From Gemmatimonadota bacterium (lineage in GTDB: Bacteria > Gemmatimonadota > Gemmatimonadetes > Longimicrobiales > Gaopeijiaceae): a stretch of DNA of 64,000 bases. Position numbers and translations under genes: made by a program. The stretch spans positions 1 to 64,000 of the forward strand of contig JAJCZZ010000093.1 in assembly GCA_029262115.1 (NCBI GenBank). Direction: 5' to 3'. Below the pieces are notes generated by a model that had not been told where the DNA came from, made no database searches, and saw only the letters and a program-made list of their open reading frames with translations. Of this stretch, positions 1 to 64,000 are shown in pieces. Positions within the stretch are counted from its first letter, which is position 1. Each line of letters starts with the position of its first letter.

Positions 1-2
1 TG

Positions 3-254
3 GCGCGCGCCGGTCGCTACGACGAGATGGTCGAGCACAATCTGATGGACTGCATGGTGTGTGGCTCGTGCTCGTACGTATGCCCGTCCAACATCCCGCT
101 GTCGCAACTCTTTGCCCTGAGCAAGGGACAGCTCCGGCGGCGCGCGCACATCGCGGCCGCGGCGCCCGCGCCCAAGCCCGAGGCGGACGCGGACGCGGGA
201 GACCATGGAGCTCAGGTGGCGGGCGCCCCCGCTCCGGCCGGGGTCGCCCCATGA
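3..254 (+). CDS. rnfC: RnfC, C-terminal fragment (ion-translocating oxidoreductase subunit C)
   Basis: Only the last ~83 codons are in the window; the gene runs in from the left edge. RnfC is the peripheral NADH/FMN and Fe-S subunit of the Rnf complex, which couples ferredoxin and NAD oxidation-reduction to ion pumping. The fragment carries the second ferredoxin-like cluster motif, C-x2-C-x2-C-x3-CP, in DCMVCGSCSYVCPSNIPL, followed by an Ala/Pro/Asp-rich tail. The order that follows (rnfD, G, E, A) fixes the identity. The stop TGA overlaps an ATG at 251 that opens a 20-codon mini-ORF. rnfB is not visible and, if present, must lie upstream. Confidence 0.9.
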   Translation, partial: ARAGRYDEMVEHNLMDCMVCGSCSYVCPSNIPLSQLFALSKGQLRRRAHIAAAAPAPKPEADADAGDHGAQVAGAPAPAGVAP

Positions 255-313
255 GCGCCGCAGTGCAAGAGTCCGCGGGCGGCGTCATGGTCGCCCTCGG
301 AACGGAGCGATGA
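251..313 (+). other. 20-codon relay mini-ORF between rnfC and rnfD
   Basis: ATG at 251 overlaps the rnfC stop (ATGA), and its own TGA at 311-313 overlaps the rnfD ATG at 310 (ATGA again). The first ten bases, ATGAGCGCCG, are identical to the start of rnfD. The peptide has no recognisable domain. It may be a translational-coupling leader; a duplicated or frame-shifted rnfD start is the alternative. Confidence 0.4.
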
Positions 314-1386
314 GCGCCGGTGCGCGGGGCGCCGGACGCGGCGGCGGGGCCCCCAAGGCGCCCGCTCGCTGGTCCGCTGCCTCGCGCGCAGGCCGTCTCG
401 AACTGACCGCATCGCCGCACATCAAGGGACCGGACTCCACGCCGAGGATCATGTGGACGGTCGTGGCGAGTCTGGCTCCGGTGGTCGTGGCCGCCACCTG
501 GTGGTTCGGCGTAAGCGCACTGATCCTGCTGGCGGGCGCGACCCTCGGGGCCGTAGCCACGGAGCGCTGGTTCGGCCCGGGCGGCACCCTCCGCGACGGC
601 TCCGCCGCCATCACCGGACTGCTTCTGGGCCTGACGCTCCCGGCGAGTGTCCCACTGTGGGTTGCCGTCATCGGTGGCGCCTTCTCCATCGCCTTCGGCA
701 AGCTGATCTTCGGCGGTTTGGGACAGAACGTGTTCAACCCTGCACTCCTCGGGCGGGCGTTCCTGCAGGCGGCGTTTCCGACCGTCATGACCACCTGGCC
801 GACCCGCCCGGAGACCTGGGGTACCCTCGCAGGCGACACATTCGCGCTGCCCTTCATGTCGGGGGATGCCGTGGCGGCGCTCACCGGTGCCACGCCCCTC
901 GGACTCATGAAGTTCGAGTCGGTGGGCACCGAGGTGGCCCGCCTCGCGGTCGGTGCCACCGGAGGCTCCCTGGGCGAGACCGCCGCGATCGCCATCCTGG
1001 CCGGGGGCGCGTGGCTCGCGGCGAAGCGGTACCTCGACTGGCGCATTCCTGTCTCGATCCTGGCCACCGTTGCTGTGCTCTCTCAGGTCGTCCGCTGGAT
1101 CGATCCGTCGAGCCCCGGCCCGCTCTTCATGCTCTTCAGCGGCGGACTCATGCTCGGGGCGGTCTACATGGCCACCGACATGGTCACCTCGCCCACGACG
1201 CCCACGGGCGCCTGGATCTACGGGGTGGGCATCGGCGCGCTCGTCGTGCTGATCCGCCTGTGGGGCGGCCTGCCCGAGGGGGTCATGTACGCCATCCTTC
1301 TCATGAACGCGATGGTCCCGTTCATCGAGCGCGCCACGAAGCCGCGCGTGTTCGGAACCGGTGCGCCCGTGGAGGCGACGTCGTGA
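310..1386 (+). CDS. rnfD: RnfD, membrane flavoprotein subunit of the Rnf complex
   Basis: A 358-residue polytopic membrane protein, normal for RnfD (~350). It starts with a basic, Ala/Gly-rich cytoplasmic stretch, then LTASPHIKG, the usual beginning of the RnfD/NqrB family, followed by many hydrophobic helices. The motif GLGQNVFNPALLGRAFL and the DMVTSPTTPTGAWIYG segment (about residues 297-312) match the family. In known members a Thr in the S/T-x-x-T region is the covalent FMN site, which fits the apbE gene downstream. The start at 310 is preferred because it overlaps the mini-ORF stop and gives the family length; an in-frame start at 205 would lie inside rnfC. It is translationally coupled to rnfG by a GTGA overlap. 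Confidence 0.95.
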   Translation: MSAGARGAGRGGGAPKAPARWSAASRAGRLELTASPHIKGPDSTPRIMWTVVASLAPVVVAATWWFGVSALILLAGATLGAVATERWFGPGGTLRDGSAAITGLLLGLTLPASVPLWVAVIGGAFSIAFGKLIFGGLGQNVFNPALLGRAFLQAAFPTVMTTWPTRPETWGTLAGDTFALPFMSGDAVAALTGATPLGLMKFESVGTEVARLAVGATGGSLGETAAIAILAGGAWLAAKRYLDWRIPVSILATVAVLSQVVRWIDPSSPGPLFMLFSGGLMLGAVYMATDMVTSPTTPTGAWIYGVGIGALVVLIRLWGGLPEGVMYAILLMNAMVPFIERATKPRVFGTGAPVEATS

Positions 1387-2114
1387 GGGCGGGGGAGGGG
1401 ACCGCCGCCGAATCGCGCCCCGCCGGACGTGGCCCTCCCCTCCCGGTGCAGGTGGAACCGTCCTCCGTCCGCCTGGTGAGCACCCTCGCCACGGCGGGCG
1501 CCGTGGCCGGTCTGGCCATCGTGCTGGTGTTCCAATGGGCCAACCCGCGCATCGAGGCGCACCAGGCCCGTGTGCTGACGGCCGCGATCACGGAGGTGCT
1601 CGGGGGGCCCGACCGATACGAGACCCTCTTCGTGGAGGGCGGGGGCCTCACGTTCACACCCGTCGCGGACACGGCAGGCCTCGATCGGGTCTGGGTGGGC
1701 TACGACCGAGCGGGGCGCGCCGTGGGCATCGCGGCGGCCGCCGGCGAACCCGGCTTCCAGGACGTCATCCGCCTCATCTTCGGCTACGACCCATCGAGCG
1801 GCCGCGTGCTGGGAATGAAGGTCCTCGAGAGCAAAGAGACGCCGGGTCTGGGAGACAAGATCGAAAAGGACTCCATGTTCGTTCGTGAGTTCGAGGGGGT
1901 GTCCACGCCGTTGCTCGGCGTGAAATCCGCACGAGCGACCGGTGACGATGCCGAGGTGGTCATGATCACCGGGGCCACGATCTCGTCGCGCGCTGTGGTC
2001 GACATCATCAACCACCGCCTGGAGGCGATCGGCGCTTCGATGGGGGCCTTCTGGCGGGGAGAGGTCGCGCGAGCGGAAGCGCGGGAAGCTGCGCGGTCCG
2101 GGGGGGCGCCATGA
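1383..2114 (+). CDS. rnfG: RnfG, periplasmic FMN-binding subunit of the Rnf complex
   Basis: A 243-residue protein with one N-terminal membrane anchor (about residues 30-50, LVSTLATAGAVAGLAIVLVF) and a periplasmic FMN-binding domain. The segment MITGATISSRAVVDIIN carries the GAT(x)S motif in which Thr accepts FMN through a phosphoester bond, the product of ApbE. The KVLESKETPGLGDKI block is also typical of RnfG/NqrC. The start is a GTG whose last two bases are in the rnfD stop (GTGA). The N-terminal ~25 residues before the helix are longer than in most homologues. The 3' end overlaps rnfE by ATGA. Confidence 0.95.
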   Translation: MRAGEGTAAESRPAGRGPPLPVQVEPSSVRLVSTLATAGAVAGLAIVLVFQWANPRIEAHQARVLTAAITEVLGGPDRYETLFVEGGGLTFTPVADTAGLDRVWVGYDRAGRAVGIAAAAGEPGFQDVIRLIFGYDPSSGRVLGMKVLESKETPGLGDKIEKDSMFVREFEGVSTPLLGVKSARATGDDAEVVMITGATISSRAVVDIINHRLEAIGASMGAFWRGEVARAEAREAARSGGAP

Positions 2115-2779
2115 GCCCGACGCCCACCACCGGTGTCCAGGTGCTTTCCAGGGGCGTGTGGAGAGAGAATCCGGTCTTCGTGCAGCTTCTCGGTCTGTGT
2201 CCCGCTCTGGCCGTGACGAACACCGTAGCGAACAGCCTGGCCATGGGGCTGGCCACATTCTTCGTCCTGCTCGGCTCCAGCGTCCTGGTGTCCGTGGCAA
2301 AGGACTGGATCCCCAAGCAGGTGCGCATCAGCGCCTATATCCTCGTGATCGCCACGTTCGTCACGATTGCCGACCTCGTGCTCGCCGCCGTGGTGCCCGA
2401 CATCCACAAGGCGCTGGGCGCCTTCATTGCGCTGATCGTGGTCAACTGCATGATCCTGGGCCGGCAGGAGGCGTTCGCTTCGAAGAACCCCGTAGGACGT
2501 GCTGTCCTCGATGCCGTGGGAACCGGCGCGGGCTTCATCGTGGCGCTCGTGGCCATCGGAGGCTTCCGGGAGGTGCTCGGCTACGGATCCTTCTTGGGCG
2601 TGCCGCTACTCGGCCCGGCCTTCGAACCATGGGTCGTCATGATCCTCCCCGCCGGCGGCTTCTTCACGCTGGGGTTCATCCTGCTGGGCTTCGGGTGGTG
2701 GGAAGCCCGCCGGGCCAACTCGGTCCGGCCCCGCCGATGGATGAACGAAGCCACGGTCACCGTGGAGGCACCGAGATGA
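2111..2779 (+). CDS. rnfE: RnfE, membrane subunit of the Rnf complex
   Basis: A 222-residue integral membrane protein with about six hydrophobic helices. It belongs to the RnfE/NqrD family, which pairs with RnfA as an antiparallel dimer and holds a membrane-embedded iron-sulfur centre. The conserved cysteine segments LGLCPALAVTN (Cys30) and VNCMILG (Cys113) are intact. Start and stop both sit in ATGA overlaps, with rnfG before and rnfA after, so translation is tightly coupled. The C-terminal ~25 residues are polar and extend past the last helix. Confidence 0.95.
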   Translation: MSPTPTTGVQVLSRGVWRENPVFVQLLGLCPALAVTNTVANSLAMGLATFFVLLGSSVLVSVAKDWIPKQVRISAYILVIATFVTIADLVLAAVVPDIHKALGAFIALIVVNCMILGRQEAFASKNPVGRAVLDAVGTGAGFIVALVAIGGFREVLGYGSFLGVPLLGPAFEPWVVMILPAGGFFTLGFILLGFGWWEARRANSVRPRRWMNEATVTVEAPR

Positions 2780-3351
2780 CCGACCTCTTGTGGATCCTGG
2801 TGTCGGCCATGTTGGTGAACAACTTCACCCTGGTCCTCTTCCTGGGCCTGTGTCCGTTCCTCGGCGTATCCGCTCGTGTGTCCACTGCGCTCCGCATGGG
2901 CCTCGCGAACATCTTCGTGCTGACGATCACGAGCGTCACGGCGTCGTTCCTCAACGCATTCATCCTGCCGTTCGCGCCGTATCTGCGTCTCATCTCTTTC
3001 ATCGTGGTCATCGCCTCGCTGGTGCAGATCACGGAGATGGCCATCAAGAAGCTCAGCCCGACGCTCTTCCGGGAACTGGGCATCTTCCTGCCGCTCATCA
3101 CCACCAATTGCGCGATCCTCGGCCTCGCGATCTTCCAGACCAACCGTGGCTACGGCTTCGTGGAGGGCCTCTTCTTCGCTCTGGGCGCCGGCCTCGGCCT
3201 GACGTTGGCGCTGGTGCTGATGGCGTCCATCCGCGAGACCACCGAGCTGGCGGACGTGCCGTCCATGGCCCGGGGGATGGGTCTCGTGTTGATCCTCGCG
3301 GGTAGCTTGTCGCTGGCCTTCATGGGCTTCGCCGGGCTGTTCACCGTATGA
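2776..3351 (+). CDS. rnfA: RnfA, membrane subunit of the Rnf complex
   Basis: A 191-residue, six-helix membrane protein of the RnfA/NqrE family, standard length. The two family cysteines that ligate the intramembrane iron centre are present: LGLCPFLG (Cys26) and TTNCAILG (Cys112). It is similar in layout to RnfE and is its structural partner. The ATG overlaps the rnfE stop. In the CDGEAB arrangement known from acetogens rnfB would follow here; instead a 13-codon mini-ORF and a tiny cysteine-rich membrane protein follow. Confidence 0.95.
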   Translation: MTDLLWILVSAMLVNNFTLVLFLGLCPFLGVSARVSTALRMGLANIFVLTITSVTASFLNAFILPFAPYLRLISFIVVIASLVQITEMAIKKLSPTLFRELGIFLPLITTNCAILGLAIFQTNRGYGFVEGLFFALGAGLGLTLALVLMASIRETTELADVPSMARGMGLVLILAGSLSLAFMGFAGLFTV

Positions 3352-3353
3352 AC

Positions 3354-3395
3354 ATGTCCACGGGTTATCCGCGTCGGACGGACGGACGACCGTGA
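3354..3395 (+). other. 13-codon relay mini-ORF between rnfA and the NqrM-like gene
   Basis: Starts two bases after the rnfA stop and ends in CCG TGA, where the TGA overlaps the GTG start of the next small gene (GTGA at 3392-3395). The peptide is Arg/Asp-rich with no recognisable domain. It may carry ribosomes across the gap; chance is possible for so short an ORF. Confidence 0.35.
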
Positions 3396-3547
3396 CGGCC
3401 GTGGTGGGCGGTATCGTGCTTATGGCCCTCCTCTTCGTGGTCTTCGGCGGGCTCGCGCTGGCCGACGGGAGGAAGGGGTGCCACGGCGATTGCGGGGCCT
3501 GCACGAGCGGCGATTGCGACTTCGAAGTCAACCGGAGCGAGCCATGA
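3392..3547 (+). CDS. Small cysteine-rich membrane protein, NqrM-like
   Basis: A 51-residue protein. One membrane helix spans about residues 4-24, followed by a short tail GRKGCHGDCGACTSGDC with Cys at 30, 34, 37 and 42. This layout, helix plus four-cysteine tail directly after the genes for the iron-binding subunits, matches the NqrM/DUF539 and FeoB-associated Cys-rich group. In Vibrio NqrM is needed to place iron in the NqrD/NqrE pair. By inference this protein would serve RnfA/RnfE. The start is GTG in a GTGA overlap and the stop overlaps the first ATG of the apbE leader. The assignment rests on layout, not on an alignment. Confidence 0.7.
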   Translation: MTAVVGGIVLMALLFVVFGGLALADGRKGCHGDCGACTSGDCDFEVNRSEP

Positions 3548-3616
3548 CGATGCACGAGAGGCAGCCATGACGATCCACGAGAGGCAGCCATGACGATGCA
3601 CGAGAGGCAGCCATGA
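3544..3616 (+). repeat. Three-copy 23-bp tandem repeat of an RBS/start unit ahead of apbE
   Basis: Unit: ATGACGATGCACGAGAGGCA plus GCC, with ATGs at 3544, 3567, 3590 and finally 3613, the apbE start. Copies differ at one base (ATGCAC or ATCCAC). Because 23 is not a multiple of 3, each copy opens an 8-codon frame (MTMHERQP or MTIHERQP). Its TGA overlaps the next ATG, so three mini-ORFs form a chain of ATGA junctions. Each unit has its own GAGAGG ribosome-binding sequence. The first ATG overlaps the stop of the NqrM-like gene. Confidence 0.9.
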
Positions 3617-4587
3617 CGATCCACGAGAACCGGCCGCCCGATCGGCGGACCTTCCTTACCCTGGGGGTGGGCGCCCTCGCCGTGGCCACGCTGCCCCGGG
3701 CGCTCCGGTCACCGACCCGGTTGGTGCGGCGCCGCATCCCTGTGATGGGCACCGTGGCCGAGGTGGCCGTCCGTCACCACGACGGCGCATGGGCGCAGCG
3801 GGCCATCGACGCCGCGATCGCCGAGCTCCGGCGCGTGGAGACCACGATGACGCGTTTTCGCGCCGACTCGGACGTGGGACGTTTGAACGCGGCGCCCGGC
3901 ACGCGCGTCGCGATCGGCCAGGACACCGCGTACGTGCTCGAGGCCGCGTTGCGATGGCAAGCGGCAGCGCCGCACCGATTCGATCCATGTCTCGGCCCGC
4001 CTATGGAGAGCGTGCCCGGCGCCTCCGGACCGACCAATGCACCGGGCCCGGCGCCGTCGTGGGGGGCTCTCGTCCTTGAGGTCGACACCGGCGGCTCGGT
4101 CCCGTGGGCATGCCTCCACTCGGCGGGTCGGACCGTCGATCTCGGCGGTATCGGGAAGGGCTACGCCGTCGATCTGGCCATGCGGGCACTCCTGGAACAC
4201 GGGGTCGCGCACGCCCTCGCCAACGCCGGCGGCGACCTGGCCGCGACCGGTGTGGACGCCACCGGAGGGCCGTGGCGGGTCGGGGTGCGCGACCCGGACG
4301 ACCCCGGGGCGGTCATTCACACCCTCGAGCTGGCCGACGCCGCGCTCGCCACCTCCGGCCTCTACTTCCAGGGGCCGCACCTGCTCGACCCACACACGGG
4401 GGCACCCGTCGCCACCGCCCGCCGCTCGCTGACGGTCGAGGCCGCCACGTGCCTGGACGCCGACGCGGCGGCCACCGCGGTCTATGCCGCCGCCGACGAC
4501 GAGGGCCCCGATCTCCTCGCGCACGCCGATACGGGCGCCCGTATCGTCCACTCGATTCAAGGAGGGAAACCATGGACGTCCGCGTAG
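3613..4587 (+). CDS. apbE: ApbE, FAD:protein FMN transferase
   Basis: A 324-residue flavin transferase that uses FAD to attach FMN to Thr residues of RnfG and RnfD on the outside of the membrane. The N-terminus DRRTFLTLGVGALAVA (twin Arg at 11-12) looks like a Tat signal followed by a hydrophobic segment. Family blocks seen: PVMGTVAEVAV (~44-54), TRFRADSDVGRLN, the DLGGIGKGYAVD loop (~177-188), NAGGDLAATG and the Mg-binding ATSGLYFQGPHLLDP region. The start at 3613 follows three decoy starts and has GAGAGG upstream. The 3' end overlaps the next small gene by 16 bases. Confidence 0.95.
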   Translation: MTIHENRPPDRRTFLTLGVGALAVATLPRALRSPTRLVRRRIPVMGTVAEVAVRHHDGAWAQRAIDAAIAELRRVETTMTRFRADSDVGRLNAAPGTRVAIGQDTAYVLEAALRWQAAAPHRFDPCLGPPMESVPGASGPTNAPGPAPSWGALVLEVDTGGSVPWACLHSAGRTVDLGGIGKGYAVDLAMRALLEHGVAHALANAGGDLAATGVDATGGPWRVGVRDPDDPGAVIHTLELADAALATSGLYFQGPHLLDPHTGAPVATARRSLTVEAATCLDADAAATAVYAAADDEGPDLLAHADTGARIVHSIQGGKPWTSA

Positions 4588-4814
4588 TACACTGTCCCGC
4601 TTGCGAACGCGCCGTCCGCGTGGCGGTGCCCAAAGACATCATCCAGTGGCCGCCGCGGGGCGATGCCGCGGCGGACGCGGTGTGCTTCGAACACGGGGCG
4701 ACCTGTACGGGCGAACTGTGCCCGATCTTCGATGTGCCGCCCGAGCGGATGCGCGTGAATCTGGAATCGTTCCAACAAATGACGTCCGGAATCCTGGAGG
4801 AGGAGGTCCAATGA
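4572..4814 (+). CDS. Small five-cysteine protein A, Rnf-linked, unknown function
   Basis: An 80-residue protein with Cys at positions 8, 11, 38, 45 and 50 (C-x2-C-x26-C-x6-C-x4-CP). The next gene product has cysteines at exactly the same five positions, so the two are paralogues. There is no signal peptide or membrane segment, so it is probably cytoplasmic and metal-binding. A strong GGAGGG lies six bases before the ATG, inside the end of apbE. The stop overlaps the next ATG (ATGA). I do not recognise a named family. Position at the end of the Rnf-apbE operon suggests a role in Rnf assembly or electron transfer, but that is inference. Confidence 0.8.
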   Translation: MDVRVVHCPACERAVRVAVPKDIIQWPPRGDAAADAVCFEHGATCTGELCPIFDVPPERMRVNLESFQQMTSGILEEEVQ

Positions 4815-5185
4815 GGATCGAGAAGGTGTACTGTGCCGGGTGTGGCCACACCGTCCGGATGGCCGTCACGGAGGGTCCCCATCACGGGCAATCCTCGTTG
4901 CCCGACGGAGTGCAGCTCGTCTGTCTGGACTACCGGGAGGGGTGCTCCGGGGGGCGCTGCCCCAACACCGGCTCGCCCGGGGTGGTGATGGCGGTCCGCC
5001 TGGCCAAGAGCCATCTGAACGACGACGCGTTCGAGACGGTCCACGGCCGGTGCGATGCGTGCGGCGGGGTCTCCGACCTGGAGATCCTGAGCGAGGATTA
5101 CGCCCACTGCACACTGTGCGGGTCGACCCTTCAGTGGGTCATGATGAAGCTCGATGACGGTGAGGCGATCATCCTCACCAGTTGA
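4811..5185 (+). CDS. Small five-cysteine protein B with C-terminal zinc ribbon, Rnf-linked
   Basis: A 124-residue protein. Residues 1-55 repeat the pattern of the preceding gene, with Cys at 8, 11, 38, 45 and 50 and the shared words CxxC, VRMAV and CP. Residues 78-105 add a second metal site, RCDACGG and HCTLCGS (Cys81, 84, 100, 103), which resembles a zinc ribbon or rubredoxin-like knuckle pair. There is no signal or helix. It is translationally coupled to the upstream gene by ATGA and is the last gene of the operon. Function unknown; metal binding is well supported by the cysteine spacing. Confidence 0.8.
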   Translation: MRIEKVYCAGCGHTVRMAVTEGPHHGQSSLPDGVQLVCLDYREGCSGGRCPNTGSPGVVMAVRLAKSHLNDDAFETVHGRCDACGGVSDLEILSEDYAHCTLCGSTLQWVMMKLDDGEAIILTS

Positions 5186-5399
5186 GGGGGGCAGGGGATC
5201 CGGGCATCGCATCGGTTCGCGGCAGGGGATCCGGGCCCCGCTTCGGTCCTCGCCGGATTCCCGTAGCCACCCGGGTCCTGTCGCTCCACCGAGACAACCG
5301 CCCTCGACCTCACCCGCGTCCTATCCTCCGAGCGCCAACACACCGGCGCCTGACGAGATTCACTACGGCGCCGCTCTGGCGCCACGGAGGAGACGACCT
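5186..5399 (+). repeat. Intergenic stretch with a 31-bp-spaced direct repeat
   Basis: No gene is seen here. The 15-mer GCAGGGGATCCGGGC occurs at 5191 and again at 5222. A good ribosome-binding sequence, GGAGGAGA, precedes the PDZ gene. No convincing promoter or terminator hairpin was found. Confidence 0.6.
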
Positions 5400-6485
5400 A
5401 TGAAGACCCGGATCCCGGGCATCCAACGGACCCCGGTCCTGTTGACCAGCGCCCTCGCGGTAACACTCGCCCTCACGCTCCCTCCGGCACCAGTCTCCGC
5501 GCAGCTCTGGTCCGACACGTCGGACTGCCACTGTGTGGACACCGACGGCGACCCGATCGAGAACTGCCGTTGCTTGAGGGTGCCGGATCGCCGTACGGAC
5601 GTGTGGCCGTTCACGATCTGGTCGGAGCGGTCCTCCGCCCGCCTCGGGGTGAGCGTACGGACGGACCAGTCGTCCGAGCACGACGGAATCGGCGCGCATG
5701 TTACGGACGTGGATGAGGACAGCCCCGCGTATGGGGCTGGCATCCGCCGCGGTGACGTTCTGGTGCGGGTAGATGGGAGGAGCCTGATGGAGTCGCTCGA
5801 CGCAGAGACCGAGGACGACTTCGACCTGGACCGATCCATACCGGTTCAGCGGCTTCTGGCCATCATTCGCAGCATCGAGCCGGGGGACGAGGTGGACGTG
5901 GAGTACCGCCGGGGCGGGGAACTCCGAGCCGCGACGGTCGTGGCCGAAGACCTCGGGTTCGCAGGAAGACTCACGTGGGCGGACCGAGAGGGGATGGAGC
6001 GTCTATCCAGCAGAATGCGAGACCTCCAGTCGCGGAGCGGCGCCTTCGGGATGGTGGCGCCCGACCACGACTTCGTGACGCCTGGCGCCGATCGGCTCTT
6101 CCGGCTCGACCGGAGTGACCGCGGCTTCTCACGTTGCCCGAGTCACGACGTCGAGGAGGAGGGAAGCCGTCGCCGCGCGAACGTCCGGGTATTCGTCCTC
6201 GGAGCCGCATGCCCGGGGGGCCTGGAACTGGTCGAACTGAATCCGGGCCTGGCCGGCTACTTCGGCACGGACGGCGGGGTGCTCGTGGCCGATGTGCATC
6301 CGGAGTCGCCCATCGCCCTGGAACCGGGTGACGTGATCCTCGCCGTCGACGACCGCGCCGTGAACGACGTCGACCAGTTGCGGCGCATCCTGGGCTCGTA
6401 TGCCCCGGACGAGGCGATCCGCTTCCGCATCATGCGGCGCGACCGCGAAATCACCGTGCAGGGCCGGCTCGAGCAGGAGAGGTAG
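5400..6485 (+). CDS. Secreted or periplasmic PDZ-domain protein
   Basis: A 361-residue protein with a Sec signal peptide (hydrophobic ~13-30, cleavage near PVSAQ at about residue 34). Two PDZ-like modules are visible. The first runs from about 80 to 190 (RLGVSVRTD, DEDSPAYGAGIRRGDVLVRVDG, then a long acidic insert). The second spans about 275-355 (GGVLVADVHPESPIALEPGDVILAVDDRAV and RFRIMRRDREITV). There is no protease catalytic triad or domain, unlike DegP/HtrA. It has an early Cys-rich patch (CHCVDTD, NCRCLRV). It probably acts as a periplasmic scaffold or peptide-binding protein. The start at 5400 has GGAGGAGA upstream. Confidence 0.8.
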   Translation: MKTRIPGIQRTPVLLTSALAVTLALTLPPAPVSAQLWSDTSDCHCVDTDGDPIENCRCLRVPDRRTDVWPFTIWSERSSARLGVSVRTDQSSEHDGIGAHVTDVDEDSPAYGAGIRRGDVLVRVDGRSLMESLDAETEDDFDLDRSIPVQRLLAIIRSIEPGDEVDVEYRRGGELRAATVVAEDLGFAGRLTWADREGMERLSSRMRDLQSRSGAFGMVAPDHDFVTPGADRLFRLDRSDRGFSRCPSHDVEEEGSRRRANVRVFVLGAACPGGLELVELNPGLAGYFGTDGGVLVADVHPESPIALEPGDVILAVDDRAVNDVDQLRRILGSYAPDEAIRFRIMRRDREITVQGRLEQER

Positions 6486-6533
6486 CCCCAAGGTGGCGCC
6501 GTGGCTGACGGCCGCGGCGCCACTCCGCCGGAT

Positions 6534-6959
6534 CTACAGCGGCCAGTCCCGCAGCATGCGTTCGGTCTCTTCCATGTGGCCGCTCTCGTCGGCTACTATG
6601 TCTTCGAGCTGTACGGCCAGACCCTTGTCGCCGAACTCGTCGGCCTGGCGGGCCCGCTCGGTGTAGTCGGCCACGGCCTGCTTCTCCGCCTTGAGGATGG
6701 CCTGGAGCATCTCGCGGTTGCTCCCCGCCCCTTCGACCGGTCGAGCTTCGGTCTCCGGCTCTCCGCCCAGCGCTACGACCTTATTGGCCAGGAATTGGGC
6801 GTGTCCCTGCTCGTCCGCCACCTCCGCCAGGAAAAAAGCCGCCAATTGCGGCCGGTACGGGCCTGTGGCCTTGGCCGCGTAGGTGATGTACTGGGCGATG
6901 GCGGACAGCTCGCCCGCCAGATCCTCGTTGAGTGCGTCGATCAGTGCTTGCTTGTCCAC
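6534..6959 (-). CDS. Ferritin-like di-iron protein (bacterioferritin/Dps-like fold)
   Basis: A 141-residue four-helix protein. Di-iron ligands are at the spacing of the ferritin-like superfamily: Glu17 in helix 1, E46-x3-E50-x2-H53 in EVADEQGH, Glu92 in helix 3, and E125-x2-H128 in DESGHMEE. The length is shorter than bacterioferritin (~158), and no haem-ligand Met is obvious. Likely roles are iron storage or peroxide detoxification in the cytoplasm. It is transcribed towards the PDZ gene (convergent) and stands alone. Exact subfamily is uncertain. Confidence 0.8.
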   Translation of the reverse strand: MDKQALIDALNEDLAGELSAIAQYITYAAKATGPYRPQLAAFFLAEVADEQGHAQFLANKVVALGGEPETEARPVEGAGSNREMLQAILKAEKQAVADYTERARQADEFGDKGLAVQLEDIVADESGHMEETERMLRDWPL

Positions 6960-7180
6960 GTACGGTACCCTCGTTCCGTGTTCTGTTCAGGTTCGCTCGT
7001 GCGCTTGATACCCCCCGGCTGGGCCGGGGTTGCGGGATGAAGGCGGGGGTTTACGGGATGCGGCCGACACGACTCGCAGCCTAAACGCAGGGTCGGCGAG
7101 GCGCGCGCGCAACGGGAACCGGCGGCACGCCGAGGTCGGCGCCGTTGCTGGGTGCGGAGCGGCGCGGCCAGGCGGAACCG

Positions 7181-7355
7181 CCTCACTCCGCCGACCGGGC
7201 GGGGGGTGGTAGGGGAGCCGCGGCGCTATGAGGAACGCCTCACTCCGCCGACCGGGCGGGGGGTGGTAGGGGAGCGGCGGCGCGATCGCGATGAGGAATC
7301 GCTGCACTCAGCCGACCAGACGGATGGGTGGTCGGGGAGCGGCGGCACACTGAGA
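7181..7355 (+). repeat. Tandem repeat, about 57-64 bp unit, three copies
   Basis: The core CTCACTCCGCCGACCGGGCG followed by a G-rich GGTGGTAGGGGAGC block starts at 7181 and 7238. A diverged third copy starts at 7302 and runs to about 7355. It lies in a 680-bp gap (6960-7640) with no convincing gene. Open frames across it on either strand are products of the repeat. Confidence 0.8.
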
Positions 7356-7542
7356 TGGGCGCTCCTGAAAACAGGATCAGGATCCCTCGGGGATTCGTCC
7401 TGACGCCCCGGGACTTTCGATCTCAACCCGGTACTTGGACCCGTGCTCACCGCTCCCCTGGCACACTATTGATGTTGGTACTTGCCGCCGTCAAGGACTT
7501 TCTCGAAAGGCCGGTGGTGGCGACCAATCCGTCGGGCGGCTC

Positions 7543-7649
7543 GAGTGCCACCGTACCGGCGATAATTCCGGTCAGGCGTGATGTGGTCGTAGGGCTACGG
7601 CCCGAGTGCCACCGTACCGGCGATAATTCCGGTCAGGCGTGATGTGGTC
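7543..7649 (+). repeat. Two identical 46-bp repeats spaced 61 bp, third diverged copy at 8827
   Basis: Copies at 7543-7588 and 7604-7649 are identical over 46 bp. They contain ACCGG-N8-CCGGT (arms in ACCGGCGATAATTCCGGT), a short inverted repeat, followed by CAGGCGTGATG. A third, diverged copy at about 8827-8871 (CCGTACGGGCAATAATTC, then CAGGCGTGATGGAGTC) lies just before decayed PIN-toxin DNA. The second copy runs into the start region of the following ORF. It may be an operator or a small mobile repeat. Confidence 0.8.
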
Positions 7650-8250
7650 AGGGATGAACCCCAATCATCACCCGGAACGCGGTCGGGCCCGCACGGTCCC
7701 GGCGCCGACGGGTCCGACCAACGCTTCTTGGGCGCGGATCGTGCTAGAGGGTCCGATCGCAAACTGGACGGACGGTGGGGGATGTGAGGAGGGCGACCCG
7801 AGTGCATGTGAGACTGATGAAGCGTCACCGTACGCCCCGCCCTCAGTGCCGCAAGCGGAGTGCGACTTGCTGAACCAAGTCGAGAGGGGTCTTTGTTGGG
7901 CAAACGCGTCGGAGTGCCTCAAGTACATCTCGCACTCCGCCCTCGCCAGTCAGGCGGCGAAGCTGACGGGCCTGCAGGACGATCCTGGTGGGAATTTGGA
8001 GCAAGACGCCTGGCGACACGCCTTCTGGAGCTTCGTCCTGACCAACGACCTCGGAGCTGCCAGGGCCTTCGTTTGGATGGAAGGGCACGAAGCCAGTAGC
8101 ACAAGCGATGGATCGACCTGTATGGACATGTACAACAACTCGCTTGGGCCAGGTCTCGCAGCGGGAGGTTGGCCAGCCTCCGATCCGTGGGGCGCAGCCT
8201 GGTCGTTGTATAATCAGCAACTGTTGCAACTCGCGCCTGGCTGCTCATAG
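7642..8250 (+). CDS. Hypothetical protein with DUF6973-like motif pattern
   Basis: A protein of about 202 residues. A polar, Pro/Gly-rich N-terminal third precedes a conserved-looking core: QDAWRHAFWSFVLTNDLGAA (~121-140), GHE (148-150) and MDMYNNSLG (161-169). The combination R-H-A-x-W, H-E and M-D-x-x-N-N is the pattern I associate with DUF6973, a family of unknown function seen in secreted proteins and in toxin-like C-termini. Six Cys are scattered in it. Starts at 7639 (GTG), 7642 or 7654 are all possible and the first two lie inside a repeat. There is no clear signal peptide. Codon use is less GC-biased than its neighbours, which suggests transfer. Confidence 0.55.
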   Translation: MWSGMNPNHHPERGRARTVPAPTGPTNASWARIVLEGPIANWTDGGGCEEGDPSACETDEASPYAPPSVPQAECDLLNQVERGLCWANASECLKYISHSALASQAAKLTGLQDDPGGNLEQDAWRHAFWSFVLTNDLGAARAFVWMEGHEASSTSDGSTCMDMYNNSLGPGLAAGGWPASDPWGAAWSLYNQQLLQLAPGCS

Positions 8251-8269
8251 TGGGCAGTCTCTGAATCCC

Positions 8270-8767
8270 ATGGCCGGTGATCCCGCCAGTGGGTCTTCAT
8301 CGGGGAAGGGGGGGGTGGATGGCACGTGGCTTAGGGAGGGCAACAAAGGTAATCGTTGGCACTGTGATCGTCGTGTACTGCGAACGCCTTCGGAAATGCC
8401 ATCCGTCAGTCAGCAGATCGAGCGTATCGTCTGGTCTGGAAAGGACCCGGTAGACTTGAGCGGCATTGGGCCGGGCGAGTGGAGTTCGCTTTGCGTCATC
8501 CCCTCCTACAGCGGATGGATCAGAACACAGATCACCCTGCGAGCGTGGTGGCCGACTGTGCCGATCGATCGGCACGAAGCGTTTGTTTTGCTTGTATGGA
8601 AACGAGGGCTAGGCATTCTGGGATACACACGTCACCCCTTGGACCGAGGCCAGTTCATTGGTGACGGCCCCTTCTGCGTAGATCGAGAACAGGCGAAATT
8701 TGGGCTTGAGCGGCGCGCATCGGATTCGTGGATCGTTCTATCACCGCCGGTCAACGCGGCGCCTTGA
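8270..8767 (+). CDS. Hypothetical protein, possibly N-terminally frameshifted
   Basis: An ORF of about 165 residues following the previous gene by 20 bases on the same strand. The part from about residue 45 onward (QQIERIVWSGKDPVDLSG, WSSLCVIPSYSGWIRTQ, EAFVLLVWKRGLGI) reads like a real protein. The N-terminal part in this frame is Gly/Ser-rich and unconvincing. In another frame a start at 8319 gives MARGLGRATKVIVGTVIVV, a membrane-anchor-like start that runs off at a stop. A frameshift near 8390 would join the two. No family is recognised. It is probably a partner of the upstream gene. Confidence 0.35.
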   Translation: MAGDPASGSSSGKGGVDGTWLREGNKGNRWHCDRRVLRTPSEMPSVSQQIERIVWSGKDPVDLSGIGPGEWSSLCVIPSYSGWIRTQITLRAWWPTVPIDRHEAFVLLVWKRGLGILGYTRHPLDRGQFIGDGPFCVDREQAKFGLERRASDSWIVLSPPVNAAP

Positions 8768-8790
8768 GACGGTCCTGGGTCCGTGACCGT

Positions 8791-8816
8791 CCCGCCGACT
8801 TCTAGAAGTCGGCGGG
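8791..8816 (+). terminator. Perfect 26-bp palindrome, probable bidirectional terminator hairpin
   Basis: The arms CCCGCCGACTTCT and AGAAGTCGGCGGG are exact complements, giving a 13-bp stem potential 23 bases after the stop of the preceding ORF. There is no long T-run, so termination would be Rho-independent only in a weak sense. It could also be a protein-binding site. Confidence 0.5.
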
Positions 8817-8871
8817 TTGCGGCGCGGATGCAACCGTACGGGCAATAATTCCAGTCAGGCGTGATGGAGTC

Positions 8872-9247
8872 GTCGCTGCCGCGGCCCGCTGACAGCGCAG
8901 CCGCACCACGTCGCGTCGTACGCGCACATCGACGTCTCCCACAGGCGCCCGGCCGGGTTGCCGGCGGCGGCGGAACGCTCTCGGGTCGGACATCACCCCG
9001 CCTGGACCAAGCCGCTCGAGCAGGAGCGCCGCTGCCCGATGCACCATCCGACCGGGCGCTTCGAGGCGGACGCGCTCCACATCGCGATCGCCACGGCCTG
9101 GCGGTCGACCTCCTGGTGAGTTGGAATTTCAAGCACATCGTCCGGCACGATAAGATCCGCATGTTCAACGCGGTCAATCGTGAATCTGGGTACAAACAGA
9201 TCGAGATCTACTCGCCTCGAGAGGTGACGCTACCTGACCAAGGGTGA
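8872..9247 (+). pseudogene. Decayed PIN-domain (VapC-like) toxin gene
   Basis: The C-terminal segment in the frame ending at 9247, LLVSWNFKHIVRHDKIRMFN followed by AVNRESGYKQIEIYSPREV, matches the end of a common PIN-domain family. The part before it, FEADALHIAIATA, which carries the catalytic Asp, lies in a different frame at about 9059-9100. A frameshift therefore splits the gene, and the N-terminal first-Asp motif cannot be found. A diverged copy of the 46-bp repeat lies just upstream. Confidence 0.6.
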
Positions 9248-9340
9248 GATCCGGGCGGTCGAAATGGTCCGTCGCGTCCGTGACGAGCTGCGGGCCGAGA
9301 GATGCCCAGCGACGCACTCACGAAGTCCTGGGCGTCATCA
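9243..9340 (+). pseudogene. Remnant of the small partner gene of the PIN toxin
   Basis: The peptide TKGEIRAVEMVRRVRDELRAE in the frame starting near 9237 resembles the beginning of the short protein that often follows this PIN family. It loses homology after about 25 codons and merges into non-coding sequence before the biotin carboxylase gene. Assignment is from memory of the family pattern. Confidence 0.35.
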
Positions 9341-9467
9341 CTTCTATAATCCACCCCACCCGAATGGCCCCACACCTCACGCCGCGGTTACCTTTTGCGG
9401 CTCCACCACATACGGGAAGCGGCCTCCTCGGTTCGGCTTCCTCCCCCTGAACACGCCGAGCCTGCGG

Positions 9468-10967
9468 GTGATCCGCTCCCTACTTGTCGCCAACCGTGGC
9501 GAGATTGCCGTTCGCATCATCCGGGCGGCCCGCGAACTGGGCATCCGGACGGTCGCGGTCTACTCCGAACCCGACCGCATGGCGCCCCACGTTCAGGAGG
9601 CCGACGCGGCCGTCCTGCTCGGGCCCGCGCCCTCTTCGGAGAGCTACCTCCGGGTCGACCGGATCCTGGAGGCGGCCCGCTCCATGGACGTCGAGGCCGT
9701 CCACCCCGGCTACGGCTTCCTGGCCGAACGCGCGCACTTCGCAAAGGCCGTGTCCGACGCGGGGCTGATCTTCGTGGGCCCTGATGCCGGCACGATCGAC
9801 GCCATGGGCGACAAGACCGCCGCCCGCCGGCGTATGAAGGACGCGGGCGTGCCGATCGTGCCGGGTCTGGTCGACGCGGTGAGGGACTCGGCGGAGGCAG
9901 CCGCCGCCGCGGAGGAGATCGGCTACCCCGTTCTGCTCAAAGCCGCGGCGGGTGGGGGAGGCAAGGGAATGCGCGTGGTCGAGGACGCGGCCGCGCTGCC
10001 CCGGGCGTTCGACGCGGCGCAGCGTGAGGCGTTGGCCGCATTCGGCGACGACTCGGTGTACCTCGAACGCTATCTCGACGGCCCGCGTCACATCGAAATC
10101 CAACTGCTCGGCGACAGCCACAGCAACGTGGTCCACCTGGGTGAGCGCGAATGCTCCATCCAGCGTCGCCATCAGAAGCTGGTGGAGGAGGCACCGTCTC
10201 CGGTTCTCACCCCGGAGCTTCGCAAGGCGATGGGCGAGGCGGCGGTCCGTGCGGCCAAGGCGGTCGACTACGTGGGCGCGGGCACCGCGGAGTTCCTCTA
10301 CCAGGACGGCGACTTCTTCTTCCTGGAGATGAACACGCGCATCCAGGTCGAGCACCCGGTCACCGAGCTGATCACGGGCGTCGATCTGGTGGCGTGGCAA
10401 CTCCGCGTCGCATCGGGCGAGCGCCTCCCTTGGTCGCAGGAGCAGATCACCCTGACAGGTCATGCCATCGAGTGCCGCATCACGTCGGAGGACCCCGACC
10501 AGGGCTTCCTCCCGTCCACCGGCGTCATCACCCATCTGGAGATCCCGGCCGGTCCGGGCGTCCGGTGGGACGGGGGCGTCCAGGAAGGCTACGAGGTCAG
10601 CCTGCACTACGACCCGCTCCTGGCCAAGCTCATCGTGTACGCTCCGACCCGTATCGAGGCCATCGACCGGATGGCGCGGGCCCTCGACGAGTTGGTGGTG
10701 GTCGGCGTCGAAACGAGCGCCACGTTCCACAAACGGGTGATGGCCGAAAAGGACTTCAGGGACGGGCAGCTCACCATCCGCTATGTGGAGGAACACCCCG
10801 ACCTTCTGGAGCCCGCGGTCGACGAGGAGGCGCTCGCGGCCGCGGCGGTGACGGCGGCCCTCCTGGAGGACCGCCACCGACGCGCCCGCCAGGCCCCGCG
10901 CATCGGCACGACCGGCCACGGGATGAGCGCGTGGCGCCGCGGCGCGCGACCGGGAGCGTGGTCATGA
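9468..10967 (+). CDS. accC: Biotin carboxylase subunit of an acyl-CoA carboxylase
   Basis: A 499-residue ATP-grasp biotin carboxylase that carboxylates biotin on the carrier protein using bicarbonate and ATP. Seen: the N-terminal LLVANRGEIAVRIIRAARELG, VHPGYGFLAE (~79-88), the glycine loop GGGGKGM (162-168), the catalytic block EMNTRIQVEHPVTE (287-300) and the C-terminal YDPLLAKLIVYAPTR. The length suits a stand-alone subunit with a ~50-residue tail. The GTG at 9468 is chosen because homology begins there. The biotin carrier and methylmalonyl-CoA mutase downstream point to propionyl-CoA carboxylation; the carboxyltransferase subunit is not in the window. The stop overlaps a mini-ORF ATG. Confidence 0.95.
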   Translation: MIRSLLVANRGEIAVRIIRAARELGIRTVAVYSEPDRMAPHVQEADAAVLLGPAPSSESYLRVDRILEAARSMDVEAVHPGYGFLAERAHFAKAVSDAGLIFVGPDAGTIDAMGDKTAARRRMKDAGVPIVPGLVDAVRDSAEAAAAAEEIGYPVLLKAAAGGGGKGMRVVEDAAALPRAFDAAQREALAAFGDDSVYLERYLDGPRHIEIQLLGDSHSNVVHLGERECSIQRRHQKLVEEAPSPVLTPELRKAMGEAAVRAAKAVDYVGAGTAEFLYQDGDFFFLEMNTRIQVEHPVTELITGVDLVAWQLRVASGERLPWSQEQITLTGHAIECRITSEDPDQGFLPSTGVITHLEIPAGPGVRWDGGVQEGYEVSLHYDPLLAKLIVYAPTRIEAIDRMARALDELVVVGVETSATFHKRVMAEKDFRDGQLTIRYVEEHPDLLEPAVDEEALAAAAVTAALLEDRHRRARQAPRIGTTGHGMSAWRRGARPGAWS

Positions 10968-11008
10968 GCGTGTTGCACCGCTGCGCCCGGCCGGGAGCAT
11001 GGTCATGA
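10964..11008 (+). repeat. 41-bp duplicated gene-junction unit forming a 14-codon relay mini-ORF
   Basis: The end of accC (GCGCGACCGGGAGCGTGGTC then ATGA at 10964) is repeated 41 bp later (GCCCGGCCGGGAGCATGGTC then ATGA at 11005). The copy creates a mini-ORF whose last residues ARPGAWS equal the last residues of the carboxylase. Its stop overlaps the start of the methyltransferase gene. A GGGAG ribosome-binding sequence is present in each copy. Confidence 0.8.
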
Positions 11009-12417
11009 TCGAGCCGACCGCTCCCACCGAGCACGTGACCGTTCGCGCCCTGTCGTCGAGCGGCGCGGGCGTGGCCGACCTTCCCGACGGTCGGGTAGTC
11101 TTCGTCCACAACACGGCACCCGGCGACGAGGCCGACGTTCAGGTCGAGAAGAGCCGGCCCCGCTGGGCAACGGCGACCCTCACGCGCCTCACGACCGCCG
11201 CCCCCCAACGGGTGGAGCCGCCCTGTCCGCTGTTCGAGACGTGCGGCGGGTGCACCCTTCAGCACATCGCCTATGACGATCAACTCGCCTGGAAGGGCCG
11301 CTTCGTCTCCGACGCGCTCGCCCGCATCGGCGATGTGGACACAGCCACCCCCGACGTGGTGCCGTCGCCCCTCCCGTTTTTCTACCGGAACAGGATCACG
11401 TTGACGCTCCGGCGACTCCGGAACGGCCGTGTGGTGGCGGGCTTCCACGCCCTCGGGCGTGCCGGGCACATCGTCGACATGGTGTACGAGTGCCGCCTCC
11501 CGGAGCGGCCGATCATCGCCGTGTGGAAGAAGCTCCGGGAAGCCTGGGAGCCGGGCGCCCGGCTGCTACCCCCTGGCGGGCGGCTCCGCCTCCAACTCCG
11601 CGCCGAGTCCGACGGCGTGGTTCTGCTTGTCGAAGGCGGACGGGAGGGGTGGGACGGGCGGCCTCTTCTCGACGCGGTCGAGGGCCTCACCGCCATCTGG
11701 CAGTCCACCGGCACGGGCACGCCGCCGGTTCTGGTGTCGGGAACCGACTCGGGATCTCCCAGGGCCTTCCGCCAGGTCAACGACTCGGCCGCCGCGCTGC
11801 TCCGGGCGCACGTCCTCGACGTTGTCGGACAGCCCACCCGCGCAATCGACGCCTACTGTGGCACGGGCGACTATGGACGTGCTCTGGCCGCGGCCGGCGC
11901 GGCTGTCGTCGGCATCGAGTTGGACGCGACGGCGTGCGAGTTGGCCCGTGCGGAGTCGCCGCCCGGGCTGGACATCGTACAGGGTTCGGTCGAGGACCAC
12001 TTGGCGTCCGCCCTCCCCGCAGATCTGGTTCTTCTCAACCCGCCGCGCACGGGGGTGGACCAGGGCGTCGTGGGCGCGCTTCTGGCGCGGCCCGCCGCCA
12101 CAGTGGTCTACGTCAGTTGCGACCCGGCCACGCTTGCCCGGGACCTGGGTCGGCTTGCCGGCGCGTACCGACTGGACGACCTCGCGGCCTTCGACCTGTT
12201 TCCGCAGACGGCGCACGTCGAAAGCGTTGCGGTTCTGCGCGCGGTAGGCGGCGAGGTGGAGGCGAACGGTGGGATCGCGGTGGACGGTGAGGTGGAGGCG
12301 AACGGCAGGGTCGCGGCAGACGGTACGACGGCGTTGGAAGATGGAGTCGACGCCACCGGTGCGGTGGACCCGGACGGAGCTGTCGAGCTGAGCAGCGAGA
12401 AGGAGGAAGCGTCGTGA
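11005..12417 (+). CDS. 23S rRNA/tRNA m5-uridine methyltransferase (TrmA/RlmD family)
   Basis: A 470-residue class I SAM methyltransferase. An N-terminal TRAM-like beta domain (~1-65) is followed by CPLFETCGGCTLQHIAYDDQ (~73-92), a cysteine cluster typical of RlmC/RlmD-type enzymes that bind 4Fe-4S. The SAM site is in AIDAYCGTGDYGRALAAAGA (~279-298), and LLNPPRTGVDQG and VSCDPATLARDL supply the substrate and catalytic Cys motifs. After about residue 410 comes a ~60-residue Glu/Gly/Ala-rich tail built from an imperfect 12-residue repeat. It modifies uridine in rRNA or tRNA. It lies inside a carboxylase operon and is coupled on both sides. Confidence 0.9.
   Translation: MIEPTAPTEHVTVRALSSSGAGVADLPDGRVVFVHNTAPGDEADVQVEKSRPRWATATLTRLTTAAPQRVEPPCPLFETCGGCTLQHIAYDDQLAWKGRFVSDALARIGDVDTATPDVVPSPLPFFYRNRITLTLRRLRNGRVVAGFHALGRAGHIVDMVYECRLPERPIIAVWKKLREAWEPGARLLPPGGRLRLQLRAESDGVVLLVEGGREGWDGRPLLDAVEGLTAIWQSTGTGTPPVLVSGTDSGSPRAFRQVNDSAAALLRAHVLDVVGQPTRAIDAYCGTGDYGRALAAAGAAVVGIELDATACELARAESPPGLDIVQGSVEDHLASALPADLVLLNPPRTGVDQGVVGALLARPAATVVYVSCDPATLARDLGRLAGAYRLDDLAAFDLFPQTAHVESVAVLRAVGGEVEANGGIAVDGEVEANGRVAADGTTALEDGVDATGAVDPDGAVELSSEKEEAS
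12250..12321 (+). repeat. 36-bp tandem repeat in the methyltransferase C-terminal tail
   Basis: Two copies encode GEVEANGGIAVD and GEVEANGRVAAD in frame. The repeat lies outside the conserved methyltransferase domain and lengthens the C-terminal tail. Confidence 0.8.
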
Positions 12418-12962
12418 AGTACTTCGTGACCCTCCGCGATCGTGAGTTCGAGGTCGACGTTACAGCCGACGGTGTCCGGGTCGATGGGTCGCCCGTCCAT
12501 GCCGACCTCGCTACTCTGGCCGGCACCGCCGTCCACCACCTCCTCCTCGACGGTGTGTCGCACCGTGTGGTCTCCACTCGGCAGGCCTCGGGTCACTGGG
12601 ACCTCCACCTGGCCGGCGGACTGCTCCGTGCGGAAGCGGTGGACGAACGGACGCGCGCCATCCGGGAGATCACGAACTACAGCGCCGGGCCTGCGGGACC
12701 CACTCCGATCACCGCACCGATGCCTGGGCTCGTGGTGAAAGTCGAGGTCGCGCCCGGTGACGCGGTGGAAGCGGGCCAGGGCGTCGTCATCGTCGAGGCC
12801 ATGAAGATGGAGAACGAACTGAAGGCCAAAGCGGCCGCAATTGTGGCGGCGGTACATGTATCCCCGGGGGATACCGTGGAGAAGGACCAGGTGCTGATCG
12901 ACTTCGAATCGCCCGAGGCTGCGAACGTCACGGGCGACCGGGACGCGGAGAGCGGAGAATAG
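12414..12962 (+). CDS. Biotin carboxyl carrier protein of acyl-CoA carboxylase
   Basis: A 182-residue carrier. Residues ~98-165 form the biotinyl domain ([24 protein letters not shown]...). Biotinylation is at Lys131 in [10 protein letters not shown]. The N-terminal ~90 residues (beginning [16 protein letters not shown]) are like those of propionyl/acetyl-CoA carboxylase carriers rather than E. coli AccB. The start is GTG in a GTGA overlap with the methyltransferase stop. It is carboxylated by the biotin carboxylase at 9468 and shuttles CO2 to a carboxyltransferase encoded elsewhere. Confidence 0.92.
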
Positions 12963-12969
12963 CGCGCAT

Positions 12970-14631
12970 ATGAGCGGCACGACGAAGGCGGATACGCCGG
13001 GGGCGGAGAGCACGCCCAAAGCCGGTGCGACAGGCAGCGGCAATCCGAAAGCCGTTTTGACCGACCGGGGCATCCCCGACGCCGTCACCACCGACAGCGG
13101 CATCCCCGTGAACCGCGTGTACGAAGAGGATCCGACCCGCGATCCGGGCGCCGATCTCGGTGAGCCGGGGGAGTTTCCATACACCCGCGGCGTTTACGGG
13201 GACATGTACCGCGGACGCGTCTGGACCATGCGCCAGTACGCCGGATTCGGGACCGCCGAGGAGACCAATACCCGTTTCCGCTACCTGCTCGACCGCGGGC
13301 AGACGGGGCTGAGCGTGGCGTTCGATCTGCCCACGCAGATGGGATACGACTCCGACGCGTCCATGGCCGCCGGGGAAGTCGGCAGGGTGGGGGTGGCCAT
13401 CGACTCTCTGGACGATATGCGGACCCTCTTCGACGGCATCCGGCTGGATCAGGTGTCGACGTCGATGACCATCAACAGCACGGCGGGCATCCTGCTGGCG
13501 CTGTACGTGGCGCTCGGCGACGAGCAGGGCGTGGCGCGCGCGGAGCTGTCGGGCACGATCCAGAACGACGTGCTGAAGGAGTACATCGCCCGGGGCACGT
13601 ACATCTATCCGGTGGAGCATTCGCTGCGGCTCATCTCCGATATCCTCGCGTTCTGCGCGGCGGAGGTGCCGAAGTGGAATACGATCTCCATCTCGGGATA
13701 CCACATCCGGGAGGCCGGCTCCACCGCGCCCCAGGAGGTGGCCTTCACCTTCGCCAACGGGCTGGAATACGTCGATCAGGCCCTCGCGCAGGGGATCGAG
13801 TTCGAAGCGTTCGCGCCGCGCCTCTCCTTTTTCTTCGCCGCGCACAACGACTTCCTGGAAGAAGTGGCGAAGTTCCGTGCCGCGCGCCGGCTGTGGGCGC
13901 GCTTGATGCGGGAACGGTACGGCGCGTCCGACCGGAGCGCACGCCTCCGGTTTCACACGCAGACGGGGGGCTCGACGCTCACGGCCCAGCAGCCGCTGAA
14001 CAACGTGGTGCGCGTGACGATTCAGGCGCTCGCCGCGGTGCTCGGCGGCACGCAGTCGCTTCACACCAACGGATACGACGAGGCCCTCGCGCTCCCGACC
14101 GAGGAGTCCGCAACCCTGGCCCTGCGCACGCAGCAGGTCATCGCGTCCGAGTCGGGCGTCACCCGGACCGCCGATCCGCTCGGCGGATCGTACTTCGTGG
14201 AGGCGCTGACCGACCAGATCGAGAATCAGGCGCGCGAGTACCTCGCCCGGATCGAGGAGATGGGCGGTGCGGCCGCGGCCATCGAATACATGCAGGAGGA
14301 GATCCACCGGGCCGCCTACCAGGTGCAGATGGACATCGAGGCGGGTCGCCGGCCGGTGGTGGGGTTGAACGTGCACGCGGAGGAGGAGCACCGGGGACCG
14401 CGCCCGCAGCCCGACTACTCCGCGCTGGAGGCGGGCCAGCAGGCGTCGCTCGCCGGGGTGAAACAGGCGCGGGACGCGGAGGGGGCACGCGCGGCCCTCG
14501 GGCGGGTGAGGGCGGCCGCCCAGGGAACCGACAACCTCATGCCCCCCATGATCGAGGCCGTGAAGGCCTCCGTCACGCTCGGTGAAATCAGCGACGCGCT
14601 ACGCGAGGCGTGGGGCACCTACGACGGATAG
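12970..14631 (+). CDS. Methylmalonyl-CoA mutase, large catalytic subunit without B12 domain
   Basis: A 553-residue acyl-CoA mutase barrel subunit. Blocks seen: [22 protein letters not shown] (~78-99), [55 protein letters not shown], the [17 protein letters not shown] loop with the substrate His, and [26 protein letters not shown]. There is no C-terminal cobalamin DxHxxG domain, so a separate small B12 subunit is expected. It converts (R)-methylmalonyl-CoA to succinyl-CoA, the last step of propionyl-CoA assimilation, which agrees with the carboxylase genes before it. The N-terminal ~45 residues are unusual and contain a 10-residue repeat (positions 24-43). Confidence 0.92.
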
Positions 14632-14722
14632 GTCGGGACGCTCGGCCCGGCTAGGCGATTCTGCCCGCGACCGTTAGCTTTTCAGGCTGTCGCGCCTACC
14701 TCATCCCGATCACTCCACGCTC

Positions 14723-15190
14723 ATGCCGACATACGAATATCGGTGCTCACAGGGGCACCAGTTCGATGTGTTTCAACGCATGTCTGACGAACCTGTAGCC
14801 GTGTGCCCCGAATGCGGCGACCCGGCGACCCGCCACATCTCCGGGGGCGCGGGATTCCTGTTCAAAGGAGAGGGGTTCTACATCACCGATTACCGGAGCG
14901 ACGACTACAAGAAGAAGGCGTCGTCGGAAAAGGGGGAATCCGCTCCGGCAGAATCGGGAGGGTCGGGCTCCAACGGGAAGGGTGAAGCAGCAGGGGGATC
15001 GTCCGGCTCGAGCGATTCTTCGTCGGGTTCCGGCGGCTCCGCCTCGGGTGGTTCGTCGCCCGGCGGCGGCTCCTCGTCCGGCGCCTCGGCGCCGGGGAGC
15101 GCCCGGTCGTCCGGCAGCTCCTCCTCCGGCGGCGGGTCCTCGTCGGGCAGTTCGTCGTCCGGCGGCTCGTCCTCCTCCTCCAAGGACTAG
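14723..15190 (+). CDS. FmdB-family zinc-ribbon protein with long Ser/Gly tail
   Basis: A 155-residue protein. Residues 1-60 are a standard FmdB regulatory-type zinc ribbon: MPTYEYRCSQGHQFDVFQ, then VCPECGDPATRHISGG and the GFYITDYRSDDY motif common to the family. The remaining ~90 residues are Ser/Gly/Ala low complexity, far longer than usual, and coded by repetitive TCG/TCC/GGC triplets. It is probably cytoplasmic; its role may be in a small complex or translation-related and is not established. It precedes argS by 7 bases. Confidence 0.85.
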   Translation: MPTYEYRCSQGHQFDVFQRMSDEPVAVCPECGDPATRHISGGAGFLFKGEGFYITDYRSDDYKKKASSEKGESAPAESGGSGSNGKGEAAGGSSGSSDSSSGSGGSASGGSSPGGGSSSGASAPGSARSSGSSSSGGGSSSGSSSSGGSSSSSKD

Positions 15191-15197
15191 GCGCGAC

Positions 15198-16904
15198 GTG
15201 CCGCAGGACGCGATCCGCGCCGCCCTCGATTCGGCGCTGAAGACGATGGGGGTCGAGGAGGCGGAGATCCACCTGGAGCGTCCCCGCGACCCCGACCACG
15301 GCGACTTGTCCACCAATGTGGCCCTGACGCTCGCCCGGACGCTGAAGCGCGCGCCTCGCGCCATCGCGGAGGAGTTGGCCGAGAGGGTCGACCTCGATGC
15401 TGCCGGCGTCACCGCGATGGAGATCGCCGGGCCCGGCTTCCTGAACTTCCGGCTGGCCTCAGGCGCCGTGGCCTCGGTCCTCGCCGAGATCCTGGCCGCG
15501 GACACGGACTTCGGTCGCAGTGAGAAGGGGCACGACGACACGGGCACGCCGCGCCCCGCCATGGTGGAGTTCGTGTCGGCCAACCCGACCGGGCCGCTCC
15601 ACCTGGGGCACGGTCGCCAGGCTGCCTTGGGCGACGCCATCGCGGAGTTGCTCGACTGGGCGGGATGGGCCGTCCACCGCGAGTACTACTACAACGACGC
15701 GGGCAACCAGATCGACCGGTTGGCGGCTTCGGTCCGCGTGCGCTATCTGCAGCACTTCGGCCGTGACGCTGAGATGTCCGACGACGGGTATCAGGGCGAC
15801 TACATCGAGGAGATCGCGACCGCGTTCGCCGCCGAGGTGGGCGACCGATACGTCGACGACACGTCGGACGACTCCCTCGACGCCATGCGCGTGTTCGCGG
15901 TCCGCCTCCTCCGCGCGGAGCAGGATCGTGACCTCGCGGACTTCGGCGTGCACTTCGACGAGTACTTCCTGGAGTCATCTCTTTACACGGATGGCCTGGT
16001 CGCGAGTACGGTCGAGGCGCTGAAGGCCACCGGGCATGTCTTCGAGCAGGACGGCGCGACCTGGCTCCGGACCACGACATTCGGAGACGACAAGGACCGC
16101 GTGATGATCCGCGGCAACGGGCAGCCCACGTACTTCCTTCCCGACGTTGCGTATCACCACAACAAGTGGTCCCGAGGCTTCCGCCGCGTCATCAACGTGC
16201 AGGGCTCGGACCACCATGGGACCGTCGCGCGCGTCCGTGCGGGCCTCCAGGCGCTCGGCCTGCCCGCGGGGTACCCCGAGTACGTGCTCCACCAGATGGT
16301 GCGCGTCGAGCGGGACGGTGTGCAGGTGAAGTTCTCCAAGCGCGCCGGGTCGTACACGACCATGCGGGAGCTCTTCGAAGAGGTGGGCGTCGACGTTGCC
16401 CGTTATTTCCTGCAAATGCGCAAGCCGGACGCCCAGATGGTCTTCGATCTGGACCTTGCCCTGGACCAGTCCGACAAGAACCCGGTCTTCAAGATCCAGT
16501 ACGCGCACGCCCGCATGTGCTCGATCTTCGCCAAGTCCGACGTGAATCCGGGGGATACGCAGCCGGGCTCGGCCGACCTGAGCCTCCTCACGCACGACCT
16601 GGAGCGCGAGCTGATCAAGGCGCTCGGAGACTTTCCGGATGCGCTCCGGCGCGCCCTGGACGCCGAGTCGCCCCACGTGGTCTGCGACTACCTCGGGCAG
16701 ACGGCGGCGGCGGCGAATTCGTGGTACCACTCCGGGAACCCTTCCAGGAACCCCGACCTGGCGGTACTCGTCGACGACGCCGGGCTGCGCACGGCCCGAC
16801 TGGCCTTGGCGGACGCCGTGCGGATCGTCCTACGCAACGGGCTCTCCGTACTGGGCATCAGCGCACCCGAGCGCATGGACCGAGCGGGCACGAGCGACGA
16901 CTGA
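15198..16904 (+). CDS. argS: Arginyl-tRNA synthetase
   Basis: A 568-residue class Ia synthetase that charges tRNA-Arg. Seen: the N-terminal Add1-type region (DPDHGDLSTNVALTLARTLK), the HIGH equivalent in ANPTGPLHLGHGRQAALGD (~131-149), the YYYNDAGNQIDRL block, and QGSDHHGTVARVRAGLQALG. In place of a KMSKS loop there is VKFSKRAGSYTTMRELFEEVG, typical of many ArgRS. The C-terminal DALR anticodon-binding domain contains YAHARMCSIF. The GTG start at 15198, close to the upstream stop, gives the family length. An upstream in-frame extension through the Ser/Gly-coding stretch is rejected as a shadow. Confidence 0.95.
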   Translation: MPQDAIRAALDSALKTMGVEEAEIHLERPRDPDHGDLSTNVALTLARTLKRAPRAIAEELAERVDLDAAGVTAMEIAGPGFLNFRLASGAVASVLAEILAADTDFGRSEKGHDDTGTPRPAMVEFVSANPTGPLHLGHGRQAALGDAIAELLDWAGWAVHREYYYNDAGNQIDRLAASVRVRYLQHFGRDAEMSDDGYQGDYIEEIATAFAAEVGDRYVDDTSDDSLDAMRVFAVRLLRAEQDRDLADFGVHFDEYFLESSLYTDGLVASTVEALKATGHVFEQDGATWLRTTTFGDDKDRVMIRGNGQPTYFLPDVAYHHNKWSRGFRRVINVQGSDHHGTVARVRAGLQALGLPAGYPEYVLHQMVRVERDGVQVKFSKRAGSYTTMRELFEEVGVDVARYFLQMRKPDAQMVFDLDLALDQSDKNPVFKIQYAHARMCSIFAKSDVNPGDTQPGSADLSLLTHDLERELIKALGDFPDALRRALDAESPHVVCDYLGQTAAAANSWYHSGNPSRNPDLAVLVDDAGLRTARLALADAVRIVLRNGLSVLGISAPERMDRAGTSDD

Positions 16905-16962
16905 CATCCCGCCATCTCCTTGGCACATCCTGAGGGCAACCGGCCCGCAACCCCCCGTCTGA

Positions 16963-17877
16963 ATGTCGATTCTTTGTGTTGGTAGCGTCGCGCTCGATTC
17001 CGTCGAGACACCGTACGGCAAGGCCGAGCGCGTCCTCGGCGGCTCCGCCACGTTCTTTACGGCGGCCGCAACGCATTTCCACCCGGTCAGCATGGTCGGC
17101 GTCGTCGGGGGCGATTATCCAGTGGATGAACTCGACTTCCTGAGCGAGCGCGGGGCGGATCTGTCGGGGATCGAGCGCGCAGAAGGCGAAAGCTTCTTCT
17201 GGGCGGGCCGGTATCATGATGACCTGAACTCGCGCGATACGCTCGAAACGCGGCTGGGTGTCTTCGCCGACTTCGAGCCGAAGATCCCGGAGGCGTTTCG
17301 GGCCAGCCGGTTCGTCTTCCTCGGCAACATCCACCCGGATCTCCAGAATCAGGTGCTCGATCAGGTGGACGCACCCGAGGTCGTCGCTTGCGACACGATG
17401 AACTACTGGATCGAGGGCACGCGTAAGGAGCTGGTGGCGCTACTCGAGCGCGTGGACATCCTCATGGTCAACGACGAAGAGGCACGTCAACTCGCGGACG
17501 AGCCGAATCTGATCAAGGCGGCGCGGTGGATTCGCGAACGCGGTCCGAGCACGGTCGTGGTGAAGAAAGGGGAGCACGGCGCGGCGCTGTTCACCGACGA
17601 CAGGTCGTTCTTCGTGCCGGGGTATCCGCTCGAGCGCCTCTTCGACCCCACCGGGGCCGGCGATGCCTTCGCGGGCGGCTTCATGGGCCACCTCGCCTAT
17701 GTCGGCGTCCTCGACGCCGACGAGATGCGACGGGCCATGGTGTACGGATCCGTCATGGGATCGTTTGCCGTCGAGGACTTCAGCGTGGATCGCTTCAAGA
17801 CGCTACGGACCGAGGAGATCACTGAGCGGGTACATGAATTCCGGGAGATGACCGAGTTCGGTGGGGCACGGAGGTAG
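16963..17877 (+). CDS. PfkB-family carbohydrate/nucleoside kinase
   Basis: A 304-residue ribokinase-fold enzyme. It starts SILCVGSVALDSVETPYGK and has the GGSATFFTAAA segment of the substrate-binding lid region. The C-terminal signature LFDPTGAGDAFAGGFMGHLA (~227-246) carries the catalytic Asp in GAGD and the anion hole. KKGEHGAALF is the ATP-site strand. The substrate cannot be told from sequence; many genomes place such a kinase next to purM, which suggests a nucleoside or sugar substrate. The stop is 5 bases before purM. Confidence 0.88.
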   Translation: MSILCVGSVALDSVETPYGKAERVLGGSATFFTAAATHFHPVSMVGVVGGDYPVDELDFLSERGADLSGIERAEGESFFWAGRYHDDLNSRDTLETRLGVFADFEPKIPEAFRASRFVFLGNIHPDLQNQVLDQVDAPEVVACDTMNYWIEGTRKELVALLERVDILMVNDEEARQLADEPNLIKAARWIRERGPSTVVVKKGEHGAALFTDDRSFFVPGYPLERLFDPTGAGDAFAGGFMGHLAYVGVLDADEMRRAMVYGSVMGSFAVEDFSVDRFKTLRTEEITERVHEFREMTEFGGARR

Positions 17878-17882
17878 ACGAC

Positions 17883-18917
17883 ATGGGTCAAGGTGGACTG
17901 AGCTACCGGGACGCCGGGGTGGACCTGGACGCCGCGGAGCGGACGAAGGACCGACTCAAGGATCTTGTCGCCTCAACACGGGACCGCTGGACGCTGTCGG
18001 AGTTGGGCGCGTTCGGGGGTCTGTATCAGCTTCCGGATACGTTCCTGGCGCCGGTGCTCGTGTCGTCGGCGGACGGGGTCGGGACGAAGCTCAAGGTCGC
18101 GTTCCTGGCTGGGCGCCATGACACGGTGGGCCAGTGCCTGGTCAACCACTGCGTGGACGACATCCTCGTCCAGGGTGCCCGCCCGCTCTTTTTCCTCGAC
18201 TACATCGCGTCCGGGACGATGGACGAGGGCGTCACGGCAGACCTCGTCCGCGGTATGGCGACGGCGTGTAAGGAAAACGGCTGCGCACTGCTGGGCGGTG
18301 AGACGGCCCAAATGCCGGACTTCTATCGGGCCGGCGAGTACGATGTGGCGGGCTTCATCGTGGGCGCGGTCGACCGCGACCGCGTCCTGGATGGGTCCTC
18401 CGTGCGCGAGGGAGATGTGCTCGTGGGCCTCGCCTCCAACGGTCTCCACACCAACGGATACACGCTGGCTCGCCGCATCGTGTTCGATCTGATGGGTCTG
18501 AGGGTCGATGATGCGTTCCCCGGCACCGACCACACCGTTGCGGATGAGCTGCTTTCGGTCCACCGTAGCTACCTGCCGGTCCTGGCGGGCCTGCTCCACG
18601 ACGACAGAATCCAGGCGCTCGCACACATTACCGGGGGAGGCATTCCCGGTAACTTGCCGCGGGTGCTGCCGGAGGGCCTCGGCGCCCGGATCGATCGGGC
18701 GAGTTGGCGTGTGCCCGCGGTGTTCGAGACGCTCCAAAGTGCCGGTGGCGTCGACCCGGACGAGATGGCCCGGGTGTTCAACATGGGTGTGGGCATGATC
18801 GCCGTGGTCCGGCCCGGCCGGGCGGGGGGGGTGATCTCGGCCTCGGGAGGCCATGGTGTCGAGGCCTGGTCCATCGGGAAGGTCGTCGCGGGAACGGGCG
18901 TGGAGTACGTCGGGTGA
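17883..18917 (+). CDS. purM: Phosphoribosylformylglycinamidine cyclo-ligase (AIR synthetase)
   Basis: A 344-residue enzyme of purine synthesis (FGAM + ATP to AIR). Motifs: LSYRDAGVDLDAAERTKDRL at the N-terminus, VSSADGVGTKLKVAFLAGRHDTVG (~60-83), the GGETAQMPDFYRAGEYDVAGF block, LASNGLHTNGYTLAR, and THITGGG-like AHITGGGIPGNLPRVLPEG. Length and motifs are complete. It is closely spaced after the PfkB kinase. The 3' end overlaps the GTG start of the next gene by four bases. Confidence 0.97.
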   Translation: MGQGGLSYRDAGVDLDAAERTKDRLKDLVASTRDRWTLSELGAFGGLYQLPDTFLAPVLVSSADGVGTKLKVAFLAGRHDTVGQCLVNHCVDDILVQGARPLFFLDYIASGTMDEGVTADLVRGMATACKENGCALLGGETAQMPDFYRAGEYDVAGFIVGAVDRDRVLDGSSVREGDVLVGLASNGLHTNGYTLARRIVFDLMGLRVDDAFPGTDHTVADELLSVHRSYLPVLAGLLHDDRIQALAHITGGGIPGNLPRVLPEGLGARIDRASWRVPAVFETLQSAGGVDPDEMARVFNMGVGMIAVVRPGRAGGVISASGGHGVEAWSIGKVVAGTGVEYVG

Positions 18918-19840
18918 GGGGGCGCACGGGCTCGGTCCTGGCAGCTCTCGTGAGCGCTCTCGCGCTCCCGACCCTCGCCTCCGCGCAGGTCTCGAACCCC
19001 ACCGCCACCGAAGTCGAGGTGGCCGCCCGGTCGCTCCAGGCGCAGATCGGCCTGATGAGCGGTCTGGGCTCCGAGGTCCCCGGAAGTCCCAGCACGCTCG
19101 GGAAGCGGCTGGGCACCACGCCGCGCGTGGCCGCGAGCATCCGAGCCGGCTTCATGCGCGGCGCGGTGCCCGATCTCGGGGACGCGGGCGGCGCTCCCTC
19201 GCGCGAGCTCACGTACATGCTTCCGTCCGTGATTGGCGGGGTCGCGGTCGGACTGTTTGACGGCCTTTCGCCGGTCCCGACGCTCGGAGGAATTTTTTCC
19301 ATCGACGCGCTCGGTTCCATCGCCCTGGTCCTTCCACCCACCAGCGACGGCTTCTCCGGCAAGGCGACGAGCGGGTCTCTGGGCGTGCGCGTCGGCCTCC
19401 TGCGCGAGTCCTTTTCGGTGCCGGGCGTGGCCGTTTCCGTGACCCGACGTTGGATCGGTGCGGTCTCTCTCGGCGATTCCACGGACGCCGCGCGCTCCTT
19501 CGTTACGGTGAACCCGAACGTGACGGCTTTCCGAGCGACCGTCGGCAAGGACCTCCTTTCGGTGGGGGTCCTGGCCGGTGTGGGGTGGGAGCGGTACGGG
19601 GGGAGCTTCGATGCTCGTTACCAGGGCGACAGCGGGCAGATGACCGAGTTGTCGAAGCCTCTCGAGCAGAGCCGCCGCATCTACTTCGGCGGCGCCTCGA
19701 TGAATTTCCTGGTGCTCCAGCTCTCCGCCGAACTCGGCTGGGCCGATGGTTTCGCCCCCGTGCCGGGCTACCTGGGCGCCCCGTTCGATATCACGGCGCG
19801 CGATTTCTTCGGGAGCCTGGCGTTCAGGCTCACGATCTAG
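18914..19840 (+). CDS. Exported beta-rich protein, unknown function
   Basis: A 308-residue protein with a Sec signal peptide (VLAALVSALALPTLASAQ, cleavage about residue 22). The rest alternates short hydrophobic and polar strands with many Gly and aromatic residues, and ends in FFGSLAFRLTI. A terminal aromatic/hydrophobic strand of this kind is common in outer-membrane beta-barrels. No family is recognised. The start is a GTG overlapping the purM stop (GTGA). It sits between purM and the riboflavin operon; there is no obvious link to either. Confidence 0.65.
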   Translation: MRGRTGSVLAALVSALALPTLASAQVSNPTATEVEVAARSLQAQIGLMSGLGSEVPGSPSTLGKRLGTTPRVAASIRAGFMRGAVPDLGDAGGAPSRELTYMLPSVIGGVAVGLFDGLSPVPTLGGIFSIDALGSIALVLPPTSDGFSGKATSGSLGVRVGLLRESFSVPGVAVSVTRRWIGAVSLGDSTDAARSFVTVNPNVTAFRATVGKDLLSVGVLAGVGWERYGGSFDARYQGDSGQMTELSKPLEQSRRIYFGGASMNFLVLQLSAELGWADGFAPVPGYLGAPFDITARDFFGSLAFRLTI

Positions 19841-19855
19841 CAGGTCTCTCGGCAG

Positions 19856-21025
19856 ATGCCTGCGATCGGTCACGAAACGGAAGGGACCACGGCGCGATCG
19901 GACGGCGCACGCGCCGCTCGGGAGGCGTCGCCCGAGGACCGGGAATGGCTCGATCGAGCCCGCGTCCTGGCCCACCAAGGGTGGGGGCACGTGCACCCCA
20001 ACCCGATGGTCGGGTGCATCCTCGTGAAAAACGGGCAAGAAGTAGCGCGCGGATTCCACGCGACCTACGGCGGTGCACACGCGGAGCGTGTCGCGCTCGA
20101 CCGGGCCGGTCTCGAGGCCCCGGGAGCCACCGCCTACGTGAGTCTGGAGCCCTGCAGCCACTACGGAAAGACACGTCCTTGTGTGGATGCGCTCGTTGGC
20201 GCCGGCGTGGCGCGGGTGGTCTATGGCGCAGAAGATCCGGGGAATGTCGCGGGGGGTGGAGGGGAGCGACTTCGGAACGCCGGCATCGACGTGGTTGGGC
20301 CGGTCTGGGACCCGGTAGTCGGACGTGCGGAGAACCCCGCCTTCCATCACGCCGCGGCAGCTACCCATCCGTTCGTCGCGGTGAAACTGGCCACCAGCCT
20401 CGACGGGATGATCTCGGCAGCGCCGGATACGCGGACCACCCTCACGGGCGTGGATGCGCAGCAGTGGACCCACCGCCTGCGATCCGGCCACGAGGCCGTC
20501 ATGGTGGGCGCAACCACCGCCCGCGTCGATCGCCCGTCTCTGACGGTTCGGGACGCCCCGGCCGGCCGCGTCCGCCCGCTCCGGATCGTGCTGGATTCCC
20601 GGGCGGCGCTGCCGACCGACGGGCCACTCTTCCGCGGGCTCGACGACGCGCCCCTCCACGTCTTCGTCGCGGAGGGCGTCGCCTCCGAGGCGGGCGTGAC
20701 TCGACTCCAGGGGGCGGGGGCGAACGTCCACGCCGTGGCGGTTGATGCGGCCGGTCGCCTGGATCCGGCCGCGGTTCTCGACGCCTGCCGGGACTTCGGT
20801 GCCCGTTCGATCCTGTGCGAGGGCGGGGGGCGGTGGGTTTCCTCGCTCCTGGAGCGTGACCTCGTCGGACGGCTCTACGTTCTGGTCGCGCCCTTGCTGA
20901 TCGGGTCGAGCGGCGTGCCCGCCTTCCCGGGAGGCACGCTCGGCCCGGCGGGTTTCCGGACGGCCTTCCCTCCTCGGGCTCTCGGCGACGATGTGCTGAT
21001 CACCCTCGACCGGGTGGCTGCCTGA
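19856..21025 (+). CDS. ribD: Bifunctional riboflavin deaminase/reductase
   Basis: A 389-residue two-domain enzyme of riboflavin synthesis. The N-terminal cytidine-deaminase-like domain shows HPNPMVGCILV (~46-56), the zinc motif HAERVALDRA, and PCSHYGKTRPCVDA. The C-terminal reductase domain (~170-389) begins with VAVKLATSLDGMIS and contains the GHEAVMVGATTARVDRPSLTVR block and the EGGGRWVSSLLE end motif. It converts the GTP-cyclohydrolase product to the 5-amino-6-ribitylamino precursor. An extra ~25 polar residues precede the domain. It is the first gene of ribD-ribE-ribBA-ribH-nusB. No FMN riboswitch fits in the 15-base gap upstream. Confidence 0.95.
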   Translation: MPAIGHETEGTTARSDGARAAREASPEDREWLDRARVLAHQGWGHVHPNPMVGCILVKNGQEVARGFHATYGGAHAERVALDRAGLEAPGATAYVSLEPCSHYGKTRPCVDALVGAGVARVVYGAEDPGNVAGGGGERLRNAGIDVVGPVWDPVVGRAENPAFHHAAAATHPFVAVKLATSLDGMISAAPDTRTTLTGVDAQQWTHRLRSGHEAVMVGATTARVDRPSLTVRDAPAGRVRPLRIVLDSRAALPTDGPLFRGLDDAPLHVFVAEGVASEAGVTRLQGAGANVHAVAVDAAGRLDPAAVLDACRDFGARSILCEGGGRWVSSLLERDLVGRLYVLVAPLLIGSSGVPAFPGGTLGPAGFRTAFPPRALGDDVLITLDRVAA

Positions 21026-21624
21026 TGTTCACGGGAATCGTCGAGGCGACCGGGACGATCGCGGCCGTGGAGGAGTACGCCACCACACGGCGCTTCACGA
21101 TCGAGTCGGCCGAACTGGCCAAAGAGGTGCGACCCGGCGACTCGGTCTCTGTAGACGGAGCATGCCTGACCGTCGGAGAACCCACTTCCGACGGCTTCGC
21201 TGTGGACGTGATCGGCACGACGCTCGAGCGGACGACCGCTCGCGGATACGACCCGGGTGTCGAGGTCAATCTCGAGCGTGCCGCCACGGTGGGCTCACGC
21301 CTGGACGGACACCTCGTGCAGGGCCACGTCGACGGTCTCGCCCGGGTGCAGGACGTCCGCGCGGACGGCGAATTCTGGCGCCTGGACGTCCAGCTCCCCC
21401 TGGATGTCGCAGCCACGACGGTCGTGCACGGCTCCATCACCTTGAACGGCGTCAGCCTGACCGTTTCCGACTTTCTCGCGGATGATGTCGTGCAAATCGG
21501 GATCATTCCGTTTACTTGGGACCACACGAATCTTCGGCATGCCGCTGCGGGCGCCTACCTCAACGTCGAGGCAGACCTGATCGGCAAGTACGTGGCCAAG
21601 CTCGTGGCCTCTCGAACACCCTGA
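21025..21624 (+). CDS. ribE: Riboflavin synthase, alpha chain
   Basis: A 199-residue lumazine-binding protein made of two repeated barrels. It starts [12 protein letters not shown]. The first repeat has [12 protein letters not shown] (~46-57). The second repeat has [13 protein letters not shown] and [14 protein letters not shown] (~137-150), ending [13 protein letters not shown]. It dismutates two lumazines to riboflavin. The ATG shares a base with the ribD stop (TGATG). Length is normal (~200). Confidence 0.96.
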
Positions 21625-21629
21625 GATCC

Positions 21630-22829
21630 ATGCCTTTCGACCGAGTCGAAGACGCCATCGACGACATCCGCAACGGGCGGATGGTCATCGTGGCCGACGA
21701 TGAAGACCGCGAAAACGAGGGCGACCTCGTCATGGCCGCCGCCGCCGTGACGCCGGAAGCCGTCAACTTCATGCTCCAGCACGCCCGTGGGTTGATCTGT
21801 GTCGGTATGACGGACGAGCGCGCCGACGAACTGAACCTGCCGCTCGTGACCGATCACAACACGGACCCACGGGGGACGGCCTTCACCATTCCCGTGGACG
21901 CCGGCCCGGAGCGCGGGGTCACGACGGGCATCAGCGCGCAGGATCGTGCGCGTACGATCGAGGTCCTCGCCGATGTGTCGGCGCGGCCCGCCGACCTGCG
22001 TCGCCCGGGCCACATCTTTCCGCTCCGCGCCCGGAAGGGAGGGGTTCTGCGGCGGGTGGGTCACACGGAAGCGTCGGTCGACCTCGCCCGCCTCGCCGGC
22101 TTCGAACCGGTCGGCGTCATCTGCGAAATCCTCAACGAGGACGGCACGATGGCCCGCCGCGCCCAGTTGGAGGCCTTCGCGGACACGCACGGCCTGAAGT
22201 TCATCACCATCGCGGAGTTGGTGGCGTACAGGCTCCGGCGGACGCGGCTGGTCCGGCGGATTGCGACCGCGGAGCTACCCACCGCCCACGGAGCGTTCAC
22301 GGTCATCGCCTACGAGAGCATTCTGGACGGACGCGAGCATCTGGCTCTCGTGAAGGGAGACATCGTCGCGAAACCGGGTGCCCTGGTCCGGATGCACTCG
22401 GAGTGCCTTACGGGTGACGTCTTCGGCTCGCAACGGTGCGACTGCGGCGAACAGTTGGACGCCGCCATGCGCCAGATCGACGAGGAGGGCCATGGCGCCA
22501 TCGTGTACCTCCGCCAGGAGGGCCGGGGCATCGGGCTCGGCAACAAGCTCAAGGCGTACGCGCTCCAGGACCAGGGGATGGACACCGTCGAAGCCAACGA
22601 GACGCTGGGGTTCAAGCCGGACCTCCGTGACTACGGAATCGGCGCTCAGATCCTCCTGGACCTCGGGCTCACATCGATCCGGCTGCTCACGAACAACCCG
22701 CGGAAGATCGTCGGACTGGACGGATACGACATCGAGATCACCGACCGAGAACCGCTGCGCGTGATCCCCGGCGAACACAATGAACGGTACCTCGACACCA
22801 AACGCACCAAGCTGGGACACATGCTGTGA
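21630..22829 (+). CDS. ribBA: Bifunctional DHBP synthase / GTP cyclohydrolase II
   Basis: A 399-residue fusion. RibB part (1-~200): [65 protein letters not shown]. RibA part (~205-399): [24 protein letters not shown] with the zinc Cys set (C-x10-C-x-C), [21 protein letters not shown] and [12 protein letters not shown]. It makes both precursors of the pathway, dihydroxybutanone phosphate and the pyrimidine from GTP. All zinc ligands and both active sites appear intact. It is followed by ribH with a GTGA overlap. Confidence 0.97.
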
Positions 22830-23311
22830 CTTCGAAGGGAACGCACGTGCAGGAGAGCACCGGGACGGTCGACGCCTCGGGTGTACGCGCCGCAGTCGTC
22901 GTGGCGCGCTACAATTCGGACATCACGGAACGGCTCCTGAAGGGTGCCATACAGTGCCTCGGGGAGCACGGAGCCGACCACGTGGACGTCTTCCGCGTGC
23001 CGGGCGCGTGGGAGCTGCCTCAGGCAGCGGCACGGCTGACGACCCAGCCGGCCCATCACTGTGTCATCACCCTGGGGTGCGTCATCCGCGGGAATACCCC
23101 GCACTTCCACTACGTCTGTAGTGAGGCGACCCGGGGGCTCGGTGCGGTGGCGCGTGAGGCCGCGATCCCGGTGGTGTTCGGCGTGCTGACGACGGACGAT
23201 CACGGTCAAGCGATGGCCCGGGCGGGATCGGGGCCGGACAACAAAGGCTACGAGGCCGCGTTGAGCGCCCTCCAGATGGTGGAGCTATTCAAGACGATGG
23301 GTGTCGAGTGA
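22826..23311 (+). CDS. ribH: 6,7-dimethyl-8-ribityllumazine synthase
   Basis: A 161-residue subunit of the icosahedral lumazine synthase. Motifs: [18 protein letters not shown] (~25-42), [37 protein letters not shown] with the catalytic His, and [18 protein letters not shown]. It joins the RibD product with dihydroxybutanone phosphate. The GTG start overlaps the ribBA stop; the first ~17 residues are an extra polar tail. The 3' end overlaps nusB (GTGA). Confidence 0.96.
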
Positions 23312-23760
23312 ACGAAGTGTCTTCCTTGAGTCGGGCCGAACGGATCGATCGGTCGCGAGCGCGCGCCTGGATCCTCCAGATCCACTACCGATGGGAAGCG
23401 GGGGGCGGCGGGACCACGCTGCGTGACTCGCTGGTGGACACGGTCGCGACCCGGCGCATCTCGCCGAAGCGACTCCCGTACGTGCGCGAGGTCCTCGCCC
23501 TGCTCGACGAGAACCTCAGCGAGGTCGACCGAGCCCTCCACCGCGCGCTCGACAACTGGCGGCTGGATCGGCTCTCGACCATCGACCGGGCCATCTTGAG
23601 GCTCGGGGCGGTCGAGATCCTCTTCCTCGACGAGGTGCCGCCGAAAGTATCGATCCAGGAAGCCATCCAACTCGCGGAACAGTACGGCGGCTCGGATTCA
23701 CCCCGCTTCGTGAACGGCGTGCTCGACGCGCTGTTCAAGCGCACCGAGCGCGACGCGTAG
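23308..23760 (+). CDS. nusB: Transcription antitermination factor NusB
   Basis: A 150-residue all-helical protein. It starts with an RSRARAWILQIHYRWEAGG region (typical ARexALQalY) and has DRALHRALDNWRLDRLSTID and RAILRLGAVEILFLDEVPPKVSIQEAIQLAEQYGGSDSPRFVNGVL, the family C-terminal block. It binds boxA RNA with NusE during rRNA transcription. The ribH-nusB order is the common bacterial arrangement. It starts with GTG overlapping ribH. Confidence 0.95.
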   Translation: MNEVSSLSRAERIDRSRARAWILQIHYRWEAGGGGTTLRDSLVDTVATRRISPKRLPYVREVLALLDENLSEVDRALHRALDNWRLDRLSTIDRAILRLGAVEILFLDEVPPKVSIQEAIQLAEQYGGSDSPRFVNGVLDALFKRTERDA

Positions 23761-23766
23761 GGCGGC

Positions 23767-24909
23767 ATGATCCCCGATGGGCACTCTCTCCGTATCCTGG
23801 TGGTCAACTGGCAGGACCGTGAGAATCCGCAGTCGGGGGGCGCGGAGACCCATATGCACGAGATCTTCGGCCGGCTTGCCGATCGTGGTCACGAGGTCAC
23901 GGCGCTCGTATCGGGGTGGCGCGGCGCACCGGACCGCGTGCGCCTGGACGGCATCGACGTCCACCGGGCGGGCGGACGCCATAGCTTCGCCGTGGCGGGC
24001 CCTCTCTACTTCCGGCGCCACCTGGCCGACGAGGCGTGGGACGTGGTGGTCGAGGACCTGAACAAAGTCCCGCTGTTCATGCCACTGTGGACCCGGCACC
24101 CCGTGGTCCCCCTCTTCCACCACCTCTTCGGCGCCACGGCATTCCAGGAGGCGAACCCGGTGGTCGCGAGCCTGACCTGGCTCCTCGAACGACCGATCCC
24201 GTTGCTTTTCCGCGGTCGCCGGGGGACGGCAGTGTCTTTGAGTACGATCGACGACCTCGCCGGTCGCGGGCTGGACCGGGACACCCTCGAAGTCATCCCC
24301 AACGGGATCGACCTTGAACGCTACCGACCGCATCCGTCCGTGAGCCGCTACGACGCGCCCACGCTGCTCTACCTCGGCCGCCTGAAGAAGTACAAGGGCG
24401 TCGACCTCATCCTTCGCGCCTTCCCTGAAGTGCTGGCTTCGTTCCCTGAGGCACGACTCCTGATCGGAGGAAAGGGAAATTATGGCGGCCCGCTCGCTGA
24501 GCTGGCGGCGAAACTCGGCATCTCCGACAGTGTGGACTTCCTCGGGTTCGTGCCCGACGACGACAAAGTGTCGCTGTTTCGACGGAGTTGGGTCCACGTC
24601 CTCACCTCTCCCAAGGAGGGGTGGGGGATCACGAACATGGAGGCGGCCGCGTGCGGAACGCCCACCGTGGCCTCCGACTCACCGGGACTTCGCGAGTCCG
24701 TGATCGACGGCCGGACCGGACTCCTCGTGCCCCACGGCGACGTGGACGCCCTGTCGGCGGCGTTGCTCCGATTGCTCGGAGACGAGGCCAAGCGAGCGCG
24801 GATGGGAGACGGTGCCTTCCACTTCGCTCAGGGGTATTCATGGGAGGCGTCGGCTGACGCCATGGAGCGACTGCTCCTTCGTGCGGCGGGGCGTGAGGCC
24901 GGACCATGA
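23767..24909 (+). CDS. Glycosyltransferase, GT4 family
   Basis: A 380-residue GT-B glycosyltransferase. N-terminal acceptor domain: LRILVVNWQDRENPQSGGAETHMHEIFGRLADRGHEV. C-terminal donor domain: VIPNGIDLERYRP (~177-189), LLYLGRLKKYKGVDLILRAF, and EGWGITNMEAAACGTPTVASDSPGLRESV with the EX7E-type motif. It probably transfers a sugar from a nucleotide donor to a lipid or surface glycan; the substrate is unknown. It follows nusB by 6 bases. The ATG of a 30-codon mini-ORF overlaps its stop. Confidence 0.9.
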   Translation: MIPDGHSLRILVVNWQDRENPQSGGAETHMHEIFGRLADRGHEVTALVSGWRGAPDRVRLDGIDVHRAGGRHSFAVAGPLYFRRHLADEAWDVVVEDLNKVPLFMPLWTRHPVVPLFHHLFGATAFQEANPVVASLTWLLERPIPLLFRGRRGTAVSLSTIDDLAGRGLDRDTLEVIPNGIDLERYRPHPSVSRYDAPTLLYLGRLKKYKGVDLILRAFPEVLASFPEARLLIGGKGNYGGPLAELAAKLGISDSVDFLGFVPDDDKVSLFRRSWVHVLTSPKEGWGITNMEAAACGTPTVASDSPGLRESVIDGRTGLLVPHGDVDALSAALLRLLGDEAKRARMGDGAFHFAQGYSWEASADAMERLLLRAAGREAGP

Positions 24910-24998
24910 GTCGGGTATCGACGTTCTCGCCGGCAGACGTACTTTTGACCTTCGGAGGGAGGGCGCCTTCAAACGGCTCACCCCCACTTGTTTACTGA
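24906..24998 (+). other. 30-codon mini-ORF after the glycosyltransferase
   Basis: ATG at 24906 overlaps the glycosyltransferase stop (ATGA). The frame runs 30 codons and stops 22 bases before the TTG start of hpf. No domain is seen. It could be a coupled leader or chance. Confidence 0.25.
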
Positions 24999-25020
24999 TG
25001 CACCAACCAGGGAGGCCCTG

Positions 25021-25356
25021 TTGAGAGTCCAGATCACCGCGCGTCACTGCGAGATCCCCGATGCCGTGCGTTCACGCGCCGAGTCCCAGATGGAGCGGCT
25101 GACGAAGTTCGAGTCCCGGCTGTCCGCCGCCGAGGTGGTCTTCGACGAGGAGAAGCACACTCGGAAGGCCGAGGGCATTCTGACCGTTCACGGTGGACCA
25201 CCCGTCGTCGCGCGGGCCGAGGACTCCGACTTCCGCTCGGCGCTCGACAAGATGGTGGACCGCCTCTCCAAGCAGCTCCGTCGGAGTCACGAGCGTCTCG
25301 TCGACCACCAGGCTCCGCCGCCCGAGATCGTCGAGCCGGCCGCGGTCGAGGAGTAG
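25021..25356 (+). CDS. hpf: Ribosome hibernation-promoting factor, short form
   Basis: A 111-residue S30AE (YfiA/HPF) protein that binds the small ribosomal subunit and promotes inactive dimers or hibernation. It begins LRVQITARHCEIPDAVRSRAES and continues with QMERLTKFESRL and the AEGILTVHGGPPVVARAEDSDFRSALDKMVDRLSKQLRR region, the conserved core. There is no long C-terminal dimerisation domain. A TTG start at 25021 is chosen because AGGGAGG ends five bases upstream and homology begins there. It is immediately followed by hprK, a common pairing near PTS genes. Confidence 0.92.
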   Translation: MRVQITARHCEIPDAVRSRAESQMERLTKFESRLSAAEVVFDEEKHTRKAEGILTVHGGPPVVARAEDSDFRSALDKMVDRLSKQLRRSHERLVDHQAPPPEIVEPAAVEE

Positions 25357-25357
25357 C

Positions 25358-26344
25358 GTGGCCGATTCGTCGGACTCGGTACCCTGGAAGAGTGTGGCGG
25401 TCCAGGAAATCCTCGATGCCAAGCGCAAGACCCTGTCGCTCGAGCTGTTGTCGCCGGGCGTCGACCTGACCCGGGTGGCGGCCGACCCGGACATCTCCAG
25501 CCCCGGCCTCGCCCTGGCCGGGTACACCGAGCGGGTGCCCGAGGGCCGGATGTTGGTGTTCGGCGAAACCGAGATGACGTATCTCGGGACGGTCGGACCG
25601 GCGGAGGCACGAGCGCACCTGGACGCCGTGTTCGGCTTCGACGTTCCTGCGGTCTTCGTGACGAAGTCGCTCGAAGTGCCGCCCTACTTCCTTGATGCGG
25701 CAGCGAAGCACGAGATCCCAGTGTTCCGCAGTGGCGCCAGCACCAAACGGTTCTACCAACGGATCAAACCGTTTCTCCTGACCGCGCTGGCGCCGACGAC
25801 CAACCTCCACGGCTCGCTCGCGGACGTGTATGGAGTCGGGCTCCTGTTCGTAGGGGAGAGCGGTGTCGGGAAGAGCGAATGCGTGCTCGATCTGGTGGAA
25901 CGGGGCCATCGGCTCGTCGCGGACGATCTCGTAATGGCCTCCCGGCGTGGCACGGACGTCCTGATCGGGCGCGGTCATGAACTGCAGCGGCATCATATGG
26001 AGATCCGCGGAATCGGGATCATCGACATCCCGGCGCTGTTCGGGGTCCGATCCGTGCGTCAGCAGAAGCGCATCGAGGTCGTCGTGAATCTCGAGTTGTG
26101 GAATCAGGAGGCCGCGTATTCCCGAACAGGCCTCGAGGAGGACACGGAGACGATCCTCGGGGTCGAAATCCCCAGGGTCACGGTGCCCCTGAATCCAGGG
26201 AAGAACATCACCGTCATCTCCGAGGTCGTGGCCATGAACCATCTGCTCAAGTACTCGGGTGTCGACACGGCGGCCGCCTTCGACGCGCGGCTCCGCAACT
26301 CCATGCAGCCGGTACGGGAGTATCTGGAGCAGGACATTGAGTAA
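25358..26344 (+). CDS. hprK: HPr kinase/phosphorylase
   Basis: A 328-residue bifunctional enzyme that phosphorylates and dephosphorylates a serine of HPr and so links PTS flux to carbon status. Seen: the N-terminal HprK domain (~10-135), Walker A GESGVGKS (166-173), the catalytic ADD (189-190) and the signature MEIRGIGIIDI (214-224), then QKRIEVVVNLELWN. The start is a GTG one base after the hpf stop. The 3' end overlaps the IIA gene by eight bases. Its likely target, Ser49 of HPr, is encoded six genes downstream in the same operon. Confidence 0.96.
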   Translation: MADSSDSVPWKSVAVQEILDAKRKTLSLELLSPGVDLTRVAADPDISSPGLALAGYTERVPEGRMLVFGETEMTYLGTVGPAEARAHLDAVFGFDVPAVFVTKSLEVPPYFLDAAAKHEIPVFRSGASTKRFYQRIKPFLLTALAPTTNLHGSLADVYGVGLLFVGESGVGKSECVLDLVERGHRLVADDLVMASRRGTDVLIGRGHELQRHHMEIRGIGIIDIPALFGVRSVRQQKRIEVVVNLELWNQEAAYSRTGLEEDTETILGVEIPRVTVPLNPGKNITVISEVVAMNHLLKYSGVDTAAAFDARLRNSMQPVREYLEQDIE

Positions 26345-26723
26345 TACGCGGGGTGTGGTGGTGGCTCACGGCCGACTGGCCGAGGCGCTGATCGGGGCCG
26401 TTCGCCGGATTGCCGGGGAGGGGGCCGACGACCTGGTGGCGGTCTCCAACGAGGATCGTGGCCCGACCGAACTCCGGGATCTCGTGGCCGAAGTTGCCGG
26501 GGACGGACCCACGGTGGTGTTCGTCGACATGTACGCCGGGTCGTGCGCCATGGCCGCGTTTTCGACCTGTCGGGGGTGCGCGGACCGGGTCGTCATCTGC
26601 GGAGTGAACCTACCGATCCTCCTGGATTTCGTATTCCATCGGGATCTCCCGCTCGGGGAACTGGTGCCCAGGCTCGTCGGGAAGGGGCAGGACGGGATCC
26701 GCGTGCTCGAGCCCAAGGCGTAG
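26337..26723 (+). CDS. PTS mannose-family IIA component
   Basis: A 128-residue EIIA-Man type domain. It starts with TTG at 26337, overlapping hprK, and reads VVVAHGRLAEALIGAVRRI with the phospho-accepting His at residue 11. Other family elements are VVFVDMYAGSCAMAAF and VICGVNLPILLDFV. It takes phosphate from HPr-His and passes it to IIB. The length is that of the isolated A domain. It is followed after 3 bases by IIB. Confidence 0.92.
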   Translation: MSNTRGVVVAHGRLAEALIGAVRRIAGEGADDLVAVSNEDRGPTELRDLVAEVAGDGPTVVFVDMYAGSCAMAAFSTCRGCADRVVICGVNLPILLDFVFHRDLPLGELVPRLVGKGQDGIRVLEPKA

Positions 26724-26726
26724 CCG

Positions 26727-27206
26727 ATGCCCGTCTTGCTCTACCGTGTCGACGAGCGGCTCATCCACGGGCAGGTCGTCGTGGGGTGGGGAGCACAGCT
26801 TCGGCCGGATCGATACGTGATCGTCGACCCCGGCCTGGTCGCCAGCGAGTGGGAGCAGGACCTTTACCGGCTGGGCGCGGGTGACGCGTCGGTCGAATTC
26901 GTCGACGTGGAGGGCGCCCGCGAGGCTCTCCCCGCCTGGGAGTCGGATCCGCGGGGGTCGATCGTCCTGACGCGTGATATCGCCACGATGTACGAACTGG
27001 CTCGCGGGGGCACCATGGAGGGTGCCGAGGTGAATCTGGGTGGAATGCACCACGGGCCGGATCGGATGCAGGTTCTGACGTACCTCCACCTCACGCCCGA
27101 GGACCAACTCCAACTTCAGAAGCTGTCCGAGGAGGAAGGCGTGACCATCAGCGCGCGCGATCTGCCCGGCGCCCATCGAGTGGGCTTGAAAGCCTTGGTG
27201 GGGTGA
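26727..27206 (+). CDS. PTS mannose/sorbose-family IIB component
   Basis: A 159-residue EIIB domain. LLYRVDERLIHGQVVVGW contains the active-site His14. IVLTRDIATMYELARGG and AEVNLGGMHHGPDRMQVLTYLHLT match the family. It phosphorylates sugar bound by the IIC/IID channel. Cytoplasmic. The start follows the IIA stop by 3 bases and the stop overlaps the GTG of IIC. Confidence 0.94.
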   Translation: MPVLLYRVDERLIHGQVVVGWGAQLRPDRYVIVDPGLVASEWEQDLYRLGAGDASVEFVDVEGAREALPAWESDPRGSIVLTRDIATMYELARGGTMEGAEVNLGGMHHGPDRMQVLTYLHLTPEDQLQLQKLSEEEGVTISARDLPGAHRVGLKALVG

Positions 27207-27868
27207 TTTCGGACCTCGCGGCGCTCGGGATGCTGGGCGGTGTCCTGGCCCTCGACGCCACGTCGGTCGGGCAGTTCATGGTGTCCCGCCCCCTCGTGGC
27301 CGGGGCGCTCGCCGGGTCGCTTCTCGGCGATCCCACCGCCGGAGTCCTCGTGGGCGCGGTGCTCGAGCTGTACCTGCTGGTGGCCTTTCCGAGCGGCGGA
27401 GCGCGCTTTCCAGAGGGTGCCACGGCCACGGTCGTGGCCGTCGCGGCCTCGACGGGCGTCGACGGCGCCGGGGCGCTTCCGTTGGCCGTCGCGGCGGGGC
27501 TTCTCTGGGGTCAGGTCGGCGGCTTTTCCAATACGCTTCAGCGGGAGGTGACGAGCCGCTTCGTTCCCGAGCCGTCGAGTCGCTCGGTCGGGAGCGCGCG
27601 GGTGAACGGCGCTCATCTGTTCGCCATCGCGTTGGATTTCGCCCGTGGGGGGGTTGTGACGCTCACCGGTGCTGCTCTGGCCCGGTTCGCGGTGGCGCAA
27701 CTGGCGCCGACGTGGCCCATGGGGCCGGCGGGTTCGTGGGGCCTCGTTCTCGTCGGTGGAGCGGTGTCCGGCGGCATCCTGCTTCGCTCCCTGGGGGGCT
27801 TCGGGAGGAGAGGTCTTCTCTTCGCTGCCGGGCTCATTGTCGGGTTGTTCGGGGCGCGTCTCCTGTGA
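27203..27868 (+). CDS. PTS mannose-family IIC membrane component
   Basis: A 221-residue hydrophobic protein, somewhat shorter than typical IIC-Man (~260). Family words: MLGGVLALDATSVGQFMVSRPLVAGALAGSLLGDPTAGVLVGAVLELYLL and the GGARFPEGATATVVA segment. About six helices are seen. Together with IID it forms the sugar channel. The GTG start overlaps the IIB stop. The short C-terminus may mean an unusual substrate or altered transport. Confidence 0.9.
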   Translation: MISDLAALGMLGGVLALDATSVGQFMVSRPLVAGALAGSLLGDPTAGVLVGAVLELYLLVAFPSGGARFPEGATATVVAVAASTGVDGAGALPLAVAAGLLWGQVGGFSNTLQREVTSRFVPEPSSRSVGSARVNGAHLFAIALDFARGGVVTLTGAALARFAVAQLAPTWPMGPAGSWGLVLVGGAVSGGILLRSLGGFGRRGLLFAAGLIVGLFGARLL

Positions 27869-28614
27869 CCGGACCGGTGGGCGGTGCCGCCTCCACGTGG
27901 ACGTTCCTGCGGTCGTTCCTCATCCAGGGCTCGTGGAATTACCATACCATGCTCGGATCGGGCTTCGCCTTCGCGATGCTGCCGGCGCTACGTGACCTCC
28001 ACCGGGACGATCCGGACGCCCTGGATGCAGCGGTGCGGCGGCACCTCGAGCACTTCAACGCGCACCCCTACCTCAGCGATCTCGCGCTCGGAGCGGCGGT
28101 CCGCCTGGAGTACGACGGGGCCGATCCAGACACGGTTCGGCGGTTCAAGACGGCGGTCCGGGGCCCGTTGGGCTCGATCGGGGATTCCCTTGTCTGGGCG
28201 GCATGGCTCCCGGCCGTTTCGCTGGCCGCGCTCGCGCTGTTCTGGCTCGGCGTTCCCGGAGGGCTCTCAGCGCTGTTCTTCGTTCTGGTCTACAATGTAG
28301 GTCACATCGGGCTCCGGGTATGGGGATTTCGGGTCGGGTTGACCGAAGGCCACGCCGTCGCCTCGCGGCTGGCTCGAGTGAGGTTCGGCGTGTGGACCGA
28401 TCGCATCCGCGGCGGTGCAGCGCTGCTCCTCGGCGTCGTGGCCGGGGCGGTCCTGGCCGGTGACCAGGGCCTGTGGGCCGCCGGACCGCCGTGGGCCGGG
28501 GTGGGGGCCTTTACGTTCGGGACAGGGTTGATCATGGGGCAAAGGGCATGGCGCCCAGCCGCCGCGGCAGTGGTCGCCGCGGTGGTCGCAATCGCGATCT
28601 GGGGAATTCGATGA
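27865..28614 (+). CDS. PTS mannose-family IID membrane component
   Basis: A 249-residue IID subunit. Motifs: FLRSFLIQGSWNYHTMLGSGFAFAMLPAL (~15-43), HLEHFNAHPYLSDLALGAAVRLE, and RGPLGSIGDSLVWAAWLP, the conserved IID signature. Hydrophobic helices fill the C-terminal half. It partners IIC. The GTG start overlaps the IIC stop and the stop overlaps the HPr ATG. It is slightly shorter than enteric ManZ (~280). Confidence 0.93.
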   Translation: MTGPVGGAASTWTFLRSFLIQGSWNYHTMLGSGFAFAMLPALRDLHRDDPDALDAAVRRHLEHFNAHPYLSDLALGAAVRLEYDGADPDTVRRFKTAVRGPLGSIGDSLVWAAWLPAVSLAALALFWLGVPGGLSALFFVLVYNVGHIGLRVWGFRVGLTEGHAVASRLARVRFGVWTDRIRGGAALLLGVVAGAVLAGDQGLWAAGPPWAGVGAFTFGTGLIMGQRAWRPAAAAVVAAVVAIAIWGIR

Positions 28615-28886
28615 GCGAAGCGCTGGTGAAGGAACTCGAGATCGTGAACCGTGCGGGCATGCACGCGCGGCCCGCGGCGGAGTTCGTGAAGACCGCCGGG
28701 CGTTTCAAATGCGCCATCACCGTGGAAAAGGACGGGTTGGAGGTGAACGGCAAGAGCATCATGGGAGTCCTCATGCTCGCGGCCGAGCAGGGGAGCCGGC
28801 TTCGGGTCGCCGCGCTGGGCGATGACGCCGACGCGGCTCTCGGTGCTCTGGCCGACCTCGTCGGACGCGGCTTTGAAGAGGCATAG
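28611..28886 (+). CDS. ptsH: HPr phosphocarrier protein
   Basis: A 91-residue PTS phosphocarrier. It has the active His18 in NRAGMHARPAAEFV and the regulatory Ser49 in NGKSIMGVLMLAAEQGS, the site used by HPr kinase. Both regulatory residues are intact, which matches hprK in the same operon. It overlaps the IID stop by ATGA. It receives phosphate from enzyme I and can serve IIA-Man here and possibly the PtsN-like IIA at 37617. Confidence 0.96.
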   Translation: MSEALVKELEIVNRAGMHARPAAEFVKTAGRFKCAITVEKDGLEVNGKSIMGVLMLAAEQGSRLRVAALGDDADAALGALADLVGRGFEEA

Positions 28887-28887
28887 C

Positions 28888-28920
28888 ATGGCACCACGAC
28901 TGCGGGCCCAGCCCGCGTGA
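28888..28920 (+). other. 10-codon relay mini-ORF between ptsH and ptsI
   Basis: ATG at 28888, two bases after the ptsH stop, opens MAPRLRAQPA. Its TGA overlaps the GTG start of ptsI (GTGA at 28917-28920). It is the same arrangement as at 3354 and 10964. Confidence 0.35.
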
Positions 28921-30695
28921 GCGTGGTCCTGGACGGGTCTCCTGCCTCGGAAGGCATCGCCTCGGGTCGTGTCTTCTTGGTCGACTGGGGTGTGCCGACC
29001 GTGCCGCACGAGACCGTACCCGCGGATCGGGTCGAGGCGGAGTTGGCGCGGTTCGACGCGGCCCGCGCCTGGGCGGCTCAACGTTTACGCGAGCTCCAGG
29101 CGACCACGGAGGAGCGCCTCGGGAGCGTGGAGGCGCGGATCTTCGAGCCGCAGGTCCTCATGCTCGACGATCAGGAAGTGGTGGAGGGCACCCGCCGCTA
29201 CATCACCGAGAACCACCTGGCGGCGCCTCGAGCCTTCGAGTGGCGGATGCTCGAACTCCAGGCTATGTGGAGCCGGACCGCTCAGCCGATGGTCCTCGAC
29301 CGGCTGAACGACCTCGAGGATCTGATGATCCGCGTCCTGAACCGGATGCTCGACCGACCGGATCCGTCGGACCTCGCCCGAGCCGACGGGGGAGCGATCC
29401 TTGTTGCCCGCAACCTGTCGCCGAGTCTCATGGTCCATCTGGACCCTGAACACGTTCTCGGCGTCGCGACCGATCAGGGGACCCGCACGGCCCACTGGGC
29501 GATCCTCGCGCGCTCCCTCGAAATCCCGGCCGTGGTCGGGCTCGGGACGGTCTCGAGAAACGCCCACACCGGCATGGAGGCCATTCTCGACGGGCGGGTC
29601 GGTCGGATCGTCCTGGAGCCGGACGCGTCCGATCACGCCGTGTATCAGAGCCGGCGCCGCCAGATCGAGCGGTGGGCGGACGAGATCGTGGTCATCGCGG
29701 AGCAGGAATCCGTCACGTCCGACGGACAGCCCGTGTCGCTTCGAGCCAATCTCGACCTTCCCATCGAGGCCGACGCCGCGCGTCGTCACGGTGCGCAGGG
29801 GGTGGGCCTTTTCCGGACGGAATTCCTTGTCGTCGGGCGCAACAGCATGCCGAGCGAGGAGGAGCAGTACGAGTCGTACCGCAAGGTGGTCGAGGCCTTC
29901 CCTGACGACGCCGTCTACGTGCGGACGTTCGACCTGGGCGGGGACAAGTTTCCGATGTTCCTCCACATGCCGAGGGAGGAGAATCCCTTCCTCGGGTGGA
30001 GGGCCATCCGCGTATGCCTCGACGAGCCGGAGCTCTTTCGCACGCAGCTACGGGCGCTGCTCCGTGCCACGGCCCACGGCGACCTACGGATCATGCTCCC
30101 GCTCATCAACGACGTGGACGAAGTCCGTCGCGTCCGGGACATGCTCGAAGTGGAAGAGGACCTCCTCAGCTCGGAGGGCATTCCCTACAACCGGGGCTAC
30201 AAGCTCGGGATCATGATCGAGACGCCCGCGGCGGCCCTCGAGGCCGCGGAGCTCGCCCGCCACTCGGACTTCTTCTCGATCGGCACCAACGACCTGGTCC
30301 AGTACACCCTCGCGGTGGACCGCACCAACACGCGCCTCGCCCACCTCTACAACCCGTTCCACCCGGCCATCGTTCGCCAACTCCATCAGGTCTCGCGTGT
30401 CTCGCGCGCCGCCGGCATCGAGGTCAGCGTGTGCGGCGAAATGGCCGCGGATCCTCTGGGCGCGTTTCTCATGCTGGGCCTCGACATCATGGCGCTGAGC
30501 GTCGCGTGGCCGTCCCTGCCCGAAATCAAGCGGGTCATCCGGGACGTGCGCGTCGAGGACGCTCGCACCGCGGCGCGGCAGGCGCTCGCGGCTTCCACGA
30601 CCGAGGAGGTGGTGAAGTGCCTCGTGGACGGGATGTCGGGCTCGGTCGACCTGAAGGTCTTTTCCGGTCGTTGGCGCTTGTCGCTGCCCGGGTGA
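28917..30695 (+). CDS. ptsI: PTS enzyme I (phosphoenolpyruvate-protein phosphotransferase)
   Basis: A 592-residue enzyme I that takes phosphate from PEP and gives it to HPr. The phospho-His is His193 in QGTRTAHWAILARSLEIPAVVG; the usual context is GGRTSHxAIMAR, so TAHW is a variant. The PEP-binding barrel shows GVGLFRTEFLVVGR, VRTFDLGGDKFP, NPFLGWRAIR, and FFSIGTNDLVQYTLAVDRTN. The active Cys is in VCGEMAADP. It is about 20 residues longer than average. It starts with GTG, coupled to the mini-ORF. The same operon supplies HPr and a full mannose-type permease. Confidence 0.95.
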   Translation: MSVVLDGSPASEGIASGRVFLVDWGVPTVPHETVPADRVEAELARFDAARAWAAQRLRELQATTEERLGSVEARIFEPQVLMLDDQEVVEGTRRYITENHLAAPRAFEWRMLELQAMWSRTAQPMVLDRLNDLEDLMIRVLNRMLDRPDPSDLARADGGAILVARNLSPSLMVHLDPEHVLGVATDQGTRTAHWAILARSLEIPAVVGLGTVSRNAHTGMEAILDGRVGRIVLEPDASDHAVYQSRRRQIERWADEIVVIAEQESVTSDGQPVSLRANLDLPIEADAARRHGAQGVGLFRTEFLVVGRNSMPSEEEQYESYRKVVEAFPDDAVYVRTFDLGGDKFPMFLHMPREENPFLGWRAIRVCLDEPELFRTQLRALLRATAHGDLRIMLPLINDVDEVRRVRDMLEVEEDLLSSEGIPYNRGYKLGIMIETPAAALEAAELARHSDFFSIGTNDLVQYTLAVDRTNTRLAHLYNPFHPAIVRQLHQVSRVSRAAGIEVSVCGEMAADPLGAFLMLGLDIMALSVAWPSLPEIKRVIRDVRVEDARTAARQALAASTTEEVVKCLVDGMSGSVDLKVFSGRWRLSLPG

Positions 30696-30754
30696 TCCGG
30701 TAGCCTTGGGCGCTTGTCGCCGCACCCCCTACTCCCACTTCAGAGGCACCCCCG

Positions 30755-31933
30755 TTGAGCACTACCCTCTTCACGTCCGAGTCCGTCACCGAGGGCCATC
30801 CGGACAAGATCTCCGATCAGATCTCCGACGCCGTCCTCGACAGCCTCCTGAGCGACGATCCGTCGTCGCGGGTCGCGTGCGAGACCCTGGTGACCACGGG
30901 GGTGGCCATGGTGGCGGGTGAGGTTACAACGGACGCGTACGTGCACGTGCAGGATGTCGTCCGGGATACGCTGCGGCGCATCGGGTACACCCACTCGGAT
31001 TACGGGATCGACGCGAATACGTGCGCGGTCATCACGAGTCTCGACCGGCAGTCGGCCCATATCGCGATGGGCGTCGACAGCGGGGGCGCGGGGGACCAGG
31101 GCATGATGTTCGGCTACGCGTCCGACGAGACCGAGGAGCTGATGCCCGCGCCGATCCAGTGGGCGCACCGGCTGACGCGGAACCTGGCCGACGTGCGCAA
31201 GCGGGGGGAGATCGCGTGGCTCCGCCCGGATGGGAAGTCCCAGGTCACCGTCGAATACAAGGACGGTGTTCCGAATCGGATCCATACTGTCGTCATCAGC
31301 ACGCAGCACGACGACGGCGTGGATCAGGAGACGATCATCTCCGAGGTGAAGGCCAAGGTGATCGACCCGGTCATGCCGTCCGACCTGTACGACCCGGATT
31401 CGTGCATCATCCACATCAACCCGACCGGGCGCTTCGTGATCGGGGGTCCCCACGGAGATGCAGGGCTCACGGGCAGGAAGATCATCGTGGACACGTACGG
31501 TGGGATGGGGCGGCACGGGGGCGGCGCCTTCAGCGGGAAGGACGCGACGAAGGTCGACCGCTCGGCCGCCTATGCGGCGCGGTGGGCGGCCAAGAACACG
31601 GTGGCGGCCGGCCTTGCCAAGCGGTGCGAGATCCAACTCGCGTACGCCATCGGAGTGGAGAACCCGGTGTCCGTCCACGTCGACACGTTCGGGACCGGCT
31701 CGGGCTCCGACGAGGCGCTGTCCGCCGCCATTGAGAGCGTCTTCGACTTCCGCCCGCGCGGCATCATCGAGCGGCTGGGCCTGCGCAACCCGATCTTCAC
31801 GCCGACGGCCGCGTACGGCCACTTCGGACGGACCCCTGAGGAGCGGGCACCCGCGGAGGGAGCCGGCGTCGTCTGGTTTTTCCCGTGGGAGCGCACCGAC
31901 CGGGTCGAGGAGTTGAGAGCGGCCGTCGGCTGA
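30755..31933 (+). CDS. metK: S-adenosylmethionine synthetase
   Basis: A 392-residue enzyme making SAM from methionine and ATP. Motifs: [21 protein letters not shown] (~5-25) with the ATP-site His, [17 protein letters not shown], the [21 protein letters not shown] loop and [22 protein letters not shown]. All are intact. The start is a TTG at 30755, as expected from the position of the first motif. Only 60 bases separate it from ptsI, too few for a SAM riboswitch, and none is seen. Confidence 0.97.
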
Positions 31934-31964
31934 CGGAACGAGAGGCCAACCGGCTGACGGAACG
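31927..31964 (+). repeat. 24-bp-spaced direct repeat at the end of metK
   Basis: CGGCTGACGGAACG occurs at 31927, where it includes the metK stop, and again at 31951. It is another short tandem duplication at a gene end. The rest of the gap to 32108 holds nothing recognisable. Confidence 0.75.
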
Positions 31965-32108
31965 GATCCGCGTTCAGGGCAGCGACCGGGAGGAGACGAA
32001 CGGTCTGGCAGCCCTGGGAGAACCCCTCGGACGCTCGGGAGTACAGGGATGGAGAGGGGCAACCGGAACCGTGTCCGGCGCTCCGCTTCTTCCGCCGGGA
32101 GGGCTCGT

Positions 32109-32648
32109 TTGCTCGTTGAGGTGAAGGTCCAGAGCCTCGGTCTCGACACCGCGACCAACGATCCGCTCGTGATCCTCCAGGAGTGCGGTGGCGAACGGGT
32201 ACTCCCGATCTGGATCGGCCCGTCGGAGGCGCGCGCCATCGCAATGCGTATGGCCGACATGGAGTTCACCCGGCCCCTGACGCACGACCTCCTCGCCTCG
32301 GTCCTCCGAGGGCTCGGAGGGGCACTGCGCAAGGTGGTCATCACGCGAGTCGAGAACAGCACCTACTTCGCCGAGCTCATCGTCCAGCGGAACGGGGAAG
32401 TCATCGCAATGGATGCACGACCGTCCGACTCCATCGCGATCGCCCTTCGTCTGGGGGCGACCATCTACGCCCATGAGGAACTCCTCGACCTGGCCTCCAT
32501 CGAGATCGCGGAAACGCCGGATGTGAGCGCTTGTGACTCGAGCGGCGCGGAGCCGAGCGAGCCGGAGTCACACAGCTTGGGGGCCGAGGAGTTGAAGGAG
32601 TACCTCCGACGGTTGAACCCCGAGGACTTCGGGCGCTTCACCCCCTGA
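32109..32648 (+). CDS. Bifunctional nuclease family protein (DUF151)
   Basis: A 179-residue protein. The BFN domain covers ~1-130: VEVKVQSLGLDTATNDPLVILQECGGERVLPIWIGPSEARAIA, then RPLTHDLLASVLRGLGG and the DARPSDSIAIALRLGATIYA block. An acidic C-terminal tail follows. In plants and some bacteria the family shows RNase/DNase activity; the bacterial role is not settled. The TTG at 32109 is chosen because GGGAGGG ends five bases upstream and homology starts there; an ATG at 32049 would add 20 basic residues. Confidence 0.85.
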   Translation: MLVEVKVQSLGLDTATNDPLVILQECGGERVLPIWIGPSEARAIAMRMADMEFTRPLTHDLLASVLRGLGGALRKVVITRVENSTYFAELIVQRNGEVIAMDARPSDSIAIALRLGATIYAHEELLDLASIEIAETPDVSACDSSGAEPSEPESHSLGAEELKEYLRRLNPEDFGRFTP

Positions 32649-32649
32649 C

Positions 32650-33807
32650 ATGCGGGACCCCGGCCGGTTTCGTCTTTGCGTGTCCCGCACCCAGCGCTCG
32701 GTTCTCATGCTGGCGCTGGCGGCCGCGCTGGCCACTCCCCGATCCGGGAGGGCGCAGGTAGAGGCGGAGCCGATCCTCAATGGTCAGGTTCTCTTGGGCG
32801 ATACCGTTCTCGGGCAGGGAACGGTCACGCTCCATCTCCTTTCCGAGGATCAGGAAAGCGCCATCGATTCGGTGACGCTCGGGCCCGACGGCCGCTTCCG
32901 TCTCCGCCTGCCGCACGTCCCGGACCCCGAACGGTCCGAGGTGTTCTTCGCCACGCTCGAACACCACGACATCGTGTACGTAGGGGACTTCATCACGCTC
33001 CCGATCCAACTCGATACCGTCTACACCATCCAGGCGTACGACACGACGGCCGCTCCGCGCGACGGCGCCGATCTGACGTTGCAGATCCGTAACCTCTTCC
33101 TGGAGGCCGAAGCGGGGGCCTGGCGGGTGACCGATGTCTTCCAGATCCACCACGACGGACCCGCGACGCTGGTCGTGCAGGACGGCGGAGTGGTCTGGCG
33201 GTATCCGCTACCTGACGTCGCGACCTCGATCGAGCTCGGCCAGAGCGATATCGTTCCAGGGGGTACGGTCATCGAAGACGGCCACCTGGTCGTTCGGTCT
33301 CCGATCCCACCGGGCGACAAGCTGTTCGTGGTGCAGTACGTCCTACCCAGCCCGTTTCTGAGCGCGCCCGCCCCGGGGCGGACCCAGCAGGTCGACCTCC
33401 TGATCCGGGAGCCCGCGCCCGAACTGGTCGCGCCTGGCCTTACGCGAGGCCAGGCCATCGAGTTCGAGCCGGGTAGCGCCTACCGCCGGTACACCGCGTC
33501 GGACTGGGACGGCTCGGACATCCGCCTGCGTGAAGGTGAACCGCGCGGCGCTCCGCCCGTGCGAGGGATGGCGGTCGCTCTTGCGCTGATCCTCACCGCC
33601 GCCGGGCTCTGGACGGTGGTCGGCAAGCCGCCGGCCGAGCGGATCACGGTACCTGCCACCCCCTCGTCGGGAGGGCGCAGTCGCGAGGCCATCATCATGG
33701 AGATCGCGCGGCTCGACGAGGCGTTCGCGGCCATGATCGACCCGGACGAGGGTGAGCGCGCGGCATACGAACGACAGCGGCGGGCGCTCCTGAGCCGCGT
33801 GCCGTAG
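32650..33807 (+). CDS. Exported, membrane-anchored protein of unknown function
   Basis: A 385-residue protein with a signal peptide (~17-36, SVLMLALAAALATPRSGRAQ). Residues ~45-110 look like a carboxypeptidase-regulatory or transthyretin-like beta domain (LNGQVLLGDTVLGQGTVTLHLL, GPDGRFRLRLP). A longer beta-rich region follows, then one C-terminal membrane helix (~311-328) and a ~60-residue cytoplasmic tail with charged coil (EAIIMEIARLDEAFAAM). No family name is recognised. It lies 1 base after the bifunctional nuclease gene and just before recO. Confidence 0.7.
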   Translation: MRDPGRFRLCVSRTQRSVLMLALAAALATPRSGRAQVEAEPILNGQVLLGDTVLGQGTVTLHLLSEDQESAIDSVTLGPDGRFRLRLPHVPDPERSEVFFATLEHHDIVYVGDFITLPIQLDTVYTIQAYDTTAAPRDGADLTLQIRNLFLEAEAGAWRVTDVFQIHHDGPATLVVQDGGVVWRYPLPDVATSIELGQSDIVPGGTVIEDGHLVVRSPIPPGDKLFVVQYVLPSPFLSAPAPGRTQQVDLLIREPAPELVAPGLTRGQAIEFEPGSAYRRYTASDWDGSDIRLREGEPRGAPPVRGMAVALALILTAAGLWTVVGKPPAERITVPATPSSGGRSREAIIMEIARLDEAFAAMIDPDEGERAAYERQRRALLSRVP

Positions 33808-33814
33808 ATACGCC

Positions 33815-34572
33815 TTGCCACCGATCACCACGTCAGCGGTTCTTCTCCGCACGTACGACTACAGTGAGACGAGCCGGATCTACCGGTTTTATACGGAGCG
33901 GCACGGGTTGCTCGGGGTGATGGCCAAGGGAATCCGTGGTCGATCCGCGAAGGGGAGTGCATCGCTGGCTACATTTGTCACGGGGCACCTCACAGTCTAC
34001 GTAAAGCCAGAGCGCGATCTCCATACCATGAAAGACTTTGAGGTCGTCAATGGAAGAGGAAGGATGGGGACGCACATGCTCCGCTTCGGAGGCGCGTCGG
34101 CCGTCGGCGAGGTCGTGAGCGCGCACACCGATAGGGAGCCCAATTCCGAGCTGTTCGAGACGCTGGAACGGACGCTCGACCGTCTGGAGTCCGCACCTCC
34201 CGACGTTCTGGCCGCGGTGAGCCTCTCGTCGCTGTGGCAGGTCGTCGGGGCGCTCGGCTTCTCCCCGGAGCTGGGGGTGTGCGTCCTCTGTGGAACAGCT
34301 CTGGACCACGAGGAAGTCGGACGCTTCGACTTTCCGGCCGGGGGCATGCGGTGTGCCGCCTGCGCCGCGGACGGCGCCGGCCCGAGGATCGGCCCCCAAG
34401 CGCGCCGAACCCTCGGTGGGTTGGTGGACGGGCGCGACGACGGGCCTGTGACGTTTGCGCGCCGGCACCTGTCGATCCTTTCGGACTTTATCGCCTATCA
34501 CGTGGCATCCCGGCCCCTGAAGTCGCTTCAGTTCCTCGGCGATCTCCTGCCGCCGGACGAGGTAGAACCGTC

Positions 34573-34576
<4 letters not shown>
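33815..34576 (+). CDS. recO: DNA repair protein RecO
   Basis: A 253-residue recombination mediator that works with RecF/RecR to load RecA. The N-terminal OB fold reads AVLLRTYDYSETSRIYRFYTERHGLLGVMAKGIRG (~7-41). The C-terminal helical domain carries a zinc-binding set CVLCG...CAAC (about residues 150 and 182). The start is TTG at 33815. It overlaps selB by four bases (GTGA). Confidence 0.92.
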
Positions 34577-36480
<1,904 letters not shown>

Positions 36481-36538
36481 AGACGCCGTTCGTCTGAGCC
36501 CCGATCTTCGTACGGACCACGACCGCAGCGTTACTCCA

Positions 36539-36556
36539 GGTCACCCCGGGGTGACC
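36539..36556 (+). terminator. 18-bp perfect palindrome after selB
   Basis: GGTCACCCCGGGGTGACC is a perfect inverted repeat 59 bases past the selB stop. There is no T-run. It is either a weak terminator or a binding site in the 292-bp gap before the next gene. Confidence 0.4.
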
Positions 36557-36646
36557 TCGGGGGCCTGACGCCCGCCCGCGGAGCAACGAAAGTTATTCTG
36601 CCGGCGTCGTAGAAGAGGAGTAGTCGCAATTCCATTCCGGCGCGGC

Positions 36647-36676
36647 TTGACCCTTTTCCAGCCGACCGAGTAGAAT
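36647..36676 (+). promoter_or_regulatory. Sigma-70-type promoter for the sorting-domain gene
   Basis: TTGACC at 36647-36652, an 18-base spacer and TAGAAT at 36671-36676. It lies ~97 bases ahead of the ATG at 36773, in a locally AT-richer stretch. Confidence 0.6.
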
Positions 36677-36772
36677 GGATAAGGCGCGCTGCGCCCGAAC
36701 CGTACGGACTCGCCTGGAGCTCGCAACGACCATCTGATACTGCACAACAAGCAGAATTGTGCGGAGGTTCCA

Positions 36773-37216
36773 ATGAGACGCGTTCTGAGCGTCTTGTTCG
36801 TCCTCCTAACCTTGTCCGGCGCTTCGGCTCTCCTCTCAGCCCAGGAGCCGCCACCCGCGTCGGCCGGGCAGGGGAACGGATTTACACTCGAACAGAATTA
36901 CCCGAACCCATTCAATCCAGAGACGAAGATCCCATTCGTCCTGGATGAATCGTTGTTTGCGGACGGTCGCCCCGTGGTCGTGACCTTACGGATCTTCAAC
37001 CTGCTACAGCAGGTCGTGGCGATTCCGGTCGCGCTCGGGCATCCGTCGGGCGAGGGCGTCGAGCTGCTTCAGCTCGAGTACTTCCTGCCGGGACGCTACG
37101 AGGCCTTCTGGGAGGGAACGGACGGATCCGGGCGCCAGGTGGCGTCCGGCATCTACTTCATGCAACTCACCGTGAACGGCATCAGTACCGCGCGGAAGAT
37201 GTACGTGCTGAAGTAG
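36773..37216 (+). CDS. Secreted stand-alone FlgD/T9SS type A-like sorting domain protein
   Basis: A 147-residue protein: signal peptide (~1-23, ending SALLSAQ), then one FlgD Ig-like domain. LEQNYPNPFNPETKIPFVL (~40-58) and the closing GIYFMQLTVNGISTARKMYVLK (~125-147) are the signatures of the C-terminal cell-surface sorting domain normally fused to large exported enzymes. Here the domain is almost the whole protein. It may be a small surface or matrix protein, or the trimmed end of a larger gene. Its own promoter and a good GGAGG site argue for a real short gene. Confidence 0.8.
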   Translation: MRRVLSVLFVLLTLSGASALLSAQEPPPASAGQGNGFTLEQNYPNPFNPETKIPFVLDESLFADGRPVVVTLRIFNLLQQVVAIPVALGHPSGEGVELLQLEYFLPGRYEAFWEGTDGSGRQVASGIYFMQLTVNGISTARKMYVLK

Positions 37217-37245
37217 GGTTGTGCCCCCGGCGCCCTGATCCGTCC

Positions 37246-37620
37246 TCAGCCGGTCGGGAAGTAGAGAAAGCGCCCGCAGTTCTCGCACGTCTGGAGCTCT
37301 GCGTTGGGGTCCTGCTCACCCGCGGTGGCGGCTGCTACCTGCACGTAACACCCGTAGCACGTGTCGTTGATGACGGGCACCACCACACGATCCATGCGTC
37401 CGGAAATCCGATCGTACCGGCGCCGGGTCCGATCGTCCAGACCTCCTTCGAGCTCTTCCACCTTCCGGGTGAGCGCGTCGCGTGCCTCGTCGAGGTCGAT
37501 CCCGAACTGAGAGACCTCCATGGCGCCCATTCCGACTTCGGACTCCAGCTCCCGCCGCTTGGCAGTCAGGTCCTGGATCTCCAACATCAAAACGAGCTGC
37601 TCGTGAACGACCACCGTCAC
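37246..37620 (-). CDS. C4 zinc-ribbon coiled-coil protein (CT398/DUF164-like)
   Basis: A 124-residue cytoplasmic protein. An N-terminal helical coiled-coil (~1-85, rich in Glu, Leu and Arg) is followed by a C4 zinc ribbon: CYGCYVQ (Cys88, 91) and CENCGRFLYFP (~111-121). The family is widespread with unknown function; here the coil is shorter than usual (~240 total). The start is GTG overlapping the stop of the PTS IIA gene, so the two form an operon on the minus strand. Confidence 0.8.
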   Translation of the reverse strand: MTVVVHEQLVLMLEIQDLTAKRRELESEVGMGAMEVSQFGIDLDEARDALTRKVEELEGGLDDRTRRRYDRISGRMDRVVVPVINDTCYGCYVQVAAATAGEQDPNAELQTCENCGRFLYFPTG

Positions 37621-38069
37621 GTCGCCTTCTCGTCGAGCAGGGCAAGGAACTCCTCGGGCTTGTCCAGATCGAGAAGCTGGTCGGGGACCTCGGCGTCCTT
37701 GGCGAACTGGGCGATCTTGCCGAGAACCGGGAGGTACTGGTTCGACACCTCGAGCGGCGGCGCGACGATCAGGAAGAAGTTGTGGACGGGCGCGGAGTCG
37801 ATCGCGTTGAAGTCGACCCCGGACGGCTTGCGCCCGTACGCCAGACGGAGGCGGTTGACCACGAGTGAGCGGCAGTGGGGGATCGCGATGCCCTTGCCGA
37901 TACCCGTCGAGCCCAGGTTCTCCCGCCGTTTCAGCGTCTTGAACAGGATGGCTTCGGACTTCTCGTCGAGTCCGAGGAGGCCGACGAGCTCCTTCAGGAT
38001 GTCGTCCTTGGCCTCGCCCTCGACATCGAGCTTCACGACATCTGTCGTAAAGAGATCACGCAGCCTCAT
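37617..38069 (-). CDS. PtsN-like PTS IIA (fructose/nitrogen type)
   Basis: A 150-residue IIA domain of the Fru/Ntr class. The active His lies in STGIGKGIAIPHCRS (about residue 65). FLIVAPPLEVSNQYLPVLGKIAQ is the second family block. There is no permease fusion, so it is likely regulatory, receiving phosphate from an EI/HPr chain such as that at 28.6-30.7 kb. It is transcribed divergently from the dihydrouridine synthase gene. Confidence 0.9.
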   Translation of the reverse strand: MRLRDLFTTDVVKLDVEGEAKDDILKELVGLLGLDEKSEAILFKTLKRRENLGSTGIGKGIAIPHCRSLVVNRLRLAYGRKPSGVDFNAIDSAPVHNFFLIVAPPLEVSNQYLPVLGKIAQFAKDAEVPDQLLDLDKPEEFLALLDEKAT

Positions 38070-38198
38070 CTATCGCCTCCAAGCATTGAACCCGGTCATA
38101 CGGATGGGAAAGCCTTGTATGTTACCATTCCTTGACGGCTTCCCCAAGGCGGAGCGCCACGGCGCCTCGCTCCGATCCACGCAGCGCGCTGGCCTCGT

Positions 38199-39197
38199 AT
38201 GACGGACCTCCTCGATCTCCTGACCCGCGGGTCGACACCGCTCTACCTCGCGCCCCAGGCCGGTGTGAGCGAATCGCCCTTCCGTCGCCTGTGCCGACGG
38301 TACGGAGCGGATGTCGTCGTGAGCGAATTCGTGAGCGCCGCGGGGCTGGTCATGGGCTCCAAACGGTCGAGGGAGTACCTGCGTTTCGACGAGGCCGAGC
38401 GGCCAATCGGGATCCAGATCTTCGGGTCCGACCCCGCGCAGATGGCCGACGCCGCCGCGCTCGTGGCGGATCTCTACGGACCCGACTTCATCGACATCAA
38501 CTTCGGCTGCCCCGTCAAGAAGGTCGTGAAGCGGAACGGCGGGTCGGGCTGTCTCCGTGACCTCGACCTCGTCGAGACCCTCATCCGAGCCGTGGACGAC
38601 GCCACGGACCTTCCCACAACCGTGAAGATCCGTAGCGGTTTCGATGCCAAGACGCGGGACCCCGTGGGGATCGCGCTCCGGTGCGAGGCGGCCGGCGCGA
38701 AGGTGCTGTGCCTGCACCCGCGCACCCGCGCCGACATGTACAGCGGCTCGGCCCGCTGGGATGAGATCCGTGACGTTGTGGAGGCGCTCGCCATTCCGGT
38801 GGTCGGCAATGGGGATATCCGCACGGGAGACGACGCCCGCCGCATGCGCGACGAGACCGGATGCGCCGGCATCATGATCGCGCGTGGGTCGCACGGCGAC
38901 CCGTGGATCTTTCATCAGGCCCGCACCGCCCTGGACGGACTTCCCGTGCCGCCCGAGCCCGACGTCGAGGAGCGCTTCCGCATCTGTCTGGAGCACGCCC
39001 GCAATGCCATCGCCTTCGAACGCAACGCCGAGCGGGCCATCATCGACTTCCGTAAGCATCTCGGCTGGTACACGAAGGGAGTGCCCGACGGCCGGAAGCT
39101 CCGGACGGAGCTGTTCCAGGCGACGACGCTTCAGGAGGTCGAGGCGATGCTCGAGGGGTACCTGGAGGAGCAAACGGCGGGAGTGGGCGGGCGGTAG
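38199..39197 (+). CDS. tRNA-dihydrouridine synthase (DusB-like)
   Basis: A 332-residue FMN enzyme reducing uridines in tRNA. Motifs: LAPQAGVSESPFRRLCRRYGAD (~18-39), GIQIFGSDPAQMADAA, FIDINFGCPVKKVVKRNGGSGCL with the catalytic Cys, TVKIRSGFD, LCLHPRTRADMYSGSARW and VVGNGDIRTGDDA. This set fits the DusB subfamily. Length is normal. It lies just ahead of ssrA. Confidence 0.93.
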   Translation: MTDLLDLLTRGSTPLYLAPQAGVSESPFRRLCRRYGADVVVSEFVSAAGLVMGSKRSREYLRFDEAERPIGIQIFGSDPAQMADAAALVADLYGPDFIDINFGCPVKKVVKRNGGSGCLRDLDLVETLIRAVDDATDLPTTVKIRSGFDAKTRDPVGIALRCEAAGAKVLCLHPRTRADMYSGSARWDEIRDVVEALAIPVVGNGDIRTGDDARRMRDETGCAGIMIARGSHGDPWIFHQARTALDGLPVPPEPDVEERFRICLEHARNAIAFERNAERAIIDFRKHLGWYTKGVPDGRKLRTELFQATTLQEVEAMLEGYLEEQTAGVGGR

Positions 39198-39230
39198 GGG
39201 CGGGGCAGGGTCCGCCCAATGCGCGACAGG

Positions 39231-39260
39231 TGGACCACCCCACCGTCCTTCGTGTATTAT
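39231..39260 (+). promoter_or_regulatory. Candidate promoter for ssrA
   Basis: TGGACC at 39231-39236, an 18-base spacer and TATTAT at 39255-39260, about 44 bases ahead of the mature tmRNA 5' end. The -35 match is partial. Confidence 0.4.
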
Positions 39261-39303
39261 TGGGGCGAAGGAAACGGTTGTTTGACAGAACCATCCCTTC
39301 ATC

Positions 39304-39656
39304 GGGGGCGTCACGGTTTCGACGTGTTTGGTGAACGTGGAGGTGCGTGTCGAGGTCCCGGACCTCGTAAATCCCTGGGAAACTTTATAGCTGCCAACAA
39401 CAACATGGCGCTGGCCGCGTAAGTAACCCTTACGTAGCTCGCTCCCGGTTCGGCCCGCCTGAGGCGGGGCCGGGAGCGTCGATAAGTCAGGCTGGTCTGC
39501 CACTCACGCCTTCGGGGCGGTGGACGAGATTTTAGAAGGCTGGTTTCGGATGCGGTTGTTCACTGGCCGCCCGGAATGAGATCAATCAGTGGTCTACGCA
39601 CGTAGAGCCTCTGCAGGACCCTTTCGCGGACGCGGGTTCGACTCCCGCCGCCTCCA
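39304..39656 (+). ncRNA. ssrA: Transfer-messenger RNA (tmRNA)
   Basis: The acceptor stem pairs GGGGGCG (39304-39310) with CGCCTCC (39649-39655), discriminator A at 39656. GTCACGGTTTCGACG is the usual 5' block, and GCGGGTTCGACTCCCGC forms the T arm. The tag reading frame starts at GCC 39393 and gives ANNNMALAA before TAA at 39420-39422. It ends in the ALAA degradation signal that rescues stalled ribosomes. CCA is not encoded. Pseudoknot-type G/C repeats follow the tag (39440-39545). Confidence 0.95.
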
Positions 39657-39660
39657 CTGC

Positions 39661-39702
39661 GAGAAGCCCCTTCGGTCAACCAAGGCCGTAGGGGCTTTCT
39701 CG
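39661..39702 (+). terminator. Terminator hairpin after ssrA
   Basis: GAGAAGCCCC at 39661 pairs with GGGGCTTTCTC at 39691-39701, with one looped-out T, around a 20-base loop that can itself fold. Short T-rich end. Confidence 0.6.
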
Positions 39703-39721
39703 TATTGCGGCCATTCCCGGT

Positions 39722-39760
39722 CGCAGTGGAGGCGGCGGGCCCCGAAGGTCGACTCCCGCC
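39722..39760 (+). repeat. Inverted and direct copies of the ssrA 3' end (att-like)
   Basis: Bases 39722-39739 are the exact reverse complement of 39644-39661, which spans the ssrA 3' end. Bases 39749-39760 repeat TCGACTCCCGCC of the ssrA T arm (39638-39649) in direct orientation. Such fragments next to ssrA usually mark integration events. The accessory region starts here. The rest of 39761-40050 holds no gene I can support. Confidence 0.65.
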
Positions 39761-40053
39761 TGGCGCCCGCGACCATTCAAAATCGTCCGGACGGCGCATC
39801 GGTCGGGGCACGCCGGGAGCCGAACCCCCGCGGACTCGGCGCAGCCGAGGACGCCGAGCGGGGACGACCCGAGGCGGTGGGGCGGACGAGCGGGTGAGCG
39901 GCAGCGGATCTGCTCGGCTCGGTGGAGTTGCTCGCCCGGCGCGTTTGTGATCGTTCCCCGTAGGTCGGTGGGATGGGGCGCTCCTGGGGAACGCACACAC
40001 ATTTGCCGTCGCAGTGCCGGACTCCAGTCGCTCAGTCTTTCCGATGGAGGAAC

Positions 40054-40071
40054 GGTAGACTATTTTCTACC
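40054..40071 (+). promoter_or_regulatory. Inverted repeat upstream of vapBC, likely operator
   Basis: GGTAGA-N6-TCTACC in an AT-rich core (GGTAGACTATTTTCTACC), followed by a half-site CTACC at 40075-40079. It lies 18 bases ahead of the antitoxin ATG, the usual place for VapB-VapC autoregulation. Confidence 0.55.
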
Positions 40072-40088
40072 ATTCTACCGGAGGACGC

Positions 40089-40340
40089 ATGGCCCTGAAC
40101 ATCAAGAGTGACGAGGCTCACGAATTGGCCCGTGCCCTCGCGGAGGCGAGCGACTCGAGTCTCACAGAGGTCGTGACGAAGGCGCTACGGCGATCTCTCA
40201 ACGAGGTCACGAAGAGCACTGAGGAGTCGTTGCTGCTTGCGGAAGTGGCCGAGATCCAGCGATTCGTCGCGGACCTTCCCACCCGGGACTCCCGCTCGGC
40301 CGAGGAAATCCTGGGGTACGGCCCCGCGGGGCTTCCCTGA
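40089..40340 (+). CDS. VapB-family antitoxin (type II)
   Basis: An 83-residue antitoxin of the VapB/PSK-operon transcription factor type. It starts MALNIKSDEAHELARALAEASDSSLTEVVTKALRR, a ribbon-helix-helix DNA-binding domain. The C-terminal part ends RSAEEILGYGPAGLP, the typical toxin-binding tail of the family. A clear CCGGAGGA ribosome site precedes the ATG. The toxin gene starts 3 bases after the stop. Confidence 0.9.
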   Translation: MALNIKSDEAHELARALAEASDSSLTEVVTKALRRSLNEVTKSTEESLLLAEVAEIQRFVADLPTRDSRSAEEILGYGPAGLP

Positions 40341-40343
40341 TCC

Positions 40344-40736
40344 GTGGTCATCGACTCGTCGGCGTTGATTGCGATCCTCCTGGGTGAGCCCGACGCCCAT
40401 GACCTGGTCCGGGCCGTGGCCCGAAGCGGAGATCGGATTCTCGGCGCCCCGACCTGGGTCGAAGCGTCTGCGGTCATGCTGGCCAAGAAGGGCCCGGCAG
40501 GCGAGGTGGCGCTGGACGCGCTGATCGAACGGATGCGCATCCGCATCGTACCTCTGTCCGTGGACGCAGCGCGTTTGGCGCGGTTGGCCTACGCCCGGTT
40601 CGGAAAGGGGGTCGGGGATCCCCCGGTCCTGAACTACGGGGACTGCCTCGCTTACGGGGCCGCCATGGCCGAGGGCCACCCCCTCCTGTTCAAGGGCGAC
40701 GACTTCAGCCGCACCGACGTGGACGTGGCCGGGTAG
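40344..40736 (+). CDS. VapC-family PIN-domain toxin
   Basis: A 130-residue PIN ribonuclease. Acidic metal-binding residues are intact: Asp4 (VIDSSALIAIL), Glu40 (PTWVEAS), Asp100 (NYGDCLAYG) and Asp119/120 (FKGDDF). The target is probably tRNA or rRNA, as in other VapC. It starts with GTG just after the antitoxin. Both genes look functional. Confidence 0.92.
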   Translation: MVIDSSALIAILLGEPDAHDLVRAVARSGDRILGAPTWVEASAVMLAKKGPAGEVALDALIERMRIRIVPLSVDAARLARLAYARFGKGVGDPPVLNYGDCLAYGAAMAEGHPLLFKGDDFSRTDVDVAG

Positions 40737-40772
40737 CCCGGGACAGCACAGCCGCGCCGGCTGGCTCCCTCC

Positions 40773-41273
40773 TCAGCGTCGGGTCACGACGTCCCGGAAG
40801 CGGTCGTTGCCCCACACGTACTGATCGGAGCCGTTGTACGTCACGGTCGCGCCCCGGTCGATGACGATCTGGTCGCCCCGCCAGGTGCCGAAGCTGATTT
40901 TCAGCCGGTGCCCTTCGTCGTGCGCCACGGCCGTGTAGAGCGTCTTGTGAGGGAAGCCCTGGAACAGGCTGGTGATCTCGAACCGTTCCTCGACGTCGTT
41001 GTAGTTGAAGTACCAGAGGTACGAGCGTTCCCGCCCGCGGTGGTCCACACCCTGGGACTCGCAGGAAATGTACTCCCCGCCCAGCGCCCACTCACACACG
41101 CGCGTCCCGGTCTCCCGGTACTCGCCGTTGATCTCCTCGTCCTCGAACCTCCACTCGCCGACCAGCCAGGCGAGTTGCTCGATGCCTGCTTCCTGGGCCG
41201 AGAGCGATGCCGGCGGTGCAAGTGCGGCGAGCAACAGAAGCGCAGCGGCCAGAGCCTTCCCCGTCATCCCCAT
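40773..41273 (-). CDS. Secreted DUF1579-like protein
   Basis: A 166-residue protein with a signal peptide (~5-25, LAAALLLLAALAPPASLSAQ). The mature part starts IEQLAWLVGEWRFEDEE and continues with RETGTRVCEWALGGEYISCESQG, ERSYLWYFNYNDVEERFEI and SFGTWRGDQIVIDRG. This is the lipocalin/heme-binding-like pattern of DUF1579-type proteins with the W-x-G-x-W motif. Function unknown. The ATG at 41273 is chosen because GAGAGG lies just upstream and the signal peptide follows; the open frame extends further without support. Confidence 0.7.
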   Translation of the reverse strand: MGMTGKALAAALLLLAALAPPASLSAQEAGIEQLAWLVGEWRFEDEEINGEYRETGTRVCEWALGGEYISCESQGVDHRGRERSYLWYFNYNDVEERFEITSLFQGFPHKTLYTAVAHDEGHRLKISFGTWRGDQIVIDRGATVTYNGSDQYVWGNDRFRDVVTRR

Positions 41274-41493
41274 AACCTCTCTCGATTGTGGCGGTGAACC
41301 GTCCACCGATGTACGGCTGACTCCGGGATGAGTTTCGTCGTGTGGACGCGCGGGCCCAACCTGTTCGCGACGAAGGCCGGCTCGTCCAGGGGGCGGCATC
41401 GGCAGCGGAACGCACCTGTTCGAGCTGGCTGGCACGCGGTACTCTGGCCGGGTGGCGTAAGGCCCTCCCCCCCGTCATCGCCTGCGAGGCCGA

Positions 41494-42244
41494 GTGAGTA
41501 AACCCGTTCTGCGCCGACTGGGCGTGATGCTCCGCGAAATCGTCGTGATCGTTGCGGGCGCCAGCTTGGCACTCGCAGCGGACGCACTCTACGAGCGCCG
41601 GCAGGATCGGGCGGAACGCGCGCGCATTCTCAGGTCACTCGACGCCGATCTCCGCGCCGATTCGGCGGCGTATGCCCGGTTCGCGGCAGGTAGGCTCGAC
41701 CAACGCGCCCAAGCCGCTTCCACCCTGCTTGCCGTGGTGGAGGATCGGGCGCGCTCCGTCGATCGCGTCGAGTTGGCCCGATTGGTCCGAGAGTCCATCG
41801 CCTTCCCTTCGGGAGTGAAGGAATCCGCCACGTATCGAGAGATTACCGCGACGGGTGGAATCGGATTTGATCGACCGGCCGGGGCTGCGGGAGGCGCTGC
41901 TCCGGTACTATGCCATGTCCTTCTACTGCGGATTCTGACGGAAGATGTACGCGTCCTTCATTGCAGGCCTCAGCGCACCGTATGAGGAGTCTTTGCGGCG
42001 CCATCTGGGGTCGGGGTACATCGCGTTGACGAATCACATTCCCGCGGCGGCGGAGTACGAACGGTGCCTCGAGACGCAGAGTGGACGGGTCGACCTGGGT
42101 CGGTTGAGAGGCGACCCGGAGTTCGTGCAACGGCTCGTCGGTGTCGTGCTCCGGGCGGGTCGTTTCAAGGTCTTCGTCGGCGCCCAGGCCAGCCAGCAAG
42201 CGGCGGTGGCAGAGCAAGTGAAGGCTGCGGTCGCCGGATCCTGA
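41494..42244 (+). pseudogene. Broken membrane-anchored protein gene (DUF6090-like), two frameshifts
   Basis: The N-terminal half (41494 to about 41865) encodes VLRRLGVMLREIVVIVAGASLALAADALYERRQDR, a membrane anchor with a charged helix. The frame then shifts: SDLIDRPGLREALLRYYAMSFY is in a second frame (~41870-41935), and RKMYASFIAGLSAPYEESLR onward is in a third, ending at 42244. Together the pieces make one protein of about 245 residues. The layout resembles DUF6090-type proteins. It is a pseudogene unless both shifts are sequencing errors. Confidence 0.7.
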
Positions 42245-42254
42245 TCTCTCGTCT

Positions 42255-42620
42255 TCAGAACATCGAGTTGTCGTTCCTGGACGTCGCGGGGATCCGCTGC
42301 AGCACGTCCCAATGCTCGACGACCTTACCCGCCTCGTCGAGGCGGAAGATGTCGATGCCGGCCCAGTCGTCTCCGCCGGGCCACTCCTGGTGACAGTGGA
42401 GAACCACGTAGTCCTCCTCTGCGATCACCCGCTTGAAGTGCACCTTCTTGCCCGGATACTCCCTTGCCATGCGTTCGAAGTACTCGATGAAGGCGTCCTT
42501 GCCGTCCGCGACCTCTGGGTTGTGTTGACGGTATTCGTCGCCCGCGTAGCGGCGGGTAGAACAGTGGGCTCGCAGGCGATCCCAGCCGAGGTGAAGGTCG
42601 CCCTCGCTCGCTTTGCCCAC
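42255..42620 (-). CDS. SnoaL-like (NTF2-fold) protein, N-terminus degraded
   Basis: A 121-residue frame. From about residue 24 on ([78 protein letters not shown]) it matches the widespread SnoaL-like polyketide-cyclase-type family almost completely. The first ~23 residues do not match and the usual N-terminal helix is missing, so the gene is probably truncated or frameshifted upstream. Its catalytic role is unknown. Confidence 0.65.
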
Positions 42621-42748
42621 GACACCGAGACCCGGAAGAGGCGCTGGTCACGTAGAGCTATCTCGGCTTCAGCCAGGTGCTGGCTCGGTACGGTGGCCTC
42701 GGCCGCTTCATACCCCAACCACCGTTGAGTATTTCGGCTTGTCAGGGC

Positions 42749-42903
42749 GGGGGAGCGCCACCGATTTTGGCCCCGTGTTCGCGGACCCTGAGTTCGACGC
42801 GTGGCTCACCGTCCAGCTGATCGCGCAGACCAACCTGAGCCAGCGATTCGAGGGATTGATCGAGGATCTGACCGAGATCGATGGCGCGCTGGCCGCGTTC
42901 TGA
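42749..42903 (+). pseudogene. C-terminal gene fragment similar in layout to the 41494 pseudogene
   Basis: The frame ending at 42903 gives ADPEFDAWLTVQLIAQTNLS then a helix ending EIDGALAAF. The end of the pseudogene at 41494 (RGDPEFVQRLVGVVL... ) has the same DPEF-helix arrangement. It is likely a relic of a second copy of that family. Nothing upstream in this frame is convincing. Confidence 0.35.
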
Positions 42904-42953
42904 GGAGGAGCGCATGTTTCCTTCGAGTCGATCGTCAGCGCCGCGATAACGAC

Positions 42954-43310
42954 CTACTCTGGCTGCGCCTTGCGGTGCATCAGCACCGCACCCAGGGAGA
43001 CCAGGAACACGATAGCCGACGCGGTGGCGCCGCCCACCTGGCCTGCACGAATCTGGAGGAAGCCGAAAAAGGCCATCCAGAGCATCATCGCCACCCCGGC
43101 CACCAAGCGCGTGCGCGACCACACCAGCAGGGCGCCAAGGACGAATTCCACCACGCCTGCAAAGGTGATCGTCCAGGTCGCGGTGAGTCCCCAGGAGGCG
43201 AACAGGCCTCGCACCTGGCCAGGGTTCACGAGCTTGACACCGCCCGAGAAGACGAAGGCGAGCCCCATGAGAACCACGAGGGCACCAAAGAGCCTGGACA
43301 GGATGGGCAT
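42954..43310 (-). CDS. DoxX-family membrane protein
   Basis: A 118-residue protein with four predicted helices: ALVVLMGLAFVFSGGVKLVNP, the WTITFAGVVEFVLGALLVW segment, RLVAGVAMMLWMAFFGFLQI and ASAIVFLVSLGAVLMHR. The SGGVKL and E-x3-G positions fit DoxX/DoxX-like proteins, which act with redox partners in the membrane in some bacteria. The ATG at 43310 gives a clean start to the first helix. Confidence 0.75.
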   Translation of the reverse strand: MPILSRLFGALVVLMGLAFVFSGGVKLVNPGQVRGLFASWGLTATWTITFAGVVEFVLGALLVWSRTRLVAGVAMMLWMAFFGFLQIRAGQVGGATASAIVFLVSLGAVLMHRKAQPE

Positions 43311-43439
43311 GTGAGTCTCGTCCCAAGTTGAGTGGGGTCGTGCTGGACGAATTTCGTCACTATAGAGATGGATAGGAAGTTCAAAGGGCCTTTCGCGGCA
43401 GGAGGTGAGGTAGGACGGGGCAGGGGTGACGAGGGAGAG

Positions 43440-43983
43440 GGGCGGAGCCGAAGATCCGTGGCCGCCCATACATGGCGGTTGTCCTCGTGAATCCTCCAGA
43501 TCGTTTCCGCAAGCTCGGCGTCGCGTAACACTCGAACCGAGGGCGGACGCCGCAGCCAAGCGTGCTACCCGCTGGGGGAGAGCCCCAGCCCTCGGCACAT
43601 CGCCCGGATCGGAAACTCGGCCTGGTGTCGCTTCACGAACTCGAACCCCGTCCCGGGATCGAGTCGCTCTCCCGGGCGAACCAGGCCGCGGCTTTTGGGG
43701 GGATATCGCGCTCCATCCGCAACCGCCGATTCTCGCGCTTCAACCGCCTGACCTCCTCCCGCTCGTCCGTTGTCGGTCCATCGCTGCGTACGCACTCGTC
43801 CACGTCAGCCTGCTTCACCCAGTTCCGGATCGCTCCGGCCGAGGCCTCAAACTCTCGTGCAAGGTCCTCCGGCGAACGTCCTGAGCGCACCAACTCGACC
43901 CGCTCCCGTCGATATCCCGGCGGGTACGGCGGACTCGTTCTCGGCGTCGTAAACTCCTCCCGTGTGAACCTCGTCCAATGCAT
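43440..43983 (-). mobile_element. IS3-family insertion sequence relic (orfA plus broken orfB)
   Basis: orfA is 43983-43633: an N-terminal helix-turn-helix (YRRERVELVRSGRSPEDLAREFEASAGAIRNWVKQAD) and a leucine-zipper part (EREEVRRLKRENRRLRMERDI). orfB begins in another frame near 43660 with FEFVKRHQAEFPIRAMCRGLGLSPSG. It continues after a frameshift as LRDAELAETIWRIHEDNRHV and YGRPRI, then ends near 43440 without the DDE catalytic core. The element is inactive. I could not define its inverted repeats. Confidence 0.8.
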
Positions 43984-44034
43984 GAATGTTCATTGGTCGA
44001 AATTTGAACTAAATACAGAGAACCAGGAGATACG

Positions 44035-44236
44035 ATGCGCAGGATTCTGATGACGGCGGCACTGGTGGCATCCTCGAAAGCAATGATCGCGGCGACCCCG
44101 CAGGCCCAGGCTCCCGAGGAGTGGAATGTCGACAGGCCCACACCGAGGTGACCTTCTCGGTCCGCCACTTCTTTACCCCGGTGACCGGCAAGTTCGACGA
44201 TTTCGACGTCTCGCTCGTCTACGACCCCGAGGCTGA
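44035..44236 (+). pseudogene. YceI-family gene, 5' half (interrupted)
   Basis: ATG at 44035 starts a signal-peptide-like MRRILMTAALVASSKAMIAA and reaches EEWNVDR. After a one-base shift it continues AHTEVTFSVRHFFTPVTGKF, DDFDVSLVYDPE, the first strands of the YceI lipocalin-like fold. Homology stops at about 44236. The matching second half is found on the same strand at 48764-49170. Between them lie ~4.5 kb of unrelated genes. The sequence from 44237 to 44325 holds only a short unrelated frame ending HFMKYE. Confidence 0.75.
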
Positions 44237-44325
44237 AGCTGATGGACGTTCGCTTCCGACTCGCGGAAACCCGCCGATTTGACCACCGTGGGGACTCACG
44301 TCACTTCATGAAATACGAGTGAGCA

Positions 44326-45246
44326 ATGACGATGACTGTTCCCGCAACACTGACGGAGGACATGTGGAGCCCCTGGCTCGCGAGTCTACAGCCAAGAACC
44401 GCCGTGTTCTGCAGGGCGGATGTCCTCGCCCCCTGGGGGTTCAGGATCGAAAGCCGACCGCAAGCCACCTTCCACGTCCTTACGCGTGGGAAGACCCTTT
44501 TGGAGTTGGACGGAGTCGCCGATCCGATCGAGATGACGAAGGGTGATCTCGTGCTCCTTCCTCACGGCTCGGCTCACCAGTTGAAGGATGACCCCTCGTC
44601 CGCCGTGCGCCCGCTCGAGGAGGCTGCCGGCGAGGGAACGGCAAAGGGAAAGATCTTCGCGTTTGGGGGTGACGGGACGGGTGCCGTCATGGTCTGTGGT
44701 GGCTGCGACCTCGGAGTCTCGACCGGGGGTGCGGCCGCCACCCCCTCCTTCCTTCCTCCCGTCATCCGACACCAGTGTGACCGATCGCTCGTAGAAGTGA
44801 TGGAGACCGAGAGCCGTTCCCTCGCCAACGGAGCCGAGGCCGTGCTCTCCCAGACGCTACGACTCCTCGTGGTCCAGGCCCTGAGGAACTTCCTCGCCGA
44901 GCGGACGGAAGGCGAGCGCAGAGGGTTGATCACCCCTGACGTGTCGCGGGCCGTGGCCTTTATTCACAGGAACTTTGGAAGCGACCTCGACATCGACGCC
45001 ATCTGCGCGGTCGCCCGAGTATCGCGATCCACCCTCACCCAGCATTTCACGCAGCACATGGGCGTTCCACCCATCAGCTACCTTCGGATGACCCGTCTTT
45101 CCTATGCCGCAGAATTACTCCGGACAACCGATCGTGGGGTCAAACAAGTCGCGCGGGCCGTCGGATATAGGTCGACATCGAGCTTCTCGCGCGCCTTTCT
45201 CGCCCAGTACGGAACCACGCCCGGCTCGCACCGGCAAGAAGCGTGA
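44326..45246 (+). CDS. AraC-family regulator with cupin sensor (cupin_6 type)
   Basis: A 306-residue regulator. The N-terminal cupin part (~20-190) has FRIESRPQATFHVLTRGKTLLELDG and KGDLVLLPHGSAHQL. The C-terminal double helix-turn-helix domain (~205-300) has VSRAVAFIHRNFGSDLDIDAICAVARVSRSTLTQHFTQHMG and VKQVARAVGYRSTSSFSRAFLAQYGTTPGSHR. It resembles regulators that control nearby oxidoreductase or NTF2-fold genes. It is the first gene of the block that separates the two yceI halves and likely controls the SnoaL/SRPBCC genes after it. Confidence 0.9.
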   Translation: MTMTVPATLTEDMWSPWLASLQPRTAVFCRADVLAPWGFRIESRPQATFHVLTRGKTLLELDGVADPIEMTKGDLVLLPHGSAHQLKDDPSSAVRPLEEAAGEGTAKGKIFAFGGDGTGAVMVCGGCDLGVSTGGAAATPSFLPPVIRHQCDRSLVEVMETESRSLANGAEAVLSQTLRLLVVQALRNFLAERTEGERRGLITPDVSRAVAFIHRNFGSDLDIDAICAVARVSRSTLTQHFTQHMGVPPISYLRMTRLSYAAELLRTTDRGVKQVARAVGYRSTSSFSRAFLAQYGTTPGSHRQEA

Positions 45247-45372
45247 TCTCTCCTTGACCGCTCGGACGTTCTGCACAAGATGCCGGCTGCTGGGACATGG
45301 CGTCTGCCAACGAGGTCGTACATGATGTGAGTTCTTGGTCTGGATCCAAAGAGCCGCCGTACGGGGGGAGGG

Positions 45373-45801
45373 ATGAGCGAGGTGAACAAGCAGGTGATCC
45401 GGACGTTGTACTCCGAGGTCATGGGGAGGGGCAACATGGAGGTCGCGGACGAGATCTTCTCGGACGAGTATGTGGATCACATGCCGATCATGAAGACACC
45501 TGATCGCGAGGGTCTTCTCAAATCCGTAGAGGCGGCCCGCCGTGCCTTCCCTGACGTCCGACCGGAGATCATCGTCGAGATCGCCGAAGGTGAGTGGGTC
45601 GCGATCGCCGTTGACGTCGACGGAGGGACACAGCAGGGGGCGTACATGGGGGTTCCGGCTTCCGGGCGCCCGGTCCACTGGACGGAGACCCACTTCTGGC
45701 GTGTCGTCGACGGCAAGATCCGCGAGCACTATGGCAACGTCAGCATGTTCGAGATCCACAAGATGATCGGGTCGCACGACCTGGACCCGACTCTGGCATA
45801 G
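45373..45801 (+). CDS. SnoaL-like ester cyclase family protein
   Basis: A 142-residue NTF2-fold protein. VNKQVIRTLYSEVMGRGNMEVADEIFSDEYVDHMP (~4-38), the SVEAARRAFPDVRPEIIVEIAEGEWVAI region and RPVHWTETHFWRVVDGKIREHYGNVSM are typical of ester-cyclase SnoaL proteins. Cytoplasmic. It is followed after ten bases by the ABM-like gene, so it is probably the first gene of a 3-4 gene operon. Confidence 0.85.
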   Translation: MSEVNKQVIRTLYSEVMGRGNMEVADEIFSDEYVDHMPIMKTPDREGLLKSVEAARRAFPDVRPEIIVEIAEGEWVAIAVDVDGGTQQGAYMGVPASGRPVHWTETHFWRVVDGKIREHYGNVSMFEIHKMIGSHDLDPTLA

Positions 45802-45811
45802 GGGGACGACG

Positions 45812-46138
45812 ATGAGCGTAACGGTGGTGAACGACTGGCGATTCACCGAAGACGCGGATCTGGCCGAGGCATTCGACGCGATTCGCGCCTATATGGCCTA
45901 CCTCGATCAAAACGACACGGGCATGGAGCAGTCCCTGTGGCTCCGTGTTCGCGACGACACCCTGCGGTACTTCCACATCGCGACTTATCGGACGCCGGAG
46001 GAGCTGGAGACACAGATGCAGTCGGACGGCACCGAGCGGTTCGTGGAACGCCTCTACCCTCATATCGACCCTGACTCGGTCGTCCGCCCGGTGGGCGATG
46101 TGGTGGCGAACGTCGGAACCGGCCCGGGAGACGTGTGA
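45812..46138 (+). CDS. Small ABM/EthD-like dimeric alpha-beta barrel protein
   Basis: A 108-residue protein. SVTVVNDWRFTEDADLAEAF, QSLWLRVRDDTLRYFHIATYRTPEELETQMQS and FVERLYPHIDPDSV fit the ferredoxin-like barrel of antibiotic-biosynthesis-monooxygenase type proteins. No catalytic residues can be assigned. It sits between a SnoaL gene and a SRPBCC-SnoaL fusion. Confidence 0.6.
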   Translation: MSVTVVNDWRFTEDADLAEAFDAIRAYMAYLDQNDTGMEQSLWLRVRDDTLRYFHIATYRTPEELETQMQSDGTERFVERLYPHIDPDSVVRPVGDVVANVGTGPGDV

Positions 46139-46140
46139 CC

Positions 46141-46986
46141 ATGAAGACGATCCTTCACAGCGTGGACATTAAGGCAGGCGCCGCCGCCATCTACGAAGCG
46201 CTGACGACGCGGGACGGCCTGGCCGGATGGTGGACGGCGACGGTCGAGGCGGAAGAAGGCGTTGGTGGCGTCATCGACTTCACCTTCGGCGCCACTTTCA
46301 ACCCGGACATGGAGATCACGGCGCTCGACCCCGAACGACGGGTCGCGTGGACCTGCGTGGGCGGCCACGAACCCTGGCAGGACAACACGTTCGAGTTCCG
46401 GATCGAGGACCGCGGCTCGATCTGCGTGCTGTTCTTTACGCAGACCTACGCCCGGGAGCTCAGCGACGAAGAATACGGTCGCTACAACTTCAACTGGGGC
46501 TTCTATCTCGAGAGCCTCCGTAGCCTAGTGCAGACCCGGCGGGGCGCGCCCTACAACGCGGAGACCGAGGAGGACCGTAAGGCCGTGGTCGAGCGCTTCG
46601 TCGAGGAATACAAGAACCGGCACAACATCAACATCGTGGACGAGCTCGTACACGAAGAGTGCGCGGTTCACATTCCGCTTCCCGGTCTGCCCCAAGGTCG
46701 TGAGGGCATGCGGGTAAATGGCAATCTGGTGACGGCTGCCTTCCCCGATGTCCACGTCGAACGGGAGTTCTTGTGCGCAGACGACGACATCGTCCTCGAA
46801 CGAGCGGTCGCCGAGGCGACCCATCAGGGTGAATTGATGGGCGTCCAGCCGGAGGGCGTGCCGGTCACCTGGACCGAGCTCCATGCTTACCGGGTTCGCG
46901 GCGGCCAGATCACGGAGGTGTGGTCGGAGCCGGACCTCCTGGGAATCATGGTGCAGATCGGTGCCGTGGACCGGCCGGACGGTTGA
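46141..46986 (+). CDS. SRPBCC (AHSA1-like) domain fused to SnoaL-like domain
   Basis: A 281-residue two-domain protein. Residues ~1-137 form a START/SRPBCC ligand-binding fold (ILHSVDIKAGAAAIYEALTTRDGLAGWWT, GGVIDFTFGATFNPDMEI, VAWTCVGGHEPWQDNTFEF). Residues ~145-280 form an ester-cyclase SnoaL fold (VVERFVEEYKNRHNINIVDELVHEECAVHIPLPG, VPVTWTELHAYRVRGGQITEVWSEPD). The fusion of two small-ligand folds is uncommon. The ATG at 46141 is preferred; a GTG at 46135 overlaps the upstream stop. Confidence 0.8.
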   Translation: MKTILHSVDIKAGAAAIYEALTTRDGLAGWWTATVEAEEGVGGVIDFTFGATFNPDMEITALDPERRVAWTCVGGHEPWQDNTFEFRIEDRGSICVLFFTQTYARELSDEEYGRYNFNWGFYLESLRSLVQTRRGAPYNAETEEDRKAVVERFVEEYKNRHNINIVDELVHEECAVHIPLPGLPQGREGMRVNGNLVTAAFPDVHVEREFLCADDDIVLERAVAEATHQGELMGVQPEGVPVTWTELHAYRVRGGQITEVWSEPDLLGIMVQIGAVDRPDG

Positions 46987-47063
46987 CACCGGTCTCGGCC
47001 GTCGGTGATGTGACCCCGCACGGCCATCGTCCACGTGACCTGTTGCCAGACGCTGGAGGAGAG

Positions 47064-47489
47064 ATGGACGACATCATGCACTGGATTTCGATCGACGCAC
47101 CACCCGCACGTGTGTTCGACGCCGTCACCACGGCGCAAGGACTGTCGAGTTGGTGGACCTCGGATGTGGAAGCCGACGCGGCTGTTGGCGATGTCTCGGT
47201 TTTCGGATTCAACGACCGTTCTGTGGTGTTTCGCATGCGGGTGGACGAACTGGCAGCACCTCATTGCGTGCGTTGGACCTGCGTGGGCGACTTCCCGGAG
47301 TGGGAGGGTACTCGGATCGAATTCCGCATAGAGGAAACGGATGAGGGGCAGTCGAACCTTACGTTCACGCACGCGGGATGGGAATCGACTGAGGGTTTCT
47401 TCCGGCAGTGCAACACTGACTGGGGGCGCCTAATGTACTATCTCAAGGACTACCTGGAAGGGCGAGGCAAGGGACCGATGATGGACTAA
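47064..47489 (+). CDS. SRPBCC (AHSA1-like) protein
   Basis: A 141-residue START-fold protein. MHWISIDAPPARVFDAVTTAQGLSSWWTSDVEADAAVGDV, VRWTCVGDFPEWEGTRIEFRI and SNLTFTHAGWESTEGFFRQCN, then DWGRLMYYLKDYLEGRG, are standard. It is related to the N-terminal domain of the preceding fusion protein (shared WWT and RWTCVG words), so a duplication within the cluster is likely. GGAGGAGAG precedes the ATG. It is the last gene of the block. Confidence 0.85.
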   Translation: MDDIMHWISIDAPPARVFDAVTTAQGLSSWWTSDVEADAAVGDVSVFGFNDRSVVFRMRVDELAAPHCVRWTCVGDFPEWEGTRIEFRIEETDEGQSNLTFTHAGWESTEGFFRQCNTDWGRLMYYLKDYLEGRGKGPMMD

Positions 47490-47792
47490 ACACGGGTGCG
47501 GAAACCTGCCATTGGTCCGGCGGTACTGCCGTGCCGATACTATGGATATGGCTCATCGCGCCTATGAAGTCGGATGGCCGGAGACCAGGCTCCCCTCGCC
47601 TTGCTTCAATCTTCAGCCATATGATGATGTCTCGGGTCGACCTATCGCGCAGCCCATGATGGGAGAAGCCGACTTCCGATAGCGTTCTAGGACTCCGAAC
47701 TGGCCCCGCCCAAAATGCCTCCAGACTCCACTCTCTGCGAGGCCACACCAGCGATTCCCGACCCTTCCTGTCCTTGGGCCAGTTGGGCCGAA

Positions 47793-47810
47793 GGCCGCCG
47801 TCAGGCGGCC
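47793..47810 (-). terminator. Hairpin downstream of the PIN-Phd pair
   Basis: GGCCGCC-GTCA-GGCGGCC, a perfect 7-bp stem with a 4-base loop, about 84 bases past the antitoxin stop on the minus strand. It lies in the 47490-47893 gap, where no gene could be supported. Confidence 0.4.
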
Positions 47811-47893
47811 GGAGCCGGAGTCCGGTTGTTATTCGAAGTGACGTCCACCCCGGCGATTCCGTCGCCGCCTTGCCGAGGCTTCGACACTCCGCC

Positions 47894-48136
47894 TTATCTT
47901 GTCGGACCTCCGGCCGGTTCTCGTTCGCGCGACTCTCGTATCGCGGCCAAGATCTCAGCCCTTTCGACTCCGGTATCCACCCCCGGAACGTCCAACGGAG
48001 ATTTCCCCGGTGTCACCGGGCGAACAGCAAACTCGGTTCCGTCCCGCCGCTTGATACGGATCTCGCCGCCCGTACGAGCCTCGTCCAGGACCCGGGCCAA
48101 TCGCTGCCGCGCCTCAGTGTACGTGTAGACTTTCAT
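47894..48136 (-). CDS. Phd/YefM-family antitoxin
   Basis: An 80-residue antitoxin. MKVYTYTEARQRLARVLDEARTGGEIRIKRRDGTEFAVRPV is the Phd fold (Y-T-x-A-R-x-x-L-x-x-x-L-D-x-A). The C-terminus ERAEILAAIRESREREP would bind the toxin. The ATG overlaps the toxin stop by four bases, and the antitoxin gene comes second, the reverse of the usual order. The start at 48136 is chosen over an in-frame 48184. Confidence 0.85.
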   Translation of the reverse strand: MKVYTYTEARQRLARVLDEARTGGEIRIKRRDGTEFAVRPVTPGKSPLDVPGVDTGVERAEILAAIRESREREPAGGPTR

Positions 48137-48531
48137 GACTCCACCTCCAGAACTTCGATTCCCAGCCTCCTGGCTATCTCGCACTGCGCCCGGTCAAGCG
48201 AGAGCAGCGGAGTCGCGTACCGTCGAGCGCACTCCAAGACGTACGCGTCATACGCGTAGACACCGTGGTCGTGTCCGAGCTTCACTGCCTCCTGTAGATC
48301 CACGTCCACAAGATGGACGGGGATACCCTCAAATGACTCCAGTGCCTTCTGAGCCTGCGCCAGGTCGATACGCCCGCGTTTGAAGAGCGCCGTCAGCGCA
48401 TTGCCGACCTCCCAGGAAAGCGATGCCGCGGAGCGAAGGTCCGCACCCTCCGTGGCGCGAAGCAGTGCGGGCTTCGTGGGCTCGTTGAGGATCACCGCGA
48501 TGACGATCGACGTGTCTACCGAGATCTCCAA
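48133..48531 (-). CDS. PIN-domain toxin, encoded first in its operon
   Basis: A 132-residue PIN ribonuclease. ISVDTSIVIAVILNE (Asp6), SWEVGNAL (Glu41), YAYDAYVLECARR (Asp95) and LLSLDRAQCEIA (Asp113) supply the metal-binding set; all are intact. The toxin gene precedes the Phd-type antitoxin, with an ATGA overlap. A perfect 14-bp palindrome lies 22 bases upstream. Confidence 0.88.
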   Translation of the reverse strand: MEISVDTSIVIAVILNEPTKPALLRATEGADLRSAASLSWEVGNALTALFKRGRIDLAQAQKALESFEGIPVHLVDVDLQEAVKLGHDHGVYAYDAYVLECARRYATPLLSLDRAQCEIARRLGIEVLEVES

Positions 48532-48553
48532 TGCCGTCCCCCAGGATCAGATA

Positions 48554-48567
48554 TGTACAATTGTACA
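48554..48567 (-). promoter_or_regulatory. Palindromic operator ahead of the PIN-Phd operon
   Basis: TGTACAATTGTACA is perfectly palindromic and lies 22 bases upstream of the toxin start, in an AT-rich island. It is a likely binding site for the Phd-toxin complex. Confidence 0.6.
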
Positions 48568-48763
48568 GTGCCTTGCCCTTTACGTTCCGTCAAGGATGCG
48601 ACACCTCGAGGGGATTCGGCCCGACATCCGCTCAGCGAGATGTCTCGGGTGGCACGCATCATCATCGCCGAGTCATTTCGAATAACAACGGGTTGCCGCG
48701 TCGGGCGCCACGCGCCCTTGCCCTCCACTAAGGGACATGCCTTCGGCACGTCGGCAACCCTGC

Positions 48764-49170
48764 AAGGTGACTGCCGCGATCCCCGTCGCCAGCATCGACA
48801 CCAACAATGCAGATCGGGATGAGCACCTGCGGTCCGACGACTTCTTCAGGGTCTCCACGCATCCGAACATGACCTTCGAGAGCACCTCGGTCCGCCGGGT
48901 CAATGCGACGGAGCTGATCGCCACCGGGAACCTCACCATCAAGGGAGTGACCCGCGAAGTGCAGATGCCGATCACGATCCTGGGTGTGCAGGAGCTTGAA
49001 GGACCGATGGCATAGCAGATGGGTGTGTCGAAGGTGGCCTCCTTCCACACGACGCTCGAGGTCAACCGGAACGACTTCACCGTCGGGACCGGGAACTGGG
49101 CGGCCGCGACGGTGATCGGACGGACGTCACGATCAAGATCGCGGTTGAGGCCAACCAGCCGGCGATGTAA
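48764..49170 (+). pseudogene. YceI-family gene, 3' half (interrupted and decayed)
   Basis: From about 48764 the frame reads CKVTAAIPVASIDTNNADRD, EHLRSDDFFRVSTHPNMTFE, VTREVQMPITILGVQELEGP. It is then broken by an in-frame TAG (49013-49015), resumes QMGVSKVASFHTTLEVNRNDFTVG, and after a one-base shift ends DVTIKIAVEANQPAM TAA at 49170. These are the middle and end of a YceI-like lipid-binding protein. The first strands are at 44035-44236, directly adjoining in protein terms. Confidence 0.78.
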
Positions 49171-49363
49171 CGACGGTGGGCGAACGCCCGCTGACTGCCG
49201 GGGCGGAACGACGACCCCGCTGCAGATGAACAAGCGGCTCGGATCCCAGGCGGGGTTCGGGCCGTTCGTCGGTTCGGGGCGTTCGTCGGCTTCCTTGGGG
49301 GCTTGAGCCCGGAATGTGTGGTGCAACGTGGCGGTGGGTCAGCCTTGCCGCGCAAGCCACGGC

Positions 49364-49765
49364 CTACCGCTTGCGCCCGAGCATGAACCCTGCGGCGAGC
49401 ATTCCCGTGGCCAGAGCAACGTGCAGGAAATTGTCCATCTGGTTGATGTGGACGATACCGAGGAGATGACCCTCAGGTGAGCCACGAAGTACGATGAAAC
49501 CCAGTAGTCCGACGAGAAAGTACACCGCGCCGAACGACTTCATGAGGAGGATCGAAGGGCCCGTGCCCAAGAGCGCCACGGCGGCGAAACCTGCTGCAGT
49601 CAGGAAGTGGACCGCATTGTGGGGTCCGTTCGTCACAAACAGGCTCTCAGGCCCAAGAACAGGGTTCGGTACTTAGGCGAGCAGGCCAGCCAGTGCGAAG
49701 GCGGTCGCGAATGCCCATGAAATTGTGGTGGCCGTAAGGCCTGTAGACGGGGCAACGGTGGACAT
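49364..49765 (-). pseudogene. DUF4383-like membrane protein gene with one in-frame TAA
   Basis: ATG at 49765, preceded by GGAGGAGGGAG, opens MSTVAPSTGLTATTISWAFA followed by TAFALAGLLA. Codon 31 (49673-49675) is TAA. The same frame continues without a shift: VPNPVLGPESLFVTNGPHNA, then three more helices, ending HVALATGMLAAGFMLGRKR. The joined protein of ~133 residues has the DUF4383 pattern (helix, GP-x-x-LFVTNGPHN, helices). Translation could restart at the GTG at 49636. It is a nonsense mutation or sequencing error; TAA excludes selenocysteine. Confidence 0.75.
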
Positions 49766-49842
49766 CTCCCTCCTCCTCTGTAGACAGGTTGTGTTGGGCG
49801 TACCACAGAGACTGGTGAGACGATGGCGGACGAAACATGCAC

Positions 49843-49854
49843 ATTCGTACGTTT
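49843..49854. promoter_or_regulatory. ATTCGTACGTTT motif upstream of the DUF4383-like gene
   Basis: ATTCGTACGTTT differs by one base from ATTCGTACCTTT at 52008, upstream of the second AraC gene. It lies 78 bases ahead of the minus-strand start at 49765. It may be a shared regulator site. Confidence 0.4.
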
Positions 49855-49904
49855 ATCCATACGGATCGTCCACTTTCCGTTGACTCCTGATCACTGGCGT
49901 TCAC

Positions 49905-50405
49905 TCAGATGGAGCCGGGGGCCTTCGGGGGGCAACTGTTCGTGGAACGAACTCCGGCCGTCTTCCGCGTCATGAAGATCTGGTCGGACGCAGATAACCC
50001 TTCGCTTTCGTAGAGTGATCTCGCTGTTGTGTTCTCGGGCCTCACCAGCAGATGAACGGCTCGGGCTCCGGCCCAGCCGAGTTCCGAGAGCAAAGAGCAC
50101 AGCAGTGCACGTCCGAGTCCTTGGCCCCGCGAGGAGCTAGCAACGAAGAGTTCCGTGACGAAGGCGTCCCGCCCCCTGAACTCCAAGTCGTACCCGAATG
50201 ACCCAACCCCATAGCCCACGATCGAGCCCTGGGATTCGATGCGACAGGTGACGACCAAGCCGAGTTCGGATTCGTCGATCAGTCGTTCGAGTGCGGGACG
50301 CACGGCCTCCGGACGGTATGGTATGCCCTCAGCGGCGCTGAACGCCGCCATGAGAGGTAGGAGGCTGCTCACATCTTCGCGGGTTGCTCGCCCGTAGCAG
50401 GCCAT
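49905..50405 (-). CDS. GNAT-family N-acetyltransferase
   Basis: A 166-residue acetyltransferase. YGRATREDVSSLLPLMAAF at the N-terminus, AFVTELFVASSSRGQGLGRALLCSLLSELGWAGARAVHLLV (the acetyl-CoA loop RGQGLG) and NTTARSLYESEGL, then FMTRK, are classic GNAT motifs. The substrate is unknown. The start at 50405 avoids overlap with the preceding gene; an in-frame GTG at 50498 is possible. It is the last gene of the minus-strand operon from 51910. Confidence 0.85.
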   Translation of the reverse strand: MACYGRATREDVSSLLPLMAAFSAAEGIPYRPEAVRPALERLIDESELGLVVTCRIESQGSIVGYGVGSFGYDLEFRGRDAFVTELFVASSSRGQGLGRALLCSLLSELGWAGARAVHLLVRPENTTARSLYESEGLSASDQIFMTRKTAGVRSTNSCPPKAPGSI

Positions 50406-50445
50406 CTCGAGTCCTGGGGTGGGTGGGGGTCGGATATCCAACCCG

Positions 50446-51033
50446 CTAAACCAGCGTACCGACCCGGGCGCGGAGTCGTGGGACGACGTCACGCTCAAAC
50501 CACGGATTCCTCTTGAGCCACACGCGGTTCCGAGGGCTCGGGTGCGGCATGGGAAGGACAGAAGGCCAGGTGCGACGCCAGTGTGTCACGGCCTCGGTAA
50601 CAGAGGTGGTGGACCCCGAGAGGTGCCACCTCTGGGCATAGCCTCCAACCACCAACGTGAGCTCAACGGATGTCAGATGTTCAAGGATGGCCTCCCTCCA
50701 CGCCGGCGCACACTCAGGGCGGGGCGGTAGATCACCATGTGCCCCGGTCCCCGGGTAGCAGAACCCCATGGGAAGGATGGATACGATGTTGGGGTCGTAG
50801 AATGCTCCGCGGTCGATGCCCATCCAGTCCCGCAAGCGGTCCCCACTTGGGTCATCGAAGGGCACGCCACTGTCGTGGACCCGGCGGCCTGGTGCCTGCC
50901 CCGCGATGAGGATACGAGCACCTCTGTCAGCCTGGACCACAGGACGACAGCCGTGGGGGAGGTGAGGGTCGCACAACTTACAGGCAGCTACCCGACTCAG
51001 GATAGCCTCGAGCGGCTCGGTGGAGGTTGTCAC
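50446..51033 (-). CDS. Uracil-DNA glycosylase superfamily protein
   Basis: A 195-residue protein. CKLCDPHLPHGCRPVVQ, ILIAGQAPGRRVHDSGVPFDDPSGDRLRDWMGID (GQAPG is the water-activating motif region), SILPMGFCYPG, and LPMPHPSPRNRVWLKRNPWF (HPSPRN, the DNA-intercalation motif) fit the UDG family that ends in HPSPRN. It probably acts in base excision or as a single-domain relative. The GTG start overlaps the cupredoxin stop. Confidence 0.85.
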   Translation of the reverse strand: MTTSTEPLEAILSRVAACKLCDPHLPHGCRPVVQADRGARILIAGQAPGRRVHDSGVPFDDPSGDRLRDWMGIDRGAFYDPNIVSILPMGFCYPGTGAHGDLPPRPECAPAWREAILEHLTSVELTLVVGGYAQRWHLSGSTTSVTEAVTHWRRTWPSVLPMPHPSPRNRVWLKRNPWFERDVVPRLRARVGTLV

Positions 51034-51365
51034 CGGACGATCACCTTCCCAGTCATGGTCGGGTGGAACTCACAGAGGTAGGGCAGGACTTGACCTTTTC
51101 CCACGACCCACGTGAACGCTTCCCCGGATCCGATGGACCCGGACTCCATTCCATCGACTTCGCCGGTAACTGTGTGCGGGACGATGTCGTGGTTGATCCA
51201 GGTGATGGTGTCTCCCGCCTCTACCTCGATGGCGTCTGGGTCAAAGGCAAGGTCACGAATGTCGACCTGATGATGAACAGGAGGGGGATCAGTGCACCCG
51301 GAGGCGGTCCCCGCAAACGCGAGGACCGCCATCAGCAGAAGCGGGTGCGGCTCAGGCAAGGTCAC
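51030..51365 (-). CDS. Cupredoxin (plastocyanin-like) lipoprotein
   Basis: A 111-residue blue-copper protein. The N-terminal signal ends TASGC (Cys24), a possible lipidation site. The domain has VEAGDTITWINHDIVPHTVTG (first His ligand, ~62) and LPYLCEFHPTMTGKVIV with Cys, His and Met ligands. It is likely periplasmic. Coupled by GTGA to the DUF4142 gene upstream and to the glycosylase gene downstream. Confidence 0.9.
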   Translation of the reverse strand: MTLPEPHPLLLMAVLAFAGTASGCTDPPPVHHQVDIRDLAFDPDAIEVEAGDTITWINHDIVPHTVTGEVDGMESGSIGSGEAFTWVVGKGQVLPYLCEFHPTMTGKVIVR

Positions 51366-51910
51366 TCGTTCATTCCGGTAACGCTCCGGACCATTCGCTC
51401 CGCGTGCTGCTCATGTCCGCGGAAGATCGCAAGAGCTTGTCGGAACGCTGCCTTCACCTCGCCGTTCTCGATGTTGGGAATGAACGCGTCGGCTACCACA
51501 CCGTTTACGGTCTGATGGTAGGCGAGCTCATTGCTGGCGTACCGGCGATCGAACTCTGCGCCCCGAAGCCGGCTCAGTTCGTCCTTGATCCGCTTCGCGT
51601 CATTGAGCAGTTGGCGACTCAGGGCGTTATCCACGGCTTGAACGTTCAACTTTTCCGCGAGGGCCACGACCTGACCGTTCACTGCCGAGTGGTCTCGGAT
51701 CATGGTCTCTGCGAAGGCACGGATCTCCGGGTTCTCGGACAGAGCCAAGGCCAGATGGGCGTAGGCGATGTCGATATTGCTGGCGGTGACCGCAACATGG
51801 GCCATCTCGACATCGCTGAGGTCCGCCTGAGCCGCGAGGGGCGAGAAACCGGTCAGCGCCAGGACCGGGACGACCAGGAGTCGAACTGCACGAAATGACT
51901 TCACTCTCAT
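51362..51910 (-). CDS. Secreted DUF4142 protein
   Basis: A 182-residue protein with a signal peptide (~10-28, VVPVLALTGFSPLAAQA). The rest is a helical ferritin-like bundle: VAVTASNIDIAYAHLALALSENPEIRAFAETMIRDHSAVN (motif AxxMIxDH), LLNDAKRIKDELSRL and FDRRYASNELAYHQTVNGVV, then HAERMVRSV. It is the first gene of DUF4142-cupredoxin-glycosylase-acetyltransferase, divergent from the AraC gene. Role unknown; related proteins occur in stress loci. Confidence 0.88.
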   Translation of the reverse strand: MRVKSFRAVRLLVVPVLALTGFSPLAAQADLSDVEMAHVAVTASNIDIAYAHLALALSENPEIRAFAETMIRDHSAVNGQVVALAEKLNVQAVDNALSRQLLNDAKRIKDELSRLRGAEFDRRYASNELAYHQTVNGVVADAFIPNIENGEVKAAFRQALAIFRGHEQHAERMVRSVTGMNE

Positions 51911-52007
51911 GGATCTACTCTCTTGCTAGGGTTGGAAGCCCCGATAGGGGCTGCTCGCAACAATAGTCGCCCCAGCTCCACGCACGTTCTATCACTGTGA
52001 GTTCATG

Positions 52008-52029
52008 ATTCGTACCTTTTCGTACAAAT
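52008..52029. promoter_or_regulatory. Direct-repeat site in the divergent DUF4142/AraC promoter region
   Basis: ATTCGTACCTTTTCGTACAA carries TTCGTAC twice, 10 bases apart, one helical turn, as AraC-family proteins often prefer. It lies 39 bases before the AraC ATG and about 98 bases before the DUF4142 start. A similar single site is at 49843. Confidence 0.5.
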
Positions 52030-52067
52030 CGGATGTGGTATCGTGGACACCGTGCTAGATTGGAGGC

Positions 52068-53012
52068 ATGGACGTACTGAGTGATGTACTCAGCGCCCTT
52101 CGACTGCAGGGGACCCTCTACTTTTCCACGGAATTTGGACGGCCATGGGGCCTACGGGTGCCATCCTACAGGAAAGTGGCCCGTTTTCACCTCGTGGTTC
52201 GTGGATCTTGTTGGGTCCGTGTGTTACCGGATCACACCGCCGAGTACCTGGAGACAGGCGATCTGGTTCTTGTTCCTCACGGAGCTGAGCATGTGTTGGC
52301 CGACACCCCTGATACTCCCTGCCGGACGGTTGATGAGGTTGTGGCGGCTGCCGGGTTCACCGGAAAGGGAGCCCTTGTGTTCGGTGGCGAGGACAAAGGG
52401 GGCCCCACTCGCCTGATCTGCGGGCACTTCGAGTTCGACGATTCGTTTGATCATGTGCTCCTCTCGCAGCTTCCGCCGGCGCTGGTCGTGCGCTGGGAGG
52501 AGTCGGTCCGTGGATCTCCGCTTGAGGACTTGTTTCGATTCATCGCTCGAGAAGTCCATGAGGGGCAGCCCGGTCATGAGGCGGTCACCCGGCGGATGAG
52601 CGAGGTGCTGTTCGTTCAGGCGGTGCGTTTCTGGGCGGGGAGCGTCGACCAACCCCGAGGCTTTCTCGGAGCCTTGGCTGATCCCGGTCTGGGGGAGGCG
52701 CTGTCCGCGATTCACACCGATCCTGCGGCCTCGTGGACGCTCGACTCCCTGGCTCGGAAGGCCGCGATGAGCCGGACCTCGTTCGCCGAGCGATTTCGGG
52801 ACGGCGTGGGTGAGACACCGCACCAGTATCTCACCACCCTCCGCATTCAGATCGCCCGCCGTCTGCTGGCTGAGTCACGCGTCTCCCTGGACAAGATCGC
52901 GGTCCGGGTCGGGTACGATTCGGCCGCATCCTTGTCTCGGGCGTTCAAGCGCATCGTGGGGTCTCCCCCCGGAGCGTATCGGAGAGCAGCCCGGACCCAG
53001 CGCTCCAGCTAG
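52068..53012 (+). CDS. AraC-family regulator with cupin sensor (cupin_6 type)
   Basis: A 314-residue regulator, related in plan to the one at 44326. The cupin part (~15-180) has LRVPSYRKVARFHLVVRGSCWVRV and TGDLVLVPHGAEHVLAD. The DNA-binding end (~210-305) has LGEALSAIHTDPAASWTLDSLARKAAMSRTSFAERFRDGVG and LDKIAVRVGYDSAASLSRAFKRIVGSPPGAYRR. It is divergent from the DUF4142-cupredoxin operon and probably controls it. The ATG at 52068 has TTGGAGG upstream. Confidence 0.9.
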   Translation: MDVLSDVLSALRLQGTLYFSTEFGRPWGLRVPSYRKVARFHLVVRGSCWVRVLPDHTAEYLETGDLVLVPHGAEHVLADTPDTPCRTVDEVVAAAGFTGKGALVFGGEDKGGPTRLICGHFEFDDSFDHVLLSQLPPALVVRWEESVRGSPLEDLFRFIAREVHEGQPGHEAVTRRMSEVLFVQAVRFWAGSVDQPRGFLGALADPGLGEALSAIHTDPAASWTLDSLARKAAMSRTSFAERFRDGVGETPHQYLTTLRIQIARRLLAESRVSLDKIAVRVGYDSAASLSRAFKRIVGSPPGAYRRAARTQRSS

Positions 53013-53037
53013 GGTTCCACCTCATTGAGGTAGGGGG

Positions 53038-53420
53038 ATGTGGGATCCAGCCGCCTCATGGCGATGCGGTCGAGTGAGAACGCTCCCGCGGGCGGCGCCG
53101 ATCGAGGTGCTCAGGGGGATCCCACGGAACCGGCACGTATGCCTCGGGGAAGGCGCACGGTCGGGGTGGCTGTACGAGGTGCTCGAGCCTCACGTGGAGG
53201 AGCTGGTCGTGACCGGGGTTCGCAAGAGCCGGGGTCCGAAGAGCGACAAGGATCGTGATGCGGAGCTCGTCGGATTGGGTGCGAGACCCGAGCGGGCGGT
53301 GGGTGAAGGCTGCGGTGCAGCAGACCCGGGGCCTGAACCGGAACTTCAACCACACGCTAAGCGGATCTTCAAGGGCGCCAGCGCGTCCTGAAAGAGGAGC
53401 GCCGACTGCTCCGTCCGCGA
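53038..53420 (+). mobile_element. IS110-family transposase relic
   Basis: The frame from 53038 reads IEVLRGIPRNRHVCLGEGARSGWLYEVLEPHVEELVV, then KSDK followed by a shift before DAELVGLG (expected KSDKRDA), then in other frames LNRNFNHTL and KRIFKGAS. These are in the order and spacing of the N-terminal DEDD domain of IS110 transposases. Several frameshifts and a missing C-terminal domain show it is dead. Confidence 0.7.
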
Positions 53421-53553
53421 GGAGTGAGTCGTGCACCGAATGGCGAATCGAGCCGACGGGTGACGGTCAGGGCGACCCTCCCCCGGAGGAGCCCTCTCGG
53501 GCGGAGTGACGCGGACGGGCCCACTTGCCGATAGTTCACCGGTCCGCTACTGT

Positions 53554-53575
53554 CATTGTCAGCTACCTGACAATG
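53554..53575 (+). promoter_or_regulatory. PadR operator: 9-bp inverted repeat
   Basis: CATTGTCAG-CTAC-CTGACAATG, perfect arms around 4 bases, 20 bases before the PadR ATG. It is almost certainly the autoregulatory operator of the PadR gene and would also control the coupled permease gene. Confidence 0.65.
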
Positions 53576-53595
53576 ACTACAAGTATTGGCACTCA

Positions 53596-53898
53596 ATGGG
53601 CAATCGCACACTTGGCGTGGTGACGCTGGCGATCCTCAGGTCGATCGGGCTCGGGCACCGCTACGGGGCCGACATCGTGGAGGCCACGGATCTCGGCAGC
53701 GGGACGGTCTACAAGACGCTCAGTCGTCTGGAGGCGCGCGGCTGGATCAGCGGCCGCTGGGAGGACCCCGAGGTCGCCGAGGCGGAGAAGCGTCCGAGGC
53801 GGCGCTTCTACACCCTCACCCCCGAGGGTGACCTCGAGACGACCCGGGCGCTGGCGCGGGTTAGGCGCCTGACCGGCGCGCCGGAGACGGCGGGATGA
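53596..53898 (+). CDS. PadR-family transcriptional regulator
   Basis: A 100-residue winged-helix repressor. TLGVVTLAILRSIGLGHRYGADIVEATDLGSGTVYKTLSRLEARGWI is the PadR DNA-binding core, and RRRFYTLTPEGDLE is the wing end; only a short C-terminal helix follows. It is coupled to the ADOP permease by an ATGA overlap, the usual PadR-ADOP pairing. The ATG at 53596 is chosen because an operator repeat ends 20 bases upstream. Confidence 0.88.
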   Translation: MGNRTLGVVTLAILRSIGLGHRYGADIVEATDLGSGTVYKTLSRLEARGWISGRWEDPEVAEAEKRPRRRFYTLTPEGDLETTRALARVRRLTGAPETAG

Positions 53899-56618
53899 GC
53901 CCGCACGCTCCAGAGCGGAGACCGGCCTTCCGGTGGGCCCGCGCCGTGCTGGTCGGCGCCTCGCGGCTCGTGCCGTTCCACCGACGCGGGAGCTGGCTGG
54001 CCGAGTGGACCGGAGAGCTTTGCGCGCTCCAGTCCCGCGGGCGTGGGGGCGGCACGTTGATCCGTTTCGCGATGGGTGGTGTGGCCCACGCGCTCTTCGA
54101 ACGACGGGTGGAGGAGGGGACGATGCTGGACGGGATCGTGCAGGACCTACGACAGGCGCTTCGCAGGTTGGGCCGCTCACGGGGTTTCACCGCAGTGGCC
54201 GTGCTCGTCATCGGGTTCGGCGTGGGAGCGAACACGGCGCTCTTCAGCGCGGCCCAGGCCACGCTCCTCGGACGGCCGGACTACCCTGAGCCCGACCGGA
54301 TCGTGTTGGTCGACCTGCTCCTGCAGAGCCGCGCCGACGTGCCCGCCGACACGATGCCGTGGTCGTACCCGAAGTTCGAGTTGGCACGCGGGGCGCTGCG
54401 CTCACTGGACGACGTCGCCGGCTTCACACAGCCGTCCACCCTGACGCTGACGAGCTCGGGCGCGCCCGAGCGGGTCCGCGTTGAGTTCGTGACGCCTTCG
54501 TACTTCGACCTGCTCGGCGCCAGCCCCGCGGTGGGGCGACTCCTCACGCCCGACGAGGAGGCGCCCGCCCCGGTGTCGGTCGCCCTCTTGTCGCACGCGT
54601 TCTGGGTGACGCGCTTCGGCGCCGACCCCGGGGTGATCGGTCGTACGCTCACCCTCGAGGATGTCAGCGTCGAAATCGTCGGCGTTCTGGAGCCGCGCTT
54701 CGGGGGGCTGACCGGCTCCGCCGACCTCTGGCTGCCGGTGGCCACGATCACCGCGATCCGTGGTCCGCGTCGGCTCCAACTCGCGTGGACGCACTGGCTA
54801 CGGGGGGTCGCACGGCTCGGAGAAGGAGTGTCGCTCGAACAGGCGCGCGCGGACGCGCGGACGGTCGGTGTCGCGCTCACGGAGACGTTCCCCGATCCCG
54901 ACGGGGGCGGGGCGCACGGGGTCGCTTTGGTGCCGCTCCTTGAAGCACGTGTAAACCCGGTGACCCGCACCGCGGTCGCCGCCGTCGCCGTGGGTGCGAT
55001 CCTATTCCTTCTGATCGCCTGCGGAAATCTCGCTGGCCTGCTCCTGGCTCGGGGTGCCCAACGCCGCGCCGACGTCGCGGTGCGCGCGGCGCTCGGCGCC
55101 GGTCGAAGAAGGCTGGTGCGCGAACACCTGCTGGAGAGCCTGCTGCTGGCGCTCGGCGGCGGGGTGGGGGGGGTAGGCGTCGCGCTGGGAGCCGAAGGGT
55201 GGGTCGCGTCGTCGGTGCGCTACGCGCTCGGCACCTCGGGGAGCCGGGGCCTGCGCTTCGTGGACCCGGATGCTCTGCAGGTCGACACGACTGCGCTCGT
55301 GGTCGGCCTGGGCCTCGCGCTCGCCACAGGTCTGGTCTTCGGTCTCCTGCCAGCGTGGTCCGCGGCGACAACCCATCCGGCCGGCGACCTGCGCGGGCAT
55401 GGTGGAGCGGCGCTCGGTCGCTCGCGCGCGCGAGCGGGTGACTACGGCCGCGTGGTACTGGTCACCGTCCAGTTCGCGCTGACATTGGTGCTGCTCGCCG
55501 GCGCCGGCCTGATGGGTTCGAGTCTCGCGCGCCTGGACGCCGTGCGAGCGGGCTTCTCCAACACGAGCGTGTTCACCGTGGCCTACGACCGAGGCCCGGG
55601 GCCGAGCGCCGACGAGAACCGCATTCTCGTGGCCGCGCTGCTGGAGCGGGTACGGGCGATGCCGGGGGTGCTCGGCGCTGCGGTCGCGACCTGCCCGCCG
55701 CTCGCCGGGCGATGCGAGGTCCTGGGACTTCGCCAGGTCGATGACCAGGATCCGGTCGACTACTCCGAGATGACCGGGGTTCTCGGTTACACCGCGACCG
55801 CAGGATATTTCGAGACTCTGGGCGTGCCCGTCCTCGAAGGGCGGACGTTCGGTTCCGATGACGTGGCCGGCGGCGAACCGGTCGTCGTGATCAACGAGAC
55901 TGCGGCGCGCGAGCTGTTCGGGGGCGTGTCCGCGCTCGGTCACCGAATCTCGGTGACCCACGAACTGACCCAGGACCGTCTGGCCAGGGTCATCGGCGTG
56001 GTCGGCGACGTCCGGTACGCCGGGCTGGACGAGCCGGCCATGGCGGCGGTCTATCTCTCCGAGCGACAGGCGCCGATGCCCTACGGTACGCTGTTCGTCC
56101 ATACGGAGGGGGATCCCTACGCGGTCCTGGGTCCGCTTCGCTCGGTGACGGCAGAGCTCGACCCGAAGCTGCCCCTTTTCGGCGCGAACACGATGGCCGA
56201 CCGGCATTCAGCGGCCACCGCCCGCACGCGTATCATCCTGGGCCTGCTGGTGGCCTTCTCACTGAGCGGGCTCGCGCTCAGCGCGCTCGGGCTCTACGGC
56301 CTGGTGTCCCAAACGGTCACCCGGCGCACCCGCGAGATCGGGCTCCGGGTCGCGCTCGGGGCACGGCGCCCCGAGGTCGTTCGGATGATCGTGGCGGGGC
56401 CCGCGCTGCTGGCGCTGGTGAGCGCGGTGTTCGGCACCATCGCGGCCGTCGTGGTCACGGGACGTATGCACGCGCTCCTGTTTGGTACGGCCGCCAGGGA
56501 CCCCAGGGTGCTTCTCGGTGCCGCGACCGTGCTGGTGGTGGTCGGCGTTTGCGCGGCGTGGTTCCCGGCGATGCGAGCCAGCGCGATCGCTCCGTTGGCG
56601 GCGCTCCGAGCGGAGTAG
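53895..56618 (+). CDS. ADOP-type FtsX/MacB-like ABC permease
   Basis: A 907-residue permease of the duplicated-orphan-permease kind common in Acidobacteriota and Gemmatimonadota. After an N-terminal ~75-residue cytoplasmic part come LRQALRRLGRSRGFTAVAVLVIGFGVGANTALFSA (first helix), a large extracytoplasmic MacB-PCD domain with DRIVLVDLL, YFDLLGASPAVGRLLTPDEE and VIGRTLTLED, and an FtsX helix bundle near 355-380. A second copy of the same plan follows (~515-900), ending RMHALLFGTAARDPRVLLGA. No ATPase is next to it. Its function is probably export or envelope stress. Complete. Confidence 0.88.
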   Translation: MSPHAPERRPAFRWARAVLVGASRLVPFHRRGSWLAEWTGELCALQSRGRGGGTLIRFAMGGVAHALFERRVEEGTMLDGIVQDLRQALRRLGRSRGFTAVAVLVIGFGVGANTALFSAAQATLLGRPDYPEPDRIVLVDLLLQSRADVPADTMPWSYPKFELARGALRSLDDVAGFTQPSTLTLTSSGAPERVRVEFVTPSYFDLLGASPAVGRLLTPDEEAPAPVSVALLSHAFWVTRFGADPGVIGRTLTLEDVSVEIVGVLEPRFGGLTGSADLWLPVATITAIRGPRRLQLAWTHWLRGVARLGEGVSLEQARADARTVGVALTETFPDPDGGGAHGVALVPLLEARVNPVTRTAVAAVAVGAILFLLIACGNLAGLLLARGAQRRADVAVRAALGAGRRRLVREHLLESLLLALGGGVGGVGVALGAEGWVASSVRYALGTSGSRGLRFVDPDALQVDTTALVVGLGLALATGLVFGLLPAWSAATTHPAGDLRGHGGAALGRSRARAGDYGRVVLVTVQFALTLVLLAGAGLMGSSLARLDAVRAGFSNTSVFTVAYDRGPGPSADENRILVAALLERVRAMPGVLGAAVATCPPLAGRCEVLGLRQVDDQDPVDYSEMTGVLGYTATAGYFETLGVPVLEGRTFGSDDVAGGEPVVVINETAARELFGGVSALGHRISVTHELTQDRLARVIGVVGDVRYAGLDEPAMAAVYLSERQAPMPYGTLFVHTEGDPYAVLGPLRSVTAELDPKLPLFGANTMADRHSAATARTRIILGLLVAFSLSGLALSALGLYGLVSQTVTRRTREIGLRVALGARRPEVVRMIVAGPALLALVSAVFGTIAAVVVTGRMHALLFGTAARDPRVLLGAATVLVVVGVCAAWFPAMRASAIAPLAALRAE

Positions 56619-56929
56619 CGCCCGTACCCAAGGCGCTTCCGAACCCGTGGCTTGCTGAAGCCGTCAGGGGCCTTTCGGCTGGCCCGGTGACCTCGACAAC
56701 ACGGCGCAACCCGGAATTTGAGACCGACCCTTGGACCCTGATCCGGTTCAGACCGGCAGAAGGAGCGCGGCCAAATCTGGGCCCTACGGCTCTCTCGTGC
56801 CGGGCCGTCGGTGCGCAGACGGTGATCGGGAGGTCGTCGAGCGAGGGCGCTCGGGTGGGCAGGCGCGCCCCGGATGGCGTATCATCTTTTTGTTCTCGTC
56901 GGTTCACTGTTCCCCCCATGGAGATCGCC
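56619..56929. other. Intergenic region, no gene supported
   Basis: A 311-bp gap. The open frame upstream of the peptidase start is an extension without support. A locally AT-rich piece at 56881-56910 could hold a promoter but no good box pair is seen. Confidence 0.5.
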
Positions 56930-59047
56930 ATGCGCCCGGCCCACTCCCTTCTCGCCGTCGCCTTGGTGGCGTGGGCGGCCCCGGCCGCCTCTTCCTTGGT
57001 GCCCTTGGCCGCCCAGGAGACCAACGACTCCTTCGTTTGGCTCGAAGAGGTCGAGGGGGAGCGCGCGCTGGAGTGGGCCCTGGATCACAACGAGATCACC
57101 CGGGGTGAGCTCACCTCGCTTCCCGGGTACCGGGAGCGCTACGACGCGATTCTGGGCATCTACACGTCCACGGACCGGATCGCCTACCCGTCGATCCGCG
57201 GCGACCGGATCTACAATTTCTGGAACGACGCCGAGAACCCCCGGGGCGTCTACAGGCGGACCACCTGGGAGTCCTATCTCTCGGGCGAGCCGGACTGGGA
57301 GGTGGTGCTGGACGTCGACGCTCTGGCGGCGACCGAGGGCACCCCCTGGTCGTACGGTGGGATGGACTGCCTGCTGCCCGAGGAGCGGCTCTGCCTGGTC
57401 CGCCTGTCGCCGGGGGGCTCGGACGCCGTGGAGGTGCGGGAGTTCGACCTGGATGCCGGCGCGTTCGTGCAGGGTGGATTCCACGTGCCCGTGTCCAAGA
57501 ACACCACGGCATGGGTGGACGAGAACGCCATTCTCGTGAGCCACAATCTCGACGAGAGGCACGTCACCACGTCCGGTTACTCCAGCGCCGCGCGCCGCTG
57601 GGCGCGGGGCACGCCCCTGGAGGACGCGCCCATCATCGCCCGCGCTGACGAGACGGACATGGGCGTGTGGCTGGGGACGCAGGAGACGGCGGCGGGTCCG
57701 CTGACCATGGTCCTCCGGCTCCTCACCATCTTCGACACCGAGTACCTCTTCCTGGACGACGGCAAGCTGGTCCCGGTGGACGTGCCGTCGGACGCCAACC
57801 TCAGCGTCGTAGACAACGACCTCGTGCTACAGCTCACCTCGGACTGGGAGGTCGGGGGCCGCACCTTCGCCGCCGGATCCGTGGTCAGCACCGACCTGAA
57901 GGCCTACCTCGCCGGGGAGCGGGACGTCGATCTGGTCGTGGCGCCGGACGCGCGTTCCACCATCAATGGGATATCGCCGATTCGGGACTATCTCCTGGTC
58001 AACGTGCTGACCGACGTCCAGGGCCGGCTGCTGCGCTTCCGCAAGGAAGGAGGCGAGTGGGTCAGCGACGAGATCGACGTGCCTCCCATGGGGGCGGTGG
58101 GACTCGGCTCCTCCTCGGTGCACGACAACCGCTTCTTCTTCACCTTCAGCTCCTTCACGACGCCAAGCACCCTCTACCTCGCCCAGGAGGACGGCACGGT
58201 GGAGGAGGTCCGGAGCCTGCCCGACCAGTTCTCCGCGGAGGGCCTCGTGGTGGAGCAACTGCGCGCCACCTCGGCCGACGGGACGCGCGTCCCGTACTTC
58301 GTGGTGCGCTCGGAGGAGGCCGCCTTGAACGGCTCCAACCCGACGCTCCTCACAGCGTACGGTGGCTTTCAGATTTCGCGGACGCCGTCGTACCTCGGGG
58401 CCACGGGCAAGGGCTGGGTCGAGGACGGCGGCGTGTACGTGCTGGCCAACATCCGCGGCGGCGGCGAGTTCGGGCCGGACTGGTGGAAGGCGGCGCTCAA
58501 GGAGAACCGCCAGAGGGCCTACGACGACTTCCTGGCCGTGGCGGAGGACCTGGTGAGGCGGGGGATCACGTCACCCGACCATCTCGGCATCATGGGCGGG
58601 AGCAACGGCGGCCTGCTCGTCGGCGTCGCCATGACGCAGCGCCCCGACCTCTTTGGCGCGGTGGTGGTGCAGGTGCCCCTCTTGGACATGAAGCGCTACA
58701 GCCACCTCCTGGCCGGCGCGAGCTGGATGGCGGAGTACGGCAACCCCGACATCCCCGAGGAGTGGGCCTACATCCGGGAGTACTCCCCCTACCAGAACGT
58801 CGAAGCCGACGCCGACTATCCCCGTCCCTTCATCTGGACGACCACGCGGGACGACCGGGTCCACCCCGGCCACGCCCGCAAGATGGCCGCGCTCATGGAG
58901 AGCATGGGGCACCACGTGCTCTACTTCGAGAACGTGGAAGGGGGCCACGGTTCAGGCGTCACGCCCGAGCAGCGGGCTGAGTCCCTGGCGCTGACGCTGG
59001 CGTACCTGCACCTGCAGCTCGGTCCGTTGGGCGGCATACGGTTCTAA
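56930..59047 (+). CDS. Prolyl oligopeptidase family serine peptidase (S9A), exported
   Basis: A 705-residue peptidase. The signal peptide ends near VPLAAQ (~residue 29). An N-terminal beta-propeller (~60-440) covers the C-terminal alpha/beta-hydrolase domain. The catalytic triad is visible: Ser558 in GIMGGSNGGLLVG, Asp641/642 in TTRDDRVHPGHA, His673 in EGGHGSG. It cleaves after proline in small peptides. Start at 56930 (GGAGA six bases upstream); an ATG at 56918 is the alternative. A single gene between two transport/hydrolase regions. Confidence 0.92.
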   Translation: MRPAHSLLAVALVAWAAPAASSLVPLAAQETNDSFVWLEEVEGERALEWALDHNEITRGELTSLPGYRERYDAILGIYTSTDRIAYPSIRGDRIYNFWNDAENPRGVYRRTTWESYLSGEPDWEVVLDVDALAATEGTPWSYGGMDCLLPEERLCLVRLSPGGSDAVEVREFDLDAGAFVQGGFHVPVSKNTTAWVDENAILVSHNLDERHVTTSGYSSAARRWARGTPLEDAPIIARADETDMGVWLGTQETAAGPLTMVLRLLTIFDTEYLFLDDGKLVPVDVPSDANLSVVDNDLVLQLTSDWEVGGRTFAAGSVVSTDLKAYLAGERDVDLVVAPDARSTINGISPIRDYLLVNVLTDVQGRLLRFRKEGGEWVSDEIDVPPMGAVGLGSSSVHDNRFFFTFSSFTTPSTLYLAQEDGTVEEVRSLPDQFSAEGLVVEQLRATSADGTRVPYFVVRSEEAALNGSNPTLLTAYGGFQISRTPSYLGATGKGWVEDGGVYVLANIRGGGEFGPDWWKAALKENRQRAYDDFLAVAEDLVRRGITSPDHLGIMGGSNGGLLVGVAMTQRPDLFGAVVVQVPLLDMKRYSHLLAGASWMAEYGNPDIPEEWAYIREYSPYQNVEADADYPRPFIWTTTRDDRVHPGHARKMAALMESMGHHVLYFENVEGGHGSGVTPEQRAESLALTLAYLHLQLGPLGGIRF

Positions 59048-59086
59048 GGGAAGTGCGGGTCGGAACGCGGGTCGGCTGGAGCTGGT

Positions 59087-59545
59087 CTAGAGCCACCGAC
59101 GTACGGTCCGCCGGTATTCCCGATAGGTGTCGCCGAACTCCCGCAGCAAGTACGCCTCCTCCTTGACAACCGTAAGACGGTGAATGGCCACGACCGCCAC
59201 AAAGGTCAGTCCCAGCGCCCAGAAGTTGTTGTATGCCAGAGAGATGCCGAGCATGAGCGCCGTGAGACCGACGTAGATCGGGTTCCGGGAGTACCGGAAC
59301 GGTCCGCTCGTGATGAGGACTGTGGTGGGGAGTCTGTGACTTTCGGTAGTCCCGTGCCTTCTGAACTCGACCTGAGCCCAGACGAGAAGCACACCGCCCA
59401 GGCCCATCAGCACCCTGCCTCCGACCGTTGACACTGCAGACGAGGGGAACGACAGGGGCCAGAGGCGGCTGGCTCCGAAGGCGATCACCACCCAGGCCAG
59501 CAAGAGCGGGAGCGGATGCAAGGCCCCTGACGGATTCTTGGTCAC
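59087..59545 (-). CDS. Isoprenylcysteine carboxylmethyltransferase-like membrane protein
   Basis: A 152-residue protein with four helices. The PEMT/ICMT core GPFRYSRNPIYVGLTALMLGI (~87-107) and the C-terminal VVKEEAYLLREFGDTYREYRRTVRRWL (E-E-x-x-L-x-x-x-F-G-x-x-Y) are typical. It likely methylates a small membrane-associated substrate with SAM. The GTG at 59545 is preferred since GGAGG lies eight bases upstream and the previous stop is at 59550. Confidence 0.85.
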   Translation of the reverse strand: MTKNPSGALHPLPLLLAWVVIAFGASRLWPLSFPSSAVSTVGGRVLMGLGGVLLVWAQVEFRRHGTTESHRLPTTVLITSGPFRYSRNPIYVGLTALMLGISLAYNNFWALGLTFVAVVAIHRLTVVKEEAYLLREFGDTYREYRRTVRRWL

Positions 59546-59549
59546 CGAA

Positions 59550-60719
59550 TCATCCTCCGCCAAGCTGCAGTTTGATCTGCTTCATCTGCTCATACAGGGG
59601 CCGCAGCTCGGGGTCGGGCTCGGATTCGTAGAGTCGGATCGCGGTCCCGATGGCTTCGAGACCGCCCTCGCGGTCCCCGCTCTGGGCCCGCATGACGGCG
59701 AGCATGAAGTACGCAACCGGCGATTCGGGATGCTGACGGACATAAAGCTGCGCGGACGTCACTGCCGAGGGCAGTGCCTGCCCAGCGGCAAACGCCTGGG
59801 TGATCTGCTGGAACGCCTCTTCCGTGTAGGTGACCGGTTGTCCGTAGTCGAACGAAAGCCGCTCCAGATGTCCGTTGAGGCCTTCGCTCCCCCCATCGAT
59901 CAGCGCCTGCACGGCGTTGGGCAGCGTCCACTCCTCGGCGAAGAACCGCTCGAGGCCCTCGTACAGACCCAGCATCCGGGTCGTCATGTGCGTCTGTTCT
60001 GGAAGGCGCCGCGCGAACCAAGCGAAGGAACCAGAGGTTCTCCCCTGAAGAAGCTCTTCCATTCGAGCAAAAGTCGGCTCCAGAGCCGGCTCCGCCCCCA
60101 GATTCATAAAGAAGAAGGCGTCATCCAGGGCCGAGCTGGACAGGGATCCCGACACCTTGTCCACCAGGGGCCCTCCCACGGTCGGGTCCAGGAACGGGCT
60201 CTGAGCCAGGTAGGCCCGGAACAGTTCGGGCCGCTCTGCCATCGCGTAGATCACCAAGGCCCCGCCATACGAATGGCCTGAGATGAGCCGCAGGGGCGCG
60301 GCGCGATAATGCTCCCCGACGAAGGGTATGAGTTCCTCTTCGAGGTAGTTCAGGAACTGCAGAGCCTGTCCGGACGGCTGTCCTCCCGTCGGATTCAGGG
60401 GAAGGTAGTCTCGTTCGCGGGTGGCGTTGGCATGAACGCCCACGACGATGACCTCGGGAGCGAGGGCGTTCTGGGCGAGGTATCCGGCGACCGCCACCGA
60501 GAATTCGAAGTTGGTCTCGCCGTCCAACACGTAGAGGACGGGATAGGCTACATCACTTTGAGATGCATAAGAGTCCGGCAGATGGACGGAGAAGGTGCGG
60601 TCCTGCGCCGGGTAGACAGAGGGAAGGGTGTGATCGATCTGGCGGGCTTCCTGACCCGCCGCGGCCCACGGCAACATCCCGATCGTGAACGTGATGGAGG
60701 CAAGAATATTGATTCTCAT
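59550..60719 (-). CDS. Exported alpha/beta-hydrolase esterase with C-terminal TPR-like region
   Basis: A 389-residue protein with a signal peptide (~5-22). The esterase-D-like hydrolase domain (~30-290) has PVLYVLDGETNFEFSVAVAGYLAQN and LRLISGHSYGGALVIYAMAERPELF, with nucleophile Ser150 in GHSYGG. After ~300 helices AFQQITQAFAAGQALPSAVTSAQLY and YFMLAVMRAQSGDREGGLEAIGTAI look like tetratricopeptide repeats. Probably a periplasmic ester hydrolase. It is coupled to the following methyltransferase. Confidence 0.85.
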   Translation of the reverse strand: MRINILASITFTIGMLPWAAAGQEARQIDHTLPSVYPAQDRTFSVHLPDSYASQSDVAYPVLYVLDGETNFEFSVAVAGYLAQNALAPEVIVVGVHANATRERDYLPLNPTGGQPSGQALQFLNYLEEELIPFVGEHYRAAPLRLISGHSYGGALVIYAMAERPELFRAYLAQSPFLDPTVGGPLVDKVSGSLSSSALDDAFFFMNLGAEPALEPTFARMEELLQGRTSGSFAWFARRLPEQTHMTTRMLGLYEGLERFFAEEWTLPNAVQALIDGGSEGLNGHLERLSFDYGQPVTYTEEAFQQITQAFAAGQALPSAVTSAQLYVRQHPESPVAYFMLAVMRAQSGDREGGLEAIGTAIRLYESEPDPELRPLYEQMKQIKLQLGGG

Positions 60720-60925
60720 GACAGGTACCTTTAGGTTTCAGAGTGTCCCTTGTGGGTGTCCATACGATACCCAAGGGTATCATTGATGGTCGCGGCAAAC
60801 AAGAGTGGTGTTGTTGCCCTCCGCGCACAGCGATGACACCTTAGGGTGCCACAATGGCCTACATGGGTGTCGCCACCAGTCTCGGAGTCCCGGACCTTTG
60901 GTCGCGGCGCAAGGGGGAATGACCG

Positions 60926-61423
60926 ATGACGGTAGCAAACGACACAATGGCGGCAGAGGAGCGACCCTCACCGGCGGACATCGCCGACCGGCATCGGCGT
61001 TACGTAGCGCTGGCGATGCTGGCCGCGGCCGCAATGTCACTCGCCAACGCCGCAGAACGGCTCGTTCAGCCCGACCTGGTTGCAGTAACCGCGTGGGTGC
61101 AGGCGGCCATGGTCGTCGCCATCGTGGGGGCACTGATCCCGCTGGGTTTGTGGAAGCTCAGGAACCGCGACGCGGACCTTCGCTACCTGTACATGAGCGA
61201 GGATGGGTTCGTAGCCCAGTCGCTTCAGCGGGCGAAGAGCATCTCCTGGGTCACGACATTTGTCTTCCTCTCGGGACTTGCGACCGTTGCGGAGCGGCTC
61301 GACTCAGTGCCGTCGGAGGTCTTTACGTATCTGACAACGACGGTGATGCTCGGGGTGTTTAGCGGGGCCTTCCTCTTCCTCGATCGGGATGGCGGAGAAG
61401 TGCCGATCGGTTCCGATGCGTAG
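60926..61423 (+). CDS. Small membrane protein preceding an HTH gene
   Basis: A 165-residue protein with a charged N-terminus (~1-26) and four helices: about 27-43, ~55-76 (WVQAAMVVAIVGALIPLGLW), ~105-120 and ~134-150. It resembles the membrane partners that accompany small Xre-type regulators. No named family is recognised. It overlaps the HTH gene by eight bases. Confidence 0.65.
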   Translation: MTVANDTMAAEERPSPADIADRHRRYVALAMLAAAAMSLANAAERLVQPDLVAVTAWVQAAMVVAIVGALIPLGLWKLRNRDADLRYLYMSEDGFVAQSLQRAKSISWVTTFVFLSGLATVAERLDSVPSEVFTYLTTTVMLGVFSGAFLFLDRDGGEVPIGSDA

Positions 61424-61664
61424 GGTCCGTCTCGAGAACCGGATCCGGGTGTTCCGCGCCGAACATCGCCTGACGCAGCGGGGGCTGGCCCAACTGATCG
61501 GCGTGTCGCGGAAGACCATCAGTACGATCGAAGTGGGGCGGTTCGTTCCATCGACGACGATTGCGCTCCTGCTGGCTCGACACTTCGAAGTGCCCGTCGA
61601 AGAGATCTTCTGGTTGGAAGACGGTGGGTCAGGAACGTCCGAGCCGCCGGCCTCGACTGACTGA
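61416..61664 (+). CDS. Xre-family helix-turn-helix regulator
   Basis: An 82-residue DNA-binding protein of the YgzD/Cro kind. VRLENRIRVFRAEHRLTQRGLAQLIGVSRKTISTIEVGRFVPSTTIALLLARHFEVPVEEIFWL is a complete HTH_3 domain. It is translationally coupled to the membrane protein before it, a common small-regulator/membrane-protein pair. The ATG at 61416 overlaps the upstream stop. Confidence 0.85.
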   Translation: MRRVRLENRIRVFRAEHRLTQRGLAQLIGVSRKTISTIEVGRFVPSTTIALLLARHFEVPVEEIFWLEDGGSGTSEPPASTD

Positions 61665-61799
61665 AGAGCAAGCGTCAAACCGTCGCAAACCGATCCCACC
61701 CCGCTCCTCAGTTCCCGCCACCGACCGATTCCCGATAGATACGAGCTTGCTCGACGGCCTCATCCATCACCCGCCGGGCACGCTCCTCCATTCGGGTGG

Positions 61800-62115
61800 C
61801 TTCTTCCAGGCGGCATCGAGGTCCGGAGGGCCCTCCGTGCGTTGCGACGCCAGCCCGGTTCGTCCCTCACGGCGGTGGTCGTGCTGGGCATGGGCATCGG
61901 GCTGAGCGCGTTCATGTTCTCCGTGATCTTCGGCATGTTCCACCGGCCCCACCGCCGGACGGGCCGGGGTGGGCTCCATTTACGGTTAGGTGACGACCAC
62001 TCGTGTCCTTTCCGTCCAAGGCTCCGATCGCAACGCGGAGGTCGTGTCGGGATGCCCTTTATCTGGAGCATGACCGGGGCAGCATGGAAATCCGCGAGAT
62101 CGAGGCGGTCGACTG
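61800..62115 (+). pseudogene. ADOP permease fragment
   Basis: In the frame from about 61830: ALRRQPGSSLTAVVVLGMGI followed by GLSAFMFSVIFGMFHRP, the first helix block of an ADOP-type permease (compare LRDLRYAIRSLSKSPGFTLVALSTLALGLGANTAMY of the gene at 63143). A second short piece ending MEIREIEAVD (to 62115) may be its continuation after a shift. The gene ends there. Nothing recognisable follows to 62790. That stretch contains a repeated ACGCTTCGCGCGG (62339, 62418) and no supported gene. Confidence 0.55.
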
Positions 62116-62802
62116 ACTGTGTCCGGGGGCACGGGGGGGTCGTGGGAGGTCGGTGAGCCGGAATGGGCCTCAGGGATGCGCGGTTGGGCGGGGGATGGAG
62201 CTGAGGTTTGTGGGCGAGGCCTTCACCCCACGCAACGTGCGTTGCGCGGGAGCCCCGGTTCGAGGTCGAGGTCGAGGTGGAGGCGGAGACGACGGGCGGA
62301 TCGGTCAGAAACGCGAGGGATCTTCATCTCGGCGGACCACGCTTCGCGCGGTGCCCGGCGGGACAGAGGCGGGGGAGCACATCGTAGATCCGCGCGAGCA
62401 GGACAGCCCAGCGACCCACGCTTCGCGCGGGTGCCCCCAGCAGGGGAGGCGGGCTCAGGCACCGGCTCGAAGGACACGCCGGGTGATGCTGCGTCTACGT
62501 GGTCGGCGGCGCCTCGGACATACGCTCGGCTCGACCGAACGCCACGACGTGGGGCATGAGCCTGGCATTCGGAGCCAGGACACCGTGGTAGCGGTGGCGA
62601 TGAACACGGGGGGGCGGGACGAACTTCGAGAGGGCCATGAATGAACTCAAGAGGCGTGGGCAGCAGCTCTCAGTGCGGCCGTGAACGTCGGGTTTCCCGA
62701 AGCAGGCCGAGAGGCCCGCCTTGTCGAGGAGCATCCCGCGCAGTATGATACATCAGTCAGCGAGGCATCGTAGATCGGGGTAACCGTGGGAGGCGGCATC
62801 GA

Positions 62803-63132
62803 ATGAGCGGAAGCGACCTGTTCACGGGGACCCTCGAGATCCTGATCCTCAAGACCCTGCTCGCGGGAACACTGCACGGCTATGGGATCGGACGCCGACT
62901 CAGGGCTCGCACCGACGGTGTGTTGTCCGTGCGGGAAGGCGCGCTCTATCCGGCGCTACAGCGCCTCCAGACGAACGGCTTTATCAAGGGTGCGTGGGGT
63001 AAGACCGAAACCGGCCGGCGCGCCAAGTCTTATGAGCTGACCACCGAGGGCCGCGACTTCCTGGCGTCCGAGACACGCCGCTGGGAACAGTTCTCGGGCG
63101 CTGTCGCCGAGATCCTCGAAGAACCGAGCTGA
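62803..63132 (+). CDS. PadR-family transcriptional regulator
   Basis: A 109-residue repressor. DLFTGTLEILILKTLLAGTLHGYGIGRRLRARTDGVLSVREGALYPALQRLQTNGFI is the winged-helix core, and RRAKSYELTTEGRDFLASETRRWEQFSGAVAEIL is the wing and the C-terminal helix. It lies 10 bases upstream of the ADOP permease gene. It belongs to the PadR subgroup found with ADOP genes. Confidence 0.92.
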   Translation: MSGSDLFTGTLEILILKTLLAGTLHGYGIGRRLRARTDGVLSVREGALYPALQRLQTNGFIKGAWGKTETGRRAKSYELTTEGRDFLASETRRWEQFSGAVAEILEEPS

Positions 63133-63142
63133 GGACGCGGTC

Positions 63143-64000
63143 GTGTCGCTCGATCTTCCCGGCTTTCGCCGGCAGCTTCCGGAGGAGATCCGCGAGGAGA
63201 TCCGATTCTATCTGGAAGAGCGTGCGCGGGAGCTGAAGGAGCAAGGGATGTCGGAGGACGAGGCATGGCGCGCAGCGCTCGCTGCCTTCGGGGACGTAGG
63301 AGAAATCGAAGCGGAAGTAGAGGCGATCGCTCTGGCGGGTGGGAGGTGGAGTTTGGGTAGGGAACGCTGGGCATCACTCGCGAGGGACCTCAGGTACGCG
63401 ATACGGAGCCTCAGCAAGAGCCCCGGATTCACGCTGGTGGCGCTGTCGACGTTGGCGTTGGGCTTGGGCGCCAACACTGCGATGTATGGCCTGGTCCACG
63501 CGGCACTCTTCACGCCGCCGCCCGTTGAGGCGGCGGACGAGCTGGTCGCGGTCTACACGACGAGCCGTCGTGGCTTTCCCCGCAGCGCGACCTCCTATCC
63601 CGACTTCCTGGACTACCGCGCCGAAGCGACGCTGCTCGAGGACCTTGCCGGAAGCTCGACGCTCCCCGCAAGCCTCGGAGACGACGAGCGGGGAGCACGC
63701 TTCATTTCGCTCCTCGCCGTGACCGGAAACTATTTCGACGTGCTCGGAGTCGATGCGCGTCTCGGCCGCCTCATTGCGCCGAGCGACGACATCTTGAGGG
63801 CGGGCGAGGGAGTGATGGTCCTCTCCCATGCCCTTTGGGCGAGCCACTTCCTCGCGGACCCCGAAGTGGTCGGGTCGACCGTGCGCTTGAATGGGGAGTC
63901 GTTCATGGTCGTGGGCGTGACCGAGCCGGACTTCACAGGACTGAGTCTGGACTTCAGGCCCGACGCGTGGTTACCGATGCAGTCCGCCGGTGCGATTTCC
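63143..64000 (+). CDS. ADOP-type FtsX/MacB-like permease, N-terminal part (runs off window)
   Basis: At least 286 codons, open to the edge. After the GTG, an N-terminal helical segment (LPEEIREEIRFYLEERARELKEQGMSEDEAWRAALAAFGD) typical of ADOP, then RDLRYAIRSLSKSPGFTLVALSTLALGLGANTAMYGLVHA and the periplasmic domain with YFDVLGVDARLGRLIAP and VVGSTVRLNGESFMVVGVT. It is paired with PadR 10 bases upstream. The full gene should be ~850 codons. Confidence 0.92.
   Translation, partial: MSLDLPGFRRQLPEEIREEIRFYLEERARELKEQGMSEDEAWRAALAAFGDVGEIEAEVEAIALAGGRWSLGRERWASLARDLRYAIRSLSKSPGFTLVALSTLALGLGANTAMYGLVHAALFTPPPVEAADELVAVYTTSRRGFPRSATSYPDFLDYRAEATLLEDLAGSSTLPASLGDDERGARFISLLAVTGNYFDVLGVDARLGRLIAPSDDILRAGEGVMVLSHALWASHFLADPEVVGSTVRLNGESFMVVGVTEPDFTGLSLDFRPDAWLPMQSAGAIS

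Follow-up and report, generated by a model that had tools for sequence, protein, structure and literature searches.

The 3' end of the tmRNA gene (ssrA) is repeated, once inverted and once direct, in the DNA that follows this gene in the window, i.e., the 64,000-nucleotide stretch of Gemmatimonadota DNA analysed here, and these repeats are probably what is left of a decayed array of short elements. The elements would belong to a gene-less family that integrates site-specifically in the T-loops of tRNA and tmRNA genes and is probably moved in trans. An earlier note on this DNA had taken the repeats as an integration scar that marks ssrA as the attachment site of one or more islands; comparison with related genomes revealed that the inverted copy belongs to short gene-less elements that are also present at several tRNA genes, and is not a one-off island scar.

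The repeats behind ssrA in the window

The tmRNA gene of the window is full and intact according to both ARAGORN and Rfam, and the part of it that is repeated downstream comprises the T-arm and the 3' half of the acceptor (Table 1). The inverted copy of this region, previously given as 18 bp, is real and one nucleotide longer, with 39721-39739 being the exact reverse complement of 39644-39662 (19 nt) and the pair extending to 26 nt. The two arms of the inverted pair are separated by 58 nt that include the terminator-like hairpin; a hairpin is found at the same place behind ssrA in the relatives, with a different sequence. The similarity of the inverted copy to the ssrA end is far above chance, given that its alignment score is 36 and that about 3000 random windows of 155 nt taken from the same contig scored 14.4 on average and 26 at most. 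Elsewhere on the contig, which has 106,682 nt, the longest exact inverted word is 11 nt. A chance origin of the inverted copy was rejected by these random-window scores and by the pattern controls described below.

Table 1. Features of the ssrA region of the window, and loci of genus g7 where an integrase lies beside a unit
Feature	Position	Strand	Basis or detail
ssrA (tmRNA gene), target	39304..39657	+	ARAGORN; Rfam RF00023, 182 bits
Region of ssrA that is copied (T-arm, 3' half of the acceptor)	about 39631-39656	+	
Terminator-like hairpin (CGAGAAGCCCC ... GGGGCTTTCTCG) separating the direct copy from the inverted one	39660..39702	+	sequence
Inverted copy of the ssrA 3' end	39721..39746	-	exact over 39721-39739, 88% over 26 nt
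Direct copy (12 nt) of the T-loop and the 3' strand of the T-stem of ssrA	39749..39760	+	identical to 39638-39649
Second unit, apparently decayed: inverted T-arm, hairpin CTCGGC-GCA-GCCGAG, and remnant (GGGGACGACCCGAGG) of the L/body start	39811..39877	+	homology versus shuffles
Integrase beside a unit in genus g7 (G007, G387)	L190, L292, L293, L187, L297		

The direct copy of the T arm reported in the same note is also present, and we read it as the collapsed right end of the first unit; taken alone, this 12-nt copy is weak evidence, and 11 nt of the ssrA tail recur elsewhere on the contig. Behind it lies what appears to be a second unit. The segment 39811-39891 is homologous to the element found behind ssrA in the relatives (score of 82 with G004, versus a maximum of 49 in 300 shuffles), and its arm is homologous to the arms behind ssrA in genomes G004, G005, G007 and G013. 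The body of the element, as represented by the profile R1 described below, gave no convincing match in the window, and the arm folds no better than shuffled sequence (z of 0.2); the copy in the window appears to be decayed. The ORF called at 39594-39776 on the minus strand, with the peptide RRRESNPRP, is spurious, i.e., merely the antisense of the tmRNA T-arm.

Architecture of the unit in related genomes

As read from the relatives, a complete unit has about 145-320 bp and a well-defined order of parts. Behind the 3' end of the tmRNA or tRNA gene come a terminator hairpin, the T-arm and the acceptor as an inverted copy, a second hairpin, the T-arm's 5' half, a body of 75-125 nt, the T-arm's 3' half with the acceptor as a direct copy, and the next terminator; sometimes the units are in tandem. 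The copy of the T-arm is split by the body in the T-loop, near nucleotides 58/59, and it is at about this same position that the identity of the right end begins. Inverted copies were scored at those 26 of the 30 ssrA loci that had enough downstream sequence. A clear inverted copy of the own ssrA end was found just past the terminator in nine of these, the window's own locus included, with scores from 24 to 51, and the other 17 gave scores of 17 or less; G005 scores 57. The inverted copy matches the local gene together with its trailer (CACTCAGGC in G005, CATGGCCCCC in G021 and CACTGCGA in the window). Its sequence is complementary to the 3' strand (TGGAGGCG) and does not reproduce the 5' strand (GGGGGCG), and therefore the inverted copy arose from the DNA of the gene's end.

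The number of units differs among relatives. The complete genome G005 has three tandem units behind ssrA, each of them followed by a terminator, with terminators of unlike sequence among these; at loci L083, L084, L096, L100, L105 and L113 there are two or more units, or a second one has begun. In G002, inspection by eye places a unit between the ssrA T-loop and the sequence that directly joins ssrA in G016, and the two genomes look like the same site with and without a unit. Contigs C29 of G010, C232 of G017, C579 of G013 and C275 of G011 stop at the ssrA 3' end or a short way past it; repeated units that break assemblies would have this effect, and such arrays may do so. Short tandem repeats, for instance TGGCACACATTTGGCACACA or TGTGCAAGTTCCTGTGCAAGTT, were observed past the ssrA copies in loci L003, L005, L011, L018 and L105; by eye, they look like arm-type integrase sites.

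In the closed multi-branch shape predicted for single units, both the final direct copy and the split T-arm are paired with the inverted arm. The inner hairpin of the arm is kept in most of the 16 arms compared, its stem sequence changing from one to another (15 different stems in a simple scan that misjudged a few), and the z-scores of the arm folds versus shuffled sequences go from -7.0 to 0.2. A hairpin that is kept with changing stems would agree with a folding constraint, and equally with a process that makes palindromes.

Homologous bodies at tRNA genes

An element specific for ssrA, as the nucleotide search had suggested, was dropped as a candidate, given that the tRNA-Pro and tRNA-Cys genes of G005 show the same layout, each with an inverted copy of its own 3' end past the terminator. 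A scan of 40 tRNA genes of this genome detected clear direct copies at the Ser, Cys and Pro genes, and weaker scores at two others. The motif GGTTYGASCCGAGS of the body is located 45-135 nt behind tRNA-Ser, -Pro, -Cys, -Arg or tmRNA genes in the genome of the window (tRNA-Ser, contig C109) and in G005, G189, G007, G020 and G002; its further matches are copies within the same arrays, or lie in ORFs, in old inserts or elsewhere. The bodies found at ssrA and at the tRNA-Ser, -Pro and -Cys genes align with one another. The body profile R1 was built from 15 sequences, and since its RNAalifold structure has two pairs only, it is effectively a sequence profile. It matches 47 of the 96 genomes of the family (E<=0.001), with up to 13 copies.

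The right ends were analysed in the 108 strongest of 124 body matches, at loci that come mainly from the best-scoring part of the matches in the family. A tRNA or tmRNA gene lies upstream, on the same strand and within 700 nt, of 66 of these copies, and in 60 of the 108 the right end is the 3' half of the upstream gene, beginning in the T-loop (26 Pro, 17 Ser, 5 Cys, 5 Arg, 4 tmRNA and 3 Leu). Among the other 48 copies, 33 match the 3' end of some tRNA or tmRNA, versus 1 of 48 shuffled tails. In total, 93 of the 108 end in a tRNA or tmRNA 3' end that starts from the T-loop (Pro, Ser, Cys, Arg, Leu or tmRNA), a figure somewhat favoured by the choice of the loci and by the profile, which includes 4 nt from the start of the 3' half and was built on copies adjacent to tRNA genes; 15 copies have no recognisable tRNA end. 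A weak body match on the contig of the window (L032:3543-3646, 18.8 bits), with no tRNA-like end, was set aside.

Inserts between ssrA and lspA

The order dus-ssrA-lspA is conserved, with 50-150 nt from ssrA to lspA in G009, G019, G022 and G012 (in G012 the dus gene was not called). The adjacency of ssrA and lspA is broken by inserts of about 1.3 kb in G014, 6.2 kb in G004, 10.6 kb in G006, 28 kb in G007 and 62.5 kb in G005, and therefore ssrA is a place of DNA entry. The integrase domain PF00589 was found in none of these five intervals. In the genome of the window, lspA is located on a different contig (C59), a search to the right of ssrA revealed no second 3' fragment of the gene within 67 kb on the contig, and no PF00589 match is present on this contig (C93), with 11 matches elsewhere in the genome; therefore no island can be delimited. 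The proposal that ssrA serves as an attachment site for islands consequently stands in one part: the sequence behind ssrA is variable in the relatives, and the 3'-end copies that start in the T-loop resemble attachment-site duplications. Its other part, an island next to ssrA in the window, did not find support, given that none is delimitable and that the inverted copy is unlike a simple integration scar.

The contrast drawn earlier between the two sides of ssrA is mild only (G+C of 67.7% to the left and 65.1% to the right); the toxin-antitoxin pairs and the insertion sequence relic described on the right side are indeed there, as two pairs and one transposase relic identified with Pfam. One pair (40089-40736, plus strand), formed by an Rv0623-like antitoxin and a PIN toxin, lies right behind the array; the other (47894-48531, minus strand) has a Phd/YefM-type antitoxin and a PIN toxin, and the transposase relic (43633-43980, minus strand) shows an HTH_Tnp_1 domain. 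The genes of the window to the right of ssrA have no counterpart in the stretches of the relatives that were compared, except for two neighbours (51030-51910) with 40-44% identity to the G005 interval; beyond the window, the contig gene at 87328-88530 finds a match of 33% in the stretch of G021. An integrase-like ORF behind ssrA (L002:1-1320, 440 aa), with a fragment at L012:1190-1393 (68 aa), was discarded as a candidate, Pfam giving a weak zinc-ribbon only; by eye, the two have in common an integrase-like C-terminus.

Distribution of the pattern

A pattern formed by a tmRNA end, 48-78 nt and an inverted T-arm was searched in 84,980 genomes, and 21 matches were obtained: 13 in Gemmatimonadota, 3 in Spirochaetes, 3 in Wenzhouxiangella and 2 in other Pseudomonadota. 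The tmRNA was confirmed by ARAGORN in 20 of them, the remaining one being cut by the end of the locus, and the number of matches expected by chance is estimated at below one. Outside Gemmatimonadota, a whole unit with a second terminator is present in three of the eight loci (L085, L090 and L099), and in the other five there is little past the inverted arm or the sequence ends too early. The body model has no matches outside this phylum, where the architecture alone is in common. Within the phylum, a similar pattern was detected in 20 of 395 genomes, 19 of them among the 94 genomes of f1, the family of the window, and the reversed control pattern matched 6 genomes of the same phylum set; one extra match in the phylum, on contig C245 of G397, seems to be due to chance. 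The strict phylum pattern is not found in the window itself. The tmRNA and inverted-arm pattern gave 0 matches in viral contigs. A viral origin was also tried and rejected: the 19-mer of the arm matched one viral contig only, inside what by eye is an apparent phage coding gene.

Candidate recombinase

An integron integrase (TIGR02249) is present in 17 of the 96 genomes of the family, including that of the window, where a full copy (349 bits) is located away from the window, on contig C58 at about 15004-15933 (L047, L285), with no convincing body copy next to it. The body is present in 14 of these 17 genomes versus 33 of the 79 others (Fisher p 0.003, kinship uncorrected). Three of the 19 integrase matches are within 200 nt of a body, all of them in genus g7, where the integrase starts just past the unit (Table 1), such units following tRNA-Ser in both G007 and G387 and, in G007, also a 3' fragment of tRNA-Pro; the other 16 have no body nearby. 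G005, with several units, has no integron integrase, and the attC core GTTRRRY/RYYYAAC was not found by eye in the units. As the general recombinase of the family this enzyme is weakened as a candidate, being near the body in one genus only, and we regard it as a lead and not as a result.

A model for the units and its alternatives

The architecture, the homology of the bodies at several kinds of RNA genes, the T-loop junction and the presence or absence of units among relatives are observed, whereas the mobility of the units, the order of their insertion, the recombinase that acts on them and the decay of the copy in the window are inferred. A site-specific recombination event in the T-loop would insert a unit, and the incoming unit would supply the 3' half of the gene anew, together with a terminator, leaving the tmRNA or tRNA intact and displacing the old 3' half downstream. 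Repeated insertion would generate tandem arrays, in which successive 3' halves may carry different terminators; tandem duplication could be an alternative source of the arrays. Units without genes would be moved by recombinases encoded elsewhere, either by islands in the same tRNA genes or in the form of integron-type integrases; no movement of the units has been observed and no recombinase is generally tied to the family. A further version, to which we give a low probability, has the unit as a single-stranded-DNA cassette, in which the inverted arm and the split direct arm would form a complete T-arm duplex, one strand of it continuous and the other broken at the crossover point. The units would then be inserted into the T-loops of tRNA and tmRNA genes by tyrosine recombinases, either of the integron type or of the host Xer type, and the gene-less arrays would use tRNA genes as attI. 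Folded single-strand sites are known from the attC of integrons and from the folded attP of CTX-type phages.

The repeats could also be att remnants of one or more ordinary integrase-bearing islands inserted in ssrA. The inserts that break the ssrA-lspA adjacency in five relatives speak for islands, and so does the presence of a body with an ssrA 3' end about 16 kb downstream in G016 (L259) and 8 kb downstream in G007 (L188), in the manner of the right ends of inserts. However, islands leave a direct copy and not an inverted one, the homologous bodies are found in units of 150-260 bp that are too short for an island, and PF00589 is absent both from the 106-kb contig, which also lacks a second fragment, and from the five ssrA-lspA intervals; we consider this origin unlikely. 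A purely mutational origin would dispense with mobile elements, the polymerase switching strands at the terminator hairpin, so that the end of the gene is copied in inverted order, and unequal exchange producing the tandem copies. Strand switching explains the inverted copy well: in G005, G021 and G000 (the genome of the window) the copy runs into the trailer past the mature tmRNA end, and was therefore copied from local DNA, and in G027 (L015) the ssrA end and its terminator are duplicated in tandem almost perfectly. It does not explain the homologous bodies, since their presence in the T-loops of ssrA, tRNA-Ser, -Pro and -Cys needs dispersal; moreover, many genes should have terminators, and in G005 only ssrA and 3 of the 40 tRNA genes (Ser, Cys and Pro) are clearly copied, so that this explanation seems to us distinctly improbable.

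The least probable of the explanations considered, and one to which we give very little credence, is a functional RNA or regulatory structure, in which the unit would be transcribed with or against the tmRNA and would control its processing or termination. The stable multi-branch folds and the hairpins kept in spite of changing stems would be natural in such a structure, but many relatives in the family lack it behind ssrA, its copy number varies within one genus (G005 versus G105 and G189), and the same bodies are found behind several different tRNAs; Rfam gives only the tmRNA and weak tmRNA_permuted and miRNA-like matches.

Relation to known systems

Integron cassettes are short units organized in arrays, and their attC sites are imperfect palindromes that fold as single strands. 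The units described here are likewise short and found in arrays, and an integron integrase adjoins a unit at two kinds of loci in genus g7; they differ in that the site is a tRNA T-arm, that no attC core was seen by eye, and that the adjacency to the integrase is not general. MITEs and the small palindromic repeats of the REP type are short, non-coding, multi-copy sequences with terminal inverted repeats. In contrast, the termini of the units copy the local tRNA gene and their position is tied to tRNA and tmRNA ends; at the T-loop junction at most 1 nt is duplicated, as judged by eye, and no target-site duplication of the transposase type, which together with terminal inverted repeats related to a transposase family is expected of MITEs, was seen.

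The units also resemble the islands that integrate in tDNA. In the parts of the Islander report considered here (PMC4383910), the target gene of these islands is also restored by a 3' copy, a displaced 3' fragment remains at the far end, occupancy may be in tandem and the crossover is near the T-stem; the units differ from them in their size of about 145-320 bp, the lack of genes and integrase, and the presence of an inverted copy inside. According to the same parts of that report, Islander discards candidates that are shorter than 2 kb, that lack an integrase or that have the fragment in the opposite orientation, the latter serving as a measure of false positives; therefore units of this kind would be filtered out. 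The ssrA islands of Dehalococcoides, as presented in the main text of PMC3146451, also show insertion in the middle of the tmRNA T-loop and tandem direct repeats of the 3' end behind ssrA; unlike the units, they carry gene modules and CcrB-type serine recombinases, and the word "inverted" is absent from that main text. No comparable units were found in the open-access literature, including the consulted portions of PMC3146451, PMC9897764 and PMC4383910. As in tDNA islands, a direct 3' fragment lies downstream of the intact gene (12 nt in the window, and in the relatives the 60 of 108 copies mentioned above) and the crossover falls in the T-arm part of the gene; no PF00589 integrase is found on the contig of the window, and the units are too short to encode one. 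We read the element as resembling a tDNA-integrating island reduced to its attachment region, and do not call it an island because an integrase inside the element is absent.

Transfer RNA and tmRNA genes are common entry sites of mobile DNA, and how the target gene is kept working is a classic question. If the reading of the repeats as a mobile gene-less family is true, a family that is matched to six kinds of RNA genes, and whose members consist of hardly more than the target's 3' half, a terminator and a palindrome, isolates the function that restores the target, and represents a natural experiment on how the specificity for an attachment site changes. The units may show how tRNA genes get restored after the insertion of DNA.
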